Positions 1 to 64,000 of a stretch of DNA of 64,000 nucleotides are shown one piece after another. The notes under the pieces are model-generated. The model ran no database searches. It saw only the letters and a program-made list of their open reading frames with translations, and was not told the origin of the DNA. Source of the DNA: an uncultured Bacteroides sp. GTDB lineage: Bacteria > Bacteroidota > Bacteroidia > Bacteroidales > Bacteroidaceae. Where the stretch lies: assembly GCA_947646015.1 (NCBI GenBank), contig CANSEY010000015.1:31330-95329 (forward strand), written 5' to 3'. The position numbers were made by a program, and so were the translations under genes. How positions within the stretch are numbered: the first letter of the stretch is position 1; each line of letters opens with the position of its first letter.

Positions 1-17
1 CTTAATTCTAGCCAAGA

Positions 18-1484
18 ATGAAAACAATTTATCCATTCATGGGATTAGCCCTTTGTGGCGCAGCAGCCCAGGCACAAGAAAAGCCGAACTTCCTGATTAT
101 CCAGTGCGACCATCTCACACAACGTGTCGTAGGCGCTTACGGACATACACAAGGCTGCACACTTCCCATTGACGAAGTAGCATCAAGAGGAGTAATCTTC
201 TCTAACGCTTATGTAGGCTGCCCCCTCAGCCAACCTTCACGCGCAGCATTATGGAGCGGCATGATGCCTCACCAGACCAATGTACGTTCAAACTCCAGCG
301 AACCCGTCAACACCCGCCTGCCGGAAAACGTGCCGACACTGGGTAGTCTCTTCTCCGAAAGCGGTTATGAGGCCGTACACTTCGGCAAGACTCACGACAT
401 GGGCTCACTGAGAGGCTTCAAACATAAAGAACCGGTAGCCAAGCCATTCACCGATCCCGAATTTCCGGTCAACAATGACAGTTTCCTGGATGTAGGAACC
501 TGCGAGGATGCCGTTGCCTACCTCAGCAATCCTCCGAAAGAACCTTTTATTTGCATTGCAGATTTTCAGAACCCGCATAATATCTGCGGATTCATCGGCG
601 AAAACGCAGGAGTACACACCGACCGGCCGATCAGCGGACCACTGCCCGAATTGCCGGACAACTTTGACGTGGAAGACTGGAGCAATATTCCGACTCCCGT
701 ACAATATATCTGTTGCAGTCACCGCCGCATGACACAGGCTGCCCATTGGAACGAAGAAAACTATCGTCACTACATCGCCGCCTTCCAGCATTACACCAAG
801 ATGGTGTCCAAGCAAGTAGACAGCGTACTGAAAGCCCTCTACTCCACCCCTGCCGGAAGAAACACGATTGTCGTAATTATGGCGGACCACGGCGACGGCA
901 TGGCATCCCACCGCATGGTGACCAAGCATATCAGCTTCTATGATGAAATGACCAACGTTCCGTTTATCTTTGCCGGTCCCGGCATCAAGCAGCAGAAGAA
1001 ACCCGTAGACCACCTGCTGACACAGCCGACCTTAGACCTCCTGCCCACCCTTTGCGACCTGGCAGGCATCGCCGTTCCGGCAGAAAAAGCCGGCATCAGC
1101 CTTGCACCGACTCTAAGGGGAGAGAAACAAAAGAAAAGCCACCCTTACGTTGTCTCCGAATGGCACAGCGAATATGAGTACGTTACCACTCCCGGACGCA
1201 TGGTGCGCGGACCGAGATATAAATACACCCATTATCTGGAAGGCAACGGAGAAGAACTGTACGATATGAAAAAAGATCCGGGTGAAAGAAAAAATCTTGC
1301 CAAAGACCCTAAATACTCCAAAATACTCGCCGAGCATCGTGCTTTGCTGGACGATTACATCACACGTTCCAAAGATGATTACCGCAGTTTGAAGGTAGAT
1401 GCCGATCCCCGGTGCAGAAATCATACTCCCGGCTACCCCAGCCACGAAGGTCCTGGGGCACGGGAGATCCTCAAAAGAAAATAA
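18..1484 (+). CDS. Secreted S1 sulfatase, possible uronate 2-O-sulfatase
   Basis: 488 aa with an N-terminal signal peptide (about residues 1-19, cleaved near AQA-QEK). The alkaline-phosphatase-like sulfatase fold is clear: metal-binding segment NFLIIQCDH near residue 24, then the active-site signature S-Q-P-S-R at residues 71-75. Ser71 would be converted to formylglycine by an anaerobic sulfatase-maturating enzyme. A second metal-binding stretch MADHGDG lies near residue 294. From memory of B. thetaiotaomicron gene order this corresponds to BT1596, an S1_9 heparin/heparan uronate 2-O-sulfatase; that substrate is inference. Only 17 bases precede the ATG in the window, so promoter and upstream operon partners cannot be seen. 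A wobble-paired hairpin with a T-run follows the stop. Confidence 0.85.
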   Translation: MKTIYPFMGLALCGAAAQAQEKPNFLIIQCDHLTQRVVGAYGHTQGCTLPIDEVASRGVIFSNAYVGCPLSQPSRAALWSGMMPHQTNVRSNSSEPVNTRLPENVPTLGSLFSESGYEAVHFGKTHDMGSLRGFKHKEPVAKPFTDPEFPVNNDSFLDVGTCEDAVAYLSNPPKEPFICIADFQNPHNICGFIGENAGVHTDRPISGPLPELPDNFDVEDWSNIPTPVQYICCSHRRMTQAAHWNEENYRHYIAAFQHYTKMVSKQVDSVLKALYSTPAGRNTIVVIMADHGDGMASHRMVTKHISFYDEMTNVPFIFAGPGIKQQKKPVDHLLTQPTLDLLPTLCDLAGIAVPAEKAGISLAPTLRGEKQKKSHPYVVSEWHSEYEYVTTPGRMVRGPRYKYTHYLEGNGEELYDMKKDPGERKNLAKDPKYSKILAEHRALLDDYITRSKDDYRSLKVDADPRCRNHTPGYPSHEGPGAREILKRK

Positions 1485-1496
1485 TTCTATAAAAAA

Positions 1497-1531
1497 GAGT
1501 GAAGATTGCTTGCCAGTCTTCGCTCTTTTTA
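1497..1531 (+). terminator. Intrinsic terminator after sulfatase
   Basis: A stem of about 10 bp with G-T wobbles (AGTGAAGATT with AGTCTTCGCT) is followed by TTTTT, 13 bases after the sulfatase stop. It overlaps the first possible GTG codon of the next gene, which argues for a later start there. Confidence 0.6.
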
Positions 1532-1567
1532 TTTCTTTTGCACATCACCATACGAGCAAACAAAATA

Positions 1568-3424
1568 GTGAATAGTAATTTACAGCATATAATAGCACTC
1601 ATTGCAGCCATATTCATATCGGCGGCTCTCCATGCAACAAACCTGAACAAAGAACGACTTACCTTACTCCAGCCACTTGTCGAGCATGATCTTTCTTTCA
1701 ATACAAATATCGATATTACAACGGACAGCATCATCTTATGGGAAAAGCTCTTAAGCCCCGAACTTGAAAAGCAGCAAGAATATCATATTCTGTTTCCATT
1801 GAAAATGATGGCAGTTCAGGCATTAATTACAGAAGGAAATATCAGTCTGGCAGTCAACAACGCCAACTCAATGTATCAGCAAGCCAAAGCTATAGATTAT
1901 CCTTTCGGAACGGCACTGGCATTGCGTGCCCTTGCAGACACCTACCAAAGTTCGGGAAATCCCCAGTCTGCTATAGAGTCTTATGAGGAATCCTTGAAAA
2001 TAATGCAAAAAATTCCGGCAAGTATTCCATATCTTAAGACAAGCATGTTTCATTTGATCCTGAGCAAACTCAAATACAGGCAAATGACAGATATCGAAAA
2101 AGATTTTGCCTATCTGGAGTCTCTTTACCATAAAGAATCAGGTTTGCCCGATGACTTCTATCTGCCTTGCAGCTATGCCTATTATTATATACAGACAAAC
2201 AACCTTCCAAAAGCACTGGAGTATCTGAAACAGCTGGACTCCATCTACGAAAAATATCCGTATCCCTACTATTCTTCAATCAGCAACTATATGTATGCCG
2301 GCTATCATATTGAGTCAAAAGAATATGATAAAGCGCTGAAAGAATATGAAGAATTACTCACCATAACAAAGAAAACGGCTTTATTCAGACATGTTCAGTT
2401 ATTACAGGAACGCGCCAAAGTCCTGGTACTTATGAATCAGAAACAAGAGGCGTGCAAGATTTATGAGGAGATTAATCATCTCAAAGATTCATTGGACGCC
2501 CAAAGTTATCTCAGCCAGATAAACGAACTGCATACCCTGTATCAGATAGATAAAAGCGAACTTAATTATATCAACATACAAAAAAATCTCTATTATTGGA
2601 GTCTGTCTGTGATCTTAGTGATCGTAGTACTGATCATCATTGCCATTTTCCGCATCAAGCGCACCAACAATCGTCTTCTGCAATCACAACAGGAACAGGA
2701 AAAAGCCAAGAAACAAGCAGAAAAGTCTATCCACACCAAAAGCCTTTTTCTCTCCAATATGAGCCATGAGATTCGTACTCCGCTCAATGCTTTATCTGGT
2801 TTTTCAGCTATTCTGACAGAAGAATCCATCGACAACGAAACGAAACAACAGTGCAACGATATCATCCAGCAGAACTCAGAACTGCTGCTCAAACTGATTA
2901 ATGATGTAATTGACTTATCCAGCCTTGAAATTGGAAAAATGCAATTCAAATTCAACGAGTGTGATATTGTAGCGCTATGCAGAAATGTCATCGACATGGT
3001 AGAGAAAATAAAGCAGACTCAAGCGGAAGTACGGTTTTCCACCTCTCTCAGTTCACTGAAGCTGACCACGGACAGTGCCCGCCTGCAACAAGTACTGATC
3101 AATCTGCTTATCAACGCCACAAAGTTTACTGCACAAGGCACTATCACCCTGGAACTGGTGAAACAAACGGAAGATACGGCCCTTTTCTCCGTTAGTGATA
3201 CCGGTTGCGGAATCTCCAAGGAGAACCAGAACAAGATATTCAACCGCTTCGAAAAGCTCGATGAAAACGCACAAGGCACAGGACTCGGATTATCTATCTG
3301 CCAGCTTATCATTGAGCAACTGGGAGGCAAAATATGGATCGACCCGGACTATGACAAAGGAGCACGTTTTCTGTTCACACACCCGATTTGCCATGCGCAG
3401 ATAAAGAAGGAGGAAACACGATGA
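1568..3424 (+). CDS. TPR-containing membrane sensor histidine kinase
   Basis: The frame is open from GTG 1499, but that codon lies in the preceding terminator. The GTG at 1568, just before a signal-like helix (NLQHIIALIAAIFISAALHA), is the likelier start, giving 618 aa. Order: export signal, periplasmic all-helical region with TPR-like repeats (about residues 25-345), one membrane helix (YWSLSVILVIVVLIIIAIF), a Gln/Lys-rich coiled coil, a HisKA domain with acceptor His400 in SNMSHEIRTPLN, and an HATPase domain with an N-box-like segment, G1 box DTGCGI and G2 box GTGLGLSI. No receiver or DNA-binding domain is attached and no response regulator is adjacent, so it is an orphan kinase. Its stop overlaps the next gene's ATG (ATGA), so the two are translationally coupled. 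The stimulus is unknown. Confidence 0.85.
   Translation: MNSNLQHIIALIAAIFISAALHATNLNKERLTLLQPLVEHDLSFNTNIDITTDSIILWEKLLSPELEKQQEYHILFPLKMMAVQALITEGNISLAVNNANSMYQQAKAIDYPFGTALALRALADTYQSSGNPQSAIESYEESLKIMQKIPASIPYLKTSMFHLILSKLKYRQMTDIEKDFAYLESLYHKESGLPDDFYLPCSYAYYYIQTNNLPKALEYLKQLDSIYEKYPYPYYSSISNYMYAGYHIESKEYDKALKEYEELLTITKKTALFRHVQLLQERAKVLVLMNQKQEACKIYEEINHLKDSLDAQSYLSQINELHTLYQIDKSELNYINIQKNLYYWSLSVILVIVVLIIIAIFRIKRTNNRLLQSQQEQEKAKKQAEKSIHTKSLFLSNMSHEIRTPLNALSGFSAILTEESIDNETKQQCNDIIQQNSELLLKLINDVIDLSSLEIGKMQFKFNECDIVALCRNVIDMVEKIKQTQAEVRFSTSLSSLKLTTDSARLQQVLINLLINATKFTAQGTITLELVKQTEDTALFSVSDTGCGISKENQNKIFNRFEKLDENAQGTGLGLSICQLIIEQLGGKIWIDPDYDKGARFLFTHPICHAQIKKEETR
3405..3418 (+). promoter_or_regulatory. 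Strong Shine-Dalgarno for second kinase
   Basis: AAGGAGGAAACACG directly precedes the ATG at 3421. A perfect AAGGAGG is unusual in Bacteroides and it decides the start of the downstream ORF against the earlier in-frame ATG at 3388. It lies inside the end of the upstream kinase gene. Confidence 0.7.
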
Positions 3425-5388
3425 AACGACTGATATTACTGATCATCACCTGCTATGGCCTACTGTCGGGCTATGCAAACACCGATACAGCCTCAGACAG
3501 TCTGCTGCAAGTGTTGCAAACACTGCCGCATGACACCACACGCCTCTCTACCCTGAACGACATTATCAAGATAGAGCAGAACAACTACAAATGTATCCAG
3601 TATTCGGATTCGCTGATGCAGGAAGCGTTAAAACTGAAAAATGACAAGTATGCCAGTTTAGCCGCTTATTATCATTTGTTGTATTATTACAACCGTTGCG
3701 AACAGGATAGTGTAGCCAAATGGATAGTCAAGATGGAACCGTTGGTACAAAAATCCGGTTTATGGGATTATTTCTTCGACGCCCGACGCTTTCAGATTGA
3801 CCTATACACCTTTACCGAACAATATGAGCTTGCCATCAGCGAAGCAAACAAGATGAAACAGAAAGCCCTTGATATTGACAATAACCGTGGAACGGTAGCT
3901 GCTTATCAGTGCCTGTCCAACGCATATATCGGCAGCCAGCGCTGGGACGAGGGGCTCAAAGCATTGGAAGAAGCCTACAGGCTGCTTCCAAAGAATGGCA
4001 ATGCAGTAGTCCATATCTCCGTCCTGTCACAGCTCATATCCGTAACCAAAGAAATGAAGGACAATTACAGGCAACTAAAATACCTGCAAGAGTTGGAAAA
4101 TGTACTCCGTAAATTCATCATTGACAATCCATCTCTAAAAGACGGATTTGCAGACGTATTCATTTTCAATGAGATTTTCTATGCGCATTATTACCTGAAT
4201 ACCAATCAGCCCCAAATTGCTTATTCACATATAGAAAAGTCTAAAAAGTATCTGACTGAAAATACCTATTTCATGTATAAGGTGCTCTACTACGACATCT
4301 ATGCGAAATACTATCAGAGTATCAAACAATATCAGCAGGCATCAGCCTACATCGACACGACATTAACTATGCTCAAGAAAGATTTCACCAGCGACTATGC
4401 CGAACAACTGCTGAAACAGGCTAAAATATGGGTGGAAGCCGGAGATAATAACAGAGCGACAACTCTCTACCAACAGGCACTGGCCATCAAGGACTCAGCT
4501 GCCATGGCACTCTCCAACACCCAAATGGAGCAAATCAAAAAAAGCTATAATCTGGATAAGATAGAACTGGAACAACAAAAGCAGACCAACCAAATACGTC
4601 TGATCAGCCTGATCGTAATCAGTGCCATTCTGATCGTATTATTTATTTCCCTATTCCGGCTCTCCAAAATCCGCAAAGCCCTGAAATATTCCGAGAGCGA
4701 AATACGCAAAGCAGCGGAAACGGTACGGGTAACCAACGAAATAAAAAATCGCTTCCTGTCAAACATGAGTTATAACATCCGGACCCCGCTCAACAACGTA
4801 GTAGGTTTCTCGCAACTCATAGCCAGCGAACCGAATATAGATGAAAAAACAAGAGAAGAATACTCGGCGATCATCCACCAAAGCTCAGAAAGATTAATGA
4901 GACTGGTCAATGATGTACTCGACCTGTCTCGTCTGGAAGCCAAAATGATGAAGTTCCAGATACAAGACTATGATGCTGTCTCACTTTGCAACGAAGTATG
5001 CTACATGGCACGCATGAATAATGAAAAGACAGGCATTCAAGTCCGCTTCACTCCGGAAGTCGAGTCACTGTCCCTTCGCACAGATACCACCCGATTGGGA
5101 TACGCTCTGCTCAGTACCCTGACCTATCCGCATGAACATGAAACAGAGGGACAACAGGAGGAACGGATTATCCGCTTTACATTAAGCCGGAAAGGTGAAA
5201 TGCTTTATTTCCGCATTCTCAACTCTCCATTGGCGGACGAGGCTTTCACCTCACAGGAGACCGGCATCAGGCATGAGATCAACCAGTTATTGCTGGCTTA
5301 CTTCGGAGGAAGCTATCAGGTAAACGCCCGGGGAACGGAAGGCCCGGAAATTGTTTTCACCTATCCCATTGCTTCAGAATCGGAATAA
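3421..5388 (+). CDS. TPR histidine-kinase-like protein with degenerate catalytic core (probable pseudokinase)
   Basis: 655 aa from ATG 3421, which overlaps the previous stop as ATGA and follows a strong Shine-Dalgarno. It has the same architecture as its upstream neighbour: signal peptide (ILLIITCYGLLSGYA), TPR-like periplasmic part, one membrane helix near residue 400 (LISLIVISAILIVLFISLF), coiled coil and a HisKA-like helix. The acceptor motif reads SNMSYNIRTPLN, so Tyr451 replaces the catalytic His. The ATPase part is also worn: the N-box Asn is missing (region TDTTRLGYALLSTL), no DxGxG box can be found (NSPLADE stands in its place), and the G2 box reads ETGIRHEI. The frame is intact for the full length, so it is not a decayed pseudogene. 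It may regulate or heterodimerise with the active paralogue; that is inference. Confidence 0.85.
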   Translation: MKRLILLIITCYGLLSGYANTDTASDSLLQVLQTLPHDTTRLSTLNDIIKIEQNNYKCIQYSDSLMQEALKLKNDKYASLAAYYHLLYYYNRCEQDSVAKWIVKMEPLVQKSGLWDYFFDARRFQIDLYTFTEQYELAISEANKMKQKALDIDNNRGTVAAYQCLSNAYIGSQRWDEGLKALEEAYRLLPKNGNAVVHISVLSQLISVTKEMKDNYRQLKYLQELENVLRKFIIDNPSLKDGFADVFIFNEIFYAHYYLNTNQPQIAYSHIEKSKKYLTENTYFMYKVLYYDIYAKYYQSIKQYQQASAYIDTTLTMLKKDFTSDYAEQLLKQAKIWVEAGDNNRATTLYQQALAIKDSAAMALSNTQMEQIKKSYNLDKIELEQQKQTNQIRLISLIVISAILIVLFISLFRLSKIRKALKYSESEIRKAAETVRVTNEIKNRFLSNMSYNIRTPLNNVVGFSQLIASEPNIDEKTREEYSAIIHQSSERLMRLVNDVLDLSRLEAKMMKFQIQDYDAVSLCNEVCYMARMNNEKTGIQVRFTPEVESLSLRTDTTRLGYALLSTLTYPHEHETEGQQEERIIRFTLSRKGEMLYFRILNSPLADEAFTSQETGIRHEINQLLLAYFGGSYQVNARGTEGPEIVFTYPIASESE

Positions 5389-5393
5389 AGCGC

Positions 5394-5401
5394 TATCTTT
5401 G
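5394..5401 (+). promoter_or_regulatory. -7 promoter element for MATE gene
   Basis: TATCTTTG matches the Bacteroides -7 consensus TAnnTTTG, 26 bases before the ATG at 5428. A weak TTGC lies about 21 bases upstream as a possible -33 element. Confidence 0.65.
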
Positions 5402-5427
5402 CAAACTGTAAACTTAAACGCTTAATT

Positions 5428-6750
5428 ATGTATACCAACAAACAGATTTGGAGTGTCAGTTACCCGATACTACTCAGCTTGCTGGCGCAAAATGTCATCA
5501 ATGTCACCGATACCGCATTCTTAGGGCACGTTAGTGAAGTGGCCCTGGGAGCTTCGGCTATGGGTGGACTATTTTATATATGTATATTCACCATCGCTTT
5601 CGGATTCAGCACAGGATCACAAATTGTCATTGCACGACGCAATGGAGAAGGACGCTACAGTGATGTAGGTCCCGTAATGATTCAGGGGATTATGTTCCTC
5701 CTGTTGATAGCTATATTGATGTTCGGCTTCACCAAAGCGTTCGGAGGAAATATCATGCGGTTGCTGGTTTCTTCCGAATCCATCTACGAAGGCACTATGG
5801 AGTTTCTGGACTGGCGTATTTACGGGTTCTTCTTCTCGTTTGTCAATGTCATGTTCCGTGCCCTGTACATCGGCATCACACGTACCAAGGTCTTGACCAT
5901 CAATGCTGTTGTCATGGCATTAACCAACGTCATATTGGACTATGCACTGATTTTCGGTAAATTCGGTCTGCCGGAAATGGGAATCAAGGGAGCTGCTATC
6001 GCTTCTGTACTGGCGGAAGCCTCTTCCATTCTCTTCTTCCTGATCTATACATATATCAGTGTTGATTTGAAAAAGTATGGTCTGAATCGTCTGCGCTCGT
6101 TCGATCCGGCATTGCTGATGCGTATTCTCAGCATTTCTTGCTTCACGATGCTTCAATATTTCTTATCGATGGCGACCTGGTTCGTGTTCTTTGTTGCCGT
6201 AGAACGGTTGGGACAACGGGAACTGGCCATTGCCAATATTGTCCGTAGTATCTACGTCGTACTGCTGATTCCGGTGAATGCACTGGCAACAACGACCAAC
6301 AGCCTTGTCAGCAATGCCATCGGCGCAGGAGGTATCCAATACGTCATGCCGCTTATCAATAAAATAGCCCGATTCTCGTTCTTCATCATGCTAGGACTGG
6401 TGGGATTGTCGGTTTTGTTTCCTCAGTTCCTCCTCTCCGTATATACCAGCGAAGCAGCGTTAATCACCGAGTCCGTACCTTCGGTATACGTTATCTGCTG
6501 CGCCATGCTCATTGCATCAGTAGCCAATGTCGTATTCAACGGCATCTCCGGAACAGGAAATACGCAGGCAGCCCTGTTGCTCGAAACCATCACGATTGCC
6601 ATTTACGGTTCCTACATCGTTTTCGTCGGAATGTGGCTCAAAGCACCGATTGAAATCTGCTTTACGATTGAGATTCTGTACTATACCTTGCTGTTGATAA
6701 CAAGCTATATTTACCTCAAAAAAGCAAAATGGCAGAATAAAAAGATATAA
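5428..6750 (+). CDS. MATE family efflux transporter
   Basis: 440 aa, almost entirely hydrophobic, with about 12 predicted membrane helices. The N-terminus (QIWSVSYPILLSLLAQNVIN, then DTAFLGHVSEVALGASAMGG) is the typical MatE start; the second MatE half begins around residue 225. The length fits the family (about 440-460). Members export cationic drugs or metabolites in exchange for Na+ or H+; the substrate cannot be told from sequence. It has its own promoter and sits between the kinase pair and ffh without close coupling to either. Confidence 0.9.
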   Translation: MYTNKQIWSVSYPILLSLLAQNVINVTDTAFLGHVSEVALGASAMGGLFYICIFTIAFGFSTGSQIVIARRNGEGRYSDVGPVMIQGIMFLLLIAILMFGFTKAFGGNIMRLLVSSESIYEGTMEFLDWRIYGFFFSFVNVMFRALYIGITRTKVLTINAVVMALTNVILDYALIFGKFGLPEMGIKGAAIASVLAEASSILFFLIYTYISVDLKKYGLNRLRSFDPALLMRILSISCFTMLQYFLSMATWFVFFVAVERLGQRELAIANIVRSIYVVLLIPVNALATTTNSLVSNAIGAGGIQYVMPLINKIARFSFFIMLGLVGLSVLFPQFLLSVYTSEAALITESVPSVYVICCAMLIASVANVVFNGISGTGNTQAALLLETITIAIYGSYIVFVGMWLKAPIEICFTIEILYYTLLLITSYIYLKKAKWQNKKI

Positions 6751-6766
6751 ATACAAGAGATTTTTG

Positions 6767-6774
6767 TACATTTG
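6767..6774 (+). promoter_or_regulatory. -7 promoter element for ffh
   Basis: TACATTTG matches TAnnTTTG, 34 bases before the ffh ATG at 6809. Confidence 0.55.
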
Positions 6775-6808
6775 CAGGCTCAAATAATTAATTCGTAATT
6801 AAATAACT

Positions 6809-8131
6809 ATGTTCGATAATTTAAGTGAAAGACTAGAACGGTCATTCAAGATTCTGAAAGGTGAAGGCAAAATCACCGAAATTAACGTGGCGGAGACGCT
6901 GAAAGATGTACGTAAGGCATTGCTTGATGCCGACGTTAACTACAAGGTTGCAAAAACTTTCACTGACACGGTGAAGGAAAAAGCCATCGGTCAGAATGTA
7001 CTTACGGCTGTGAAGCCAAGCCAGTTGATGGTGAAGATTGTGCACGACGAACTAACCCAGTTGATGGGTGGCGAGACGGTAGAAATCAACCTCGAATCCC
7101 GTCCGGCAGTAATCCTGATGTCAGGTCTGCAAGGTTCGGGTAAGACTACTTTCTCCGGTAAGTTGGCACGCATGCTGAAAACAAAGAAGAATCGCAAACC
7201 ATTACTGGTAGCTTGTGACGTTTACCGTCCGGCAGCTATCGAACAGTTGCGTGTATTGGCAGAACAAATTGAAGTGCCGATGTACTCAGAACTGGACAGC
7301 AAAAATCCGGTAGAGATTGCACAACACGCCATTCAAGAAGCTAAAGCCAAAGGATATGACCTCGTAATCGTCGATACAGCCGGACGTCTGGCCGTAGACG
7401 AACAGATGATGAACGAGATCACCGCTATCAAGGAAGCAATCAATCCGGACGAAATTCTGTTCGTGGTAGACTCCATGACAGGACAGGATGCCGTCAATAC
7501 AGCCAAAGAATTTAACGAACGCCTGGACTTCAACGGTGTGGTACTGACCAAACTGGATGGTGACACCCGTGGTGGTGCGGCCCTTTCTATCCGTTCGGTA
7601 GTCAACAAGCCGATTAAATTTGTGGGTACAGGTGAAAAGCTGGATGCTATCGACCAGTTCCACCCGGCACGTATGGCAGACCGTATCCTCGGTATGGGTG
7701 ACATCGTTTCACTGGTAGAACGTGCTCAGGAACAGTATGACGAAGAAGAGGCCAAACGTCTGCAAAAGAAGATTGCCAAGAATCAGTTCGACTTCAACGA
7801 CTTCCTCAGCCAGATTGCCCAGATCAAGAAGATGGGTAATCTGAAAGAACTTGCATCCATGATCCCGGGCGTAGGCAAAGCTATCAAAGATATCGATATC
7901 GACGACAATGCTTTCAAAAGCATCGAAGCTATCATCTATTCCATGACTCCGGCAGAACGTTCCAATCCGGAAATATTGAACGGCTCACGCCGTACACGTA
8001 TCGCTAAAGGTAGCGGAACAACGATTCAGGAAGTAAACCGTTTGCTGAAACAGTTCGACCAGACTCGCAAAATGATGAAGATGGTGACCAGCAGCAAAAT
8101 GGGCAAGATGATGCCAAAAATGAGAAAATAA
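6809..8131 (+). CDS. ffh: Signal recognition particle protein Ffh
   Basis: 440 aa, the normal length for bacterial Ffh. The protein binds 4.5S RNA and signal sequences of nascent membrane proteins and delivers ribosomes to FtsY. Order: N-terminal helical bundle (residues 1-90), G domain with P-loop GLQGSGKTT near residue 107, RPAAIEQL, DTAGRL near 190 and TKLDGD near 248, then a Met-rich M domain from about residue 330 carrying MIPGVGK and the tail KMMKMVTSSKMGKMMPKMRK. It has its own promoter and a strong terminator downstream. Confidence 0.97.
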   Translation: MFDNLSERLERSFKILKGEGKITEINVAETLKDVRKALLDADVNYKVAKTFTDTVKEKAIGQNVLTAVKPSQLMVKIVHDELTQLMGGETVEINLESRPAVILMSGLQGSGKTTFSGKLARMLKTKKNRKPLLVACDVYRPAAIEQLRVLAEQIEVPMYSELDSKNPVEIAQHAIQEAKAKGYDLVIVDTAGRLAVDEQMMNEITAIKEAINPDEILFVVDSMTGQDAVNTAKEFNERLDFNGVVLTKLDGDTRGGAALSIRSVVNKPIKFVGTGEKLDAIDQFHPARMADRILGMGDIVSLVERAQEQYDEEEAKRLQKKIAKNQFDFNDFLSQIAQIKKMGNLKELASMIPGVGKAIKDIDIDDNAFKSIEAIIYSMTPAERSNPEILNGSRRTRIAKGSGTTIQEVNRLLKQFDQTRKMMKMVTSSKMGKMMPKMRK

Positions 8132-8157
8132 AAAGAATTTTATTCTGTTTCAGATAG

Positions 8158-8190
8158 AAGGAGGAGGCTTGAGCTTCCTCCTTTGTTTTT
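8158..8190 (+). terminator. Terminator of ffh
   Basis: AAGGAGGAGG pairs with CTTCCTCCTT around a 6-base loop (stem about 10 bp with one G-T pair) and is followed by TGTTTTTG. Confidence 0.85.
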
Positions 8191-8316
8191 GTTATCACAG
8201 AATCCACTTTCTCATATTAATCAGCTTTTTATCAGACAGCTTCAATTCTACAAGTTCCCACTTTTCACTACCTCTTGTAGTGATTACTCCCGCTATAGTA
8301 AGCCCAATATAAAACA

Positions 8317-8387
8317 CTGCGTTTTACAAGGTATAAAGCTATGCTTTAGGAAGTGAAAAGCATAGCTTTATACCTTGTAAAGCGTAG
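8317..8387. repeat. Long perfect palindrome, copy 1 of a dispersed family
   Basis: Perfect 25-bp arms at 8323-8347 and 8357-8381 around the 9-base loop AGGAAGTGA; the pairing extends a further six positions with wobbles, to about 8317-8387. The core TAAAGCTATGCTTTA and its complement recur at 63895-63931. It lies in the 428-bp gap between ffh and the cytochrome genes, well past the ffh terminator. The rest of that gap (8191-8316, 8388-8523) is AT-rich and shows no gene. Confidence 0.9.
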
Positions 8388-8523
8388 CTTTAGCTTTCAT
8401 ATCCTCTCTCCTTTCACCAACAACTACACTGAAGGATTATCCTAAATTCATATTAATATCATTATCCACTTGTAATGATTACAATTTTATAAAGATTTTA
8501 TGTGAATATTCATTTTTATTTCT

Positions 8524-8531
8524 TTACTTTG
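8524..8531 (+). promoter_or_regulatory. Putative -7 element for cytochrome operon
   Basis: TTACTTTG (one mismatch to TAnnTTTG) lies 28 bases before the ATG at 8560. Confidence 0.45.
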
Positions 8532-8559
8532 CAAAAGATAACAAAACAGAAGCACGAAT

Positions 8560-9438
8560 ATGTACTATGTATATGTAGTAGGTTACATTTTATTAGCAGC
8601 AGCCATGCAGCTGTCCACAGGAAACTTTCCTGTTTCTTTTCTCGCCTTTCCGCTGAATATCATCTTTGCAGCGATCTGGCTTTTCCTGTTATGGATACTA
8701 TATAAAGAATATAATAATCTAAGAACCACCCGTTTTCTCGGTTCATCCAAAGCCAGCGTTTTATCTATCAGTCTGTTTATCGGTGGTTGCCTGATCATAG
8801 GACTTTTCCCCCAGCTATCTGAACCGGAAGCCGAAATGCGCAATGGAATATCAGCCTCATTGGGATGTTACAATTTCATGACTTCATGGATATTCATTTC
8901 TATACTCTTATTATTATTAAGCAATCTGGCAATGATCACCATCCACGCCTGTCGGCATCGCAAACAAGCACGCTGGCGCTTTATTCTGAATCATGCAGGT
9001 TTATGGCTGGCTCTGTTTGCCGGATTTCTAGGTAGCAGTGACACACGGACACTACGCGTACCTTTATATAAAGGTGAACCAACGCATGAGGCATTCGACA
9101 TGAATGGCACATCTTACTATTTAGATTATGATATGGAACTCAATTCGTTCGCTGTAGAATATTACCCGAACGGACGTCCTTCCCGCTTTTCCGCCAATGT
9201 ACGTTTGGGGAATGAGAACGTTCTGCTGGAAGTAAACCATCCCTATTCCTACCGACTGGGGGAAGACGTCTACCTCACCGGATACGACGTAACAAAAGGC
9301 AACGAAAGCAATTACTGCATTCTACAGGTCGTAAAACAGCCCTGGAAATATGTGATGGTAGCGGGTATTCTGATGATGCTTGCAGGAGCAGTTCTTTTAT
9401 TTATAAACGGAGCTAAAGCGTATGATAAACTGGGATAA
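8560..9438 (+). CDS. ResB/Ccs1-like cytochrome c maturation protein
   Basis: 292 aa with about five membrane helices (residues 1-20, 24-45, 62-85, 105-128, 147-163), then a soluble domain of about 100 residues containing RVPLYKGEP and NVRLGNENVLLEVNHPY, and a final helix near 268-285. This layout matches the ResB/Ccs1 half of the System II haem-handling and ligation machinery, though it is shorter than free-standing Ccs1. The last 17 bases overlap the next gene, a CcsA homologue, and a multihaem peroxidase follows. The three make a cytochrome c assembly and substrate operon. Confidence 0.75.
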   Translation: MYYVYVVGYILLAAAMQLSTGNFPVSFLAFPLNIIFAAIWLFLLWILYKEYNNLRTTRFLGSSKASVLSISLFIGGCLIIGLFPQLSEPEAEMRNGISASLGCYNFMTSWIFISILLLLLSNLAMITIHACRHRKQARWRFILNHAGLWLALFAGFLGSSDTRTLRVPLYKGEPTHEAFDMNGTSYYLDYDMELNSFAVEYYPNGRPSRFSANVRLGNENVLLEVNHPYSYRLGEDVYLTGYDVTKGNESNYCILQVVKQPWKYVMVAGILMMLAGAVLLFINGAKAYDKLG

Positions 9439-10207
9439 CTTCTATGTATTTGCAACAGTATCCATCTGCTTATGGTTGGCAGGAGCTGTATTTGCCCTTC
9501 GTTCATCATCGAAGAGTAAGGTGGCAATCGTTTTTACTTCCGGCGGCATTATTATATTGGGAATATTTATTGCCGGATTATGGATATTCCTCCAGCGCCC
9601 TCCATTACGCACTATGGGAGAAACCCGATTGTGGTATTCATTCTTTATGGGAATAGCAGGATTGCTAACCTATATCAGATGGAAGTATCGCTGGATTCTC
9701 TCTTTCTCGACGTTACTTTCTACAGTTTTTGTGATCATTAATTTGATGAAGCCCGAGATACACGATCAGTCATTGATGCCGGCGCTGCAAAGTGTATGGT
9801 TCATCCCGCATGTAACCGTATATATGTTCTCTTATTCCGTTCTGGGATGTGCTTTCATCATCGCCCTGACCGGACTGTTCCGTCATAAAGAAGAATACCT
9901 GCATACAGCAGACAATCTGGTCTACGCAGGCGTCGCTTTTCTTTCCATCGGTATGCTGCTAGGTTCTCTCTGGGCAAAGGAGGCTTGGGGAAACTACTGG
10001 AGCTGGGACCCCAAAGAAACTTGGGCAGCCATCACCTGGATGGGATATTTGCTCTACATCCACCTCCGCCTGTTCAGAAGAACCGGACGGAAAACACTCT
10101 ATGCCCTGCTCATAGTCTCCTTCCTTGCTTTACAAATGTGCTGGTATGGAGTCAATTACCTGCCGGCGGCCCAACAAAGCGTACATTTATATAATCGTAA
10201 TAACTAA
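9422..10207 (+). CDS. ccsA: CcsA-type cytochrome c biogenesis protein
   Basis: 261 aa with about eight membrane helices. The haem-handling WWD segment is plain: WAKEAWGNYWSWDPKETWA near residues 183-201. Conserved membrane histidines are candidates in FIPHVTVYMFS near residue 130 and at the C-terminal end (QQSVHLYN). It overlaps the ResB-like gene by 17 bases and ends 20 bases before the peroxidase gene, so all three are probably co-transcribed. Together with the ResB-like protein it would attach haem to CxxCH motifs in the periplasm. Confidence 0.9.
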   Translation: MINWDNFYVFATVSICLWLAGAVFALRSSSKSKVAIVFTSGGIIILGIFIAGLWIFLQRPPLRTMGETRLWYSFFMGIAGLLTYIRWKYRWILSFSTLLSTVFVIINLMKPEIHDQSLMPALQSVWFIPHVTVYMFSYSVLGCAFIIALTGLFRHKEEYLHTADNLVYAGVAFLSIGMLLGSLWAKEAWGNYWSWDPKETWAAITWMGYLLYIHLRLFRRTGRKTLYALLIVSFLALQMCWYGVNYLPAAQQSVHLYNRNN

Positions 10208-10227
10208 CCTCAAAAAACAAATGTGAA

Positions 10228-11610
10228 ATGAAGAGAAGTACAAAACTAATCGTAGCATTATTGGTAGTCGTGGCGGCATTGGCAGTCATTTACCGACTGA
10301 TGCATCGGGTGCCTTCTGCCGATTTGGAAGCAAACGTGCAGATGCAACAGATTATTACGGATGCAGGATGCCTGAGATGCCATACCTCGACGCCGGAACT
10401 ACCGTTCTATGCAAATATGCCTGTAGCCGGAAAAATTGTAATGGAAGACGTGAGCAAAGCCTATCGCGCTTTCGACATGACTCAGATGGAGAAAGACATG
10501 AAGGAAGGACGCCCTCTCAATCCGGTTGATCTGGCTAAAGTAGAAAAAGTAATCCTCGACGGAAAGATGCCGCAGGCAAAGTATTACCTTGTACATTGGG
10601 GAGCTTCTTTCAATGATGCAAAGAAAGAGGTAGCACTGAGCTGGGTAAAACATCACCGCATGGGACTGTATACCGATGTGGCAGTAGCACCTGATTTCAT
10701 TAACGAACCGATTCGTCCTATTGCCGACTCGATCTCAGTCGATGTACGCAAAGTGGTCTTAGGAAATCTGTTGTATCACGACACCCGCTTATCGGCAGAC
10801 AACACCGTTTCATGTGCCAGCTGTCATGGTCTGGATACCGGTGGCGTTGACAACAAGCAGTATTCTGAAGGAGTAGGCGGTCAGTTGGGCGGCGTCAATG
10901 CCCCGACCGTATACAATGCTGCCTATAACTTTGTTCAATTCTGGGACGGACGTGCCGGAACTCTGGCAGAACAAGCTGCCGGCCCTCCATTGAATCCGGT
11001 AGAAATGGCTTGCGAGTCATTCGATCAGATCATCAGCAAACTGGCAGAAGACAAGAATTTCGTAGTGGCATTCAACGAAGTATATCCCGACGGATTGAAC
11101 GAAAAGAATATCACAAATGCTATTCAGGAGTTCGAAAAGACATTGCTGACTCCTAATTCACGTTTCGACCGTTATCTGAAAGGACAGAAAGATGCCATCA
11201 CCGCAGATGAAATCGCCGGATACGACCTTTTCAAGAAATATGACTGTGCGACTTGTCATGTGGGAGAAATCCTCGGAGGACAATCTTATGAACTGATCGG
11301 TGTACAGCATGATTATTTCGCAGACCGTCAGGCAGAAATGACTGAAGAAGACAACGGACGATTCAAGCAGACAAAAGCAGAGCGTGACCGTCACCGCTTC
11401 AAAGTGCCGGGATTGAGAAATATTGAACTGACCGCTCCTTATTTCCACGACGGCAGCATGGCTACTATGGATGATGCGGTTCGCGCCATGGCCAAATATC
11501 AGTTAGGCATCGACCTGCCACAACCGGAAGTAGATAAGATTGTCGCCTTCCTCCGTACATTGACCGGAGAGTATAAAGGCAAATTGCTGACAAATAAGAA
11601 CATGATCTGA
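10228..11610 (+). CDS. Triheme cytochrome c peroxidase
   Basis: 460 aa with an N-terminal membrane anchor or signal (LIVALLVVVAALAVIYRL). Three CxxCH sites are visible: C48-C51-H52 (CLRCH) in an N-terminal haem-binding domain of about 140 residues, C196-C199-H200 (CASCH), and C340-C343-H344 (CATCH). The last two lie in a classical di-haem MauG/CcpA-type peroxidase domain (SADNTVSCASCHGLDTGG; FKVPGLRNIELTAPYFHDGS). Classical CcpA has two haems; the extra N-terminal one points to a quinol-linked, triheme form like E. coli YhjA. Role: reduction of H2O2 in the periplasm. It is the last gene of the operon with the two maturation genes. Confidence 0.9.
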   Translation: MKRSTKLIVALLVVVAALAVIYRLMHRVPSADLEANVQMQQIITDAGCLRCHTSTPELPFYANMPVAGKIVMEDVSKAYRAFDMTQMEKDMKEGRPLNPVDLAKVEKVILDGKMPQAKYYLVHWGASFNDAKKEVALSWVKHHRMGLYTDVAVAPDFINEPIRPIADSISVDVRKVVLGNLLYHDTRLSADNTVSCASCHGLDTGGVDNKQYSEGVGGQLGGVNAPTVYNAAYNFVQFWDGRAGTLAEQAAGPPLNPVEMACESFDQIISKLAEDKNFVVAFNEVYPDGLNEKNITNAIQEFEKTLLTPNSRFDRYLKGQKDAITADEIAGYDLFKKYDCATCHVGEILGGQSYELIGVQHDYFADRQAEMTEEDNGRFKQTKAERDRHRFKVPGLRNIELTAPYFHDGSMATMDDAVRAMAKYQLGIDLPQPEVDKIVAFLRTLTGEYKGKLLTNKNMI

Positions 11611-11620
11611 CAAGACCAAA

Positions 11621-11702
11621 CAGAGGCTCCATTTCACCCGAACAGAGCCTCTGATTGATGTAAACAGAGCCTCCGTTTCACCTAAACAGAGGCTCTGTTT
11701 TT
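11621..11702 (+). terminator. Doubled hairpin terminator
   Basis: Four copies of the 9-mer GAGGCTCTG or its complement alternate: CAGAGGCTC (11621), GAGCCTCTG (11645), AACAGAGCCTC (11663), GAGGCTCTGTT (11689). Each adjacent pair makes a hairpin with similar loop sequence (ATTTCACCCGAACA, CGTTTCACCTAAACA). The second is followed by TTTTT-like sequence and ends the peroxidase operon. Confidence 0.75.
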
Positions 11703-11826
11703 CTTGCCTGAAAATCAGAGCTTTCCCTTGTACTTTTTACCTTCTTTCCTACTCGCATTCCAATATGTTCCGCTGTCCCCTCTCCACAAAAAGTCCATTC
11801 CTTTTGGAGAGTTCAGTTATTTATTT

Positions 11827-11834
11827 TACTTTTG
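11827..11834 (+). promoter_or_regulatory. -7 promoter element for folD
   Basis: TACTTTTG matches TAnnTTTG, 27 bases before ATG 11862. The earlier in-frame ATG at 11832 falls inside this box and so is not a credible start. Confidence 0.6.
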
Positions 11835-11861
11835 TCCATCACCAATAAATACTCTGAAAAT

Positions 11862-12743
11862 ATGACTCTGATAGACGGAAAAGCCATTTCCGAACAAGTG
11901 AAACAAGAGATTGCAGCCGAAGTAGCCGAAATTGTTGCTCGTGGCGGCAAACGCCCGCATCTGGCAGCAATCCTTGTAGGACATGATGGTGGCAGCGAAA
12001 CGTATGTAGCCGCCAAAGTAAAAGCCTGCGAAGTATGTGGATTCAAATCCTCCCTCATCCGTTACGAAAGTGACGTGACCGAAGAAGAACTACTCGCCAA
12101 AGTACGCGAACTAAACAATGACGACGACGTAGATGGATTTATCGTACAGCTCCCGTTACCCAAACATATCTCCGAACAGAAAGTTATCGAAACGATCGAC
12201 TATCGTAAAGATGTAGACGGATTCCACCCTATCAACGTGGGACGCATGTCTATCGGACTTCCCTGCTATGTATCCGCCACCCCGAACGGTATTCTTGAAC
12301 TGCTGAAACGCTATGAGATAGAGACGTCGGGAAAGAAATGTGTTGTACTCGGCCGCAGCAATATTGTCGGCAAACCGATGGCTTCACTGATGATGCAGAA
12401 AGCGTACCCGGGAGATGCAACCGTCACTGTATGCCATAGCCGCAGCAAAGACCTGGTAAAAGAATGTCAGGAAGCAGATATTATTATCGCTGCTTTGGGA
12501 CAACCCAACTTCGTGAAAGAAGAAATGGTAAAAGAAGGTGCAGTAGTAATCGACGTAGGTACTACCCGTGTTCCGGACGCCAGCAAAAAATCCGGCTTCA
12601 AGCTGACAGGCGATGTGAAGTTTGATGAGGTAGCGCCTAAGTGCTCATTCATCACTCCCGTACCGGGCGGCGTGGGTCCGATGACGATTGTATCATTAAT
12701 GAAAAATACACTTTTAGCCGGTAAAAAAGCTATTTACAAGTAG
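11862..12743 (+). CDS. folD: Bifunctional methylenetetrahydrofolate dehydrogenase/cyclohydrolase FolD
   Basis: 293 aa from ATG 11862 ([10 protein letters not shown]), the normal FolD length. It interconverts 5,10-methylene-THF and 10-formyl-THF with NADP in the cytosol. Visible signatures: catalytic [10 protein letters not shown] near residue 49 (Tyr and Lys of the cyclohydrolase site), QLPLPKHI near 98, the Rossmann segment [11 protein letters not shown] near 164, and the C-terminal [10 protein letters not shown] near 266. It stands alone, with its own promoter and a strong terminator. Confidence 0.96.
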
Positions 12744-12750
12744 AATATTG

Positions 12751-12783
12751 AAGGACAGTGAAATGTGTTTCACTGTCCTTTTC
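12751..12783 (+). terminator. Terminator of folD
   Basis: Perfect 13-bp stem AAGGACAGTGAAA / TTTCACTGTCCTT with a TGTG loop, then TTCC. Confidence 0.85.
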
Positions 12784-12803
12784 CTTCCCTTAATCTGACA
12801 GTT

Positions 12804-12854
12804 ATGAAAACAATTACGACTCTCCCTCTCTTATTATGTCCGTTTCCTGCCTAA
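12804..12854 (+). CDS. Possible 16-aa leader ORF
   Basis: ATG 12804 opens a 16-codon frame (MKTITTLPLLLCPFPA, then TAA) that reads like the start of a signal peptide. It lies between the folD terminator and the CapA-like gene. It could be a leader peptide, a remnant of a lost exported protein, or chance. Confidence 0.2.
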   Translation: MKTITTLPLLLCPFPA

Positions 12855-12897
12855 GTAACAATCATTCTCGAAAAGACATTATAATCCTCTTGAACGT

Positions 12898-14034
12898 ATG
12901 AAAGAACTATTAGTATCCCTTCTTCTGGTTACACAATTCTCTTGTATCAGCAAAGCGCAAGAAAATGATACTACCACACAGATACTGACAACTGACAGCC
13001 TGCAAACAGACACCCTTTCGCTTCTTTTTGCAGGGGACCTTATGCAGCATCAAGGACAAATTAACGCTGCACGTACTGCGACAGGAGGCTACGATTATTC
13101 CAGCTATTTTGAATATGTCAAAGACGAAATTCAAAGTGCTGACTTTGCCATAGCTAATCTGGAAGTTACTCTCGGAGGAAAACCGTACAAAGGCTATCCC
13201 GCTTTCAGCGCTCCCGATGAATATCTGACCGCTATCCATAATGCCGGATTCAATGTACTGATAACCGCCAATAACCATAGTCTCGACCGTGGCAGAAAAG
13301 GCTTAGAACGCACTATACAATTAATAGACTCCTTAAAAATTCCACACGCCGGAACGTACCTCAACGCTGAAGAGCGTGAAAATAAATACCCTCTTTTATT
13401 AGAAAAAAAAGGCTTCCGCATTGCCATACTCAACTATACATACGGAACAAACGGAATCCCTGTCACTCCGCCCAACATCGTTAATTATACTGATACGACC
13501 ATTATATCCAAAGATATCGAAGCAAGTAAAACAATGAACCCCGATGCAATTATTGCTTGTATGCATTGGGGAATCGAATACCAGTCACTCCCTGACAAAG
13601 AACAGAAGTTTCTGACCGATTGGCTGCTTCGAAAAGGAGTAAATCACATAATCGGTTGTCATCCTCATGTTGTGCAGCCTATCGAAGTTCGCGAAGACAG
13701 TCTGACAAACGGGAAGCATCTGGTAGTATATTCACTGGGGAATTATATTTCCAATATGTCCGCCCGTCGCACGGATGGCGGCCTGATGGTAAAAATGGAA
13801 TTAGTAAAAGATAGTACCACCCGACTCAACCATTGCGAATATAGCCTGGTATGGACAGCCCGTCCCGCTCAATCAGGAAAAAAGAATCATCAATTACTAC
13901 CAATTAATTTCCCCACTGACTCCATTTCCGTAAATGCACGTAACTCTCTGAGAATCTTTGCAAATGATGCGCGATCCCTCTTCAGCAAGCATAATCGGGG
14001 AATAAAAGAATATCTTTTTTATAAAAAAAAGTAG
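12898..14034 (+). CDS. CapA-like (poly-gamma-glutamate capsule family) secreted protein
   Basis: 378 aa with an N-terminal signal sequence (LLVSLLLVTQFSCISKAQ; a Cys at residue 16 could also be a weak lipobox). The PGA_cap metallophosphatase-like fold is clear: FAGDLMQHQG near residue 43, NLEVTLGG near 88, ANNHSLDRG near 123, MHWGIEYQ near 222 and GCHPHVVQPIE near 255. No capBC or pgs genes are adjacent, so a role in capsule synthesis is not supported; an envelope phosphoesterase or amide-ligase-related activity is possible. It is a single-gene unit before tRNA-His. Confidence 0.85.
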   Translation: MKELLVSLLLVTQFSCISKAQENDTTTQILTTDSLQTDTLSLLFAGDLMQHQGQINAARTATGGYDYSSYFEYVKDEIQSADFAIANLEVTLGGKPYKGYPAFSAPDEYLTAIHNAGFNVLITANNHSLDRGRKGLERTIQLIDSLKIPHAGTYLNAEERENKYPLLLEKKGFRIAILNYTYGTNGIPVTPPNIVNYTDTTIISKDIEASKTMNPDAIIACMHWGIEYQSLPDKEQKFLTDWLLRKGVNHIIGCHPHVVQPIEVREDSLTNGKHLVVYSLGNYISNMSARRTDGGLMVKMELVKDSTTRLNHCEYSLVWTARPAQSGKKNHQLLPINFPTDSISVNARNSLRIFANDARSLFSKHNRGIKEYLFYKKK

Positions 14035-14042
14035 CAGAATCT

Positions 14043-14073
14043 TTTGGAGATTTAAAGATAATATCTATCTTTG
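14043..14073 (+). promoter_or_regulatory. Promoter of tRNA-His
   Basis: -33 element TTTG at 14043-14046 and -7 element TATCTTTG at 14066-14073, separated by 19 bases: a full match to the Bacteroides housekeeping consensus. Confidence 0.8.
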
Positions 14074-14099
14074 CACCGCGTTAGAGAAACGCAGACATG

Positions 14100-14176
14100 G
14101 TGGATGTAGTTCAGTTGGTTAGAGCGTCAGATTGTGGTTCTGAATGTCGCCGGTTCGAGTCCGGTCTTCCACCCCA
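14100..14176 (+). tRNA. tRNA-His (GUG)
   Basis: The cloverleaf folds with D-stem GTTC/GAGC, anticodon loop TTGTGGT (anticodon GTG) and T-arm GCCGG-TTCGAGT-CCGGT. Acceptor strands are GTGGATG and CTTCCAC, with one apparent T-T mismatch at 6:67. The base before position 1 (14099) is G and the discriminator is C, which suits the extra G-1:C73 pair special to tRNA-His. CCA is encoded at 14174-14176. Confidence 0.95.
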
Positions 14177-14192
14177 AGAAATTTTAAAAGAC

Positions 14193-14233
14193 AAGTCCTG
14201 TAAAGCGAAAGATTTACAGGACTTATTTTTTAT
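14193..14233 (+). terminator. Terminator after tRNA-His
   Basis: Perfect 12-bp stem AAGTCCTGTAAA / TTTACAGGACTT with loop GCGAAAGA, then ATTTTTTATT. Confidence 0.85.
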
Positions 14234-14248
14234 TAATACAATCGCTTT

Positions 14249-14485
14249 ATGGAAAACAACAAAAAACTGACTCGTTCCAGAAAGGAACGAATGATAGCCG
14301 GAGTATGCGGAGGTTTAGCCGAATACTTCGGATGGGACCCTACTTTAGTAAGAATAGTCTATGCACTAGCCACCATCTTCACTGCTTTTGCAGGAATTAT
14401 TATTTATCTTATTCTATGGATCATTATGCCGGAAGAAAGGTATAGCGACGGATACGGTGACAGAATGAATCAACGTTTGCATTAG
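14249..14485 (+). CDS. PspC domain protein
   Basis: 78 aa. A PspC domain covers nearly the whole protein: basic KLTRSRKERMIAGVCGGLAE, then YFGWDPTLVRIVYALATIF and a membrane helix (FAGIIIYLILWIIMPEE). This is the usual short Bacteroidetes form. The family is linked to envelope stress, but no psp partners are near. It starts 16 bases after the tRNA terminator stretch, with no promoter of its own that I can see. Confidence 0.9.
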   Translation: MENNKKLTRSRKERMIAGVCGGLAEYFGWDPTLVRIVYALATIFTAFAGIIIYLILWIIMPEERYSDGYGDRMNQRLH

Positions 14486-14499
14486 TATTGCTTTCATAG

Positions 14500-14533
14500 C
14501 CATCCGGAGCATTTACTTTAAAGATCCGGATGG
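14500..14533. terminator. Hairpin between convergent pspC and dnaX
   Basis: Perfect 9-bp stem CCATCCGGA / TCCGGATGG around a 16-base loop. T-runs are poor on both strands, so the terminator role rests mainly on position. Confidence 0.5.
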
Positions 14534-14555
14534 AAATCTTATAGAAATCAGTACA

Positions 14556-16415
14556 TTAATATAATTCGAGTCCGAACTCATCTTTCAGTTGCATCAGCGC
14601 CTGATTCTTCTGTGCCATCATCTGGAACTTCTCGACACGACCAACCGCCCGAACAGTTTCTGCAGGTTCACTTACCCGCACTGTCATCGCCACTTTGCTG
14701 TTCTTCAATCTTCCACGAAGATAAGTCTGTAATTCCGGAATCAAAGCTGTAAAATCTTTAGCAGCAATCTCATTATCGACCACTACTTCAAAAGTAGTCG
14801 AATTATTCAACAATACCGGACGTATCACTTGCATACGCTTTGCAATGGCCACCTGTTCTTTGGGTAACTGTCCCGCATATTCCTGCCAGTAATAATTCAA
14901 ATCTCTGTCATTGAAAATAAAGTCTTCTTCCGGCTGTGTTTGCACCTGAGCAACATTGGTTTTGGCTGTATTCTGAGCAGCCTGATCACGTTGCGGATTT
15001 TTGATAGATACTCCCAAACTAGACATCTTCATTACAGGAATCTTCCGTTCCTCTTTGGAAATCGAAGAGATTCCAACACTCTGTGACGGCGCGGAAGCAG
15101 TATTTGCCGGAGCAGCAGCCCCCGAAGCAACAGATACCTGCGGTTGACGCACAGCAGTATTAGCGGCAGACGGCGCAATAGCCGGAGACGGAGCAGTATG
15201 AACAGTAGTCTGTTGAGCAGACGGTGCAGAAGCGACCTGCGGCTGCTGAGCTGCGGCAGGTTGGGTGAATACGGGTTTTATGGTCTGCTTAGGGCCACGC
15301 CCACCACTTACGTCATCCCCCTCGGTGGTAAGCTGGGCAACCTGTATCAAGGTCAGTTCCACCAGTAAGCGCTTGTTCTTGCTGGCACGGTAATTCAAAT
15401 CACAATCATTGCAAAGCTTCATCGCACGGTAAAGGAACTGCAACGGGCATTTCTGCGCCTGTTCCTGATAACGCTGACGTATGCTCGCCCCTACTTCCAG
15501 TAATGGCAAGGTAGCTGCATCCTTACTGACCAGCAAATCCCGGCAATGAGAAGATAATCCGGTGATGAAGTGACTACCGTCAAATCCTTTATTCAGCACA
15601 TCATTGAAAAGCAACAAGGCATCACTTACCCTGTTTTCTAGAAAACAATCCGTCAGACGGAAATAATATTCGTAATCGAGAACGTTCAAGTTCTCAATAA
15701 CACTCTTATAAGTAATATTCCCTCCCGTAAAACTCACTACCTGATCGAAGATAGACAATGCGTCACGCATACCTCCATCCGCTTTCATTGCAATGACATT
15801 CAGCGCTTCGGGTTCTGCCGTAATATTTTCTTTTGCAGCAACGTACGACAAATGATTCACCGTATCTTCGACACTGATCCGGTTAAAATCATAAATCTGG
15901 CAACGGGAAAGGATAGTCGGAAGAATCTTATGCTTCTCCGTCGTAGCCAGAATAAAGATAGCGTGGCGGGGAGGTTCTTCCAATGTTTTCAGGAATGCGT
16001 TGAAAGCGGAAGCCGAGAGCATGTGCACCTCATCGATAATATATACCTTATATTTACCGATCTGTGGCGGGATGCGCACCTGTTCCACCAATTGACGGAT
16101 ATCATCCACCGAATTGTTGGAAGCGGCATCAAGTTCATGGATATTATACGACCGCTGTTCGTTGAAAGCCACACACGATTCGCATTCGTTACAGGCTTCA
16201 CCATCGGCAGTAGGCGTCATACAGTTGATGGTTTTGGCGAAGATACGTGCACAAGTAGTCTTTCCCACCCCGCGCGGTCCGCAAAACAAATAAGCATGAG
16301 CCAATTTCTGGGTAGCGATTGCATTCTTTAATGTAGTAGTCAGCGCTCGTTGTCCCACCACCGATTCGAATGTGGACGGACGGTACTTACGAGCTGATAC
16401 AATATAGTTCTCCAT
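14556..16415 (-). CDS. dnaX: DNA polymerase III subunit gamma/tau
   Basis: 619 aa from the ATG at 16415 (MENYIVSARKYRPSTFESVVGQ). The longer frame up to 16469 overlaps the promoter box and is rejected. Order: clamp-loader AAA+ domain with Walker A GPRGVGKTT near residue 46, zinc-binding cysteines (C64, then CNECESC), Walker B-like DEVH near 130 and sensor LSRCQ near 172; domain III to about 365; a Pro/Ala/Gln-rich linker of about 80 residues; and a C-terminal tau-like domain. It loads the beta clamp and organises the replisome. No internal frameshift signal was recognised. It is divergent from the ftsB gene. Confidence 0.95.
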   Translation of the reverse strand: MENYIVSARKYRPSTFESVVGQRALTTTLKNAIATQKLAHAYLFCGPRGVGKTTCARIFAKTINCMTPTADGEACNECESCVAFNEQRSYNIHELDAASNNSVDDIRQLVEQVRIPPQIGKYKVYIIDEVHMLSASAFNAFLKTLEEPPRHAIFILATTEKHKILPTILSRCQIYDFNRISVEDTVNHLSYVAAKENITAEPEALNVIAMKADGGMRDALSIFDQVVSFTGGNITYKSVIENLNVLDYEYYFRLTDCFLENRVSDALLLFNDVLNKGFDGSHFITGLSSHCRDLLVSKDAATLPLLEVGASIRQRYQEQAQKCPLQFLYRAMKLCNDCDLNYRASKNKRLLVELTLIQVAQLTTEGDDVSGGRGPKQTIKPVFTQPAAAQQPQVASAPSAQQTTVHTAPSPAIAPSAANTAVRQPQVSVASGAAAPANTASAPSQSVGISSISKEERKIPVMKMSSLGVSIKNPQRDQAAQNTAKTNVAQVQTQPEEDFIFNDRDLNYYWQEYAGQLPKEQVAIAKRMQVIRPVLLNNSTTFEVVVDNEIAAKDFTALIPELQTYLRGRLKNSKVAMTVRVSEPAETVRAVGRVEKFQMMAQKNQALMQLKDEFGLELY

Positions 16416-16458
16416 ATCCGGGATTCTCTCTGTTTTTTTTGATTTTTCGCTTTCAGTG

Positions 16459-16466
16459 CAAATGTA
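16459..16466 (-). promoter_or_regulatory. -7 promoter element for dnaX
   Basis: On the minus strand TACATTTG (plus-strand CAAATGTA), 43 bases before ATG 16415. It contains the ATG-like triplet that would extend the frame, so it decides the start. Confidence 0.55.
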
Positions 16467-16544
16467 CACAAAAAAGTGATAAGTAATAAAGGATAGAGAA
16501 AGAAGTTTTGAACCTAAAGCGGTAAGTTTTTAAGTTATTAGTTT

Positions 16545-16552
16545 TATCTTTG
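16545..16552 (+). promoter_or_regulatory. -7 promoter element for ftsB-like gene
   Basis: TATCTTTG, 21 bases before the ATG at 16574. Confidence 0.65.
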
Positions 16553-16573
16553 CGGATATAAAAAAGAGAAGTT

Positions 16574-16876
16574 ATGGATAAACTGATCACTATCTGGAGT
16601 TTCATATGCCGACGTAAGTATCTTATCACCGTCGTTGCATTTGCTGTTATCATTGGTTTTCTGGACGAGAACAGCCTGTTCCGCCGTCTGGGATACGAAC
16701 GCGAAATCAGCCAGCTGAAAGAAGAGATAGAAAAATACCGAGCGGACTACGAAGAGAACACCAAACGTCTCAACGAGTTGAACAGCAATCCGGATGCTAT
16801 CGAACAGGTGGCACGTGAAAAGTATCTGATGAAGAAGCCCAACGAAGATATTTACGTTTTTGAAGATAATAAATGA
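16574..16876 (+). CDS. FtsB/DivIC-type septum formation initiator
   Basis: 100 aa: a short cytoplasmic start, one membrane helix (YLITVVAFAVIIGFL), then a coiled coil (EREISQLKEEIEKYRADYEENTKRLNEL) and the family-typical EQVAREKYLMKKPNEDIYVFED near the C-terminus. It is a bitopic divisome scaffold acting with FtsL and FtsQ at midcell. Its TGA overlaps the next ATG (ATGA), so the downstream membrane protein is translationally coupled. Confidence 0.9.
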   Translation: MDKLITIWSFICRRKYLITVVAFAVIIGFLDENSLFRRLGYEREISQLKEEIEKYRADYEENTKRLNELNSNPDAIEQVAREKYLMKKPNEDIYVFEDNK

Positions 16877-17214
16877 AACAATTAGTACCCGCACTTTTCG
16901 CCGTAGGCGCAATCATGGCTCTCACAGGGGCTGCTGTATATATCACCGGATGGAACTATGCTCCTTATATTTATACCATCGGAGCCGGATTCATTGCTCT
17001 GGCACAAGTAAACACACCGGTTAAAGGAAAAAGCAAAATATTAAAGCGTCTGCGCATCCAGCAGATATTCGGAGCACTTGCGCTGATACTGACGGGAGCT
17101 TTCATGTTTACCACCCGTGGAAATGAATGGATTGCCTGTCTGACTATCGCTGCCGTACTTGAACTTTACACCGCTTTCCGCATTCCACAGGAAGAAGCAA
17201 AAGAAGAGAAATAA
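16873..17214 (+). CDS. Small four-helix membrane protein coupled to ftsB
   Basis: 113 aa with four clear hydrophobic segments (about residues 4-22, 28-45, 60-78, 83-101) and a charged C-terminal tail EEAKEEK. No family is recognised. The 4-base ATGA overlap with the FtsB/DivIC gene suggests a linked envelope or division role; that is inference from context only. Confidence 0.75.
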   Translation: MKQLVPALFAVGAIMALTGAAVYITGWNYAPYIYTIGAGFIALAQVNTPVKGKSKILKRLRIQQIFGALALILTGAFMFTTRGNEWIACLTIAAVLELYTAFRIPQEEAKEEK

Positions 17215-17249
17215 AAAAACCTGTTCAAAGCTTCTCAGTCTTGAACAGG
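17213..17249 (-). terminator. Terminator for the OmpH-like gene
   Basis: Stem CCTGTTCAA / TTGAACAGG (17220-17228, 17241-17249). Read on the minus strand it is followed by TTTTTTT. A second small hairpin (GCCCTT / AAGGGC, about 17274-17294) lies between it and the gene end at 17311. Confidence 0.7.
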
Positions 17250-17310
17250 CATCAATTTATTAAAATCATGAATGCCCTTAGGAAACCCAAGGGCCTAAAA
17301 AAGACGTTTT

Positions 17311-17913
17311 TTATTTCTTAGCAGATGAATATCTGGCATTCAATCCATCTACAATTTCTTTTGTGATATTATATGCACTATCAGCATAAAGCAGATTATC
17401 GAAACCTGTGTTGCTGAAGATCAGGCTATATCCACGAGTCTTATTATATTCTTTCAGGAAAGCGTTGATAGAATCACGGAAAAGCAAACTGTTAGCATTA
17501 TTGTCTTCCATCAGACCATTTTGAAGTTTGTTGCTCAATTCCTGCAAATCCTGTTCCATTTTAGCCAAACGATTGTATTCCTGCTGAGCTCTTTCCGGTG
17601 ACAGGAAAGCATTGCTTTCATATTTCTTTTGGAATTCCTGTTTTTCTTTGTTCAAAGCTGTCATCTTCTGGTTCAGCGTCATGCGAACATTTTCGCTCTT
17701 CTTTACCATAGCCTCATTCAAGTCAATACAGAAATTGTATTTAGCCAACAAGGTATCTATTTCAACATAAGCTATTTTCATTCCAGACAATTCTGCATTA
17801 GCCGAAGCCGGAGTAGTTGCAACTTGATTATCAGCTTTGCCGGCGCATTGTGAGAATAAAACGATAAACGCAAGTGCAGCTAAACCGTTCATGAGGTAGT
17901 TTATTCTATTCAT
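17311..17913 (-). CDS. OmpH/Skp-like periplasmic lipoprotein
   Basis: 200 aa. A lipoprotein signal (LAALAFIVLFSQC, Cys23) is followed by an OmpH/Skp-type region: MKIAYVEIDTLLAKYNF, a long helical hairpin rich in Lys/Glu/Gln (residues 75-145), and a conserved C-terminal KTRGYSLIFSNTGFDNLLYADS. Skp family proteins hold unfolded outer-membrane proteins in the periplasm; this one is probably membrane-anchored. It follows a 77-aa membrane protein on the same strand 26 bases upstream and may share its promoter. Confidence 0.85.
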   Translation of the reverse strand: MNRINYLMNGLAALAFIVLFSQCAGKADNQVATTPASANAELSGMKIAYVEIDTLLAKYNFCIDLNEAMVKKSENVRMTLNQKMTALNKEKQEFQKKYESNAFLSPERAQQEYNRLAKMEQDLQELSNKLQNGLMEDNNANSLLFRDSINAFLKEYNKTRGYSLIFSNTGFDNLLYADSAYNITKEIVDGLNARYSSAKK

Positions 17914-17939
17914 AACTCTAAAATATTGTTTTTAATTAA

Positions 17940-18173
17940 TTAGTTCATACTATCGTTCAAGGCTTTTTCCAACTCATCAATAGAAAAACGTGATTTCTTT
18001 TGTGCTTCACGATCCTGCGACTGCGCACAACCGATTCCTTTCTTACGCAACTCTTTATTACCGCTCACATGACCATTCGGGAACTTTCCCCCCTTCGTAA
18101 AGAATACTTTCACCCCCAATAATAGCAGGGAAATAGCAACTATTAACAAAGTTATCAGTATAGTCTCAACCAT
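17940..18173 (-). CDS. Small membrane protein, weakly NqrM-like
   Basis: 77 aa: one N-terminal membrane helix (ILITLLIVAISLLLLGVKVFF), then a basic Gly-rich segment with a single Cys (KKGIGCAQSQD near residue 45) and a helical tail (FSIDELEKALNDS). The helix-then-Gly/Cys layout recalls NqrM/DUF539 proteins, but the multi-Cys motif is absent, so the likeness is weak. It has a good promoter and precedes the OmpH-like gene. Confidence 0.65.
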   Translation of the reverse strand: MVETILITLLIVAISLLLLGVKVFFTKGGKFPNGHVSGNKELRKKGIGCAQSQDREAQKKSRFSIDELEKALNDSMN

Positions 18174-18193
18174 TTCTATTAATTTTGTGAGTG

Positions 18194-18201
18194 CAAAGAT
18201 A
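18194..18201 (-). promoter_or_regulatory. -7 promoter element for the small membrane protein/OmpH unit
   Basis: Minus-strand TATCTTTG, 20 bases before the ATG at 18173. Confidence 0.65.
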
Positions 18202-18305
18202 GGCTTTAATGAGAAATGAGTTCAGATAAGTCAAGCAAATTAACCATATTTAGCAATAAGAGGAACCAAAATGAACCTCCTATTCCTATTATAAAAGAAA
18301 AAAGC

Positions 18306-19766
18306 ATGGAAAAAAAAGACCTTAAGCCGGCTGGCGTATTCAAGTATTTTGAGGAAATCTGCCAAGTGCCGCGTCCTTCCAAGAAGGAAGAGAAAATAAT
18401 TGCCTACCTAAAGGCATTCGGAGTAAAACATAACCTGGAGACCAATGTAGATGAAGCAGGAAACGTACTGATCAAAAAGCCCGCCACTCCGGGCAAAGAA
18501 AACCTTCAGACTGTCATATTGCAATCGCACATCGACATGGTGTGCGAAAAGAACAATGATGTACAGCACGACTTCCTTACCGACCCTATCGAAACAGAAA
18601 TAGACGGAGAATGGCTGAAAGCCAAAGGAACTACCCTCGGAGCTGATAACGGTATCGGTGTAGCTACCGAACTGGCTATTCTGGCGGATGACAGCATCGA
18701 GCACGGCCCGCTGGAATGCCTGTTTACCGTAGATGAAGAAACCGGTCTGACCGGAGCTTTCGAGCTGAAAGAAGGTTTCATGAGCGGTGATATTCTGCTG
18801 AACCTCGACTCCGAAGATGAAGGAGAAATCTTTATCGGATGTGCCGGAGGTATCGACTCCGTTGCAGAGTTTAGTTATAAAGAAGTAGAAGTCCCTGCAG
18901 GATACTTTTTCTTTAAAGTAGAAGTAAAAGGACTGAAAGGCGGTCACTCCGGTGGTGATATTCACTTGGGACGAGGCAATGCAAACAAGATACTGAACCG
19001 ATTCCTGTCCCGAATGGCTAACCGGCAGGACCTGTATCTCTGCGAAATCAACGGAGGTAACCTGCGCAATGCCATCCCCCGCGAAGCATACGCCATCTGT
19101 GCAGTTCCCGAAAATGCCAAACATGACGTCCGCACGGAACTGAATATCTTCACCAGTGAAGTAGAAAACGAACTGGCCGTCACCGAACCGGACCTGAAAC
19201 TGGTTCTTGAATCGGAAACTCCCCGCAAAATGGCTATCGACCAGGATACTACTACCCGCTTGCTGAAAGCATTGTATGCTGCTCCTCACGGTGTATATGC
19301 CATGAGTCAGGATATCCCCGGACTGGTAGAGACTTCAACCAACCTTGCTTCTGTCAAAATGAAATCGAATCATATTATCCGCATCGAAACCAGCCAACGC
19401 AGCTCTATCTTATCTGCACGCAATGACATGGCGAATACGGTGCGTGCCGTCTTCCAGCTGGCAGACGCTGATGTGACCTTCGGTGAAGGTTATCCGGGAT
19501 GGAAGCCGAATCCTCATTCAGCTATCCTCGAAGTGGCAGCAGAATCTTACAAACGACTTTTCGGTGTAGAGGCGAAAGTGAAAGCAATTCACGCAGGACT
19601 GGAATGCGGTTTGTTCCTCGACAAGTATCCGACTTTAGATATGATCTCTTTCGGACCTACTCTCACCGGAGTACACTCTCCCGACGAACGGATGCACATT
19701 CCTTCCGTTGAGAAGTTCTGGAAGCACCTGTTGGATATTCTGGCACATGTTCCTGCCAAGAAATAA
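18306..19766 (+). CDS. pepD: Aminoacyl-histidine dipeptidase (Xaa-His dipeptidase)
   Basis: 486 aa from ATG 18306 (MEKKDLKPAGVFKYFEEICQ), close to E. coli PepD at 485; the frame is open further upstream but that part looks non-coding. M20-family zinc peptidase: metal His in QSHIDMVCEKNN (near residue 78), Asp in TLGADNGIGVA (near 117), the Glu pair in TVDEETGLTGAF (near 147), and C-terminal ECGLF and GPTLTGVHSPDE. It hydrolyses Xaa-His and other unspecific dipeptides in the cytosol. It is divergent from the small membrane protein gene. Confidence 0.95.
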   Translation: MEKKDLKPAGVFKYFEEICQVPRPSKKEEKIIAYLKAFGVKHNLETNVDEAGNVLIKKPATPGKENLQTVILQSHIDMVCEKNNDVQHDFLTDPIETEIDGEWLKAKGTTLGADNGIGVATELAILADDSIEHGPLECLFTVDEETGLTGAFELKEGFMSGDILLNLDSEDEGEIFIGCAGGIDSVAEFSYKEVEVPAGYFFFKVEVKGLKGGHSGGDIHLGRGNANKILNRFLSRMANRQDLYLCEINGGNLRNAIPREAYAICAVPENAKHDVRTELNIFTSEVENELAVTEPDLKLVLESETPRKMAIDQDTTTRLLKALYAAPHGVYAMSQDIPGLVETSTNLASVKMKSNHIIRIETSQRSSILSARNDMANTVRAVFQLADADVTFGEGYPGWKPNPHSAILEVAAESYKRLFGVEAKVKAIHAGLECGLFLDKYPTLDMISFGPTLTGVHSPDERMHIPSVEKFWKHLLDILAHVPAKK

Positions 19767-19821
19767 CAGTCAGGTAAGATATCATAGAAAAGATGATGGT
19801 GATAGCAGAAAAAGATTTGCT

Positions 19822-20925
19822 ATGACCGTCATCTTTATTATAATGCTCTTTTTCGTGCCCTCTTATATCATAGGGCAAACTTCCCTTACCGAAAAAGAAT
19901 CGTTCAGCAATAAACAATCTGTTTCCCAGAAGAAGTCTTCCGCCGAAGAACGAATTCCCTTTCGTGTCATGAGCTGGAATGTAGAAAACCTCTTTGACAC
20001 TCACCACGATACACTAAAGAACGATAATGAATTTCTCCCTGACGCTATCCGTCACTGGAACTACACCAAGTACAAGAAGAAACTGGCTGATATGGCCCGT
20101 GTCATCACTGCCGTCGGTGAATGGAATCCACCCGCCCTTGTAGGTCTTTGTGAAGTAGAAAACGACAGTGTACTACGTGATCTCACACGACGTTCTCCTT
20201 TAAAGGAACTGAGTTACCGGTATGTTATGACAAGTTCTCCCGATCTGAGAGGGATTGATGTTGCTTTATTATATCAACGTGACCTATTCAAATTATTATC
20301 TTTCCGGTCTATCCCCATCCCCTCATTCAAGCATCATCGCCCCACAAGAGATTTACTGCACGTCAGCGGACTATTATTAACCGGAGATACACTTGATGTA
20401 ATCGTCTGCCATCTGCCTTCCCGGTCCGGTGGAGCCAAGGAATCCGAACCTTACCGGCTACACGCTGCCCGAATACTACGCACAGAAGCCGACAGTCTGC
20501 TGAATATCCGCCTTCATCCACAACTGGTCATCATGGGAGATTTTAATGACTACCCAACCAATAAATCCATCAAAGAGATATTAGAAGCTACTGATCCCCA
20601 ACAGTCAGTCACCTTCCCCAATCCCCGGAAACTCTACCATCTGCTTGCCCGAAAAGCAACATCCCGCCATTTTGGCTCCTATAAATACCACGGAAAATGG
20701 GGATTGCTCGACCATTTGATCGTATCCGGCAATTTACTCGATACTTCCTCTAAATTCTTCACCGGTGAAGACAAAGCAACTGTTGCCCGCCTCCCCTTTC
20801 TATTGACAGAAGACAAGAAATACGGTGATGATGAACCTTTCCGTACCTATAAAGGAATGAAATATCAGGGAGGAATCAGTGACCATCTTCCTGTTTACGC
20901 AGATTTTGAACTCATTTTATACTAG
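19822..20925 (+). CDS. Secreted endonuclease/exonuclease/phosphatase-fold protein
   Basis: 367 aa from ATG 19822. The open frame begins inside pepD, but only this Met gives a signal sequence (MTVIFIIMLFFVPSYIIGQ). The DNase I/EEP fold is recognisable: RVMSWNVENLFDTHHD near residue 48, LCEVEND near 109, GIDVALLY near 144, CHLPSRSGG near 194, IMGDFNDYP near 234 and the final SDHLPVYADF. The catalytic Asn, Glu, His and Asp positions are all present. It is probably an exported Mg2+-dependent phosphodiesterase; nuclease versus other phosphoester substrates cannot be decided. It lies 55 bases after pepD and may be co-transcribed. Confidence 0.85.
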   Translation: MTVIFIIMLFFVPSYIIGQTSLTEKESFSNKQSVSQKKSSAEERIPFRVMSWNVENLFDTHHDTLKNDNEFLPDAIRHWNYTKYKKKLADMARVITAVGEWNPPALVGLCEVENDSVLRDLTRRSPLKELSYRYVMTSSPDLRGIDVALLYQRDLFKLLSFRSIPIPSFKHHRPTRDLLHVSGLLLTGDTLDVIVCHLPSRSGGAKESEPYRLHAARILRTEADSLLNIRLHPQLVIMGDFNDYPTNKSIKEILEATDPQQSVTFPNPRKLYHLLARKATSRHFGSYKYHGKWGLLDHLIVSGNLLDTSSKFFTGEDKATVARLPFLLTEDKKYGDDEPFRTYKGMKYQGGISDHLPVYADFELILY

Positions 20926-21036
20926 CCGAAATACAAGGAGGTTATAAATCCACTGTCAACCACTCCGCCGGACATAGCCGGAAAGAAAAAAAAGAGTTTT
21001 TTATGTTAATAAACGGGGTTCGATACAAAATTTACT

Positions 21037-21044
21037 TATTTTTG
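21037..21044 (+). promoter_or_regulatory. -7 promoter element for ECF sigma gene
   Basis: TATTTTTG matches TAnnTTTG, 34 bases before ATG 21078. The earlier in-frame ATG at 21003 lies upstream of it. Confidence 0.55.
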
Positions 21045-21077
21045 CAGGGTTTACAGCATTTACAAAAAATACCCCCA

Positions 21078-21641
21078 ATGGAAACCTTTGACGAAAAACA
21101 ACTTCTGAAGGCTATTAGCGAAGGAGATGAGAAAGCCTTTAAAACTTTCTTCCTATACTACTATCCCCGCATCAAAGGGTTTATCAACGGACTACTGCAA
21201 TCGCAAGAAGAGGCCGAAGATTTATCGCAGGACATCTTTCTTACGTTATGGAACAACCGCTCATCCCTCCATACCATCAATAACCTTAAACCTTATCTTT
21301 TCCGCATTTCCAAAAATGCGGTGTATCGGCACATCGAACGCACACTACTGTTCAGGAACTATCAGCAGAAAGAAACCGAAAAGTATATCCCGCCACTGGA
21401 AAGCAACGAAACCGATGACAACATCCACCTCAAAGAACTCGAACTATTGGTGACAATGGTTGTAGAAAAAATGCCTCCGCAACGACAGAAAATATATAAG
21501 ATGAGCCGGGAATCAGGAATGAACAACGAAGAAATAGCCCGCGAACTAAGCATCAACAAACGAACAGTAGAGAACCACCTTTCACAAGCACTTACCGACA
21601 TCCGAAAAGCATTATTCATAACCTTTATTCTATTTTTCTAA
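21078..21641 (+). CDS. ECF RNA polymerase sigma factor of PUL 1
   Basis: 187 aa from ATG 21078 (METFDEKQLLKAISEGDEKA). Sigma region 2 is seen in LYYYPRIKGFINGLLQSQEE and AEDLSQDIFLTLWNNR (residues 30-75); region 4 in RESGMNNEEIARELSINKRTVENHL (near 145-170), a helix-turn-helix for -35 recognition. It belongs to the Bacteroides group of ECF factors paired with FecR and an STN-type SusC. It should switch on the downstream susC/susD/GH20/sulfatase genes when FecR releases it. Confidence 0.95.
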   Translation: METFDEKQLLKAISEGDEKAFKTFFLYYYPRIKGFINGLLQSQEEAEDLSQDIFLTLWNNRSSLHTINNLKPYLFRISKNAVYRHIERTLLFRNYQQKETEKYIPPLESNETDDNIHLKELELLVTMVVEKMPPQRQKIYKMSRESGMNNEEIARELSINKRTVENHLSQALTDIRKALFITFILFF

Positions 21642-21719
21642 AAAAAAGTAGAATAGAGGCTGTGCGTTATTAATCTGTTACGTATCTTATATATGTAACC
21701 ACACCTAAAATGCGCTAAT

Positions 21720-22727
21720 ATGTCGAACGCTCATAAAATAATTAAAAACTTTACTTCCGATAAGTTCAGTCCGGAACTTAAAGAGAAGTTATGGAAATGG
21801 CTTGTCGACTCCAGTGAACAGGCGGAGAAAGATGAAGCATTGATGGAATTATGGGAAGATCAGAATTTCAAAGCCAATGCAAGTACTGAACGTTCCTATC
21901 AGAACTTCCGCAGGAAAATTGCGCCCCAACAGCGGAAGGCAACTGCAAGGTATACCTTGCGCAAATGGCTGCAGGTGGCGGCTGTATTACTGGTTCCCCT
22001 GCTCTCTATGGTGGCATCCTACCTATATATACAATCGAATGAAGAGCATACAGAACTTGTCGAGTACTATGTGCCCAGAGGCGAACAAAAACAGGTTACC
22101 TTGCCCGACGGCACCACAGCATACCTCAACTCAGGAACTTTACTGGTATATCCGCAAAAGTTCACCGGGGATATCCGTTCGGTATATCTGATAGGAGAAG
22201 CTAATTTTGACGTAAAGAAAGACAAGCAACATCCATTTATCGTCAAGACCAACCATCTGAAAGTAAAAGTATTGGGAACTAAATTCAACGTACACGCTTA
22301 TGCAGAAGACGAGAAGACAACCACTACTTTGGAATCGGGTTCCGTAGTCGTTCAGAAAGCAAACAATGAAGATATCATCACCCTTACACCGAACGAGCAA
22401 CTGGAATATGACAACCCGTCCGGAGAATTTAATAAAAAGATTATCGACGCCTCTGTCTACTCCGGCTGGACCAGAGGCGAGCTGAACTTTGCGGCAATGA
22501 CTCTCAGTGATATTTTCATTACGATAGAGAGAATATACGACATACACATCATCGTCCCTCCGCATCTGGCTACCACCGATGTATATACCATCAAGTTCAA
22601 ACAAAAAGCTCCTATCAAGGAGATCATGAATATCGTGACCAAAACCATAGGAAACATAGACTATAAAGTCGAAGACGAGAACATTCTCTTAATTTATTCA
22701 CCCCTAAATAAGAAAGGAGGCCGATAG
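21720..22727 (+). CDS. FecR-family anti-sigma factor
   Basis: 335 aa: cytoplasmic N-terminal anti-sigma part (residues 1-78), one membrane helix (WLQVAAVLLVPLLSMVASYLYIQ, near 84-106), then the FecR domain (EYYVPRGEQKQVTLPDGTTAYLNSGT near 119; FVVKTNHLKVKVLGTKFNVHAY) and a C-terminal DUF4974-like part (FKQKAPIKEIMNIVTKTIG). It holds the sigma factor at the inner membrane and receives the signal from the STN domain of the next gene's SusC-like receptor. Confidence 0.93.
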   Translation: MSNAHKIIKNFTSDKFSPELKEKLWKWLVDSSEQAEKDEALMELWEDQNFKANASTERSYQNFRRKIAPQQRKATARYTLRKWLQVAAVLLVPLLSMVASYLYIQSNEEHTELVEYYVPRGEQKQVTLPDGTTAYLNSGTLLVYPQKFTGDIRSVYLIGEANFDVKKDKQHPFIVKTNHLKVKVLGTKFNVHAYAEDEKTTTTLESGSVVVQKANNEDIITLTPNEQLEYDNPSGEFNKKIIDASVYSGWTRGELNFAAMTLSDIFITIERIYDIHIIVPPHLATTDVYTIKFKQKAPIKEIMNIVTKTIGNIDYKVEDENILLIYSPLNKKGGR

Positions 22728-22737
22728 ACAGAAAAAA

Positions 22738-22768
22738 GGGAGTCGATATTTCGCGGATACCAACTCCC
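22738..22768 (+). other. Hairpin between fecR and susC
   Basis: GGGAGT and ACTCCC pair across a 19-base interior that can itself partly pair, 10 bases after the FecR stop. There is no T-run. It could be a partial attenuator or an RNA-processing/stability element separating low sigma/anti-sigma from high susC expression. The rest of the 113-base gap holds no recognisable promoter. Confidence 0.35.
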
Positions 22769-22840
22769 CCAAATCAAAATTACTTCATTTAAATTAGTTG
22801 TGTACACTTAAATTAGTATTAATGATTAACTCACAAAAGT

Positions 22841-25800
22841 ATGAAATTTTATAAATTGTCGGGCATAGGTTATCCCGTAAAAATTCATAAATTTTATATA
22901 TTGTTATTCGCTTTATGTTTTTATAACATAGCCTATGGGCAAAATCAGCCAATAACGGTATCTATGAAAAACCAACCTCTATTAAAAGTATTCGAAATCA
23001 TTGAAGATCAGACCGATTTTAGTATCGCTTATAATCAGACGAAACTGGACGTGAAACAAAAGGTCAGCGCCAATTTTGTCAGAGAAGCAGTCTCTTCTGT
23101 TCTGAACTCCGTACTCAAAGGAACAGGATTCACTTACAGACAGGAAGGTAAGCATATTATTATCATTCCTGTCCCGGCAAAGGCAGAAGCAGCCCCCAAC
23201 AACACTACTTCTACCCAGCAGTCCATAAAAATACGGGGAACCGTAACAGATGCGCAGGGCGAACCTCTGATTGGAGCAAATGTTCTGGTTGACGGCAGCA
23301 AACAAGCGACCATTACCGACATGAATGGGGAATTCTCACTGGAAGTACCTGCCAACAGTAAGTTACGGGTTACTTATATCGGTTACGTCACACAAGAAGT
23401 AACAGTCAAAAACAAGACACTTTTCAACATACAGCTACAGGAAGATACCCAGACTATGGATGAAGTGGTAGTCATCGGATTCGGAACACAAAAAAAAGTG
23501 AATATGACCGGCGCTGTAGCCTCTGTAAATATCAAAGAGTCGTTGGGCGACCGCCCGATTACCAACGTTTCGGCTGCCCTGCAAGGAGTCGTGCCGGGAC
23601 TAAAAATTGAATCGACAACGGGAACTCCGGGAGACGACATGACGTACAATATCCGTGGAACAACCTCCATCAACGGTGGTGAGCCTCTCGTATTGGTAAA
23701 CAACGTACCGATGGATATCAACATGATTGACCCGCAGGATATTGAATCCGTATCTATTTTGAAAGATGCCGCTTCCGCAGCTATATATGGTGCCCGCGCA
23801 GCTTTTGGTGTGATTCTGATTACAACGAAGCAAGGTAAAAAGGACATGGCTCCCAGATTCAATTACAACAACAACTTCTCTTTCTCGAAAGCATCGGAGC
23901 TTCCGCAGAAAGCAAGTCCGCTGGAATCGGTACTGGCGTACAAGGAAATGGGATGGGCAAACGATACCTATGTAGACGGAAAAAACATCACCCAATGGGA
24001 AGGCTACATACGAGACTATCAGGCGAATCCTTCCAATTATCCGAACGGATATATTTTCGACGATCAGGGCAACCTGTTCCTGATGCGGGAGAATGATATG
24101 TTTGCCGATATGATGGATAACTTCGGATTCATGCAGAACCACAGCTTCTCCGTATCGGGAGGCAGCCAGCGTACCAGCTACCGACTAAGCCTGGGATATA
24201 CCGGTGAGGACGGCATTCTGGTAACGGACAAAGACAAATTTGACCGTATCAATATGTCCAGCTTCCTGAGTGTCGACGTAAACAAGTGGCTGACCACCCA
24301 ACTGGATATCAGATACGCGAACTCCACCCAGAACAAAGTGGAGCAAGGCGGACGAAACGGTGTCTGGGGAAGTGCCATGTACTTGCCGTCCTACCACAAC
24401 ATCCTGCCATACGAACAAGACGGCATCGAATATCCTGCCGAAACGTCCGCTACTTTCGTACGCTACGGAGAACCGAGGGTGATCAAGAAGACCAACCTGC
24501 GTACTTTGGGACGTGTCATCATCTCTCCGCTGAAAGGACTGAAAATAACAGGTGAATATACCTACAACCGGATCACCGAGTACAACCGGATGTACGTCAA
24601 CAAATACAAGTATATAGGATTCAACTTTACAGGGCTGCTGAACAATGTAGAGAACTCACGTTATGCCCTGACGCAAGGTTTCACCAATTACAACGCTATT
24701 AACGCATTCGCCAATTACGACTTTTCAATAGGTAAACATGATATCTCTATTATGGGTGGTTACAATCAGGAAGAGAGTCATAAGGAATCGCAATGGTCGC
24801 AGCGCACGGACGTATTACTGGAAAATCTGCCGTCGCTCTCCGGTTCTACCGGAACGGCATCCGTCACCGACAGTTTCGATGAATATGCTATCAGAGGTTT
24901 GTTCTACCGTGTCAATTACACTTACGACGGTAAATACATGTTCGAAGCCAACGGACGCTACGACGGTACATCCCGTTTCCCGAAAGACAGCCGTTTCGGT
25001 TTCTTCCCTTCCTTCTCCGCCGGATGGCGCATTTCGGAAGAAGCATTCATGAAGAATACCAAAAGCTTCCTGTCTAACTTGAAACTACGTGCCTCATGGG
25101 GCTCTATCGGCAACCAGATCATACTGAAGCCGGACAACACTCCGGAAAACTATCCCTACATCCCTTCCATGTCACCTTACTTGACAGAATGGCTGGTGGA
25201 CGGACAAAAGACGACTACACTGAATGCACCGGCAATGGTCAGCAGCAGTTTCTCGTGGGAAAAGGTATATACACTGGACTTCGGAGTCGATTTCGGATTC
25301 TTCGACAACCGCTTTAACGGTACTTTCGACTGGTATCGCCGCGACACCAAAGGGATGCTGGCACCCGGTATGGACCTACCGTGGGTAGTGGGAGCCACCG
25401 CCGCCAAACAGAACGCCGCTGACCTGAAGACGTACGGCTGGGAACTGGAACTGAACTGGAGAGACCGCATCAACAAGGACTGGAGCTACCGGATCGGATT
25501 CAACCTGTACGACTCACAAAGTGAAATCACGAAATACAATAATGAGACCAACCTGCTAGGCGACAAGATTTACCGCAAAGGCATGAAAATGGGAGAAATC
25601 TGGGGATATGTCACCGACCGCTTCTACACGGAAGACGACTTCAACGCAGACGGTACACTAAAACCGGGAATCCCCATTCCGAAAGGAGCAGGAAAAGTTT
25701 TTCCGGGAGACGTGCTGTATAAGAACTTCGATGACGATACCGAAACCATCTGGAGCGGCGAAGGAACCGCCGACAATCCCGGCGACCAGCGTATCATCGG

Positions 25801-26293
25801 TAACTCGACTCCACGTTTCCACTACGGCATCACCGCAGGAATCAGCTGGAAAGGACTCGACCTCTCTATCTTCCTCCGAGGCGTAGGCAAACGGGATTAT
25901 TGGCGCACCGACCAGATCGCATGGCCTACCGGAGGCTGGGGAAGCCTGTTCAAAGAAACTCTCGACTTCTGGACTCCGACTAACACCAATGCCTATTATC
26001 CGCGTGTGTATTCCAACGACGGGGTAAACACAAGCTACAACCACTGGAAACAGTCGAAGTATCTCGCCAACGCCTCTTACCTGAAACTGCAAAACATCAC
26101 GCTTTCCTATACCTTGCCCAAAGTATGGTCCCAGCGTCTCTACTTCGACGATGTGAAAGTATTCTTCAGCGGAGAGAACCTCTACACGTGGGATCACCTG
26201 CCGGAAGGATTGGAAACCGATATGCTGTCAAAAGGTGCCTGGGAATATCCGTTCATGAGAAAATTCTCTTTCGGTATCAATGTTACATTCTAA
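22841..26293 (+). CDS. SusC-like TonB-dependent transporter with STN signalling domain
   Basis: 1150 aa. Signal peptide (FYILLFALCFYNIAYGQ), then a secretin/TonB N-terminal (STN) domain at about residues 40-110 (VFEIIEDQTDFSIAYNQ), a carboxypeptidase-regulatory-like domain (IRGTVTDAQGEPLIGANV, about 128-205), TonB box region MDEVVVIGFGTQKK, plug (VNVSAALQGVVPG-like segment near 245, DAASAAIYGARAAFGVILI near 308) and a 22-strand barrel ending in KFSFGINVTF. The STN domain contacts FecR, so ligand uptake and gene activation are linked. It pairs with the SusD gene 13 bases downstream. The likely ligand is a host oligosaccharide, judged from the adjacent GH20 and sulfatase. Confidence 0.95.
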   Translation: MKFYKLSGIGYPVKIHKFYILLFALCFYNIAYGQNQPITVSMKNQPLLKVFEIIEDQTDFSIAYNQTKLDVKQKVSANFVREAVSSVLNSVLKGTGFTYRQEGKHIIIIPVPAKAEAAPNNTTSTQQSIKIRGTVTDAQGEPLIGANVLVDGSKQATITDMNGEFSLEVPANSKLRVTYIGYVTQEVTVKNKTLFNIQLQEDTQTMDEVVVIGFGTQKKVNMTGAVASVNIKESLGDRPITNVSAALQGVVPGLKIESTTGTPGDDMTYNIRGTTSINGGEPLVLVNNVPMDINMIDPQDIESVSILKDAASAAIYGARAAFGVILITTKQGKKDMAPRFNYNNNFSFSKASELPQKASPLESVLAYKEMGWANDTYVDGKNITQWEGYIRDYQANPSNYPNGYIFDDQGNLFLMRENDMFADMMDNFGFMQNHSFSVSGGSQRTSYRLSLGYTGEDGILVTDKDKFDRINMSSFLSVDVNKWLTTQLDIRYANSTQNKVEQGGRNGVWGSAMYLPSYHNILPYEQDGIEYPAETSATFVRYGEPRVIKKTNLRTLGRVIISPLKGLKITGEYTYNRITEYNRMYVNKYKYIGFNFTGLLNNVENSRYALTQGFTNYNAINAFANYDFSIGKHDISIMGGYNQEESHKESQWSQRTDVLLENLPSLSGSTGTASVTDSFDEYAIRGLFYRVNYTYDGKYMFEANGRYDGTSRFPKDSRFGFFPSFSAGWRISEEAFMKNTKSFLSNLKLRASWGSIGNQIILKPDNTPENYPYIPSMSPYLTEWLVDGQKTTTLNAPAMVSSSFSWEKVYTLDFGVDFGFFDNRFNGTFDWYRRDTKGMLAPGMDLPWVVGATAAKQNAADLKTYGWELELNWRDRINKDWSYRIGFNLYDSQSEITKYNNETNLLGDKIYRKGMKMGEIWGYVTDRFYTEDDFNADGTLKPGIPIPKGAGKVFPGDVLYKNFDDDTETIWSGEGTADNPGDQRIIGNSTPRFHYGITAGISWKGLDLSIFLRGVGKRDYWRTDQIAWPTGGWGSLFKETLDFWTPTNTNAYYPRVYSNDGVNTSYNHWKQSKYLANASYLKLQNITLSYTLPKVWSQRLYFDDVKVFFSGENLYTWDHLPEGLETDMLSKGAWEYPFMRKFSFGINVTF

Positions 26294-26306
26294 TAACCAA
26301 TGTATT

Positions 26307-28163
26307 ATGAGAAAATATTTAATCTTTATATGTACAGTTTTGTTAGCAAGCTGTCTCAATAACGATTTCCTGGAAAGGTATCCTTTGGGAGACCCGACTG
26401 CCGAAACGGCTTTTGAAACATACGACAATTTCAAGGCATACGCCTGGGGATTGTATGAAACCCTGCCTTCATTGGGCTATGGCTCGGAAAATTCTACGGA
26501 CGACATCTCGTACAACCAGACAAGAGGAACCAGCGAAAGCAACTGGATCAGAAAACTGGTGACCATCCCCGACAAGAAAGACAATACTTCCTGGAACTAT
26601 TACAGCTATATCCGAAGGGTCAACCTGATGCTCGACCGCATTGACGGTTCGAAAATGACGGATGTAGAAAAGGCGAACTGGCGTTCCGTCGGTTACTTTT
26701 TCCGTAGTTACCGCTACCTGTCTCTCCTGTCGGCTTACGGTGGCGTACCCTGGATTGATCATGTGCTGAGCGACGACGAAACAGAACTGATCAAAGGCCC
26801 TCGTGCCTCCAGAGATGAAATAGCCGGTCACATTCTGGAAGACCTGCAATTTGCCGAAAAGAATATCAACGTGAACGGAGAAGGCAGAAACACCATCAAC
26901 AAGGCTTGTGTACAGGCTTTACTCTCCCGCTTCTGCCTTTTCGAAGGTACCTGGCGCAAATATCACGGACTCAACAACGCCGAAACTTATCTGCGGGAAT
27001 GCAAACGGGTATCCGCTGAACTGATACAGACTTATCCGAACGTGGCGGACTGCTACGACGATCTGTTCTGTTCACTGGAACTGAAAGATGTTACCGGCGT
27101 CATTCTGTACAGAGAATATTCGGATGCTGTCGGTGTAGTGCACGCTGTCAGCATCGGGGGAACGACCGCCACCTCCTTTTACAATCCGACCCGCGACTTA
27201 GTGGACAGTTACCTGTGCACGGACGGAAAGCCACGCTGGACGAGTGACGCCTATCTGGGTGACAAGGATATATACGACGAGTTCAGCAACCGTGACCATC
27301 GTTTGTGGCTGCACGTCACTCCTCCTTACCGGGTAGACCGTTCGGCTTCCAGCACAGCCTGGGACAATAAATGGAAATTTACGGATAACTCCAAAGACCG
27401 CAGTTTTATCGACAGCCTCACCGTCCGCATGGGAATCGGGTACGGCACCAGCAAAGAACGACAGAAGTTATTGCCATTCCGTCAAGGATATGACGGTGGT
27501 ATTTTGGGTGCATCGCCTCACTTTGACTTCTATCTGGAGAACCAGCCGTGGTACAAGTCTGCCTTCGGATATAACAACTGGAAATACTATTGCTGCTACC
27601 TGAGCATGGGCAGCCAACGAAATGAAGAGACGGATATGCCTATTTTCCGCATCGAAGAAGTCATGCTGAACTACGCGGAAGCCATGTGCGAACTCGGCGA
27701 GTTTGACCAGACAGTTGCCGACGTCACAATCAACAAACTGCGCCCGCGTGCCAATGTAAAACTCATGAAAGTCTCGGAAATAAACTCAGCCTTCGACCCG
27801 AAACGTGATCTCGGAAATCCGGATTATCCCAACGACTACGAAGTGAGTCCGCTATTATGGGAAATACGACGGGAACGACGCATCGAACTGTTCTCCGAAG
27901 GATTCCGTTTCGACGACCTGAGAAGATGGAAGAAATGCCACTATGCACTGAAGAAGAAACTCGGACAATACGTACGTGCATCCGACTTCACGGCAGGAAC
28001 CAATGTGACTATCGACGGCGGCGGCTCCGAAGGATATCTCGAATTCCATCCGAAACAGAATCATCTATGGCCGGATTACTATTACCTCAACCCTATTCCA
28101 CGCAACGAACGGGTACTGAATCCCCAACTCGAACAGAATCCGGGATGGGAGGAAGGAAATTAA
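26307..28163 (+). CDS. SusD-like outer-membrane glycan-binding lipoprotein
   Basis: 618 aa from ATG 26307; the in-frame Met at 26280 would overlap susC and spoil the signal. Lipobox LLASC (Cys at about residue 13) after MRKYLIFICTV, then the SusD start NDFLERYPLGDPTAE. Helical TPR-like body with YFFRSYRYLSLLSAYGGVPW near 130 and RASRDEIAGHILEDLQFA near 170, and the conserved end ERRIELFSEGFRFDDLRRWK followed by NPIPRNER and NPGWEE. It caps the SusC barrel and delivers glycan to it. Confidence 0.95.
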   Translation: MRKYLIFICTVLLASCLNNDFLERYPLGDPTAETAFETYDNFKAYAWGLYETLPSLGYGSENSTDDISYNQTRGTSESNWIRKLVTIPDKKDNTSWNYYSYIRRVNLMLDRIDGSKMTDVEKANWRSVGYFFRSYRYLSLLSAYGGVPWIDHVLSDDETELIKGPRASRDEIAGHILEDLQFAEKNINVNGEGRNTINKACVQALLSRFCLFEGTWRKYHGLNNAETYLRECKRVSAELIQTYPNVADCYDDLFCSLELKDVTGVILYREYSDAVGVVHAVSIGGTTATSFYNPTRDLVDSYLCTDGKPRWTSDAYLGDKDIYDEFSNRDHRLWLHVTPPYRVDRSASSTAWDNKWKFTDNSKDRSFIDSLTVRMGIGYGTSKERQKLLPFRQGYDGGILGASPHFDFYLENQPWYKSAFGYNNWKYYCCYLSMGSQRNEETDMPIFRIEEVMLNYAEAMCELGEFDQTVADVTINKLRPRANVKLMKVSEINSAFDPKRDLGNPDYPNDYEVSPLLWEIRRERRIELFSEGFRFDDLRRWKKCHYALKKKLGQYVRASDFTAGTNVTIDGGGSEGYLEFHPKQNHLWPDYYYLNPIPRNERVLNPQLEQNPGWEEGN

Positions 28164-28202
28164 CCGGTAATCCATCACCAACCGGATAATCCGGAACTAA
28201 CC

Positions 28203-28318
28203 GGAAGAGGCTGTGGCAAATATTGGCTCTTCTTGACAGTCATCCCAATGACAGGACAAGCATTTCGTCATTAGCGTGGCTGAAAGACCTTGATATTTGA
28301 CACTGCCTCTTCCCTTTT
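28203..28318. repeat. 111-bp element with 21-bp inverted ends
   Basis: Arms at 28203-28223 and 28293-28313 match at 19 of 21 positions (GGAAGAGGCTGTGGCAAATAT against the complement of ATATTTGACACTGCCTCTTCC). About 69 bases lie between, containing GTCAT-CCCA-ATGAC. It is followed by CTTTTTAA, so it may act as the susD terminator; its size and ends also resemble a MITE. Confidence 0.75.
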
Positions 28319-28378
28319 TAACTGTATTGATTTCGTAAGTTTACTCAAAAGAATAATTGAGTATTTGAAATTTATTCG

Positions 28379-28386
28379 TATTTTTG
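28379..28386 (+). promoter_or_regulatory. Putative -7 element before GH20 gene
   Basis: TATTTTTG lies 70 bases before ATG 28456, with TTGA 18 bases upstream. This suggests GH20 and the sulfatase can be transcribed apart from susCD. Confidence 0.4.
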
Positions 28387-28455
28387 AGACATCAGACTAA
28401 TACGGGTAATCCTTTTGCCGACTCTTACAAAATCTAAATAAACACACTGTACCCC

Positions 28456-30015
28456 ATGAAGCACCTAATTTTTACAGCTCTCTTTCTTCTATCGTACACA
28501 GTCGCCGTCCGCGCCCAAATCGTATTTCCTACCCCCAATCAAGTGGAAATGCAGACAGGCAACCTGATTTTAGGGAAAAAGGTTTCTATGTACGCCGAAG
28601 ACACTACCGCTTTTTATCTAAACCTTTTTCGAGAAGAAGTACTCTCCCGCACTCCCATCAAATGGCAAAAAAAAGAATCCAAAGCCGATATCTGCTGGAT
28701 AACCGACTCATCCCTGCCCCCCGAAGGTTACCGGATCAAGATTCATCCGCAACAGATGGTAATCAGCGCCTCCGACAAAGGAGGATTCACCTATGCCGTA
28801 CAAACGCTACGCCAATGGGCAGCCGGTTCAGCAGGATCTATCACCTTTGCCTGCGCAAGCGTGACGGACTATCCCCGCACACAGTGGCGCTGCTTCTTAC
28901 TGGACTCCGGACGTCAGTTCCAGAAGATTGCCACCATCAGAAAGTATATCGACATGGCTTCACTGCTCAAAATGAACTACTTCCACTGGCATCTGACAGA
29001 AGGACTGGGATGGCGCATCGAAATCAAGCAATATCCGCACCTCACCCGGACTGGCGGTTCGGTAGGCAAAGGAGAAGAACAGCAGGGATTCTATACACAG
29101 GAAGAAATACGGGACATCATCGAATATGCCCGTCAACGGAATATCACCATCGTCCCCGAAATAGATATGCCGGGCCATGCCGAAGCTGCTCTCTCTGCCT
29201 ATCCGGAGCTCGGTTGTTTCGGATTGCCGGTAGAGATACCGCAAAGCGGATTTACCCAGAACATATTTTGTGCAGGAAAAGACGGAACTCTCCGTTTCCT
29301 GAAAAACGTACTGGATGAAGTATGCGCCCTCTTTCCTTCTCCCTACATACATCTGGGCGGAGACGAAGCCCCGAAAGGCAACTGGGATCAATGCCCGGAT
29401 TGCCGGAAAAGGATTACCACAGAAGGACTCAAAGACAGTCACGACCTCCAGCTATGGTTCTCTGCGCAAATGGCAAACTATCTGAAGTCGAAAGGACGGA
29501 AAGCCATCTTCTGGGGCGACGTAGTCTATCATGACGGCTACCCGTTGCCGGACAATACCGTTATCCAGTGGTGGAACTATCGGGGACACAAAGACCTCGC
29601 GCTCAGAAACGCCGTCAAACACCATTATCCGGTCATTTGCAGTTCCAACTACTATACGTATCTGAACTTCCCCGTCACCCCGTGGAAAGGATATACGGAA
29701 GCACGTACGTTCGACTTGAAAGATGTCTATCTGAACAACCCTTCCGACAAAGCCATCAGCGAGAAAAATCCGCTGATACTTGGCATGAGCTGCGCATTAT
29801 GGACCGACGACGGAGTCACGGAACGAATGATAGACCGACGACTTTTCCCCCGCATCCTCGCTCTGTCCGAACAGATGTGGCACGAGGGGGAAGCGCTTGA
29901 CTTCGACCGGTTCTACCGGAACATCCTTCACCGCAAAGCATGGTTCGAAGAAGCTGGATTCGAATTCGGACCGGCTCTGAAAGAAGATGTAACGAAAGAT
30001 TATAAATGGGATTAA
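28456..30015 (+). CDS. GH20 beta-N-acetylhexosaminidase (PUL 1)
   Basis: 519 aa, signal peptide (LIFTALFLLSYTVAVRA). A GH20b-type N-terminal domain (to about 140) precedes the catalytic barrel: YPRTQWRCFLLDSGRQF, KMNYFHWHLTEGLGWRIEIK near 175, VPEIDMPGHAEAALSAYPEL near 235, and the Asp303-Glu304 catalytic pair in HLGGDEAPKGNWDQCPDC. It removes terminal beta-GlcNAc or beta-GalNAc by substrate-assisted catalysis. It lies 13 bases ahead of a sulfatase gene, suggesting the two act in sequence on sulfated hexosamine- or galactose-containing ends. Confidence 0.94.
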   Translation: MKHLIFTALFLLSYTVAVRAQIVFPTPNQVEMQTGNLILGKKVSMYAEDTTAFYLNLFREEVLSRTPIKWQKKESKADICWITDSSLPPEGYRIKIHPQQMVISASDKGGFTYAVQTLRQWAAGSAGSITFACASVTDYPRTQWRCFLLDSGRQFQKIATIRKYIDMASLLKMNYFHWHLTEGLGWRIEIKQYPHLTRTGGSVGKGEEQQGFYTQEEIRDIIEYARQRNITIVPEIDMPGHAEAALSAYPELGCFGLPVEIPQSGFTQNIFCAGKDGTLRFLKNVLDEVCALFPSPYIHLGGDEAPKGNWDQCPDCRKRITTEGLKDSHDLQLWFSAQMANYLKSKGRKAIFWGDVVYHDGYPLPDNTVIQWWNYRGHKDLALRNAVKHHYPVICSSNYYTYLNFPVTPWKGYTEARTFDLKDVYLNNPSDKAISEKNPLILGMSCALWTDDGVTERMIDRRLFPRILALSEQMWHEGEALDFDRFYRNILHRKAWFEEAGFEFGPALKEDVTKDYKWD

Positions 30016-30028
30016 AAAAAAGAACATC

Positions 30029-31531
30029 ATGAACAAAAGAAATTTATTGATCGCAATACCCGCCCTGTGCAGCGGTTACCTGCACGGACAAACCCAACCC
30101 GCATCTCCCAACGTTATCTATATTTTAATGGACGATCTGGGATATGGAGATATCGGCTGCTTCGGACAAGACAAAATAGAAACACCCCATATCGACCGTT
30201 TATGCAGCGAAGGCATCAAACTGACACAACATTATTCCGGTTCCCCCGTATCAGCTCCGGCACGCTGCGTACTGATGACAGGTATGCACTCCGGTCATGC
30301 GCAAATCCGCTTCAACAATGAGTTAGCCGAACGCGGAGCAGTAAACAACTACGACTCGGTGTACGTTCATAAAGAGCTGGAAGGGCAATTCCCCCTACAG
30401 GCGAACACGATGACTATCGGGCGAATGATGCAACAAGCGGGATATACCACCGGATGTTTCGGCAAGTGGGGACTGGGATATCCGGGTTCCGAAGGAACTC
30501 CCAACAAACAGGGATTCGACCGATTCTACGGATACAATTGCCAGCGCCAGTCGCACACATACTATCCTCCTTTTCTGTATAATGACGAAGAACGTGTCTA
30601 CCTGTCCAACAAAGTGACAGACCCTCACCGAAGCCCTCTGGATAAAGGTGCCGATCCGAACGATCCCGCCAGCTACGCTAAATATACGCAAAAGGAATAT
30701 GCCAACGATCTGATCTTTGATGAACTGATGGGATTTGTCGATGCCAATAAACGCAAACCGTTTTTCCTGATGTGGACCACTCCCCTGCCGCACGTCTCGC
30801 TTCAGGCACCCGAACGCTGGGTACAGCATTATGTAGAGAAATTCGGGGACGAAAAGCCTTACACCGGACAAGCGGGATATCTGCCCTGCCGGTATCCGCA
30901 TGCTACCTATGCGGCTATGATCAGTTATTTCGACGAGCAGATCGGCCAACTGATCGAAAAACTGAAAGCGGAACATCTGTACGAAAATACCTTGATTGTG
31001 TTTACTTCAGATAATGGTCCTACGTTCAACGGAGGCAGCGATTCTCCCTGGTTCAACAGCGGGGGACCTTTCAATTCAGCATACGGATGGGGCAAATGTT
31101 TCTTGCATGAAGGAGGTATCCGTGTCCCCGCCATTATCACATGGCCCGGCAAAATAAAACCCGGTACGCAAAGTGACCACATCTGCGCTTTTCAGGACGT
31201 AATGCCTACGCTGGCAGAACTGGCAGGCATCACTTGTCCGCCAACGGACGGAATCAGCTTTCTGCCCACATTGCTCGGCAAAAAAGGGAAACAAAAAGAA
31301 CACACTTATTTATATTGGGAATATCCTGACCCAAGGATTGGCAACAAAGCAATCCGCATGGGAAAATGGAAAGGAATCATCACGGACATCCGGAAAGGCA
31401 ATACGCAAATGCAGCTTTATAATCTGGAAACGGACATCAGAGAAGAACACGATGTGGCTGCGCAACATCCCGATATCGTAAAACGCTTCGAACGACTGAT
31501 GAAAGAAGCTAGAAACGGTCCGGACTTTTAA
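30029..31531 (+). CDS. S1 sulfatase, S1_20-like (PUL 1)
   Basis: 500 aa with a signal peptide (LLIAIPALCSGYLHGQ). Metal site NVIYILMDDLGYGDIGC near residue 28; active-site signature S75-A-P-A-R, with Ser75 as the formylglycine precursor and Ala in place of the usual fourth-position Ser; then TTGCFGKWGLG near 146 and FTSDNGPT near 330. It is clearly paralogous to the sulfatase at 59148-60677 (shared YSGSPVSAP-like and YTTG-FGKW segments). By gene order it matches BT1622, which I recall as an S1_20 3-O-sulfo-galactose/GalNAc sulfatase; the substrate is inference. Confidence 0.88.
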   Translation: MNKRNLLIAIPALCSGYLHGQTQPASPNVIYILMDDLGYGDIGCFGQDKIETPHIDRLCSEGIKLTQHYSGSPVSAPARCVLMTGMHSGHAQIRFNNELAERGAVNNYDSVYVHKELEGQFPLQANTMTIGRMMQQAGYTTGCFGKWGLGYPGSEGTPNKQGFDRFYGYNCQRQSHTYYPPFLYNDEERVYLSNKVTDPHRSPLDKGADPNDPASYAKYTQKEYANDLIFDELMGFVDANKRKPFFLMWTTPLPHVSLQAPERWVQHYVEKFGDEKPYTGQAGYLPCRYPHATYAAMISYFDEQIGQLIEKLKAEHLYENTLIVFTSDNGPTFNGGSDSPWFNSGGPFNSAYGWGKCFLHEGGIRVPAIITWPGKIKPGTQSDHICAFQDVMPTLAELAGITCPPTDGISFLPTLLGKKGKQKEHTYLYWEYPDPRIGNKAIRMGKWKGIITDIRKGNTQMQLYNLETDIREEHDVAAQHPDIVKRFERLMKEARNGPDF

Positions 31532-31597
31532 CGACCTTCCTTGCTAACTAACGGGACATACCGGAGCATCATCCGTAACATCCCTGCGAAAGACTTG

Positions 31598-31679
31598 TGC
31601 CAACGCTTTGGCACAACTATGCCAACAGCTTGGCACGGCCGTGCCACAGGCGTGGCACAGTTGTGCCAAGCCGTTGGCA
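31598..31679. repeat. Four tandem hairpins with exact 22-bp period
   Basis: Hairpins TGCCAA-NNNN-TTGGCA at 31598-31613, 31620-31635, 31642-31657 (variant TGCCAC/GTGGCA) and 31664-31679, separated by 6-base linkers CAACTA, CGGCCG and CAGTTG. The whole block is also an imperfect palindrome centred in CGGCCG (31638/31639). It lies between the convergent sulfatase and mscS genes. Confidence 0.92.
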
Positions 31680-31697
31680 AAGATGTCCCCTAGGGAG

Positions 31698-32873
31698 TTA
31701 GTCAGAATACTGGTATACCTTCAAGTCGAACTTCGGCACCATCGCCAGCAAATGGTCGAAGATATCCGACTGAATCCGCTCGTACTCTTTCCACACCTTA
31801 TTGCGGGAAAAGAAATAAACCTGAATAGGTACTCCGTACATGGTAGCCTCTTTCTGACTGATAATCAAATCCAAATCCTGATTCACCACCGGCAGACTGC
31901 AAAGATACCGCTCGATATACACCCGATAAACCTGTGAATTGGTGGGCACCACTCCTTCCTCCGGCTGATAATCCGCCATGAGTGGAATCTCTTTCCGATA
32001 ACGGTCGAGCATCTCCGGTGTACAAAACTGAAGTGTCGTCAGGTCCAGTGTAATATTCTTCATCACCCGCCGCCCACCGGAATCCTTCATGCCACGCCAG
32101 TTCTGAAAAGGACTGCTAACCAGCGTATAAGGCGGAACCGTAGAAATCGTATTATCAAAGTTCTGAATCTTGACCGTGTTAAGCGTAATCTCCTGCACCG
32201 TACCATTCGCGGCACCGGAAGGAAGCGTGATCCAGTCTCCCGGACGCACCATATCATTGGCAGAAAGCTGAATACCTGCCACAAATCCCAAAATGGAATC
32301 CTTGAATACCAGCATCAGGATGGCTGCCGAAGCACCCAGTCCCGCAAACAGACTGGCAGGCGATTTATTTACAAGGATAGAGATAATCACAATCCCCCCG
32401 ATAAAAAACAAAAGTACCTGAAGTACTTGAATGAATCCTTTCATCGGCCGGTTCTTCATTGTCTCCTTTCCATCGTAAATATCCATGATCATCAGCAGAA
32501 TCCCATTGATAGCCAGCAGCAAAGAAAAGATGATATAAATGGCACAAGCCTTCTGCGAAATAACCAGCAGTTCCTTGCCACGCATGAAAGCCATCGGCAA
32601 CAGGGCATAGACAAGGATGGCGGGAATCGTATGAATCAGATTATGAAACACTTTACGTTTCATCAGCAATGTATTCCAAAGATGCGGTTTCCTGCGGGTA
32701 TACTGCCTCATTCCTCCCACTAGAATTGCCTGACAAAGATAGTCCACCCCTACAGCAATGGCTATCATCAGTATAGCAATAATTGTTTCATCAAAACGAT
32801 CGGCAACCTTCGCATCTATCCCCCAATCTATCAGGATTTTGTTCATCCATTTTCCTAAATCGACTACTAACAT
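31698..32873 (-). CDS. MscS-family mechanosensitive ion channel
   Basis: 391 aa. About five membrane helices in residues 25-185 (including IIAILMIAIAVGVDYLCQAIL, VFHNLIHTIPAILVYALLPM and VLLFFIGGIVIISIL), then the pore-lining Gly/Ala-rich helix SLFAGLGASAAILMLVFKDSILGF near 188 and the MscS beta domain (NDMVRPGDWITLP, TVQEITLNTVKIQNFDN). Its extended membrane region and length are closest to YbdG-type channels. It releases solutes on osmotic downshock. It lies between the two PULs and is convergent with PUL 1; no promoter was recognised. Confidence 0.92.
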   Translation of the reverse strand: MLVVDLGKWMNKILIDWGIDAKVADRFDETIIAILMIAIAVGVDYLCQAILVGGMRQYTRRKPHLWNTLLMKRKVFHNLIHTIPAILVYALLPMAFMRGKELLVISQKACAIYIIFSLLLAINGILLMIMDIYDGKETMKNRPMKGFIQVLQVLLFFIGGIVIISILVNKSPASLFAGLGASAAILMLVFKDSILGFVAGIQLSANDMVRPGDWITLPSGAANGTVQEITLNTVKIQNFDNTISTVPPYTLVSSPFQNWRGMKDSGGRRVMKNITLDLTTLQFCTPEMLDRYRKEIPLMADYQPEEGVVPTNSQVYRVYIERYLCSLPVVNQDLDLIISQKEATMYGVPIQVYFFSRNKVWKEYERIQSDIFDHLLAMVPKFDLKVYQYSD

Positions 32874-32933
32874 AAGTTCTTTCTTTATATATCATTTATA
32901 TAGAATGATAACAGTGAAAACCTACGTTTGGTT

Positions 32934-32981
32934 TAAAAAAAAGACTGGCGTCCGATTTACTAGAAATCAAGACCGCCAGTC
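32934..32981 (-). terminator. Terminator of the sulfatase/fucosidase unit
   Basis: Perfect 8-bp stem GACTGGCG / CGCCAGTC (32943-32950, 32974-32981). Read on the minus strand it ends in a run of eight T. Confidence 0.8.
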
Positions 32982-33007
32982 CCACTGCTACTCTCTAAGC
33001 ATTTCTT

Positions 33008-34555
33008 TTATAGTGGCAGACCGTAGCGTCCATCTACAATTTTCTCCAACTGTGCTGCCATCTTCTTTACCAGTTCCGGATTCTGACCCGCCACATTATT
33101 CTTTTCTTTCGGATCTTTCTTCAGATCGTAAAGCTGCGGTTCCTTACTGTTTCCCAACTCGATATTCACTGCTTTCAGATATGCCGGTCCATTTCCCGGA
33201 CGAAGATATTTCCATCTTCCGTCTGTCACCGACAGGTTATTCTGTGCATTCTGAAGTACCAGCCATTCGCGTCCCTTCTTTTGCTTGCCTGTCCACGCTT
33301 TCAGCATCGGTTCACTATCCGGTGCCGCACCTTCCGGCAAGCGGACATTCAGCATTTCGGCAAAAGTAGCAAACCAGTCTATCTGACAGAGCAATGCATC
33401 CGAAACTGTTCCCGGACGGATCACACCCTGCCAGCTCCAGATACAAGGAATACGTGTACCCGCTTCGAACGAACTGTACTTTCCTCCGCGATAAATGCCG
33501 CCCGGAGTATGATCGCCCAGCAATTCCACTGCCTGATCCTTATATCCGTCGTCCACTACCGGACCGTTATCACTGGAAAGAATCACCAGTGTATTCTTAT
33601 CCAATCCCAGTCGTTCGAGTGCATTCAGAATCTCGCCTACCGACCAGTCAAATTCGAGCAGACAATCGCCGCGAGGTCCCATGCCGCTCTTTCCTGCGAA
33701 CTGTGGAGACGGAACACGGGGAACATGCGCATCCTGCGTGGCAAAATACAGGAAGAAAGGAGCAGACTTGTGTCCTTCAATAAAGGAAACAGCTTTTCCT
33801 GTCAGCGTCTCCGCAATCTTCTCATCCTGCCAGAGAGCCGACTTTCCGCCCTTCATATATCCGATACGGGAAATACCGTTCACGATACTCTGGTCGTGTC
33901 CGTGAGAAGGATGCATTTTCAGCAACTCCGGATTGTCCTTCCCGGTAGGTTCTCCCGGAAAGTTCGCTTTGTAACTTACCTGAATCGGATCATTCGGATC
34001 AAGGTTGATCACCTGATCATTCTCTACAAATACACAAGGAACACGGTCGCCCGTAGCTGCCATGATAAAGGAATATTCGAAGCCGATATCATTCGTTCCC
34101 GGCTGCAAAGGCTTGTTCCAGTCTTGTTCTCCGCCCTTGTCGCCCAGTCCCAGATGCCATTTGCCTACGACTCCGGTGTTGTATCCGGCATCCTTGAACA
34201 GGTTCGCCATCGTATAGCGTTCCGGACGGATAATAGCCGCAGCGTCTCCGGCAGCAATACCTGTTCCGGCTTTGCGCCATGCATATTCACCGGTCAGCAT
34301 CGCATAGCGGGAAGGCGTACTGGTAGCAGCTGCACTGTGCGCATTGGTAAAACGTACTCCCATTTTGGCAAGACGTTCCACATTAGGAGTATGGATAGTC
34401 TTGGCTCCGTTACAACTCAAATCGCCGTAACCGATATCATCCGCATAGATAAAAACAACATTCGGACGCTGGGTTTGTTTCTCCTGAGCAGTGGCCTGAG
34501 AAGCCAGACAGGAAGTTAACGCTAAAGGTAATATACCATAAAATTCTTTTCTCAT
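33008..34555 (-). CDS. S1 sulfatase, S1_15-like (PUL 2)
   Basis: 515 aa, signal peptide (LPLALTSCLASQATAQ). NVVFIYADDIGYGDLSCNG near residue 32, active-site signature S79-T-P-S-R followed by YAMLTGEY, GVVGKWHLGLG near 130, and ILSSDNGPVVDDGY near 323. By neighbourhood it matches BT1624, recalled as an S1_15 6-O-sulfo-Gal/GalNAc sulfatase; the substrate is inference. It is the last gene of its unit, 86 bases after the fucosidase, and is followed by a strong terminator. Confidence 0.88.
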   Translation of the reverse strand: MRKEFYGILPLALTSCLASQATAQEKQTQRPNVVFIYADDIGYGDLSCNGAKTIHTPNVERLAKMGVRFTNAHSAAATSTPSRYAMLTGEYAWRKAGTGIAAGDAAAIIRPERYTMANLFKDAGYNTGVVGKWHLGLGDKGGEQDWNKPLQPGTNDIGFEYSFIMAATGDRVPCVFVENDQVINLDPNDPIQVSYKANFPGEPTGKDNPELLKMHPSHGHDQSIVNGISRIGYMKGGKSALWQDEKIAETLTGKAVSFIEGHKSAPFFLYFATQDAHVPRVPSPQFAGKSGMGPRGDCLLEFDWSVGEILNALERLGLDKNTLVILSSDNGPVVDDGYKDQAVELLGDHTPGGIYRGGKYSSFEAGTRIPCIWSWQGVIRPGTVSDALLCQIDWFATFAEMLNVRLPEGAAPDSEPMLKAWTGKQKKGREWLVLQNAQNNLSVTDGRWKYLRPGNGPAYLKAVNIELGNSKEPQLYDLKKDPKEKNNVAGQNPELVKKMAAQLEKIVDGRYGLPL

Positions 34556-34641
34556 TTTGTCTTTTGATAATTATTAGGTTAGAATGAATAAGTATCTATT
34601 CTCAAAGTGATGTACTTATTAAGTTAAAATTCAATGTTTCT

Positions 34642-36462
34642 TCAAGGAGCAACGGTCACTCCGATTTCATTCATTTCTACTTGCGCCGTTGTAGCCGTAG
34701 GGGTGGTAGCTTCCAGCTTGATAAAGCGTGCCTTTTCCTTCTGATCGAAAGTGACAGTCTGCGGCAACGGATTATGCATGATATTGCTGAACTCACCGTT
34801 GGCAGGCACTTCCTTCCAGTTCTTGCCATCTGCGCTCACGTAGAATTTGTAACGGAAAGCCATCGTCGGTTTCGCTTCCGCTTTCAGAGGTGCATAAGTA
34901 AATGCGGAGAGTTCGACTTCTTTGCCCAAATCAATGGTCAACGGAGAAGCAGCCACCTGTTTCCATGAAGCACGAGGCAGATTGTTCCAGTTTTCCGTCC
35001 GGTTCTCTTCTTCCAAAGGGTCTGCATAGTAGGCTGCCACCTGACTGATGTGAGCCGTCAGACGACATTCGTTGATCTTCACCCGAAGCTGGGTAGCCTT
35101 TACTGCCGGAAAACGAACCATACGCTTATAGCCTACAGTCGTTCCTTTCGCCACTTCCTGCCAGCCTTGTTCCGTCAATGCCTCTACGGTAAAAGACTCC
35201 ACCCGTTGCCCTTTCGTGATATCTTCCTGCAACATCACAACGTTGATTTCCGACTCCGGTTTCAAGGAATAAACAGTTTCACTGCCGGAAACAGCCTCCC
35301 AGTCTTTTCTTCCTTTCTCTACCCGGTTGTTCGTAAATATCTTCTCCCGATAAGCAGCAAATTCGTTCAACCGCTGCACATCCGCTTCATTAATCAATCC
35401 TCTGCGGTCGGGAGGAATATTCAGCAAGAGCACCGAGTTATAGCCTACCGATTGGAAATAGATATCAGCCAGATGTTTTAAGGATTTCACTTTGCTGTCT
35501 TCTTCCGCATGATAAAACCATCCCGGACGGATAGACACGTCTACTTCCGAAGGATACCAGAATAACTCCGTTGCCTTTTCCAGCATCGCACGGCTTCCTA
35601 AATCTTCGGCTTTGCTAAAGACGCCCAGTCGTTTGTTGTTTTCTTCGGAACGAGCATAAATGCCCGGAGTCAGCACCGTTGCACTCCATTCCGTTTCGCG
35701 TCCCAATCCTTTTTCATTACCTACCCAACGGACATCATCGCCCATAATTGCCATCACCGCTTTCGGCTGCAACTGTTGGATAGTCTTGTAGAACGCATCC
35801 CAGTCATAGATTTGTTTCTTTCCGTTCGGTCCTTCTCCGTTTGCGCCGTCAAACCACACTTCGTGCACTTCGCCGTAATTAGTAAGTAATTCCGTTAATT
35901 GCCGAATAAAGAATTCGTTGTATTTAGGAGAATCTCCGTAGCATTCCGCATTCCGGTCCCACGGAGAGAGGTAGACTCCGAATTTCATATCATATTTATC
36001 GCAAGCGTTACGCAGTTCTTTCACTACGTCGCCCTGACCGTTTTTCCAAGGGGAAGAGGCTACCGAATGTTTCGTGGTAGCTGTAGGCCACAGACAAAAA
36101 CCGTCATGATGCTTTGCCGTGAGAAGTACCATCTTGAATCCGGCGTCTTTTAAGGTGCGCACCCATTGTTCCGCATCCAGCTCTGTAGGGTTAAAGATGG
36201 CAGGGTCTTCCTGACCATCGCCCCATTCTCGTCCGGTGAATGTATTGATACCGAAATGCAGGAAAGCAGTCAGCTCCATTTGTTGCCATGCAGCCTGCTG
36301 GGGAGTAGGAACCAGCCTTGCTGCCATATCGATTTTTTGTTCGAGGGTTGCATCCTGTGGAAATTCAACATGCTTCACATAGTAGTTTTCTTTCGTCAGT
36401 CCACATCCGCCCAACGTTATCACAGAAGATAAAAAGAGAGAAGTAAGTAGTTTGTTCATCAT
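34642..36462 (-). CDS. GH29 alpha-L-fucosidase with C-terminal discoidin/CBM32-like domain
   Basis: 606 aa from ATG 36462 (a second ATG follows directly at 36459). The frame opens at 36513, but the promoter box lies between, so the longer form is rejected. Lipobox ITLGGC near residue 20. Catalytic barrel with WQQMELTAFLHFGINTFTGREWG, TAKHHDGFCLWPT near 130 and nucleophile Asp205 in VWFDGANGEG; the acid/base Glu is not assigned. Two beta-sandwich parts follow: a linker domain from about 390, then an F5/8 type C domain (LTIDLGKEVELSAF, YKFYVSADGKNWKEV, ARFIKLEATT). It probably removes terminal fucose from fucosylated host glycans. Confidence 0.93.
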   Translation of the reverse strand: MMNKLLTSLFLSSVITLGGCGLTKENYYVKHVEFPQDATLEQKIDMAARLVPTPQQAAWQQMELTAFLHFGINTFTGREWGDGQEDPAIFNPTELDAEQWVRTLKDAGFKMVLLTAKHHDGFCLWPTATTKHSVASSPWKNGQGDVVKELRNACDKYDMKFGVYLSPWDRNAECYGDSPKYNEFFIRQLTELLTNYGEVHEVWFDGANGEGPNGKKQIYDWDAFYKTIQQLQPKAVMAIMGDDVRWVGNEKGLGRETEWSATVLTPGIYARSEENNKRLGVFSKAEDLGSRAMLEKATELFWYPSEVDVSIRPGWFYHAEEDSKVKSLKHLADIYFQSVGYNSVLLLNIPPDRRGLINEADVQRLNEFAAYREKIFTNNRVEKGRKDWEAVSGSETVYSLKPESEINVVMLQEDITKGQRVESFTVEALTEQGWQEVAKGTTVGYKRMVRFPAVKATQLRVKINECRLTAHISQVAAYYADPLEEENRTENWNNLPRASWKQVAASPLTIDLGKEVELSAFTYAPLKAEAKPTMAFRYKFYVSADGKNWKEVPANGEFSNIMHNPLPQTVTFDQKEKARFIKLEATTPTATTAQVEMNEIGVTVAP

Positions 36463-36490
36463 AATAAATATTGATTTAATGCTAATGAGA

Positions 36491-36498
36491 CAAAGATA
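36491..36498 (-). promoter_or_regulatory. -7 promoter element for fucosidase unit
   Basis: Minus-strand TATCTTTG, 28 bases before ATG 36462, so GH29 and the sulfatase can be made apart from the upstream GH2 gene. Confidence 0.6.
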
Positions 36499-36626
36499 AA
36501 TATAAAGGAGCAAATTTCATGGCTTTCCCGAAGCGCTTTTCATTAAACTTCGCTAAATCCATGCTATTCGCTCCCCTATATTCTATCTCAATGCAATATT
36601 TCTATCCAAATGCAATCAGTTTCAGG

Positions 36627-39713
<3,087 letters not shown>

Positions 39714-39724
39714 TTAGTGACTGG

Positions 39725-42055
39725 TTATTCAATGATCAGTTCATCGAAACAGACTCTTGATTCTTGTCCGGGACGGACATGGTCTGCCGGGCATTCTCCC
39801 GCTCCTTCCATTGTCACCCGCACATAACGGGCAACGGTTCCTCTCATATCTATCGATAGGTCTTCGATGAAAGTTCCTTCACGGAATATCTCTGCGGAAG
39901 TATATTCCAGTTCATTGATATCCCGATAAGTCGCATTATCGTCCGACACGGCTACCCGGATTGATTTCGGTTTATGCACTCCCATTCCATAGTTAGTGAT
40001 ACAACCGATTGTCAGCGTATTCATCTTCTCTTTTTGCAGCAGATCGACGGTGAAGGAAATACGGTCGCTACTTCCCCAACTGCACCATTCAAAGTCCGTT
40101 TGCTTCAGACTTCCCCTGACTCCGTTGTTCAGAACGGCTTCATTCACTTTATTACCCAGCAACGGTTTTGCCGTAGCCTTGTTCCAGTGTACCGGAAGCG
40201 TCAGTGTTTTCCCCATCTGCTGTCCATCGGAAAATGTGGCTGCATTGACTGTTTGAGCTTCTTTTACCAACAATGGTTGTTCATAGAGCGGTGAAGCGGC
40301 GGTCGGCTCGCTTCCATCCATTGTATAACGGATTTCCACATCCGGACGGACACATTCCAGTTTTACTTTCAGTGCTCCGTCTTCCGGCCTCACGGTATGC
40401 TGTATATTGTACATCGAACGGGCATACACTATCCCTTTGGCTGAGAGATGTTCATTAAACGAATCCATTCCTTTCAGGAACGAAGTCCAGTCTTTCTTTT
40501 CCGGTTGTGTCCATGCCACTTCCGCCAATGCCGCCAGGCGTGGGAATACCAGATAATCCACATCCTCCGGCTTATTACAGAACTCTGTCCACATACAAGC
40601 CTGTACGCCCATCAGCAAATCCGCATATTCCGGTTTCCAGTCTTTCTGAACCGGCTCATAGTCATACACATCTTTCAGCGTATTATTGCCGAAATACGTC
40701 AGCGGCTCAAACCACTGCGGTCCTTGATAACGAATCAGGTACATGATGCGTGCGGGAGTCATGATGAAGCGATGTCCCTTCTCGGCAGCCTTCAGTGCAG
40801 CCTGTCCGTATCCCTGCCAACCCAGAATAATGGCATCGTCCGGCAAAAAGCTACTGTTCGTCAGCTCATCCCAGCCTATCACCTCGCGCCCTTTGCTACG
40901 TACATATTCGCTCATCCGATTCATGAAATAACCTTGCAAATCCTCTTCATTGGCAATCTTCTCCTTTTTCATCCGTGCCTGACACAGCGGGCATTTCTCC
41001 CAATAAGTTTTACGGGCTTCATCGCCACCGATATGGATATATCGGGAAGGGAACAATTCCAGAATCTCATCCATCACATCCTGAAGAAAGGCATAGACAC
41101 TGTCATTTCCGGCACAATAGATGATCTCGGAATTTCGTCCTCCCAAACCGGGGAGCACTCCGATATATTCCTTCACTACCGGACAAGCTAAATGAGGATA
41201 AGCTGCCAATGCCGAATTACTGTGTGCCGGCATATCGATTTCCGGTACCACTTCAATCTGACGTTCAGCCGCATAAGCCACCATTTCCTTTATTTCTTCC
41301 TGTGTGTAGAAACCTCCTACCGGAGTGGGTTCTCCGGGTTCCGGATTCCGCCGGGCAGGAAAAGGCAGGTCCGTACGATCCACTCTCCATGCACCTACTT
41401 CCGTTAAACGGGGATATTTCTTGATTTCCACACGCCAGCCGTTATCATCTGTCAGATGAAAGTGAAGCGTGTTTATTTTGAGCATTGCCATACAATCGAT
41501 AATGCGCAATACATTCTCTTTGGGAATAAAGAAGCGTGACGCATCCAGCAATAACGCACGGTAACCAAAACGCGGTTCGTCCTGAATACTCACTGCCGGA
41601 ATACTCCATTTTACTTTTTTATCCGACACTTCCTCTTTTTCGATGGATGCCGGAAGTAACTGGCGAATGGTCTGCAAAGCATAAAAGAATCCTTTTGCAT
41701 CCGATGCTTCGATAATGATTTCTTTCGGAGACACTTGCAGCGTATATGCCTCACTTTTCAAGGTTGCATCCGTCTGGAAACGAACATTTCCCTTTTCCGC
41801 ATCGCCTACCGTCAACTTCGGAGTAAAGCCTGCCGCACGGGTAAACAAAGCTATAAAGCTGCGTGCCACTTCCGCCTGCTCCTCGTTCTCTACGGCAAAT
41901 ACCGTTTTACCGGAGAAAAGGTAGTTCCCGCTGCCCGGCACTATTTGCGCCGGGCGTGGAACCAAGGGTATGTCATGTGTCAAGTTAGTATCGCTACATC
42001 CGGCTACTATCGAAGATAGAAAGCCTATCAGTAATATTAAAATCGTTCTTGTCAT
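39725..42055 (-). CDS. GH20 beta-hexosaminidase lipoprotein with C-terminal accessory domains (PUL 2)
   Basis: 776 aa. Lipobox SSIVAGC near residue 19. GH20b domain (VPRPAQIVPGSGNYLFSG), catalytic barrel from about 160 (KINTLHFHLTDDNGWRVEIK; VPEIDMPAHSNSALAAYP; Asp345-Glu346 in HIGGDEARKTYWEKCPLC). Beyond about residue 520 come a CHB_HEX_C-like segment (VEIRYTMDGSEPTAASPLYE) and an F5/8-type beta-sandwich (VRVAVSDDNATY, YVRVTMEGAGE). It removes terminal beta-HexNAc at the cell surface or in the periplasm. It lies between the sulfatase and GH2 genes with short gaps, so one operon. Confidence 0.94.
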   Translation of the reverse strand: MTRTILILLIGFLSSIVAGCSDTNLTHDIPLVPRPAQIVPGSGNYLFSGKTVFAVENEEQAEVARSFIALFTRAAGFTPKLTVGDAEKGNVRFQTDATLKSEAYTLQVSPKEIIIEASDAKGFFYALQTIRQLLPASIEKEEVSDKKVKWSIPAVSIQDEPRFGYRALLLDASRFFIPKENVLRIIDCMAMLKINTLHFHLTDDNGWRVEIKKYPRLTEVGAWRVDRTDLPFPARRNPEPGEPTPVGGFYTQEEIKEMVAYAAERQIEVVPEIDMPAHSNSALAAYPHLACPVVKEYIGVLPGLGGRNSEIIYCAGNDSVYAFLQDVMDEILELFPSRYIHIGGDEARKTYWEKCPLCQARMKKEKIANEEDLQGYFMNRMSEYVRSKGREVIGWDELTNSSFLPDDAIILGWQGYGQAALKAAEKGHRFIMTPARIMYLIRYQGPQWFEPLTYFGNNTLKDVYDYEPVQKDWKPEYADLLMGVQACMWTEFCNKPEDVDYLVFPRLAALAEVAWTQPEKKDWTSFLKGMDSFNEHLSAKGIVYARSMYNIQHTVRPEDGALKVKLECVRPDVEIRYTMDGSEPTAASPLYEQPLLVKEAQTVNAATFSDGQQMGKTLTLPVHWNKATAKPLLGNKVNEAVLNNGVRGSLKQTDFEWCSWGSSDRISFTVDLLQKEKMNTLTIGCITNYGMGVHKPKSIRVAVSDDNATYRDINELEYTSAEIFREGTFIEDLSIDMRGTVARYVRVTMEGAGECPADHVRPGQESRVCFDELIIE

Positions 42056-42070
42056 TGTATTATTCGGGGG

Positions 42071-43654
42071 TTATTCCTTGTCCCTTTCCGGAGAAAAGCG
42101 GACGGGATCATTATATTGTTCCTGTAGTTTCAGCAATTCGTCTTTCAGTTCCTTTACTACCGGTTCATACTCAGCCTCACCGTAGAGGTTGTGCATTTCC
42201 GACGGGTCTGCCTGCATATCATACAGTTCCCACCAGTTGATATCATTATAGAAATGAATCAGTTTATAGCGTTCCGTACGTACGCCATAGTGACGTTTCA
42301 CCATGTGTTCGGCAGGATATTCATAGAAGTGGTAATACAGAGACTTTCTCCAGTCCTTCGGATGCTCACCCTTCAACAGAGGCAGCAGTGATACTCCGTG
42401 GATATCTGCGGGAATTTCCGCTCCTGCCAGTTCAAGGAAAGTAGGTGCATAGTCGATGTTCTGTACCATTTCGGTAATATCTCCCCTGCGGTCGAAACCT
42501 TTCGGCAGACGCATGATAAGTGGTGTGCGCATAGATTCTTCATACATGAAACGCTTGTCGAACCAACCGTGTTCGCCCATGTAGAAACCCTGATCGGAAG
42601 TATAAACTACCAGTGTATTGTCCAGCAACCCTTTTTCCTTCAGATAGTCGAGCACACGTCCTACGTTATCATCAAGAGACTTCACGGTTTTCATGTAGTC
42701 GCGCATATAACGCTGGAACTTCCAGTTGGCCAGTTCTTTTCCTGTCAGATTCTGTTTGTAGAAATCATCGATAATCGGAGCATAGAACTTGTCCCATGCG
42801 GCACGCTGTCCTTCGTCCATGCGTCCGAGGAATCTTTCATAAAGTGATCTCAGGCGTGATTTCTCATTCGGACGAAGCATCTTCAGGTCGTAAATCATAT
42901 CCATGTCCTTCACGATACTCATTTCCTGAGCAGCCGCAGCAGGGCGACCTTCATAGTCGTCAAAGAAATTATCCGGCAACGGGAATGTCTTGTCCTCGTA
43001 GAGAGCAAGGTTACATGTATCCGCCATCCAGTTACGGTGAATCGCCTTGTGATGAATCAGCAGGCAGAACGGTTTCTCCGGATCTCGCTTGTTTTCCATC
43101 CAGTCGATAGCGTCATCGGTAATCAGATTCGTGATATATCCGTGTTTCTGGATGGTATCATTATCTTGTGTAATAAAGGCAGGATTATAGTAATCCCCCT
43201 GTCCGGGTACTATCTGCCAGTAATTAAATCCGGATGGCAAACTTTCCAGATGCCATTTGCCGACCAGCGCAGTCTGATAACCTACCTTTTGCAGCAGCTT
43301 CGGGAATGTCTGTTGAGAACTGTCGAATACGCAAGTCGTATTATCGTAGAATTTATTGGCACAGCTATGCTTACCCGTAATCATACAGGCACGGCTGGGA
43401 CCGCTTAATGAATTGGCAACGAAGCTTTGAGTAAAACGTACACCATCCGCCGCAATGCGGTCAAGATTCGGAGTTTCCATGTAGCGGGTGTCATAGCAGC
43501 TCATCATCTGGGCTGTATGGTCGTCTGTCATAATATAGACGATGTTCAGCGGCTTTTGTTCTGTCGTTTTCTGCTTGTTTGTACAAGATGCAAGGGAGGC
43601 AACGGCGGCTACTCCTGCCAAAGAATAGAACAAGTTTGATTGCAGGTTTTCCAT
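42071..43654 (-). CDS. S1 sulfatase, possible GlcNAc-6-O-sulfatase (PUL 2)
   Basis: 527 aa from ATG 43654; the frame opens much further upstream, but the promoter lies between. Lipobox-like ASLASC near residue 24. NIVYIMTDDHTAQMMSCYD near 37, active-site signature S84-G-P-S-R then ACMITGKHS, TALVGKWHLESLPSGFNYW near 145, and YTSDQGFYMGEHGWFDKRFM near 345. The last block and the PGQGDYYNP motif recall N-acetylglucosamine-6-sulfatases (S1_11), so desulfation of 6S-GlcNAc ahead of the GH20 is the suggested role. It is first gene of the sulfatase-GH20-GH2 unit. Confidence 0.85.
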   Translation of the reverse strand: MENLQSNLFYSLAGVAAVASLASCTNKQKTTEQKPLNIVYIMTDDHTAQMMSCYDTRYMETPNLDRIAADGVRFTQSFVANSLSGPSRACMITGKHSCANKFYDNTTCVFDSSQQTFPKLLQKVGYQTALVGKWHLESLPSGFNYWQIVPGQGDYYNPAFITQDNDTIQKHGYITNLITDDAIDWMENKRDPEKPFCLLIHHKAIHRNWMADTCNLALYEDKTFPLPDNFFDDYEGRPAAAAQEMSIVKDMDMIYDLKMLRPNEKSRLRSLYERFLGRMDEGQRAAWDKFYAPIIDDFYKQNLTGKELANWKFQRYMRDYMKTVKSLDDNVGRVLDYLKEKGLLDNTLVVYTSDQGFYMGEHGWFDKRFMYEESMRTPLIMRLPKGFDRRGDITEMVQNIDYAPTFLELAGAEIPADIHGVSLLPLLKGEHPKDWRKSLYYHFYEYPAEHMVKRHYGVRTERYKLIHFYNDINWWELYDMQADPSEMHNLYGEAEYEPVVKELKDELLKLQEQYNDPVRFSPERDKE

Positions 43655-43681
43655 AATGATTAATTTATTTAGATTACATGG

Positions 43682-43689
43682 CAAAGATA
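43682..43689 (-). promoter_or_regulatory. -7 promoter element for sulfatase-GH20-GH2 unit
   Basis: Minus-strand TATCTTTG, 27 bases before ATG 43654. Confidence 0.65.
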
Positions 43690-43767
43690 GGGAAGATATG
43701 TAAAAAGTATGTCTACAAATAGCTAATGTATTTACAAAATTCTCTATTTCCACCCGAATTAGCAGTA

Positions 43768-43811
43768 AATGCCGGAAGTAAATCGCTGTTGCACGATGGC
43801 CTTCCGGCATT
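43768..43811 (-). terminator. Hairpin after the SusC/SusD/lipoprotein unit
   Basis: Perfect 11-bp stem AATGCCGGAAG / CTTCCGGCATT around a 22-base loop, 44 bases past the lipoprotein stop. There is no clear T-run, so termination may be weak. Confidence 0.5.
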
Positions 43812-43855
43812 GAACTTATTTCATACTATTGAAAACGGTTCGTCAATATGACAGA

Positions 43856-45637
43856 TTAATAGAACTGGTAGAACTTACCAGGAATTGAGACTTTATAGTC
43901 TCTATTCACAAGTTCATTCGCTTCCCGTTTATAGTTATCATTTACATAGAAACGAATCCAGTCTATTATCATTCTTGGTCCTTCTGTTGCATAATTTGCA
44001 GGATTAATTGACTTCAGTTCAGTATCCCAACCTGCCGGAAGTTCAGAAGAAACACTATTACCTTCTCCGAACAAGTCCATTCGCATTACTAAATAAAGAC
44101 CTTTCGCTCCAACTGATGTTCCCGTAGAAGCTTTGGTAAAAGGCCATGAATCCAACATATCCCTTGTGACTTCCAAGGTTGTAGAACCATTAATACCTAA
44201 CTTTATTGTATTTTCATCGACTAGTTCGACCCAATAAATATTATAATCTTCTACTTTAGGAATAGCAGATACTACGCTCTTCGCATCACTGACAACCTCT
44301 CCCCTCACCGATTGGGTGATTGCAGAGCCGGAAACATTCTTAAGTATACAGATTGATTGCTTAGCTTCTTTACATGTAGTAGCAGTTGCTGGATTCTTCA
44401 CCTCTATCATCGGTACAAATCCTGTTCTATTACCTCCTAAACGAACTTTCATTTCAATACGCATACCCGGATATATACGTGTAACATTTTGTGCCCACAT
44501 CTGCCCTAAAGACTTACAGCAATGTATTCCTGCTGTTCCATAATTAGTACCTTCTACACCTACACAAATATTCAATTCACCTTCATCAGTAACTTTTGCG
44601 TATTTGGTCCAATCAATCTTTAAAACATTTCCTCTATTGGCATCCGTTGCATTACCTAATTTTTGATAATCTCCCGATGTTGAATTTTTATGGAACTCAA
44701 TAGCATAATCAAACTTCCACTGACTGCCCAATTCGGCATTCGGATGTGCTGTTCCTTCGTCCATCTTAGCTGTTTCTTTACCCGTAAACCAGTCATCATC
44801 ATAAGAAACAAACATGATGTTCGGATTCTCATATACAGTAGTCATATCATACAAATCAGGATCAGCCATTGATTCCAGGTCTGTCATAGTAATAGTCAAT
44901 GCAGGAGCAGTCATCGGATTGGAAGAAGAATTACTTTTCAGATTCAATACCAACTGCAAGTCGCCTGTCATTTCATAGTCCTGTTTGATAGTCACAGCAG
45001 CACTTTTGACCGAAGTTCTTCCTGCAGGAATAGTTAAAGTAGAAGGTAGATTGTCATACCTGCCCTCTTCCCCTTCCTTCGGAGTAATAGTGACTTCGAG
45101 TGGCACAGAACTCGGTTTGTCTACTTTGGCAACCAATACAAACTTACCGCCTTCTGTCACCACATTTTCTGTATTATTTTCCAGAGACATGGATATCCGA
45201 TAATAATCAGATACCTTGATTCCCTGACTGGAATTAGCCATCTTATAACCACGTGCGAAAGCAACAAACTCCATCGTAGTAGTACCAACTAATCCGGAAG
45301 TCTTAACCGGAAAATCCACCTGAATCTGCTTCTCTCCTTTCGGGAAAGTAACAATACTACTAAATGGTTCGAACACATTCGCTACATCTTCCGTTCCGGC
45401 TTTTGCCGTAAAGTAAATATCGAAATCTTCGTTAGCTACCACCTCATTACCATCAGCATCTGGTTCCACTTTAATATCTACTTTCAAGTGTTCTCCCATC
45501 ACAAACGCCTTTTCATTGATGCTCATTGTCAAAGGTACAGCTTCCGGCAGAGGACGATACTTGGTCTCATCCTCACATCCTGTCAAACCGATGGTCAACA
45601 AACATACCGGAAGTATTTTATATAATATGTTCTTCAT
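43856..45637 (-). CDS. Surface lipoprotein with GH16-like fold lacking the catalytic motif (candidate glycan-binding protein)
   Basis: 593 aa. Lipobox TIGLTGC near residue 21. Residues about 30-255 look like two Calx-beta/DUF1735-type sandwiches (LTMSINEKAFVMGEHLKVDI; YRISMSLENNTENVVTEGGKF). From about 260 a concanavalin-like part resembles GH16: MRIEMKVRLGGNRTGFVPMIEV, YWVELVDENTIKLGINGS and a GH16-style ending MIIDWIRFYVND. The ExDxxE active site expected after the MIEV strand is not there; KEAKQSICILK stands in its place. Position directly after susD is typical of surface glycan-binding proteins, so binding rather than cleavage is likely. Confidence 0.7.
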   Translation of the reverse strand: MKNILYKILPVCLLTIGLTGCEDETKYRPLPEAVPLTMSINEKAFVMGEHLKVDIKVEPDADGNEVVANEDFDIYFTAKAGTEDVANVFEPFSSIVTFPKGEKQIQVDFPVKTSGLVGTTTMEFVAFARGYKMANSSQGIKVSDYYRISMSLENNTENVVTEGGKFVLVAKVDKPSSVPLEVTITPKEGEEGRYDNLPSTLTIPAGRTSVKSAAVTIKQDYEMTGDLQLVLNLKSNSSSNPMTAPALTITMTDLESMADPDLYDMTTVYENPNIMFVSYDDDWFTGKETAKMDEGTAHPNAELGSQWKFDYAIEFHKNSTSGDYQKLGNATDANRGNVLKIDWTKYAKVTDEGELNICVGVEGTNYGTAGIHCCKSLGQMWAQNVTRIYPGMRIEMKVRLGGNRTGFVPMIEVKNPATATTCKEAKQSICILKNVSGSAITQSVRGEVVSDAKSVVSAIPKVEDYNIYWVELVDENTIKLGINGSTTLEVTRDMLDSWPFTKASTGTSVGAKGLYLVMRMDLFGEGNSVSSELPAGWDTELKSINPANYATEGPRMIIDWIRFYVNDNYKREANELVNRDYKVSIPGKFYQFY

Positions 45638-45682
45638 ATCTTTATCTATCTAATTATCATAAATGAATCTTGTTCCATTCTC

Positions 45683-47506
45683 CTATTTCCGTTGCCAGCC
45701 CGGATTCTGTTTCAACTCATGATTCAACGATATCTCACTCGGAGGTACCGGCAACAGGTAATCGCGGTTAGCATCAAACTGATAGCCTCTCGGAAGAAGT
45801 TCCTTCTGTGGGTCGAGCCAGCCGTCTGTAGTCAGAATCGTTTTCAAGTCCGCTGCGTTTTTAGGATCGAATGCTTTGTACAATACACCGTCTGTACCAA
45901 AATAAGCACCGGTTCCACGTTTTCCCTGAATCAGTTTATGAGCTCTCCAACGCATCAAATCATCAAGACGAAAACCTTGCAAAGCTAGTTCTGCACGTCT
46001 TTCCCTACGGATTTCCTGCAAATTGGCAGAAATGGTATAACCAAAATCGGTGAAATTAGGATCGATTTCAGACGGGTCTTTGTACGTCACCCCAGCGCGC
46101 TCTCGCAATGGTTTTAAAGTTTTTTCCAAAACAGCAGGAGTACATTTTCCCAATTCTTCCGCAGCTTCCGCATAAGCCAGCAGAGCTTCCGCATAACGGA
46201 TCACCGGAAGAGACGTCTCGCCCTGACCGCTTACATATGTAGTATCGATACTCATACGGATGTGATAACCGGTAGCATTACGCGCAGGACCGCCTTCAGT
46301 CAGATAAGGGGGACGAACTATCTGTTTGTTCTCTTCCGAATATTCCTCTACCAGCATCGCTTTCGATTTTGATTCCGGTGAGGTTGACTTAAACTTACAA
46401 TTTGAATGCATAACCGTCGCCAGCAAACGTCCGTCACGGCCTTTAAAAGTCAAATTGAAATCTTTAAAAATGCCGTCAGCAGGATTGATAGGTGTTCCGT
46501 CAGCATTCAAGTAATTATCAACCAACGACTGAGATAAACCTGCCGGTCCGCTGTTATCTACATAACCCGCTCCCAGATTACTGCTCAGATTATGAATCAC
46601 ACCATCTGCTATCGAATATTTCTTCCAAAATACAACCTCTGTCATATCCGACAGGTCTTTCGAGTTGAATATATGCGCATAAGCATCTTCTATATTCACT
46701 GCATTCTTATCGGTAGCTTTTGTGTTCAAAGCAAGTCCCATACCAAACAGTTCATCGCCCAGTGTCAGCACCTGTCCCAGTAAGTCTGCCGATTTATCTT
46801 CAGCAGCGGCAAAGTCTGTTCCTTTGTGATATTTCTCCCAGGTACCTTCATAAAGGGCCACTCTCATAGCCATAATAATAGCGGCCTCCTTACACACTCT
46901 CAAACCTTTATACTGGCTACGCGAGTGAAGTAATCCCTTAGCTGTATTCAGATCGTCAAGAATAAACTGCGCCACTGCGGAACGGTCACGCGGAGGAATC
47001 TGCAAACCGCCGACAGTTGCATTGCCGTCCCAGAATCTATCCATCACAGGAATACTTCCAAATCTGGTCAGCAAATAAAAATGCCAGTATGCACGGAAAA
47101 AATAAGCCTCACCTTTCATTGAAAGTACATCTTTCGTCTCTTCTGTTTCCGGCACTTTATAGTATTCAAAGAAATAATTCACATTACGCAGGTTCTGATA
47201 TCCTTTCTGCCATTCCGTAGTACCTCCTCCGTTTTCCTGCAATTCTCCGTTCAGACGTTTGTCATAAACCTCCGCAACGATATTATCACTGTTCTTCTCT
47301 TCTCCACGAACTCCCATATCGTAAGTCCCGAAAGAAGGAAGTGCTATATACAAACCGTTGATATAGTTGTTCACGGCACTTGCATTGGAAAGGAATGTCT
47401 CACTATTGGGTGTTGTCAAAGGCTCTCTGTCCAGGAAGTCCGAACATGCCGACATCATGAAACTTGCCCCAACCACTAATAATACATATATTTTTTTCAT
47501 CGTCAT
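45683..47506 (-). CDS. SusD-like lipoprotein (PUL 2)
   Basis: 607 aa (or 605 from the second Met at 47500). Lipobox GASFMMSAC near residue 21, then the SusD start SDFLDREPLTTPNSETFLS. Helical body (KGEAYFFRAYWHFYLLTRFG near 130; IPPRDRSAVAQFILDDLNTA near 172) and the family end ERRAELALQGFRLDDLMRWRA, then LLPVPPSEISLN and NPGWQRK. It forms the lid of the SusC transporter encoded 7 bases upstream. Its glycan preference is not readable from sequence. Confidence 0.95.
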   Translation of the reverse strand: MTMKKIYVLLVVGASFMMSACSDFLDREPLTTPNSETFLSNASAVNNYINGLYIALPSFGTYDMGVRGEEKNSDNIVAEVYDKRLNGELQENGGGTTEWQKGYQNLRNVNYFFEYYKVPETEETKDVLSMKGEAYFFRAYWHFYLLTRFGSIPVMDRFWDGNATVGGLQIPPRDRSAVAQFILDDLNTAKGLLHSRSQYKGLRVCKEAAIIMAMRVALYEGTWEKYHKGTDFAAAEDKSADLLGQVLTLGDELFGMGLALNTKATDKNAVNIEDAYAHIFNSKDLSDMTEVVFWKKYSIADGVIHNLSSNLGAGYVDNSGPAGLSQSLVDNYLNADGTPINPADGIFKDFNLTFKGRDGRLLATVMHSNCKFKSTSPESKSKAMLVEEYSEENKQIVRPPYLTEGGPARNATGYHIRMSIDTTYVSGQGETSLPVIRYAEALLAYAEAAEELGKCTPAVLEKTLKPLRERAGVTYKDPSEIDPNFTDFGYTISANLQEIRRERRAELALQGFRLDDLMRWRAHKLIQGKRGTGAYFGTDGVLYKAFDPKNAADLKTILTTDGWLDPQKELLPRGYQFDANRDYLLPVPPSEISLNHELKQNPGWQRK

Positions 47507-47513
47507 TCTCTAA

Positions 47514-50500
47514 TTAAAAGGTGAAATCAAGTCCGAATACGAAGTTACGGTTCATCGGGTATACCATACCGTTACCATTCTGCTTCATAGGAGAAGTCAG
47601 ACCCGGAGCCGTATTTTGAGCATCACCGCCAGCCGACATATTCACCTGATTCAGTGTTTCCGGATCAAATTGTTTCGGCAGTTTCGTTACGGTGAATAAG
47701 TTATCGCAAGTCACATATACTTTCAGATTGCTGATACCAATATGTTTCAGTTGTTTTTTGTTGAAGGTATAAGCAACCGTCAGATTCTTCATACGCATGT
47801 AAGCAGCGTTCAACAGATAACGTGTGGTGTTATATCCGGTATTCACCAAAAAGTCTTTGTCATCCTTCCAGCCGGTCAGACGCGGCAAGTATCCATTCGG
47901 ATTCTCTGTGCTGAAATAATCGAGATGTTCTTTGAAATTGTAGTTGTTTCCACCAAACATATAGTTACTTCCGGAAATCGGAAAATCTCTCTTAGCCACA
48001 CCTTGCAACAATGTAGATACTTCAAAACCTTTATATCCCAGATTCAAGTTGATACCGAACGAATATTTGGGAGTCGTATTACCAATAATCTGCAAATCTC
48101 CGTGATCAGCCAAAGTACCTTTACCACCGTCTACTCTACCATCCCCATTGGAATCGATATATTTTAAGTCACCGCGACGCCAAAGGTCATTCGACTTGAA
48201 CGCTGTCAGATTTACATTTCTCAGGTAATCATCAATTTCACGGTTCGACAGGAAAAGATCGTCTGCGCGATATCCCCATATTTCACCAATATCCATACCT
48301 TCATAATAACCTTTATTGGCAGCCAGACCTGTATGATTATTGTAAATGATACCTTCAGGATTATTATACTTGGTCACGACAGCCTTGTAGTTAAATACAT
48401 TGAAACCGACTCCATAGCTAAAACCACATTTCAGTTTATCATTCCAACTTACAGAAAGTTCCCAACCACGGTTACGCAAAGTGGCATTGTTCACTTTAGC
48501 ACGGTCATCCGAAGCAATGCCACTGATACTTGGGATAGACTCTGCCGGACCAATCATGTCACGTGTCGTACGTTGGTAGAAATCGGCAGTTATTGACAAG
48601 CGGTTTTTTAATAACATTAAGTCAAAACCTAAGTTGGCATTATCCACTTTCTCCCAGGTGATGTATGGGCTGATCATTTTCGGAGTCTTGGCAATTGTTC
48701 CTTTGGACGCCGTGGAAGACGAAATTCCGGGCAGCAGCCAAGCGTTGGTCCCTTGTGCATCCAACGGCATTTGAGCAATGTAATCATATAGGCCTGCACC
48801 ATTCTGATTTCCCAGACGACCATAAGATACACGTACTTTCAACTGAGACACAGGAAGTGCCAATTGCTGGAAATAAGGAGTGCGTGCAATATCATAACCG
48901 GCAGAGAATGACGGGAAGAATCCCCAACGGTGGCCTGGAGCAAAACGGGAAGAACCATCATAACGTCCGCTGAACTCCAGAAAATAAATATTATTGTAGT
49001 TCCAGTTCAGACGAGTATAGAATCCCATCGTAGCCCAGTGTGAACGGGCTTCACCTGCTATCACATTTCCGCTGGCATTATCAAATGAATAAATATCGTT
49101 ACTCAACATACCGTCTTTATACATATATTCTTCCGAATACTCCTGCAATTCCATCTGGTAACCCGCCATTGCCTTAAAGAAATGATCTCCCCACTGGTGA
49201 GTATAAGAACTTGACAGATTAGGCGACAGATAATAATTAAACATGCTACCACGTGTGTAAGAGCCGAAATACATGTTTTTCCAGCTAATGCCCGGATAAG
49301 CAAATCCTTGTCGCTGATTAGTAGCATCGCCCGGTTTGAAAGTGCCTGCAGGAGTTTCGTACTTCTGGTCATCTTTCATTTTCAGGTTATTATTTTCAAC
49401 ATCAAAACGTATTTTCATTTCTCCGGTGATATCCCAACCTTCCAAAGGAGTTACGGTAGCCGAAAACGACAAGGCATCCGAAATACGGTTTCTCTGATAA
49501 TTGGAATTTTTCAGATACAACATTTCATTCCAGCTAGGTATATTATATTCTGATTCAACTGGTAGTTCAGTCACCTGAGTCGGACGGTGGCTACCGATCT
49601 TATTATACAGAATCATCTGATTAGCCATTGGGCGTTTGATCATCTGCAAAGTAATATTGTTATTCAGGTTGAAGCGCAGCCAGTCACTTGTCTTAAACTG
49701 TAACTTGGTATTCAGGTTATATTTACTCAGATCATCCTGTACCTTATCCAGCAAACCTTCCTGATAGGTATATCCCATACCAATATAATAGTTTACTTTA
49801 TCAGAACCTCCCTGCACGCTCAAATTGTGAGAATGGCGGACAGATTTGTCTTTGAAATAATATTCAAACCAGTCTGTATTACCGTATTGATTATAATAAG
49901 CACCTGCCCAGTCATCACCGGTGGTATTCGCTTCAATCCCCGGGAACTCAGCCGAATAAGGATTCTGCATAAATCCCTTAATCTTCTCAATTGTCTTATC
50001 CGAAATCTTTTGCAAACCGGATGAAGCTCCTCCATTATCATACTGTTGGTTATTATACGCAGCGTATTCCAACGCATTCATCATTTTAGGCATATTGATA
50101 GGTGCACTGAAACCTACCGTGCCACGATAAGTAACACTGGCTCTTTCTTTTTTACCGCTCTTCGTTGTTACTAGAACCACACCATAAGCAGCACGCGCAC
50201 CATATACAGCAGAAGCAGAAGCATCTTTCAGTACACTGATACTGGCAATATCGGCCGGGTTCACATTCTGCATGCTCTGCTCCACTCCATCCACCAATAC
50301 ATAAGGCTCGCCACCGTTAATAGAACCGATACCGCGAATACTGAATTTAATATCGGCACCGATTTCACCACCGACACCACCGCCTACTGCATCCGAAGCA
50401 AAGTTCAAACCGGCTATATTACCTTGCAAAGCACTGGTAACATCCGTCACAGGACGATTCACAATCGCGTCATCTTTCAATGTAGCGACAGCTGCCGTAA

Positions 50501-50873
50501 TGGTATTTCTTTTTTGTGTATCCATACCTACCACCACAACTTCATCCAGCACCTTAGCATCTTCCTTCATCACCAGTCTGTTACCTTCCTGTTTAGTGAC
50601 TTTTACCTGCAATGGGGCATATCCCACATATGTAACAGAAAGAGTGCTTCCTACTTTTCCTTGAATAGAGAAATTACCGTCAATATCTGTAATCGTTCCT
50701 CCGGTTACACCTTTTACCATGACTGTAGCACCGATAATAGGTTCTCCCATTTCGTCTACCACCTGTCCCTTTATCAATTTTTGTTGTGCCAACGCACCCA
50801 GAGGAAATAATAACAGGAGCATCAGAAACAGAACAAAGCGTTCTTGTTTTCTCACGAACTTCTTTTTTTCCAT
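47514..50873 (-). CDS. SusC-like TonB-dependent glycan transporter (PUL 2)
   Basis: 1119 aa. Signal peptide (RFVLFLMLLLLFPLGALAQ), carboxypeptidase-like domain (IKGQVVDEMGEPIIGATVMV, about 33-115), TonB box region LDEVVVVGMDTQKRNT, plug with VTSALQGNIAGLNF and DASASAVYGARAAYGVVLV, then a large barrel ending in NRNFVFGLDFTF. It has no STN domain, unlike the PUL 1 transporter. That agrees with control by the one-protein two-component regulator rather than by sigma/FecR. It imports oligosaccharide across the outer membrane with the SusD partner. Confidence 0.95.
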   Translation of the reverse strand: MEKKKFVRKQERFVLFLMLLLLFPLGALAQQKLIKGQVVDEMGEPIIGATVMVKGVTGGTITDIDGNFSIQGKVGSTLSVTYVGYAPLQVKVTKQEGNRLVMKEDAKVLDEVVVVGMDTQKRNTITAAVATLKDDAIVNRPVTDVTSALQGNIAGLNFASDAVGGGVGGEIGADIKFSIRGIGSINGGEPYVLVDGVEQSMQNVNPADIASISVLKDASASAVYGARAAYGVVLVTTKSGKKERASVTYRGTVGFSAPINMPKMMNALEYAAYNNQQYDNGGASSGLQKISDKTIEKIKGFMQNPYSAEFPGIEANTTGDDWAGAYYNQYGNTDWFEYYFKDKSVRHSHNLSVQGGSDKVNYYIGMGYTYQEGLLDKVQDDLSKYNLNTKLQFKTSDWLRFNLNNNITLQMIKRPMANQMILYNKIGSHRPTQVTELPVESEYNIPSWNEMLYLKNSNYQRNRISDALSFSATVTPLEGWDITGEMKIRFDVENNNLKMKDDQKYETPAGTFKPGDATNQRQGFAYPGISWKNMYFGSYTRGSMFNYYLSPNLSSSYTHQWGDHFFKAMAGYQMELQEYSEEYMYKDGMLSNDIYSFDNASGNVIAGEARSHWATMGFYTRLNWNYNNIYFLEFSGRYDGSSRFAPGHRWGFFPSFSAGYDIARTPYFQQLALPVSQLKVRVSYGRLGNQNGAGLYDYIAQMPLDAQGTNAWLLPGISSSTASKGTIAKTPKMISPYITWEKVDNANLGFDLMLLKNRLSITADFYQRTTRDMIGPAESIPSISGIASDDRAKVNNATLRNRGWELSVSWNDKLKCGFSYGVGFNVFNYKAVVTKYNNPEGIIYNNHTGLAANKGYYEGMDIGEIWGYRADDLFLSNREIDDYLRNVNLTAFKSNDLWRRGDLKYIDSNGDGRVDGGKGTLADHGDLQIIGNTTPKYSFGINLNLGYKGFEVSTLLQGVAKRDFPISGSNYMFGGNNYNFKEHLDYFSTENPNGYLPRLTGWKDDKDFLVNTGYNTTRYLLNAAYMRMKNLTVAYTFNKKQLKHIGISNLKVYVTCDNLFTVTKLPKQFDPETLNQVNMSAGGDAQNTAPGLTSPMKQNGNGMVYPMNRNFVFGLDFTF

Positions 50874-50903
50874 AATATTATATTTACTAATTAAGATTCT
50901 ATT

Positions 50904-52568
50904 TTATTCTACAGTAGGATTGGCATAGTAATCAAGCTCTTCTTTCACTGCTTTCAACAAAGACATCTCATGCGTCACGTCTACGTCTGTAGCCAAGTCC
51001 CAGCTCATGATTCCTCCAAAACCATTCTCGCACACATATTGTGTCTTCTGGCGAATCGTATTCTGGCTGTTGAGCGTATAGTTCTTTCCTTCATAACTCC
51101 ATGTGTCTGCAGAAGTATTAGTCAGGTTACCCTTACCGACAAGATCAAAATAAGCAGCCTGCTCGCCGGCAGTACCCGTAGTCCCGTAGAAAGGTACTCC
51201 CATGACCAGTTTATCCTGAGGTATTCCATAATCGACTGCAGCTTTACCATCCGATTTGAAACGTTCCATAGAGAAAAGTTCTACTGAAGGTCCATAGCAT
51301 TGCAACGAGATAAAATCGACTGCTGCAATAGCTTCCGCACTTATTTTGTAAGAAACAGGATGTAGGGATACGGTCAAAAATACATCTTTCCCCAATACTT
51401 CACGCAATTGTACGATGGCTTTACTGTAATTGGATAAATCAGTACCTGAATAAGCCCATTCAAAGTCGAGGTCCGCACCATCCAGATTATATTGCTCGAT
51501 CACCTTCTTTACGTTATTGGCAAAGTTAGTACGGGCAGTTGCGTTGCCGACCATTTTCAACCATTCGCCGCCAGCAATACCCAAACGTATCTTCCGGTCA
51601 CCTGCCTGTCCATTCAAGGCAGTACGAATCTGCTCCAGACGAATAGCCCATGTATGCGAGTCCTTACCAGGTTTTGCAGCGTCATCATATTTCCAGTAAG
51701 CAAGTGTTTTCGTGTTATTCCAATTATCAAAAGAGATGGGATTTCTTCCTAATGTACCCATCAGCAGACTGTTCACAAATGTTTCATCCAGATAACCTTT
51801 TAGGTTCTCTCCCATCACAAAGTCAGCACGGGTATTAGGAACCGAAGCAGGCAGAGAGCCTGTAAAGTCAGTGGCAGTATTGTTCGTATCTATATATAAC
51901 TTGGCAGCGCCACCATCATAAGTCACCGCTACATAATGCCATGCTCCTGATTTCAATGCGCTATTCGTCACTGTGGCCGTAGCACTTCCGACAGTCAGTT
52001 TCAGATTACCTTCCGTTGCTCCCAACTGGAAAGCGATGACAACAGAACCGCCGTCTACCTTTTTAAACAAGCAAGCTCCGTCCACCCACTCGCTGACATA
52101 TATATAAGTACCGAATGTGAATTTCTTGAATGCTCCGTCCGGTGAATGCAACAGACCGTCGCCGGCGTTCATCTTGCCGGTACCATCCAATTTGAGTACT
52201 CCGTTGCGTCCATTATAAGAAGCAGCATACGTTGCTGCCCCTGTAAGTGTTGCATCATTCACGGGTAAGTCAAAAGTCAAATCACCGTCAGCATAAGGAC
52301 GTGCCGTCAGATAAATCAAATCGTTGCAAGCACCCATACTTGCTCCCGAAATTCGATTCGTTTCAAAAAAATCACCACGGATATAAGAACAGTTGATAAA
52401 TGTTTTATCTGTAGGATCAGGATCATCGGGTTCTTCAGTTTCGCCCGGTTTTCCCGTAACTGAACCTTCGGGAGGAGTACCGGTAGGAACATCTACCCAT
52501 TTTGTGTCTTTGCAAGCTGTCAACATTCCAAAAAGGAAGAGACAAAGAAATAGGAATTTGCTTCTCAT
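50904..52568 (-). CDS. GH18 lipoprotein with a LamG domain inserted in the barrel
   Basis: 554 aa. Lipobox LFGMLTAC near residue 19, then a Pro/Glu/Asp-rich linker (residues 28-55). GH18 strands beta-1/beta-2 seem to lie at 56-100 (FINCSYIRGDFF, NDLIYLTARPYADGDLTF). A laminin-G-like domain follows at about 101-292 (LKLDGTGKMNAGDGLLHS, FTFGTYIYVSEW, GAWHYVAVTYDGG-AKLYID). The GH18 barrel then resumes (WAIRLEQIRTAL, RKIRLGIAGGEW). The catalytic motif is complete: D363-G-A-D366-L-D368-F-E370. Activity is probably endo-beta-N-acetylglucosaminidase-like or chitinase-like; a pure binding role is less likely with the motif intact. It is first gene of the minus-strand unit. Confidence 0.85.
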   Translation of the reverse strand: MRSKFLFLCLFLFGMLTACKDTKWVDVPTGTPPEGSVTGKPGETEEPDDPDPTDKTFINCSYIRGDFFETNRISGASMGACNDLIYLTARPYADGDLTFDLPVNDATLTGAATYAASYNGRNGVLKLDGTGKMNAGDGLLHSPDGAFKKFTFGTYIYVSEWVDGACLFKKVDGGSVVIAFQLGATEGNLKLTVGSATATVTNSALKSGAWHYVAVTYDGGAAKLYIDTNNTATDFTGSLPASVPNTRADFVMGENLKGYLDETFVNSLLMGTLGRNPISFDNWNNTKTLAYWKYDDAAKPGKDSHTWAIRLEQIRTALNGQAGDRKIRLGIAGGEWLKMVGNATARTNFANNVKKVIEQYNLDGADLDFEWAYSGTDLSNYSKAIVQLREVLGKDVFLTVSLHPVSYKISAEAIAAVDFISLQCYGPSVELFSMERFKSDGKAAVDYGIPQDKLVMGVPFYGTTGTAGEQAAYFDLVGKGNLTNTSADTWSYEGKNYTLNSQNTIRQKTQYVCENGFGGIMSWDLATDVDVTHEMSLLKAVKEELDYYANPTVE

Positions 52569-52631
52569 AAGTTTATTAATTAAGATTACCTTTTATATAA
52601 GTAGCGAAGTCTTTCCTGACATTCACTGCCA

Positions 52632-52639
52632 CAAATTTA
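52632..52639 (-). promoter_or_regulatory. Putative -7 element for the GH18-SusC-SusD unit
   Basis: Minus-strand TAAATTTG, 63 bases before ATG 52568. The region further upstream (52640-52760) has short direct repeats on the minus strand (CTCGAAA twice, TGTCTG/TGTCTGTTG) that could be regulator sites. Confidence 0.4.
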
Positions 52640-52757
52640 GGTTATATCTAAGATTTAAGATGTTCGATTTTGGCTATGATTCTTCCAAAAATGTCTAAAA
52701 TAGTCCATTTTATCGCATTTTTCGAGGTCAACAGACATTATCAGACAACTTTCGAGA

Positions 52758-52804
52758 CAAAAAAAGAAAGGCGGCAATATCCGTTTCCGAATATCTCCGC
52801 CTTT
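52758..52804 (-). terminator. Terminator of the kinase/nucleotidyltransferase unit
   Basis: Stem AAAGGCGG / CCGCCTTT (52767-52774, 52797-52804). On the minus strand it runs into CTTTTTTTGTC. Confidence 0.75.
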
Positions 52805-52830
52805 CATTAACTCTAATTACCCGAATATAC

Positions 52831-53583
52831 TCATGATACTATATTCTCTCTTAAAAACTCTTCCGCCCGTGCCAACGTCTCCGGCTTGCCGATATCAATC
52901 AGTTCCAGCTTTTCCGTAAGATAACCGTAATAATCCGTTTGCCCGCAGGTAGCCAGATAAAAGTCCATAATAGAGAACTTGCCTTCCCAGCACGGCACTT
53001 CCATCAACAGGAAGACAGCAGGCGAAAAAACATGGATACCGCTAAAGGCATACTCTCTATACAGCGACTCATCATACAGGAAACCTTCGGGCCTCACCTG
53101 TCCCGTATCTTTGTTGATCCATCCGCGCAATCTTTGTTCCGCATCAAAAAGCAGATAACGGGAAGTTTTACGGCGACTGGCGAGCAAGGTAGCTACACTT
53201 CCGTTCCGCAAATGAAAGTCATACAGTTCTTTCAGATTCATATCCGAAAGAATATCCACATTATGCACAAGGAAGGGTTCATCGGAATTTTCAAAGAATC
53301 GACGGGCTTTTCTGATTCCTCCCCCCGTATCGAGCAGCAGGTCCCGTTCGTCGGAAATATGCAACGTCAGTCCGAAATCATTGTTAGCTTTCAGAAAATC
53401 AATAATCTGCTCACCGAAATGATGGATATTAATCACTATTTCGGTAAAACCGGAAGCTTTCAGTTTCAAAATCACATGCTCCAGCATCGGACGTCCGGCC
53501 ACGGGAACAAGGGCTTTGGGCATCGTATCGGTCAGTGGTTTCAGCCGGCTACCCAACCCGGCTGCAAATATCATTGCTTTCAT
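52831..53583 (-). CDS. MurU-like sugar-1-phosphate nucleotidyltransferase
   Basis: 250 aa, a single NTP_transferase domain: MKAMIFAAGLGSRLKPLTDT with the nucleotide-binding G-x-G-x-R-x4-T, then MPKALVPVAGRPMLEHV, the sugar-site segment ETGGG-like DTGGGIRKARRFF near residue 86, and HNVDILSD near 108. Length and motifs fit MurU (N-acetylmuramate-1-phosphate uridylyltransferase) or related hexose-1-phosphate transferases. Its ATG overlaps the stop of the upstream kinase-RapZ gene by one base (TAATG). The pairing AmgK-like kinase plus MurU-like transferase is known from peptidoglycan amino-sugar recycling in Pseudomonas. The sugar here is unknown. Confidence 0.85.
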   Translation of the reverse strand: MKAMIFAAGLGSRLKPLTDTMPKALVPVAGRPMLEHVILKLKASGFTEIVINIHHFGEQIIDFLKANNDFGLTLHISDERDLLLDTGGGIRKARRFFENSDEPFLVHNVDILSDMNLKELYDFHLRNGSVATLLASRRKTSRYLLFDAEQRLRGWINKDTGQVRPEGFLYDESLYREYAFSGIHVFSPAVFLLMEVPCWEGKFSIMDFYLATCGQTDYYGYLTEKLELIDIGKPETLARAEEFLRENIVS

Positions 53584-55013
53584 TACACAGTTGCCTCAAA
53601 AGTACGTTCTATATTCTGTTCGCGGTGCACCAGCTCCACTTTCACGCCAAATTTGCGGTTCAGGTGCTCTGCCAGATGCTGCGCCGAATAAACCGAACGA
53701 TGTTGCCCTCCGGTACAGCCGAAGCAAACGGACAAATTACTGAAGCCACGTTCCATATATCGCTTCACCGAAGCATCTACCAACGCATAGACAGAGTCGA
53801 GGAAACGGAGAATTTCACCATCTTCTTCAAGAAAACTGATCACCGGTTCGTCCAGTCCCGTGAAAGGTTTGTAGCGTTCGTACTTACCGGGATTGTTCAC
53901 GGCACGGCAGTCAAAGACATAACCGCCGCCATTACCGGTAGGATCATCGGGAATCCCTTTCTTATAAGCAAAACTCATCACTTTGACGGTAAGCTGCCGT
54001 TTCTTGAGATCGTCGGTGAATTGCTTGAGTTCGGTAAGTTCGCGTAGCACATTGCAAAGATACGGGTATTCAGGGTACGCCTCTTTGAGCAAGTCACGCA
54101 GGTTCTGGATAGCAAAAGGAACACTCTGGATAAAATGAGGTTTCTTCTCAAAATACCCCCTGAAACCGTAAGCTCCGAGCACTTGCAACGTGCGGAAAAG
54201 AACAAAATGACGAAGCTGACTATAGAAATAGGGCTCGTCGATAGGCTGATATTTGCGCAGGGCATCGATATACTCCTTCAGCAATTCCTGACGGAGACTA
54301 TCGGGATACTTCGCCTTTGCCTGCCACAGGAAAGAAGCGACATCATAATAGAACGGCCCTTTTCGTCCGCCCTGAAAGTCGATAAACCACGGCTCACCGT
54401 CTTTGATCATCACATTGCGGCTCTGAAAATCGCGGTACATAAAAGTAGCGGAAGAACTGCGCAGCAGCACATCACTCATCTTCTGAAAGTCGTCCTCCAG
54501 TTTATCTTCCTGAAATTCCATGCCGGTAGCCTTAAGGAAACAATATTTGAAGTAATTCAAATCCCAAAGGATAGAACGCTGATTGAACTCCGGCTGCGGA
54601 TAGCAACGGGAAAAGTCGAAGCCGTCGGCTCCGGCAAACTGTATGGCAGGAAGCAAACGGACCGTCTTGCGGAGCAACTCTTTTTCCTCTTCGGAAAATA
54701 CGCTGGTAGCACGTCCTTTCTCGATTGCATGAAACAAAAGGGTATCTCCCAAATCTTCCTGAAGATAGTAACTCTTATTTTCGGAAACGATATGAACTTC
54801 GGGTACAGGCAGGCCGGACTTGCGGAAATGGGCTGCCATATAAAGGAAAGCATCATTCTCCTCGACAGACGTGCCACATACGCCGATCAGGGTTTTCGCA
54901 CCTGTCAGCCGGAAGTAGCGGCGGTTGGAACCGGAAGATGGTAATTCTGTTATATTCTCTGCGGGAACTCCCATATATTCCTGATATAGTTTCTGTAGTT
55001 CTTCGGTAATCAT
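53583..55013 (-). CDS. Fusion of APH-type sugar kinase and RapZ C-terminal domain
   Basis: 476 aa from ATG 55013 (MITEELQKLYQEYMG); the upstream part of the frame lies beyond the promoter. Residues about 1-325 are an aminoglycoside-phosphotransferase-like kinase related to AmgK: SSGSNRRYFRLTG near 27, catalytic loop YRDFQSRNVM with Asp195, and metal-binding DFQGGRKGP near 210. From about 340 comes the C-terminal domain of RapZ (VKVMSFAYKKGIPDDPTG, VFDCRAVNNPGKY, TGLDEPV, and CFGCTGGQHRSVY near 431). The RapZ N-terminal ATPase with its P-loop is absent. In enterobacteria this RapZ domain binds glucosamine-6-phosphate, so an amino-sugar-sensing kinase is plausible inference. Confidence 0.88.
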   Translation of the reverse strand: MITEELQKLYQEYMGVPAENITELPSSGSNRRYFRLTGAKTLIGVCGTSVEENDAFLYMAAHFRKSGLPVPEVHIVSENKSYYLQEDLGDTLLFHAIEKGRATSVFSEEEKELLRKTVRLLPAIQFAGADGFDFSRCYPQPEFNQRSILWDLNYFKYCFLKATGMEFQEDKLEDDFQKMSDVLLRSSSATFMYRDFQSRNVMIKDGEPWFIDFQGGRKGPFYYDVASFLWQAKAKYPDSLRQELLKEYIDALRKYQPIDEPYFYSQLRHFVLFRTLQVLGAYGFRGYFEKKPHFIQSVPFAIQNLRDLLKEAYPEYPYLCNVLRELTELKQFTDDLKKRQLTVKVMSFAYKKGIPDDPTGNGGGYVFDCRAVNNPGKYERYKPFTGLDEPVISFLEEDGEILRFLDSVYALVDASVKRYMERGFSNLSVCFGCTGGQHRSVYSAQHLAEHLNRKFGVKVELVHREQNIERTFEATV

Positions 55014-55030
55014 AGTCGTACATTTTCGAG

Positions 55031-55038
55031 CAAAGATA
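55031..55038 (-). promoter_or_regulatory. -7 promoter element for kinase-RapZ gene
   Basis: Minus-strand TATCTTTG, 17 bases before ATG 55013, divergent from the HTCS promoter 75 bases away. Confidence 0.65.
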
Positions 55039-55112
55039 AAGATTATAGATAAATTAATATCATCTTTGCTCAAAACTCTATATCATTTTATTCAATATTC
55101 ATCCGAATGTAT

Positions 55113-55120
55113 TATCTTTG
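55113..55120 (+). promoter_or_regulatory. -7 promoter element for HTCS gene
   Basis: TATCTTTG, 24 bases before ATG 55145. The in-frame start at 55118 is inside it and is rejected. Confidence 0.65.
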
Positions 55121-55144
55121 CTTCTGTTTACTCGACCTAATTCA

Positions 55145-58100
55145 ATGAAAGCAAGACTCTATATCGTCCTATGCATCGCATTTATCACACAAATGGCCGG
55201 TGTCCTTCCTTTACAGGCGGGGCATTACTATTACAAGCAGATTTCTCTGAAAGAAGGACTACCTTCCACCGTCCGGTGTATCCTTACGGATGAACAGGGA
55301 TTCGTGTGGATAGGCACCCGCTCCGGTCTGGGACGGTTTGACGGCCACGAACTGAAGAAATACATCCATCACGCAGACGATCCGCATTCGCTGCCTCACG
55401 ACCTCGTCCTTCAGATTGCAGAAGACGAACAATACAATATCTGGATCTTGACTGATAAAGGGGTGGCACGCTACCAACGGCAAAGTGACGACTTCTACCT
55501 GCCAACCGACGAAAAAGGAAAGAACATCACCGCATATTCCACCTGCCCTACCCCAGAGGGGTTATTATTCGGAGCCAAAAACAAAATTTACTTTTACAGC
55601 TACCGGGACGGTTCTTTCCGCCTGCTGCAGGAATTCGACCAGACACCGGATTTCAGAAACTTCAATATCACGATACTCAGCCTTTGGGATGAAGAAACTG
55701 TACTCTGTTGCAGCCGCTGGCAAGGGCTGCTCCTGCTCAACCTGAAAACCGGAGCATACAGCCGCCCGCCTTTCGACTGCGGAAAGGAGATTATGAGCAT
55801 GATCATCGACTCGAAGAACCGGATATGGATTGCCCCCTACAATAACGGGCTCTACTGTTTCGACCGGAACGGAAAACAACTGGCATCATACACCACCCGC
55901 AACTCCTCGCTGAGCAACAATGTCATACTCAGCCTTGCCGAACGGGAGAACAAACTATGGATCGGAACGGACGGAGGCGGTATCAACATCCTCGAACCGG
56001 AAACCGGACAGCTTTCCCTGCTGGAACACATCCCCGGCAGAGACAACTATTCGCTCCCCGCCAACTCCATCCTCAGCCTCTACAACGACCGTAACAACAA
56101 TATATGGGCAGGAAGTATCCGGAACGGACTGATCAGCATCCGCGAAGTGTCAATGGTGACCTACACGGACGTAGTGCCCGGCAACGACCGTGGACTGAGC
56201 AACAACACCATCCTCAGCCTCTATCAGCAGTCCGACGATAAAATATGGATCGGAACAGACGGAGGCGGAGTCAACCTTTTCAATCCTCTCACGGAGAAGT
56301 TCACCCATTATCTCTCTACGTGGGAAGACAAAGTGGCATCTATCTGTCAGTTCACTCCCGACAAACTACTGATCTCGCTCTTCTCACAGGGAGTATTCGT
56401 CTTCAATCCGTCTACCGGAGAGAAACAACCGTTCACAATCATTGACGACGAAACGACCACCCGCCTCTGCAATCGGGGAAAAGCGGTCAACCTGTATCAA
56501 AACAGCCCCGACAACGTGCTGCTGCTCGGCGACCACGTCTATCAATACGACCTGAACAAACGCACTTTCCGGATTGCCACCGAACAGGAGGGACAGGACA
56601 TCATCGGCGCTCTTCTGCCCATCACCAATCACGAAGACTATACCTATCTCAACGATACGAAACGTATCTACCAACTGGACAAACGGAACAACCGCCTGAC
56701 GTCTCTGTTCCGTTGCTTCAACGATACGGTCATCAATTCCGTTGCGCGTGACGAATACGGAGACTTCTGGATAGGGAGCAACTATGGACTGATCCACTAT
56801 AATCCCGCTACCAAAGTACGTACTCCCTTTACCACCACGCTATTCACGGAAGTAACGCTCATCGTGTGCGACCAACAGGGAAAAGTATGGTTCGGAACGA
56901 ATGACATGCTTTTCGCATGGCTCATCAAAGAAAAGAAATTCGTACTGTTCGGCGAATCGGATGGTGCCATTCAAAACGAATATCTTTCCAAACCCCGTCT
57001 GCTGAGCAGCCACGGAGATGTCTACATGGGCGGCGTCAAAGGACTGCTGCATATCAACAGCAATCTGCCGCCGGCTACTTCCGAGCTGCCCAAACTGCAA
57101 TTATCGGATGTCATCGTCAACGGAGAATCCGTCAACAATGAACTGTGCGGTGACCCGACCGGAATTTCCGTTCCCTGGAACAGTAATATAAGTATCCGTA
57201 TCATGTCCAAAGAAGAGGATATCTTCCGGCAGAAAGTGTATCGGTATCAGATAGAAGGGCTGAACGACCAGCAGATCGAATCGTACAACCCGGAACTGGT
57301 CATCCGCTCGCTTCCGCCCGGTGATTATCAGATTATGGCTTCCTGCACAGCAAAGGACGGCAGCTGGATTCCCAGTCAGCAGATACTGGAACTGACCGTA
57401 CTCCCTCCCTGGTACCGCACATGGTGGTTCACGCTGGGCTGTGCCTTGTTAGTAACCGGAATGATTGTCGAAACTTTCCGGAGAACACTGAAACGAAAAG
57501 AAGATAAGTTGAAATGGGCCATGAAGGAGCACGAGCAACAGGTGTACGAAGAAAAAGTACGTTTCCTGATCAATATCAGCCACGAACTGCGTACTCCACT
57601 GACACTGATCCACGCTCCGCTCAGCCGCATATTGAAGTCCTTATCCCCGGCAGATACCCAATACCTGCCGCTGAAAGCGATTTACCGGCAGTCTCAGCGA
57701 ATGAAGAATCTGATCAACATGGTGCTCGATGTGCGCAAGATGGAAGTGGGAGAAAGCAAACTGCTCATACAGCCTCACCCGCTCAACGAATGGATCGAAC
57801 ATGTATCGCAAGATTTCGTCAGCGAAGGGGAAGCAAAGAATATACAGATTCATTACCGGCTCGATCCACGCATCAAAATAGTGAGTTTCGATAAGGACAA
57901 ATGTGAAATCATTCTGAGTAATCTGCTGATCAATGCACTGAAACACAGCCCGCAAGACACGGAAATCACCATCACTTCGGAACTGCTTCCCGAAGAAAAA
58001 AGAGTACGCATCTCCATTACCGACCAAGGTTGCGGATTGCAGCAGGTAGACACACAGAAGCTCTTCACCCGTTTTTATCAGGGCATGGGCGAACAGAGCG

Positions 58101-59110
58101 GAACGGGCATCGGCTTGTCTTACTCCAAGATTCTAGTGGAACTGCACGGCGGCTCCATCGGCGCACGAGACAATTCGGAATCGGGAGCTACCTTCTTCTT
58201 CGAACTACCGCTGAAACTGGAATCGGAAGAGATCATCTGCCAGCCCAAAGCATATCTGAATGAATTGATGAGCGACGACAGCGGCAAGCAGTCACAAGAG
58301 GAAGACAACTTCGCCACCGCTCCCTACAGCATTCTGGTGGTAGACGACAATCCCGACCTGACGGACTTCTTAAAGAAAGCACTGGGAGAATACTTCAAAC
58401 GTATATTGACTGCCTCTGATGGCGTAGAGGCACTTCAGCTTATCAAAAGCCATACTCCCGACATCATCGTAAGTGACGTCATGATGCCCCGCATGAACGG
58501 ATACGAGCTTTGCAAAAACATAAAGGAAGACATTGCGATCAGTCACATCCCCGTTATTCTGCTGACGGCAAGAGACGACAAACAAAGTCAGATGAGCGGC
58601 TACAAAAACGGTGCGGACGCCTATCTGACCAAACCGTTCGAAGTGGAAATGCTGATGGAACTGATCCGTAACCGACTAAAAAACCGTGAACATACCAAGA
58701 AGAGATATCTGAACGCAGGACTGATCCCCGCTCCGGAAGAAAGCACCTTCAGCCAGGCAGATGAAACGTTCCTGCTCAAACTAAACAAGATCATTCAAGA
58801 GAATCTGGACAGTAGCCGATTGGATATTCCTTTTATATGCAAAGAAATCGGCATGAGCCGGGCCTCTCTTTACAACAAGCTGAAGGCACTGACGGACATG
58901 GGAGCCAATGACTATATCAATAAGTTCCGGATGGAGCAGGCAATTCTACTGATCACCGGCACGGAAATGTCATTTACGGAAATTGCGGAGAAAGTGGGAT
59001 TCACTACTTCCCGTTATTTCAGCACGACTTTCAAGCAGTACACGGGCGAAACACCGACTCAATATAAAGAGAAACATAAGAGAGAGACATCAAAAACAAT
59101 TAATCAATAA
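55145..59110 (+). CDS. Hybrid two-component system regulator of PUL 2
   Basis: 1321 aa from ATG 55145. Signal peptide (LYIVLCIAFITQMAGVLPLQA), then a periplasmic double beta-propeller of Reg_prop repeats (FVWIGTRSGLGRFDG, KLWIGTDGGGINILE, KIWIGTDGGGVNLFN) to about residue 650, a Y_Y_Y domain (YRYQIEGLNDQQ), and one membrane helix near 760 (WWFTLGCALLVTGMIV). Cytoplasmic: HisKA with His813 (NISHELRTPLTL), HATPase (DQGCGL, GTGIGLSYS), receiver domain with Asp1067-Asp1068 and acceptor Asp1111 (SDVMMPRMNGYEL), and an AraC helix-turn-helix (SRASLYNKLKALT). All catalytic residues are intact. It senses a glycan fragment in the periplasm and activates the adjacent glycan genes. Confidence 0.95.
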   Translation: MKARLYIVLCIAFITQMAGVLPLQAGHYYYKQISLKEGLPSTVRCILTDEQGFVWIGTRSGLGRFDGHELKKYIHHADDPHSLPHDLVLQIAEDEQYNIWILTDKGVARYQRQSDDFYLPTDEKGKNITAYSTCPTPEGLLFGAKNKIYFYSYRDGSFRLLQEFDQTPDFRNFNITILSLWDEETVLCCSRWQGLLLLNLKTGAYSRPPFDCGKEIMSMIIDSKNRIWIAPYNNGLYCFDRNGKQLASYTTRNSSLSNNVILSLAERENKLWIGTDGGGINILEPETGQLSLLEHIPGRDNYSLPANSILSLYNDRNNNIWAGSIRNGLISIREVSMVTYTDVVPGNDRGLSNNTILSLYQQSDDKIWIGTDGGGVNLFNPLTEKFTHYLSTWEDKVASICQFTPDKLLISLFSQGVFVFNPSTGEKQPFTIIDDETTTRLCNRGKAVNLYQNSPDNVLLLGDHVYQYDLNKRTFRIATEQEGQDIIGALLPITNHEDYTYLNDTKRIYQLDKRNNRLTSLFRCFNDTVINSVARDEYGDFWIGSNYGLIHYNPATKVRTPFTTTLFTEVTLIVCDQQGKVWFGTNDMLFAWLIKEKKFVLFGESDGAIQNEYLSKPRLLSSHGDVYMGGVKGLLHINSNLPPATSELPKLQLSDVIVNGESVNNELCGDPTGISVPWNSNISIRIMSKEEDIFRQKVYRYQIEGLNDQQIESYNPELVIRSLPPGDYQIMASCTAKDGSWIPSQQILELTVLPPWYRTWWFTLGCALLVTGMIVETFRRTLKRKEDKLKWAMKEHEQQVYEEKVRFLINISHELRTPLTLIHAPLSRILKSLSPADTQYLPLKAIYRQSQRMKNLINMVLDVRKMEVGESKLLIQPHPLNEWIEHVSQDFVSEGEAKNIQIHYRLDPRIKIVSFDKDKCEIILSNLLINALKHSPQDTEITITSELLPEEKRVRISITDQGCGLQQVDTQKLFTRFYQGMGEQSGTGIGLSYSKILVELHGGSIGARDNSESGATFFFELPLKLESEEIICQPKAYLNELMSDDSGKQSQEEDNFATAPYSILVVDDNPDLTDFLKKALGEYFKRILTASDGVEALQLIKSHTPDIIVSDVMMPRMNGYELCKNIKEDIAISHIPVILLTARDDKQSQMSGYKNGADAYLTKPFEVEMLMELIRNRLKNREHTKKRYLNAGLIPAPEESTFSQADETFLLKLNKIIQENLDSSRLDIPFICKEIGMSRASLYNKLKALTDMGANDYINKFRMEQAILLITGTEMSFTEIAEKVGFTTSRYFSTTFKQYTGETPTQYKEKHKRETSKTINQ

Positions 59111-59147
59111 AACCCCTAATATACAAATTTCTTAACACATTATTTTT

Positions 59148-60677
59148 ATGAACTACAAATTATTTTCTTTAGTAAGCGGTACGCTTATTCTTTCCAGTCT
59201 GTCTGCCAGCGGACAGAAAAACAACACAAAGCCGAATATCCTCTTCATCCTCTGCGATGACATGGGATATGGCGATCTGGGATGCTACGGTCAGCCATTC
59301 ATCCGCACCCCCCATCTGGATGCGATGGCAAGCGAGGGTATGCGCTTCACACAGGCATACGCAGGAAGTCCCGTCAGTGCTCCTTCCCGAGCTTCATTTA
59401 TGACAGGGCAGCATACAGGACATTGCGAAGTACGGGGCAACAAGGAATATTGGACGAACGCCCCCACAGTAATGTATGGCAACAACAAGGAGTATGCAGT
59501 AGTCGGTCAGCATCCTTATGACCCCGATCACGTTATCCTGCCCGAGATAATGAAAGAGAACGGATATACCACCGGTATGTTCGGCAAATGGGCGGGAGGT
59601 TATGAAGGTTCCTGCTCCACTCCGGACAAACGCGGGATAGACGAATATTTCGGCTACATCTGTCAGTTCCAGGCCCACCTTTACTATCCTAATTTCCTCA
59701 ATCGCTACAGCAAGGCATTAGGCGACACAGGCGTAGTACGTGTCATTATGGACGAGAACATCAAGTATCCGATGTACGGTGCCGATTATCAAAAACGCCC
59801 GCAATATTCGGCGGATATGATTCACCAGAAAGCAATGGAATGGCTGGATGAGCAGGACGGCAAACAACCGTTCTTCGGAGTGCTGACTTATACCCTGCCC
59901 CATGCGGAACTGGTTCAGCCGGAAGACTCTATCTTAAATGAATATAAAGAGAAATTCAATCCTGACAAGAGCTACAAAGGCAGCGAAGGATCGCGATACA
60001 ACGCGATCACGCATGTACACGCACAATTTGCAGGAATGATTACGCGACTGGACTACTACGTCGGAGAAGTACTGAAAAAGCTGAAAGAGAAAGGACTGGA
60101 CGAGAATACACTGGTCATTTTCTCCAGCGACAACGGCCCTCACGAAGAAGGCGGAGCTGATCCTACATTCTTCGGCAGAGACGGTAAACTGCGTGGCTTG
60201 AAACGCCAATGCTATGAAGGAGGTATCCGTATCCCATTTATCGCCCGCTGGCCGGGACGTGTACCTGCAGGTACAGTGAACGACCACATCTGCGCTTTCT
60301 ACGACCTGATGCCTACTTTCTGCGAGATCATCGGCGAAAAGAATTACGTAAAGAAATATGCGAACAAAGACAAAGAAGTAGATTACTTCGACGGCATTTC
60401 CTTCGCCCCGACATTACTGGGAAAGAAAAAGCAGAAGGAACATGACTTCCTTTACTGGGAATTTAATGAAACAAATCAGATTGGCGTACGCATGGGAGAC
60501 TGGAAGATGGTAGTAAAGAAAGGGATACCTTTCCTTTATAATCTGGCAACGGACATTCATGAAGACAACAATGTGGCCGACCAGCATCCGGAGATTGTAG
60601 AAAAAATGAAGGCAGTTATCTTTGCACAGCACACGCCTAACCCAAACTTCTCCGTTACACTACCGGAGAAGAAATAA
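59148..60677 (+). CDS. S1 sulfatase, S1_20-like, next to HTCS (PUL 2)
   Basis: 509 aa, signal peptide (LFSLVSGTLILSSLSASGQ). NILFILCDDMGYGDLGCYG near residue 30, active-site signature S77-A-P-S-R then ASFMTGQHTGH, TTGMFGKWAGGYEGSC near 144, and FSSDNGPHEEGGAD near 325. It is paralogous to the PUL 1 sulfatase at 30029. By position directly after the HTCS gene it matches BT1636, recalled as the 3-O-sulfo-galactose sulfatase needed for colonic mucin use; that assignment rests on memory of gene order and on family resemblance. No separate promoter was seen in the 37-base gap. Confidence 0.9.
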   Translation: MNYKLFSLVSGTLILSSLSASGQKNNTKPNILFILCDDMGYGDLGCYGQPFIRTPHLDAMASEGMRFTQAYAGSPVSAPSRASFMTGQHTGHCEVRGNKEYWTNAPTVMYGNNKEYAVVGQHPYDPDHVILPEIMKENGYTTGMFGKWAGGYEGSCSTPDKRGIDEYFGYICQFQAHLYYPNFLNRYSKALGDTGVVRVIMDENIKYPMYGADYQKRPQYSADMIHQKAMEWLDEQDGKQPFFGVLTYTLPHAELVQPEDSILNEYKEKFNPDKSYKGSEGSRYNAITHVHAQFAGMITRLDYYVGEVLKKLKEKGLDENTLVIFSSDNGPHEEGGADPTFFGRDGKLRGLKRQCYEGGIRIPFIARWPGRVPAGTVNDHICAFYDLMPTFCEIIGEKNYVKKYANKDKEVDYFDGISFAPTLLGKKKQKEHDFLYWEFNETNQIGVRMGDWKMVVKKGIPFLYNLATDIHEDNNVADQHPEIVEKMKAVIFAQHTPNPNFSVTLPEKK

Positions 60678-60699
60678 GGTAATAAAAGTTTATCATTTA

Positions 60700-60772
60700 G
60701 GCACAGATTTCGCGGATTACACGGTTTTTAGTTACTCAACTTTAAAACCGTGTAATCCGCAAAATCCGTGCC
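60700..60772. repeat. Long inverted repeat after sulfatase
   Basis: Arms of 29 bases at 60700-60728 and 60744-60772 match at 27 positions (GGCACAGATTTCGCGGATTA... against its complement), loop 15 bases. It starts 22 bases after the sulfatase stop and probably ends that transcript. The GGCAC(A/G)GATTT...GCGGATTACACGG sequence looks like a dispersed Bacteroides repeat. Confidence 0.85.
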
Positions 60773-60800
60773 TGACTGTTATCAATAACCGAATAATCCG

Positions 60801-60956
60801 CTATTGATCCGAGAGTTTACGTACTGATTCTTTTTCTTCCTCCCGTCTCTTCCTATACCGGATATACCGCAGTGACCACTCATGCATTTTCTTCAGAAAC
60901 TCCTCTTCTGTGAGCGTATCATAGTAATAATTAAATATACGCTCGTAATAGTTCAA
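60801..60956 (-). CDS. 51-aa basic/acidic helical ORF, second of an overlapping pair
   Basis: From TTG 60956, whose TTGA overlaps the TGA of the upstream ORF, to TAG at 60801. It begins MNYYERIFNYYYDTLTEEEF and is rich in Tyr, Arg and Glu at the end (RYRKRREEEKESVRKL). No ATG exists in this frame after its upstream stop. It could be made by translational coupling, or by a -1 shift from the upstream ORF at the A7 run (60979-60985). No family is recognised. Confidence 0.5.
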   Translation of the reverse strand: MNYYERIFNYYYDTLTEEEFLKKMHEWSLRYIRYRKRREEEKESVRKLSDQ

Positions 60957-61102
60957 ACACTTATCATCCCTTTTTTTAGCATTTCGTAAGTTTCCTTACT
61001 CATGCCTATAGCTTGACACATGGCTGAAACAACCACTTTCTCACATTTAAGTACCTCTTCGATAAAAAGGCCGAATGCAAAATGATGATACTCTTTTTTC
61101 AT
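60953..61102 (-). CDS. 49-aa hypothetical ORF, first of an overlapping pair
   Basis: From ATG 61102 to TGA 60953-60955. It begins MKKEYHHFAFGLFIEEVLKC and ends KETYEMLKKGMISV; the middle (VVSAMCQAIGMSKETYEML) resembles a short helix-turn-helix-like segment, but that is a weak impression. It contains A_AAA_AAA followed by GGG, a slippery sequence, 10 codons before its end. It is divergent from the VirE_N gene. Confidence 0.5.
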   Translation of the reverse strand: MKKEYHHFAFGLFIEEVLKCEKVVVSAMCQAIGMSKETYEMLKKGMISV

Positions 61103-61157
61103 TTTTTCTTGTTTTAAACGTTAATAATGATTTAGTTGTTATAAAAATATTCACATT

Positions 61158-61177
61158 AGTTCGGATATGTCCGAACT
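61158..61177. promoter_or_regulatory. Operator-like palindrome
   Basis: AGTTCGGA-TATG-TCCGAACT, perfect 8-bp arms, in the gap between the divergent small ORFs and the VirE_N gene and just upstream of the latter's -7 box. Confidence 0.5.
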
Positions 61178-61197
61178 GCCGTTATATCACTTTATCC

Positions 61198-61205
61198 TAA
61201 TTTTG
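61198..61205 (+). promoter_or_regulatory. -7 promoter element for VirE_N gene
   Basis: TAATTTTG matches TAnnTTTG, 53 bases before ATG 61259. Confidence 0.5.
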
Positions 61206-61258
61206 CGCTGCGTTTCAAAAACAGAACCGCATTATTAAAAGAATTAACGATAAATGTT

Positions 61259-61885
61259 ATGACAAACAATTTCAGAATGTCTTATTTCATGCCCCCGATT
61301 GCTCCCATCAGGAACGAACAAGGACAAACCGTTACACCCGCCACACTCACTCCCTTCTGCGAAGTTTCGGTCGAACAGGTATATCAGATGATCACCTGCA
61401 ACGAAAACCTCAAAGCACTGACCGAACAAGTACGCGGTGCCGGAGACCTGCGAATGGCAAAAGCCTCTTTACTCCCCTACGTAACCCCATGCGGCACATT
61501 CATCCGCCGGAGTAGTAAATTCTTCGCATCGCCTTCCGGGCTCGTAGTGGTAGATATAGATAACCTCGACTCCTATCAGAAAGCCGTGGAAATGCGTCGT
61601 ACACTGTTCGACGACCTTTTCCTCTGTCCCATACTTACATTCATCAGTCCCAGCGGCCGGGGCGTGAAAGCATTCGTACCTTATAGCAAACTCTACGCAG
61701 ACGATCAGACACGGAACGTAAAAGAAAGCATAAACTGGGCAATGCAATACATAGAAATAACCTACGGATCAGAAATGGACGACTCCACAGAAACTCCGCC
61801 AAAAGCTGTAGACACCTCCGGCAAAGACATCGTAAGAGCCTGTTTCCTCAGCCACGACCCACAAGCACTATTCAGAGAGTATTAA
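61259..61885 (+). CDS. VirE_N (BT4734-like) domain protein
   Basis: 208 aa with no signal or membrane helix. The sequence fits the BT4734/BF3469-type VirE N-terminal domain: DLRMAKASLLPYVTPCGTF near residue 64, SGLVVVDIDNLDSYQKAVEMR near 97 and CPILTFISPSGRGVKAFVPY near 122. The acidic residues in VVDID and the SPSGRGVK loop resemble the active site of primase-polymerase (AEP) folds. In many Bacteroides the domain is fused to the PriCT_2/DUF3987 part; here that is the separate next gene. Possible role in replication or mobile-element biology; the true function is not established. Confidence 0.75.
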   Translation: MTNNFRMSYFMPPIAPIRNEQGQTVTPATLTPFCEVSVEQVYQMITCNENLKALTEQVRGAGDLRMAKASLLPYVTPCGTFIRRSSKFFASPSGLVVVDIDNLDSYQKAVEMRRTLFDDLFLCPILTFISPSGRGVKAFVPYSKLYADDQTRNVKESINWAMQYIEITYGSEMDDSTETPPKAVDTSGKDIVRACFLSHDPQALFREY

Positions 61886-61950
61886 ATTATAATCACGAAT
61901 GATCAACTTCAATTGTCAATTATCATTTGTCAATTGTCAACTCCCCAAAA
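61886..61950 (+). repeat. Repeat-like AT-rich linker
   Basis: CAATTGTCAA occurs at about 61911 (as CAATTGTCAATTATC) and 61930 (CAATTGTCAACTCC), with TCATTTGTCAATTG between. Such TCAATTGTCAATTATCAATT strings are common in Bacteroides intergenic DNA. The stretch separates two domains often found in one protein. Confidence 0.5.
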
Positions 61951-63798
61951 ATGACCAATATTGAATCTTTACGCCTCATCACTGAGGCAGTCGAAACGGC
62001 AGGTGCCGACATTGCACCCTCTTACGCCGAGTACGTACAATTAGCATTCGCCATCGCAACAGACTGTGGCGAAGCAGGACGTGAGTTTTTTCACCGCCTG
62101 TGCCGGATATCCGCCAAATATCAGCGCGAGCATGCCGAACGAATGTTCTCCAACGCCCTCATGAAGCAGCATGGAGAAATACATCTGGGAACGGCCTTTC
62201 ATCTCGCAGAATCAACAGGAGTGAAAATCTGCCGGGAGGAAGTTATGAACAGCCGGAAAAATGCAGAAAATGCACTAAATGCACCCTACAATTTCTCCAC
62301 ACACAGGCGCGCGTATAATAAGGTGGAAGAGGAAGAAAACGACAACGACGAAAACACCAACGCTTCCGAAGAACTCTCGACAGACAGTGATCCTCTACAA
62401 CCGCTGCCTACTTTCCCCGAAGCAGACTGGCCTAAAATCCTGATGCTCATTATGAGCTATGCCACCTCTCCTACACAACGGGACATACTCTTGCTCGGAG
62501 CACTGACCGCACTAGGAGCTACGATGGAACGCTATGTGAGATGTTCCTATTCCGGAAAATACCAGTCTCCTTGTCTGCAAACCTTCTTTGTAGCCCCTCC
62601 TGCTTCGGGTAAAAGCGGACTTTCACTTATCCGCCTGCTCGTAGAACCTATTCATGACAAAATTCGCCAACAAGTGGACGAAGAAATGAAAGCCTACCGG
62701 AAAGAAAAGAAAAACTATGAGTTGCTGGGCAAAGAACGTGTCAATACAGAAGCACCTCAGATGCCTCCCAACAAAATGTTTCTTATCTCGGGCAACAACA
62801 GCGGCACCGGCATTCTGCAAAATATCATGGACGCTAACGGAACAGGACTCATCTGCGAAACCGAAGCGGACACCATCGCCTCCGCCATCAGCTCCGAATA
62901 CGGGCATTGGAGCGACACGCTCCGCAAAGCCTTCGACCATGACAGACTGTCCTACAACCGACGTACCGATCAGGAATACCGGGAAGTAAAGAGAATCTTT
63001 CTTGCCGTCCTGCTTTCGGGGACACCCGCACAGGTGAGAGCCCTCATCCCGTCGGCGGAGAACGGACTTTTCTCCCGCCAACTGTTCTACTACATGCACG
63101 GCATCTATACATGGGCTGACCAGTTTGCATGCGGAGAGATAGATCTGGACGAAATCTTCAGGTCCATAGGCAGGGATTGGCAACTAAAGCTGGATATACT
63201 GAAAGAACACGGCATCCATACGCTTCGCCTCACCGACGAGCAGAAAAAGGAATTCAACGCTCTCTTCTCCGATTTGTTTTTCCGTTCGGACATTGCCAAC
63301 GGCAACGAAATGAGAAGTTTCATAGCCCGTCTGGCTGTCAATATCTGCCGCATCATGTCAACGATAGCCATGTTACGGGTGTTGGAAATCCCCCAACCCT
63401 ATCAGCTTAAGAGTTCTGACAGATACGCTCCCGTTCCGGACAAGGAAATTCCCACAGATAACGTCAAGGACGGCATTATTACCCGTTGGGATATAACTAT
63501 CACTCCTGAAGACTTTAAAGCTGTTCTTGGGCTTGTAAAGCCTCTCTATCGGCATGCCACGCATATATTATCTTTCCTTCCATCTTCGGAAATCCCACAC
63601 AGGGCCAATGCCGACCGTGACGCCTTCTTCGATGCGCTGGGTGACGAGTTCACCCGTACACAGTTGACGGAACAGGCTACAGCTATGGGAATCAAACCCA
63701 ACACCGCACTCTCCTGGCTGAGACGTCTCGTAAAAAAGGGACTCTTTGTCATGAAAGAAAAGGGGACTTACGTACGCGCACGTGTGTGCGTGTGTTAG
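61951..63798 (+). CDS. PriCT_2 / DUF3987 primase-helicase-like protein
   Basis: 615 aa from ATG 61951 (MTNIESLRLI); the frame extends to TTG 61927 through a repeat-like AT-rich stretch. The N-terminal part (residues 1-100: YAEYVQLAFAIATDCGEAGREFFHRLC) fits PriCT_2. After an acidic linker comes DUF3987 with a P-loop (VAPPASGKSGL near 220), SGNNSGTGIL, CETEADTIAS and RIFLAVLLSGTPAQVRALI. The C-terminal region carries a winged-helix-like tail (NTALSWLRRLVKKGLFVMKE). It probably acts with the VirE_N protein as a two-piece primase/ATPase. HU-like and amidase genes often follow such loci, but the window ends first. Confidence 0.8.
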   Translation: MTNIESLRLITEAVETAGADIAPSYAEYVQLAFAIATDCGEAGREFFHRLCRISAKYQREHAERMFSNALMKQHGEIHLGTAFHLAESTGVKICREEVMNSRKNAENALNAPYNFSTHRRAYNKVEEEENDNDENTNASEELSTDSDPLQPLPTFPEADWPKILMLIMSYATSPTQRDILLLGALTALGATMERYVRCSYSGKYQSPCLQTFFVAPPASGKSGLSLIRLLVEPIHDKIRQQVDEEMKAYRKEKKNYELLGKERVNTEAPQMPPNKMFLISGNNSGTGILQNIMDANGTGLICETEADTIASAISSEYGHWSDTLRKAFDHDRLSYNRRTDQEYREVKRIFLAVLLSGTPAQVRALIPSAENGLFSRQLFYYMHGIYTWADQFACGEIDLDEIFRSIGRDWQLKLDILKEHGIHTLRLTDEQKKEFNALFSDLFFRSDIANGNEMRSFIARLAVNICRIMSTIAMLRVLEIPQPYQLKSSDRYAPVPDKEIPTDNVKDGIITRWDITITPEDFKAVLGLVKPLYRHATHILSFLPSSEIPHRANADRDAFFDALGDEFTRTQLTEQATAMGIKPNTALSWLRRLVKKGLFVMKEKGTYVRARVCVC

Positions 63799-63858
63799 GG
63801 ATGCCCCGTAAAAGTGCATTTTTGCATCGGTTGATAACTTTGCGTCATAGGGATATAA

Positions 63859-63945
63859 CGTTTTGTAGAAGCTAAAGCACCGCTTTAGATACCATAAAGC
63901 TATGCTTTAGAAGTCGTAAAGCATAGCTTTAGCCAATACAAAACG
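63859..63945. repeat. Palindrome, copy 2 of the dispersed family
   Basis: Core arms TAAAGCTATGCTTTA (63895-63909) and its complement (63917-63931) around GAAGTCG, with a small side hairpin (GCTAAAGC-ACC-GCTTTAG, near 63871-63888) and outer arms CGTTTTGTA / TACAAAACG (63859-63867, 63937-63945). It matches the core and loop style of the element at 8317-8387. The remaining 55 bases of the window hold CTTATTACCTG-type short repeats and no gene. Confidence 0.85.
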
Positions 63946-64000
63946 CCCTCGCAGTCTACAACACTTATTACCTGTTACCTAATACTTATTACCTGCTCAT

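Follow-up and report, generated by a model that had tools for sequence, protein, structure and literature searches.

A kinase–RapZ fusion and its MurU-like partner very likely salvage MurNAc in some Bacteroidota, with RapZ-C as a candidate sugar-phosphate phosphatase

A gene fusing an AmgK-like kinase to a RapZ C-terminal domain (RapZ-C), together with the MurU-like nucleotidyltransferase gene that overlaps it, is very likely a conserved gene pair that salvages MurNAc in some Bacteroidota. We consider it highly probable that the kinase phosphorylates MurNAc at C1 and that the overlapping enzyme makes UDP-MurNAc, as in salvage of the Pseudomonas type. RapZ-C itself looks like a working part of this route, perhaps its missing sugar-phosphate phosphatase, rather than an RNA adapter. 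For the whole proposal, an AmgK/MurU-type salvage in which we infer that RapZ-C serves as the MurNAc-6P phosphatase, we estimate a probability of about 0.38.

In the proposed route, the CX5RS loop of RapZ-C would act as a cysteine-dependent phosphatase converting MurNAc-6P to MurNAc, a counterpart of Pseudomonas MupP, and RapZ-C would pass the MurNAc on to the kinase domain. The kinase would then form MurNAc-1P (the AmgK step), from which the overlapping MurU-like enzyme would make UDP-MurNAc.

Architecture of the gene pair

The pair lies on the reverse strand of the window, the whole 64,000-nucleotide stretch of DNA from an uncultured Bacteroides sp. that was analysed here. Its features are as follows.

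53583..55013 (−), fusion gene, 476 aa: very likely AmgK-type anomeric MurNAc kinase plus RapZ C-terminal domain
54243..54953 (−), APH-fold kinase domain, Pfam span aa 21-257
54429-54431 (−), kinase D195
54378-54380 (−), kinase D212
53616..53993 (−), RapZ C-terminal domain, aa 341-466
53922..53933 (−), NGGG, aa 361-364, closing an insert (from alignment)
53886..53888 (−), Gly376, equivalent to pocket His190 in E. coli (from alignment)
53694..53717 (−), CTGGQHRS loop, aa 433-440, a CX5RS phosphate-binding-type loop (from alignment and secondary structure)
53581..53585 (−), TAATG, fusion stop and nucleotidyltransferase start, one-base overlap
52831..53583 (−), MurU-like nucleotidyltransferase, 250 aa (NTP_transferase, E 1.4e-23; MurU model; 4y7t)

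An earlier note on this DNA had described an APH-type kinase with a complete RapZ-C and a TAATG overlap with a MurU-like gene, all of which we confirmed in the window. The kinase has the APH fold and the catalytic Asp residues, and its best fold match spans aa 1-335 of the fusion protein. RapZ-C is a member of PF22740 (PapZ_C; 118.3 bits against a cut-off of 27, positions 1-120 of 121) and has a true RapZ-C fold by structure comparison. The fusion is not a member of the full RapZ model NF003828, where it scored 108.1 bits against a cut-off of 244 and covered model positions 147-277 of 278 only, and it lacks the N-terminal P-loop ATPase half. By secondary structure, the CTGGQHRS loop sits between a strand (426-433) and a helix (439-455).

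Probable role of the kinase and nucleotidyltransferase in MurNAc salvage

Both enzymes fall below the curated family cut-offs. The fusion scored 64.7 and 34.1 bits against the AmgK models NF045759 and NF045698 (cut-offs 550 and 500), and because 64.7 bits is far under 550, these models cannot alone fix the function of the kinase. The nucleotidyltransferase scored 132.9 and 104 bits against the MurU models NF045761 and NF045697 (cut-offs 250 and 370), which are the two top families of the 34 that it matched (MurU model E 1.5e-38); it also matches 4y7t (E 3.4e-25). The fusion kinase very likely acts like AmgK yet falls outside the equivalogs of the AmgK models.

The functional evidence comes from Tannerella forsythia, whose genome (G296, L068) yields just one hit with the kinase profile, the fusion itself. 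The papers cited here by PMC number are drawn on as excerpts. T. forsythia AmgK and MurU expressed in E. coli lead to incorporation of, and labelling with, a MurNAc probe (PMC13041923), and since the fusion is the sole kinase match in the genome, we infer that the AmgK expressed in that work is the fusion gene; the term 'RapZ' is absent from that paper. In the excerpted literature, C1 phosphorylation of MurNAc is in print only for this T. forsythia homologue, by way of E. coli expression (PMC13041923). MurA was not found in the T. forsythia genome, so UDP-MurNAc must come from MurNAc there, and its formation from MurNAc has been assigned to AmgK/MurU, with a branch point between MurK/MurQ and AmgK/MurU (PMC7670621, in excerpt). 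The salvage pathway has been described as presumably present in T. forsythia and other Bacteroidetes (PMC5790795) and is cited for T. forsythia by PMC13046382 as well. T. forsythia grows poorly on anhMurNAc (PMC7670621), and this growth occurs despite no AnmK having been detected in its genome.

A MurNAc-salvage role for the kinase is thus very likely, because the sole T. forsythia kinase match is the fusion, AmgK and MurU work in E. coli according to the excerpts, and MurA was not found. We take the fusion kinase to be, very likely, the AmgK of Bacteroidota. The earlier proposal of an AmgK/MurU-type salvage pair joined to RapZ-C therefore stands, on the families matched, the recurrence described below and the excerpted report that T. 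forsythia AmgK and MurU function in E. coli (PMC13041923).

Distribution of the module

The earlier note had suggested a survey of genomes for the fusion and its neighbours. Among 296 genomes from the phylum Bacteroidota, the module was present in 36, with MurU as the wide neighbour and RapZ-C carried in one copy each. The window's genus is patchy, with RapZ-C in G000 and G230 and absent from G238; it was also not found in the control Bacteroides ihuae. The best 80 loci from a genome-contig search are Bacteroidota by title throughout, except for L072, titled 'uncultured bacterium'. By tblastn, kinase and RapZ-C are present in 80/80 of these loci and MurU in 78/80, including loci where MurU was missed by ORF calls (e.g. 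L111) and recovered by tblastn. Among the 78 loci whose kinase ORF was called, MurU lies on the same strand within 400 nt downstream of the kinase in 71, with an overlap of 4 bases in 27.

The kinase profile gave more than 250 bits in 37 genomes and then dropped to 135 bits, the latter for distant kinases of family f17 without RapZ-C. These 37 strong-kinase genomes comprise all 36 RapZ-C genomes and G009 (L158 9090-10801), the sole genome in the sample with kinase and MurU together and RapZ-C absent. MurU is beside the kinase in 28 of the 36 RapZ-C genomes. It was not found near the kinase in the other eight, namely L016, L021, L022 and L024, where the stretches are only about 3.4 kb, and G017, G128, G180 and G271, where stretches of about 20 kb were included. 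Of RapZ-C and MurU, it is RapZ-C that keeps closer company with the kinase.

In seven of the 36 genomes the module is split into three adjacent genes in the order kinase, RapZ-C, MurU (L119 in G031 and L111-L116 in family f4). In G180 and G271 RapZ-C is a solo gene away from the kinase (L117 9935-10336 and L118 9883-10293), and no MurU was found near the kinase or near RapZ-C. The L117 gene shares 4 bases with the beginning of a 545-aa ORF. RapZ-C is thus a unit of its own, since it is a separate gene in seven genomes and apart from the kinase in two.

Co-occurrence with AnmK and MurQ

AnmK makes MurNAc-6P, and MurQ is the usual exit of this compound. Pseudomonas offers an alternative in the route AnmK-MupP-AmgK-MurU (PMC13041923, in excerpt). 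We called MurQ at E 1e-50, a threshold set after seeing the result, and at this post hoc cut-off RapZ-C was found in all 12 AnmK-positive, MurQ-negative genomes of the 296. It was present in 7/8 genomes lacking both enzymes outside family f17, in 4/17 with MurQ and no AnmK, in 13/195 with both, and in 0/64 of family f17. With f17 excluded, RapZ-C occurs in 8/8 families that have a MurQ-negative member versus 3/41 others (p 4e-7, kinship ignored), and within family f16 it occurs in 5/6 MurQ-negative versus 0/10 MurQ-positive genomes. The curated MurQ cut-off is passed by 205/296 genomes. Between it and E 1e-50 fall seven others, among them G001, G006, G011, G016 and G086 (placed by E-value), which have AnmK and no RapZ-C. 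The figure of 12/12 would therefore fall at the curated cut-off, as at least five of the in-between genomes lack RapZ-C.

Genomes with AnmK and no MurQ would be expected to require a phosphatase for MurNAc-6P, and within the module RapZ-C is the strongest candidate for it. A phosphatase is favoured by these 12 of 12 genomes together with the presence of RapZ-C in 36 of the 37 strong-kinase genomes. It is favoured as well by G009, which has kinase and MurU without RapZ-C and in which neither AnmK, MurQ nor a BadF-type sugar kinase was found. The co-occurrence concerns the whole module; what bears on RapZ-C itself is the 36/37 link and the solo genes.

Other features of the distribution argue against the phosphatase. 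AnmK was not found in the six named fusion-bearing Bacteroidales (0/6), in G000 (75% complete) or in G230, and its absence so close to the window disfavours the proposal; in fusion relatives without AnmK, MurNAc-6P would need a MurK-type kinase and RapZ-C would compete with MurQ. In four of the 12 AnmK-positive, MurQ-negative genomes (G017, G128, G180, G271), MurU was not seen in the vicinity of the kinase, which likewise counts against it. Eleven of the 36 RapZ-C genomes are without AnmK, and a link to AnmK alone was set aside as not enriched (25/36, one of them weak in G216, against 207/296 overall). In the window's genus, fusion and AnmK alternate, G000 and G230 having the fusion without AnmK and G238 having AnmK without RapZ-C. 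BadF kinases, present in 7/7 AnmK-negative, MurQ-negative genomes with RapZ-C, were considered as a source of sugar 6-phosphate and given little weight, being equally common in f16 relatives without RapZ-C (10/10).

The RapZ C-terminal domain as a possible phosphatase or sensor

CX5R cysteine phosphatases have a C-X2-G-X2-R-S spacing in a loop placed between a strand and a helix, and RapZ-C shares both the spacing and the strand-loop-helix placement. We aligned 108 of 110 loci, leaving out L051 and L087, in which RapZ-C was missed by the ORF caller and seen by tblastn; the rows are redundant, and L001 is the window's own copy. In E. coli numbering, G246, C247, T248, G249, G250, H252, R253 and S254 are invariant in 108/108 rows and the K251 position is Q or R, so that the loop reads G-C-T-G-G-[QR]-H-R-S. 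The CX5RS loop is present in all 108 Bacteroidota rows and in 4/4 full-length RapZ proteins (Paracoccus, Priestia, Azospirillum and E. coli). The position of His190, kept in the same four proteins, is Gly in 108/108 rows. An insert ending in GGG, its three glycines invariant, precedes the second strand in all Bacteroidota rows, and the NGGG insert is missing from the four full-length proteins.

Excerpted work on E. coli RapZ points in two directions. C247A and C247S each abolish activity, and the authors propose a possible catalytic role for the Cys247 -SH; in a crystal with GlcN6P they saw 'likely a chemically transformed product' (PMC9841335). We lean to an enzyme, a role that the earlier note had left out of account, because the Cys is invariant, C247S is inactive in E. 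coli, a catalytic -SH has been suggested and GlcN6P was likely transformed. Intact GlcN6P also co-purifies with E. coli RapZ (KD 186 nM, and 10 nM for the CTD; PMC7073468, in excerpt), a case of binding without obvious hydrolysis that disfavours a phosphatase, as does the fact that we identified no general acid in RapZ-C.

Relatives of known phosphatases were sought with 43 RapZ-C domains (45 of the best 80 loci checked, with L097 dropped for unknown residues and L100 for a stop; in the alignments L031 is represented by the copy from the window). Against Pfam, at E up to 10, these domains matched PapZ_C, a weak DUF190 and stray families, with no HAD and no phosphatase, so that RapZ-C differs from MupP in not being HAD-fold. 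A RapZ-C profile searched against the PDB matched RapZ alone and no phosphatase, and structure comparison gave no CX5R phosphatase among the matches listed. The lack of a phosphatase fold among the listed structure matches and of a sequence match speaks against the proposal, and any likeness to CX5R phosphatases, with no fold or sequence relative among the matches listed, would be at most convergent. In a broader version, which appears unlikely to us, RapZ-C would represent an undescribed phosphatase fold that acts on amino-sugar 6-phosphates by means of its CX5RS loop. It would serve as the MurNAc-6P phosphatase of Bacteroidota in peptidoglycan recycling, and E. coli RapZ would descend from it, its catalytic pocket having been adapted to sense GlcN6P and bind RNA.

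The most serious rival, plausible at somewhat less than even odds, is that RapZ-C is a non-catalytic sensor of MurNAc-6P, GlcNAc-6P or GlcN6P that tunes the fused or partner kinase, setting flow to UDP-MurNAc against catabolism via MurNAc-6P. It accords with the tight and specific binding of GlcN6P by the E. coli RapZ CTD (PMC7073468, in excerpt), with the invariant pocket core (T248, G249, H252, R253) and with the location of RapZ-C, mostly fused to or adjoining the kinase. The MurK/MurQ versus AmgK/MurU fork in T. forsythia is, by the excerpted account, a real branch point at which such a sensor could act (PMC7670621), and a phosphatase is less needed where the tested fusion-bearing Bacteroidales have no AnmK. 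Against a sensor stand the loss of E. coli function on changing Cys247 to Ser, which is odd for a pure sensor (PMC9841335, in excerpt), the placement of RapZ-C away from the kinase in two genomes, and the universal replacement of the pocket residue His190 by Gly. On balance we lean slightly towards the phosphatase.

Glycan neighbourhood and GlcN6P control

The window contains a large host-glycan locus (28456-60677) with two GH20, sulfatases, a GH2 galactosidase, a fucosidase, a GH18 with LamG, a SusD and a hybrid regulator. Elsewhere in the window, a 666-aa protein (3388-5388) matches HisKA (E 1.6e-15) but, at E up to 1e-6, no HATPase; it directly follows a full histidine kinase (1499-3424).

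The earlier note had tied the pair to the glycan locus as a GlcN6P-controlled module salvaging host hexosamines, a reading that we now find improbable. The neighbourhood, encoding GH18, SusC/SusD-type proteins, sulfatases, GH20, GH2 and fucosidase, does invite it. We sought five proteins of the locus (GH18, SusC, SusD, regulator and sulfatase) in relatives, and at least one was present in 14/52 loci of at least 14 kb among the best 80, against 78/80 of the best loci for MurU. Besides MurU, every gene cluster is confined to 10 or fewer of the best 80 loci, some of which are short. With MurU as the only widely recurring neighbour, a functional link was rejected; the glycan locus is real, and its closeness to the kinase/MurU pair is local and mostly incidental. 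Among curated families the best matches, all under their cut-offs, are to MurNAc enzymes, and the evidence favours recycling of MurNAc from peptidoglycan over salvage of hexosamines from the host.

The GlcN6P control is weakened too. In nine genomes with the module, GlmZ was not found in any (9/9; the E. coli control was positive), and no GlmS exceeded the model cut-off in three, T. forsythia, Parabacteroides gordonii (G299) and G230; that T. forsythia retains the fusion in spite of this speaks against the control. T. forsythia is also stated to lack GlmS in PMC5790795 (in excerpt). G230, which belongs to the window's genus and is 99% complete, has no full-length GlmS above cut-off, and neither has G299. 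E. coli His190 touches the bound ligand in the crystal (PMC5737377, in excerpt). Its change to Gly in 108/108 rows, together with the GlmZ result and the lack of a GlmS above cut-off in 3/9, indicates that neither the GlmS circuit of E. coli nor the usual pocket for GlcN6P is present here.

RNA contacts

Excerpts on E. coli RapZ list seven basic RNA contacts (PMC9841335) and describe the basic C-terminal tail as an RNA-binding part (PMC7073468). Taking the listed contacts, the Bacteroidota rows mostly keep K170 (K/R in 106/108), R184 (108), K194 (R/K in 78) and R196 (K in 76), and they lose R211, R238 and K251, mostly to acidic, Phe and Gln residues respectively; the tail was not seen in the Bacteroidota domains.

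An RNA adapter as in E. coli, with a target mRNA or small RNA from amino-sugar metabolism, has the true RapZ-C fold, the RefSeq name 'RNase adapter RapZ' and the four retained positive positions in its favour and is the least probable reading, given the three replaced contacts and unseen tail, the Gly at a position where H190A is inactive in E. coli (PMC9841335, in excerpt), and the GlmZ and GlmS results.

Discussion

The Bacteroidota module resembles Pseudomonas AmgK/MurU, with its MupP and AnmK, in pairing what is very likely an anomeric MurNAc kinase with a MurNAc-1P uridylyltransferase and, in this sample, in being tied to the absence of MurQ. It differs in the attached or adjacent RapZ-C and in scores far below the NCBIfam AmgK/MurU cut-offs. 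From T. forsythia AmgK/MurU we saw no difference, the protein family and architecture being the same. Compared with E. coli RapZ, as excerpted, the Bacteroidota domain has no P-loop ATPase half, has Gly for His190 and the NGGG insert, and has lost three of seven RNA contacts and the basic tail.

Within the open-access literature, none of the matches listed deals with the RapZ domain that this kinase carries and none joins RapZ with MupP, and a search for RapZ, bacteroid and kinase gave nothing related. The word 'phosphatase' is absent from PMC5737377 and PMC9841335. Two RefSeq records, from Bacteroides finegoldii (L187) and Parabacteroides distasonis (L188), label the fusion 'RNase adapter RapZ'. 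This label hides what is very likely a MurNAc kinase and so masks MurNAc salvage in gut and oral Bacteroidota.

Were RapZ-C a sensor, the module would offer a ready model for a RapZ domain reporting sugar phosphates to an enzyme without RNA. If RapZ-C instead performs the MurNAc-6P step, as we tentatively prefer, AnmK-positive, MurQ-negative Bacteroidota would have an exit from MurNAc-6P, and the unusual chemistry of E. coli RapZ noted in the excerpts, its Cys247 and transformed GlcN6P, would acquire an evolutionary reason.
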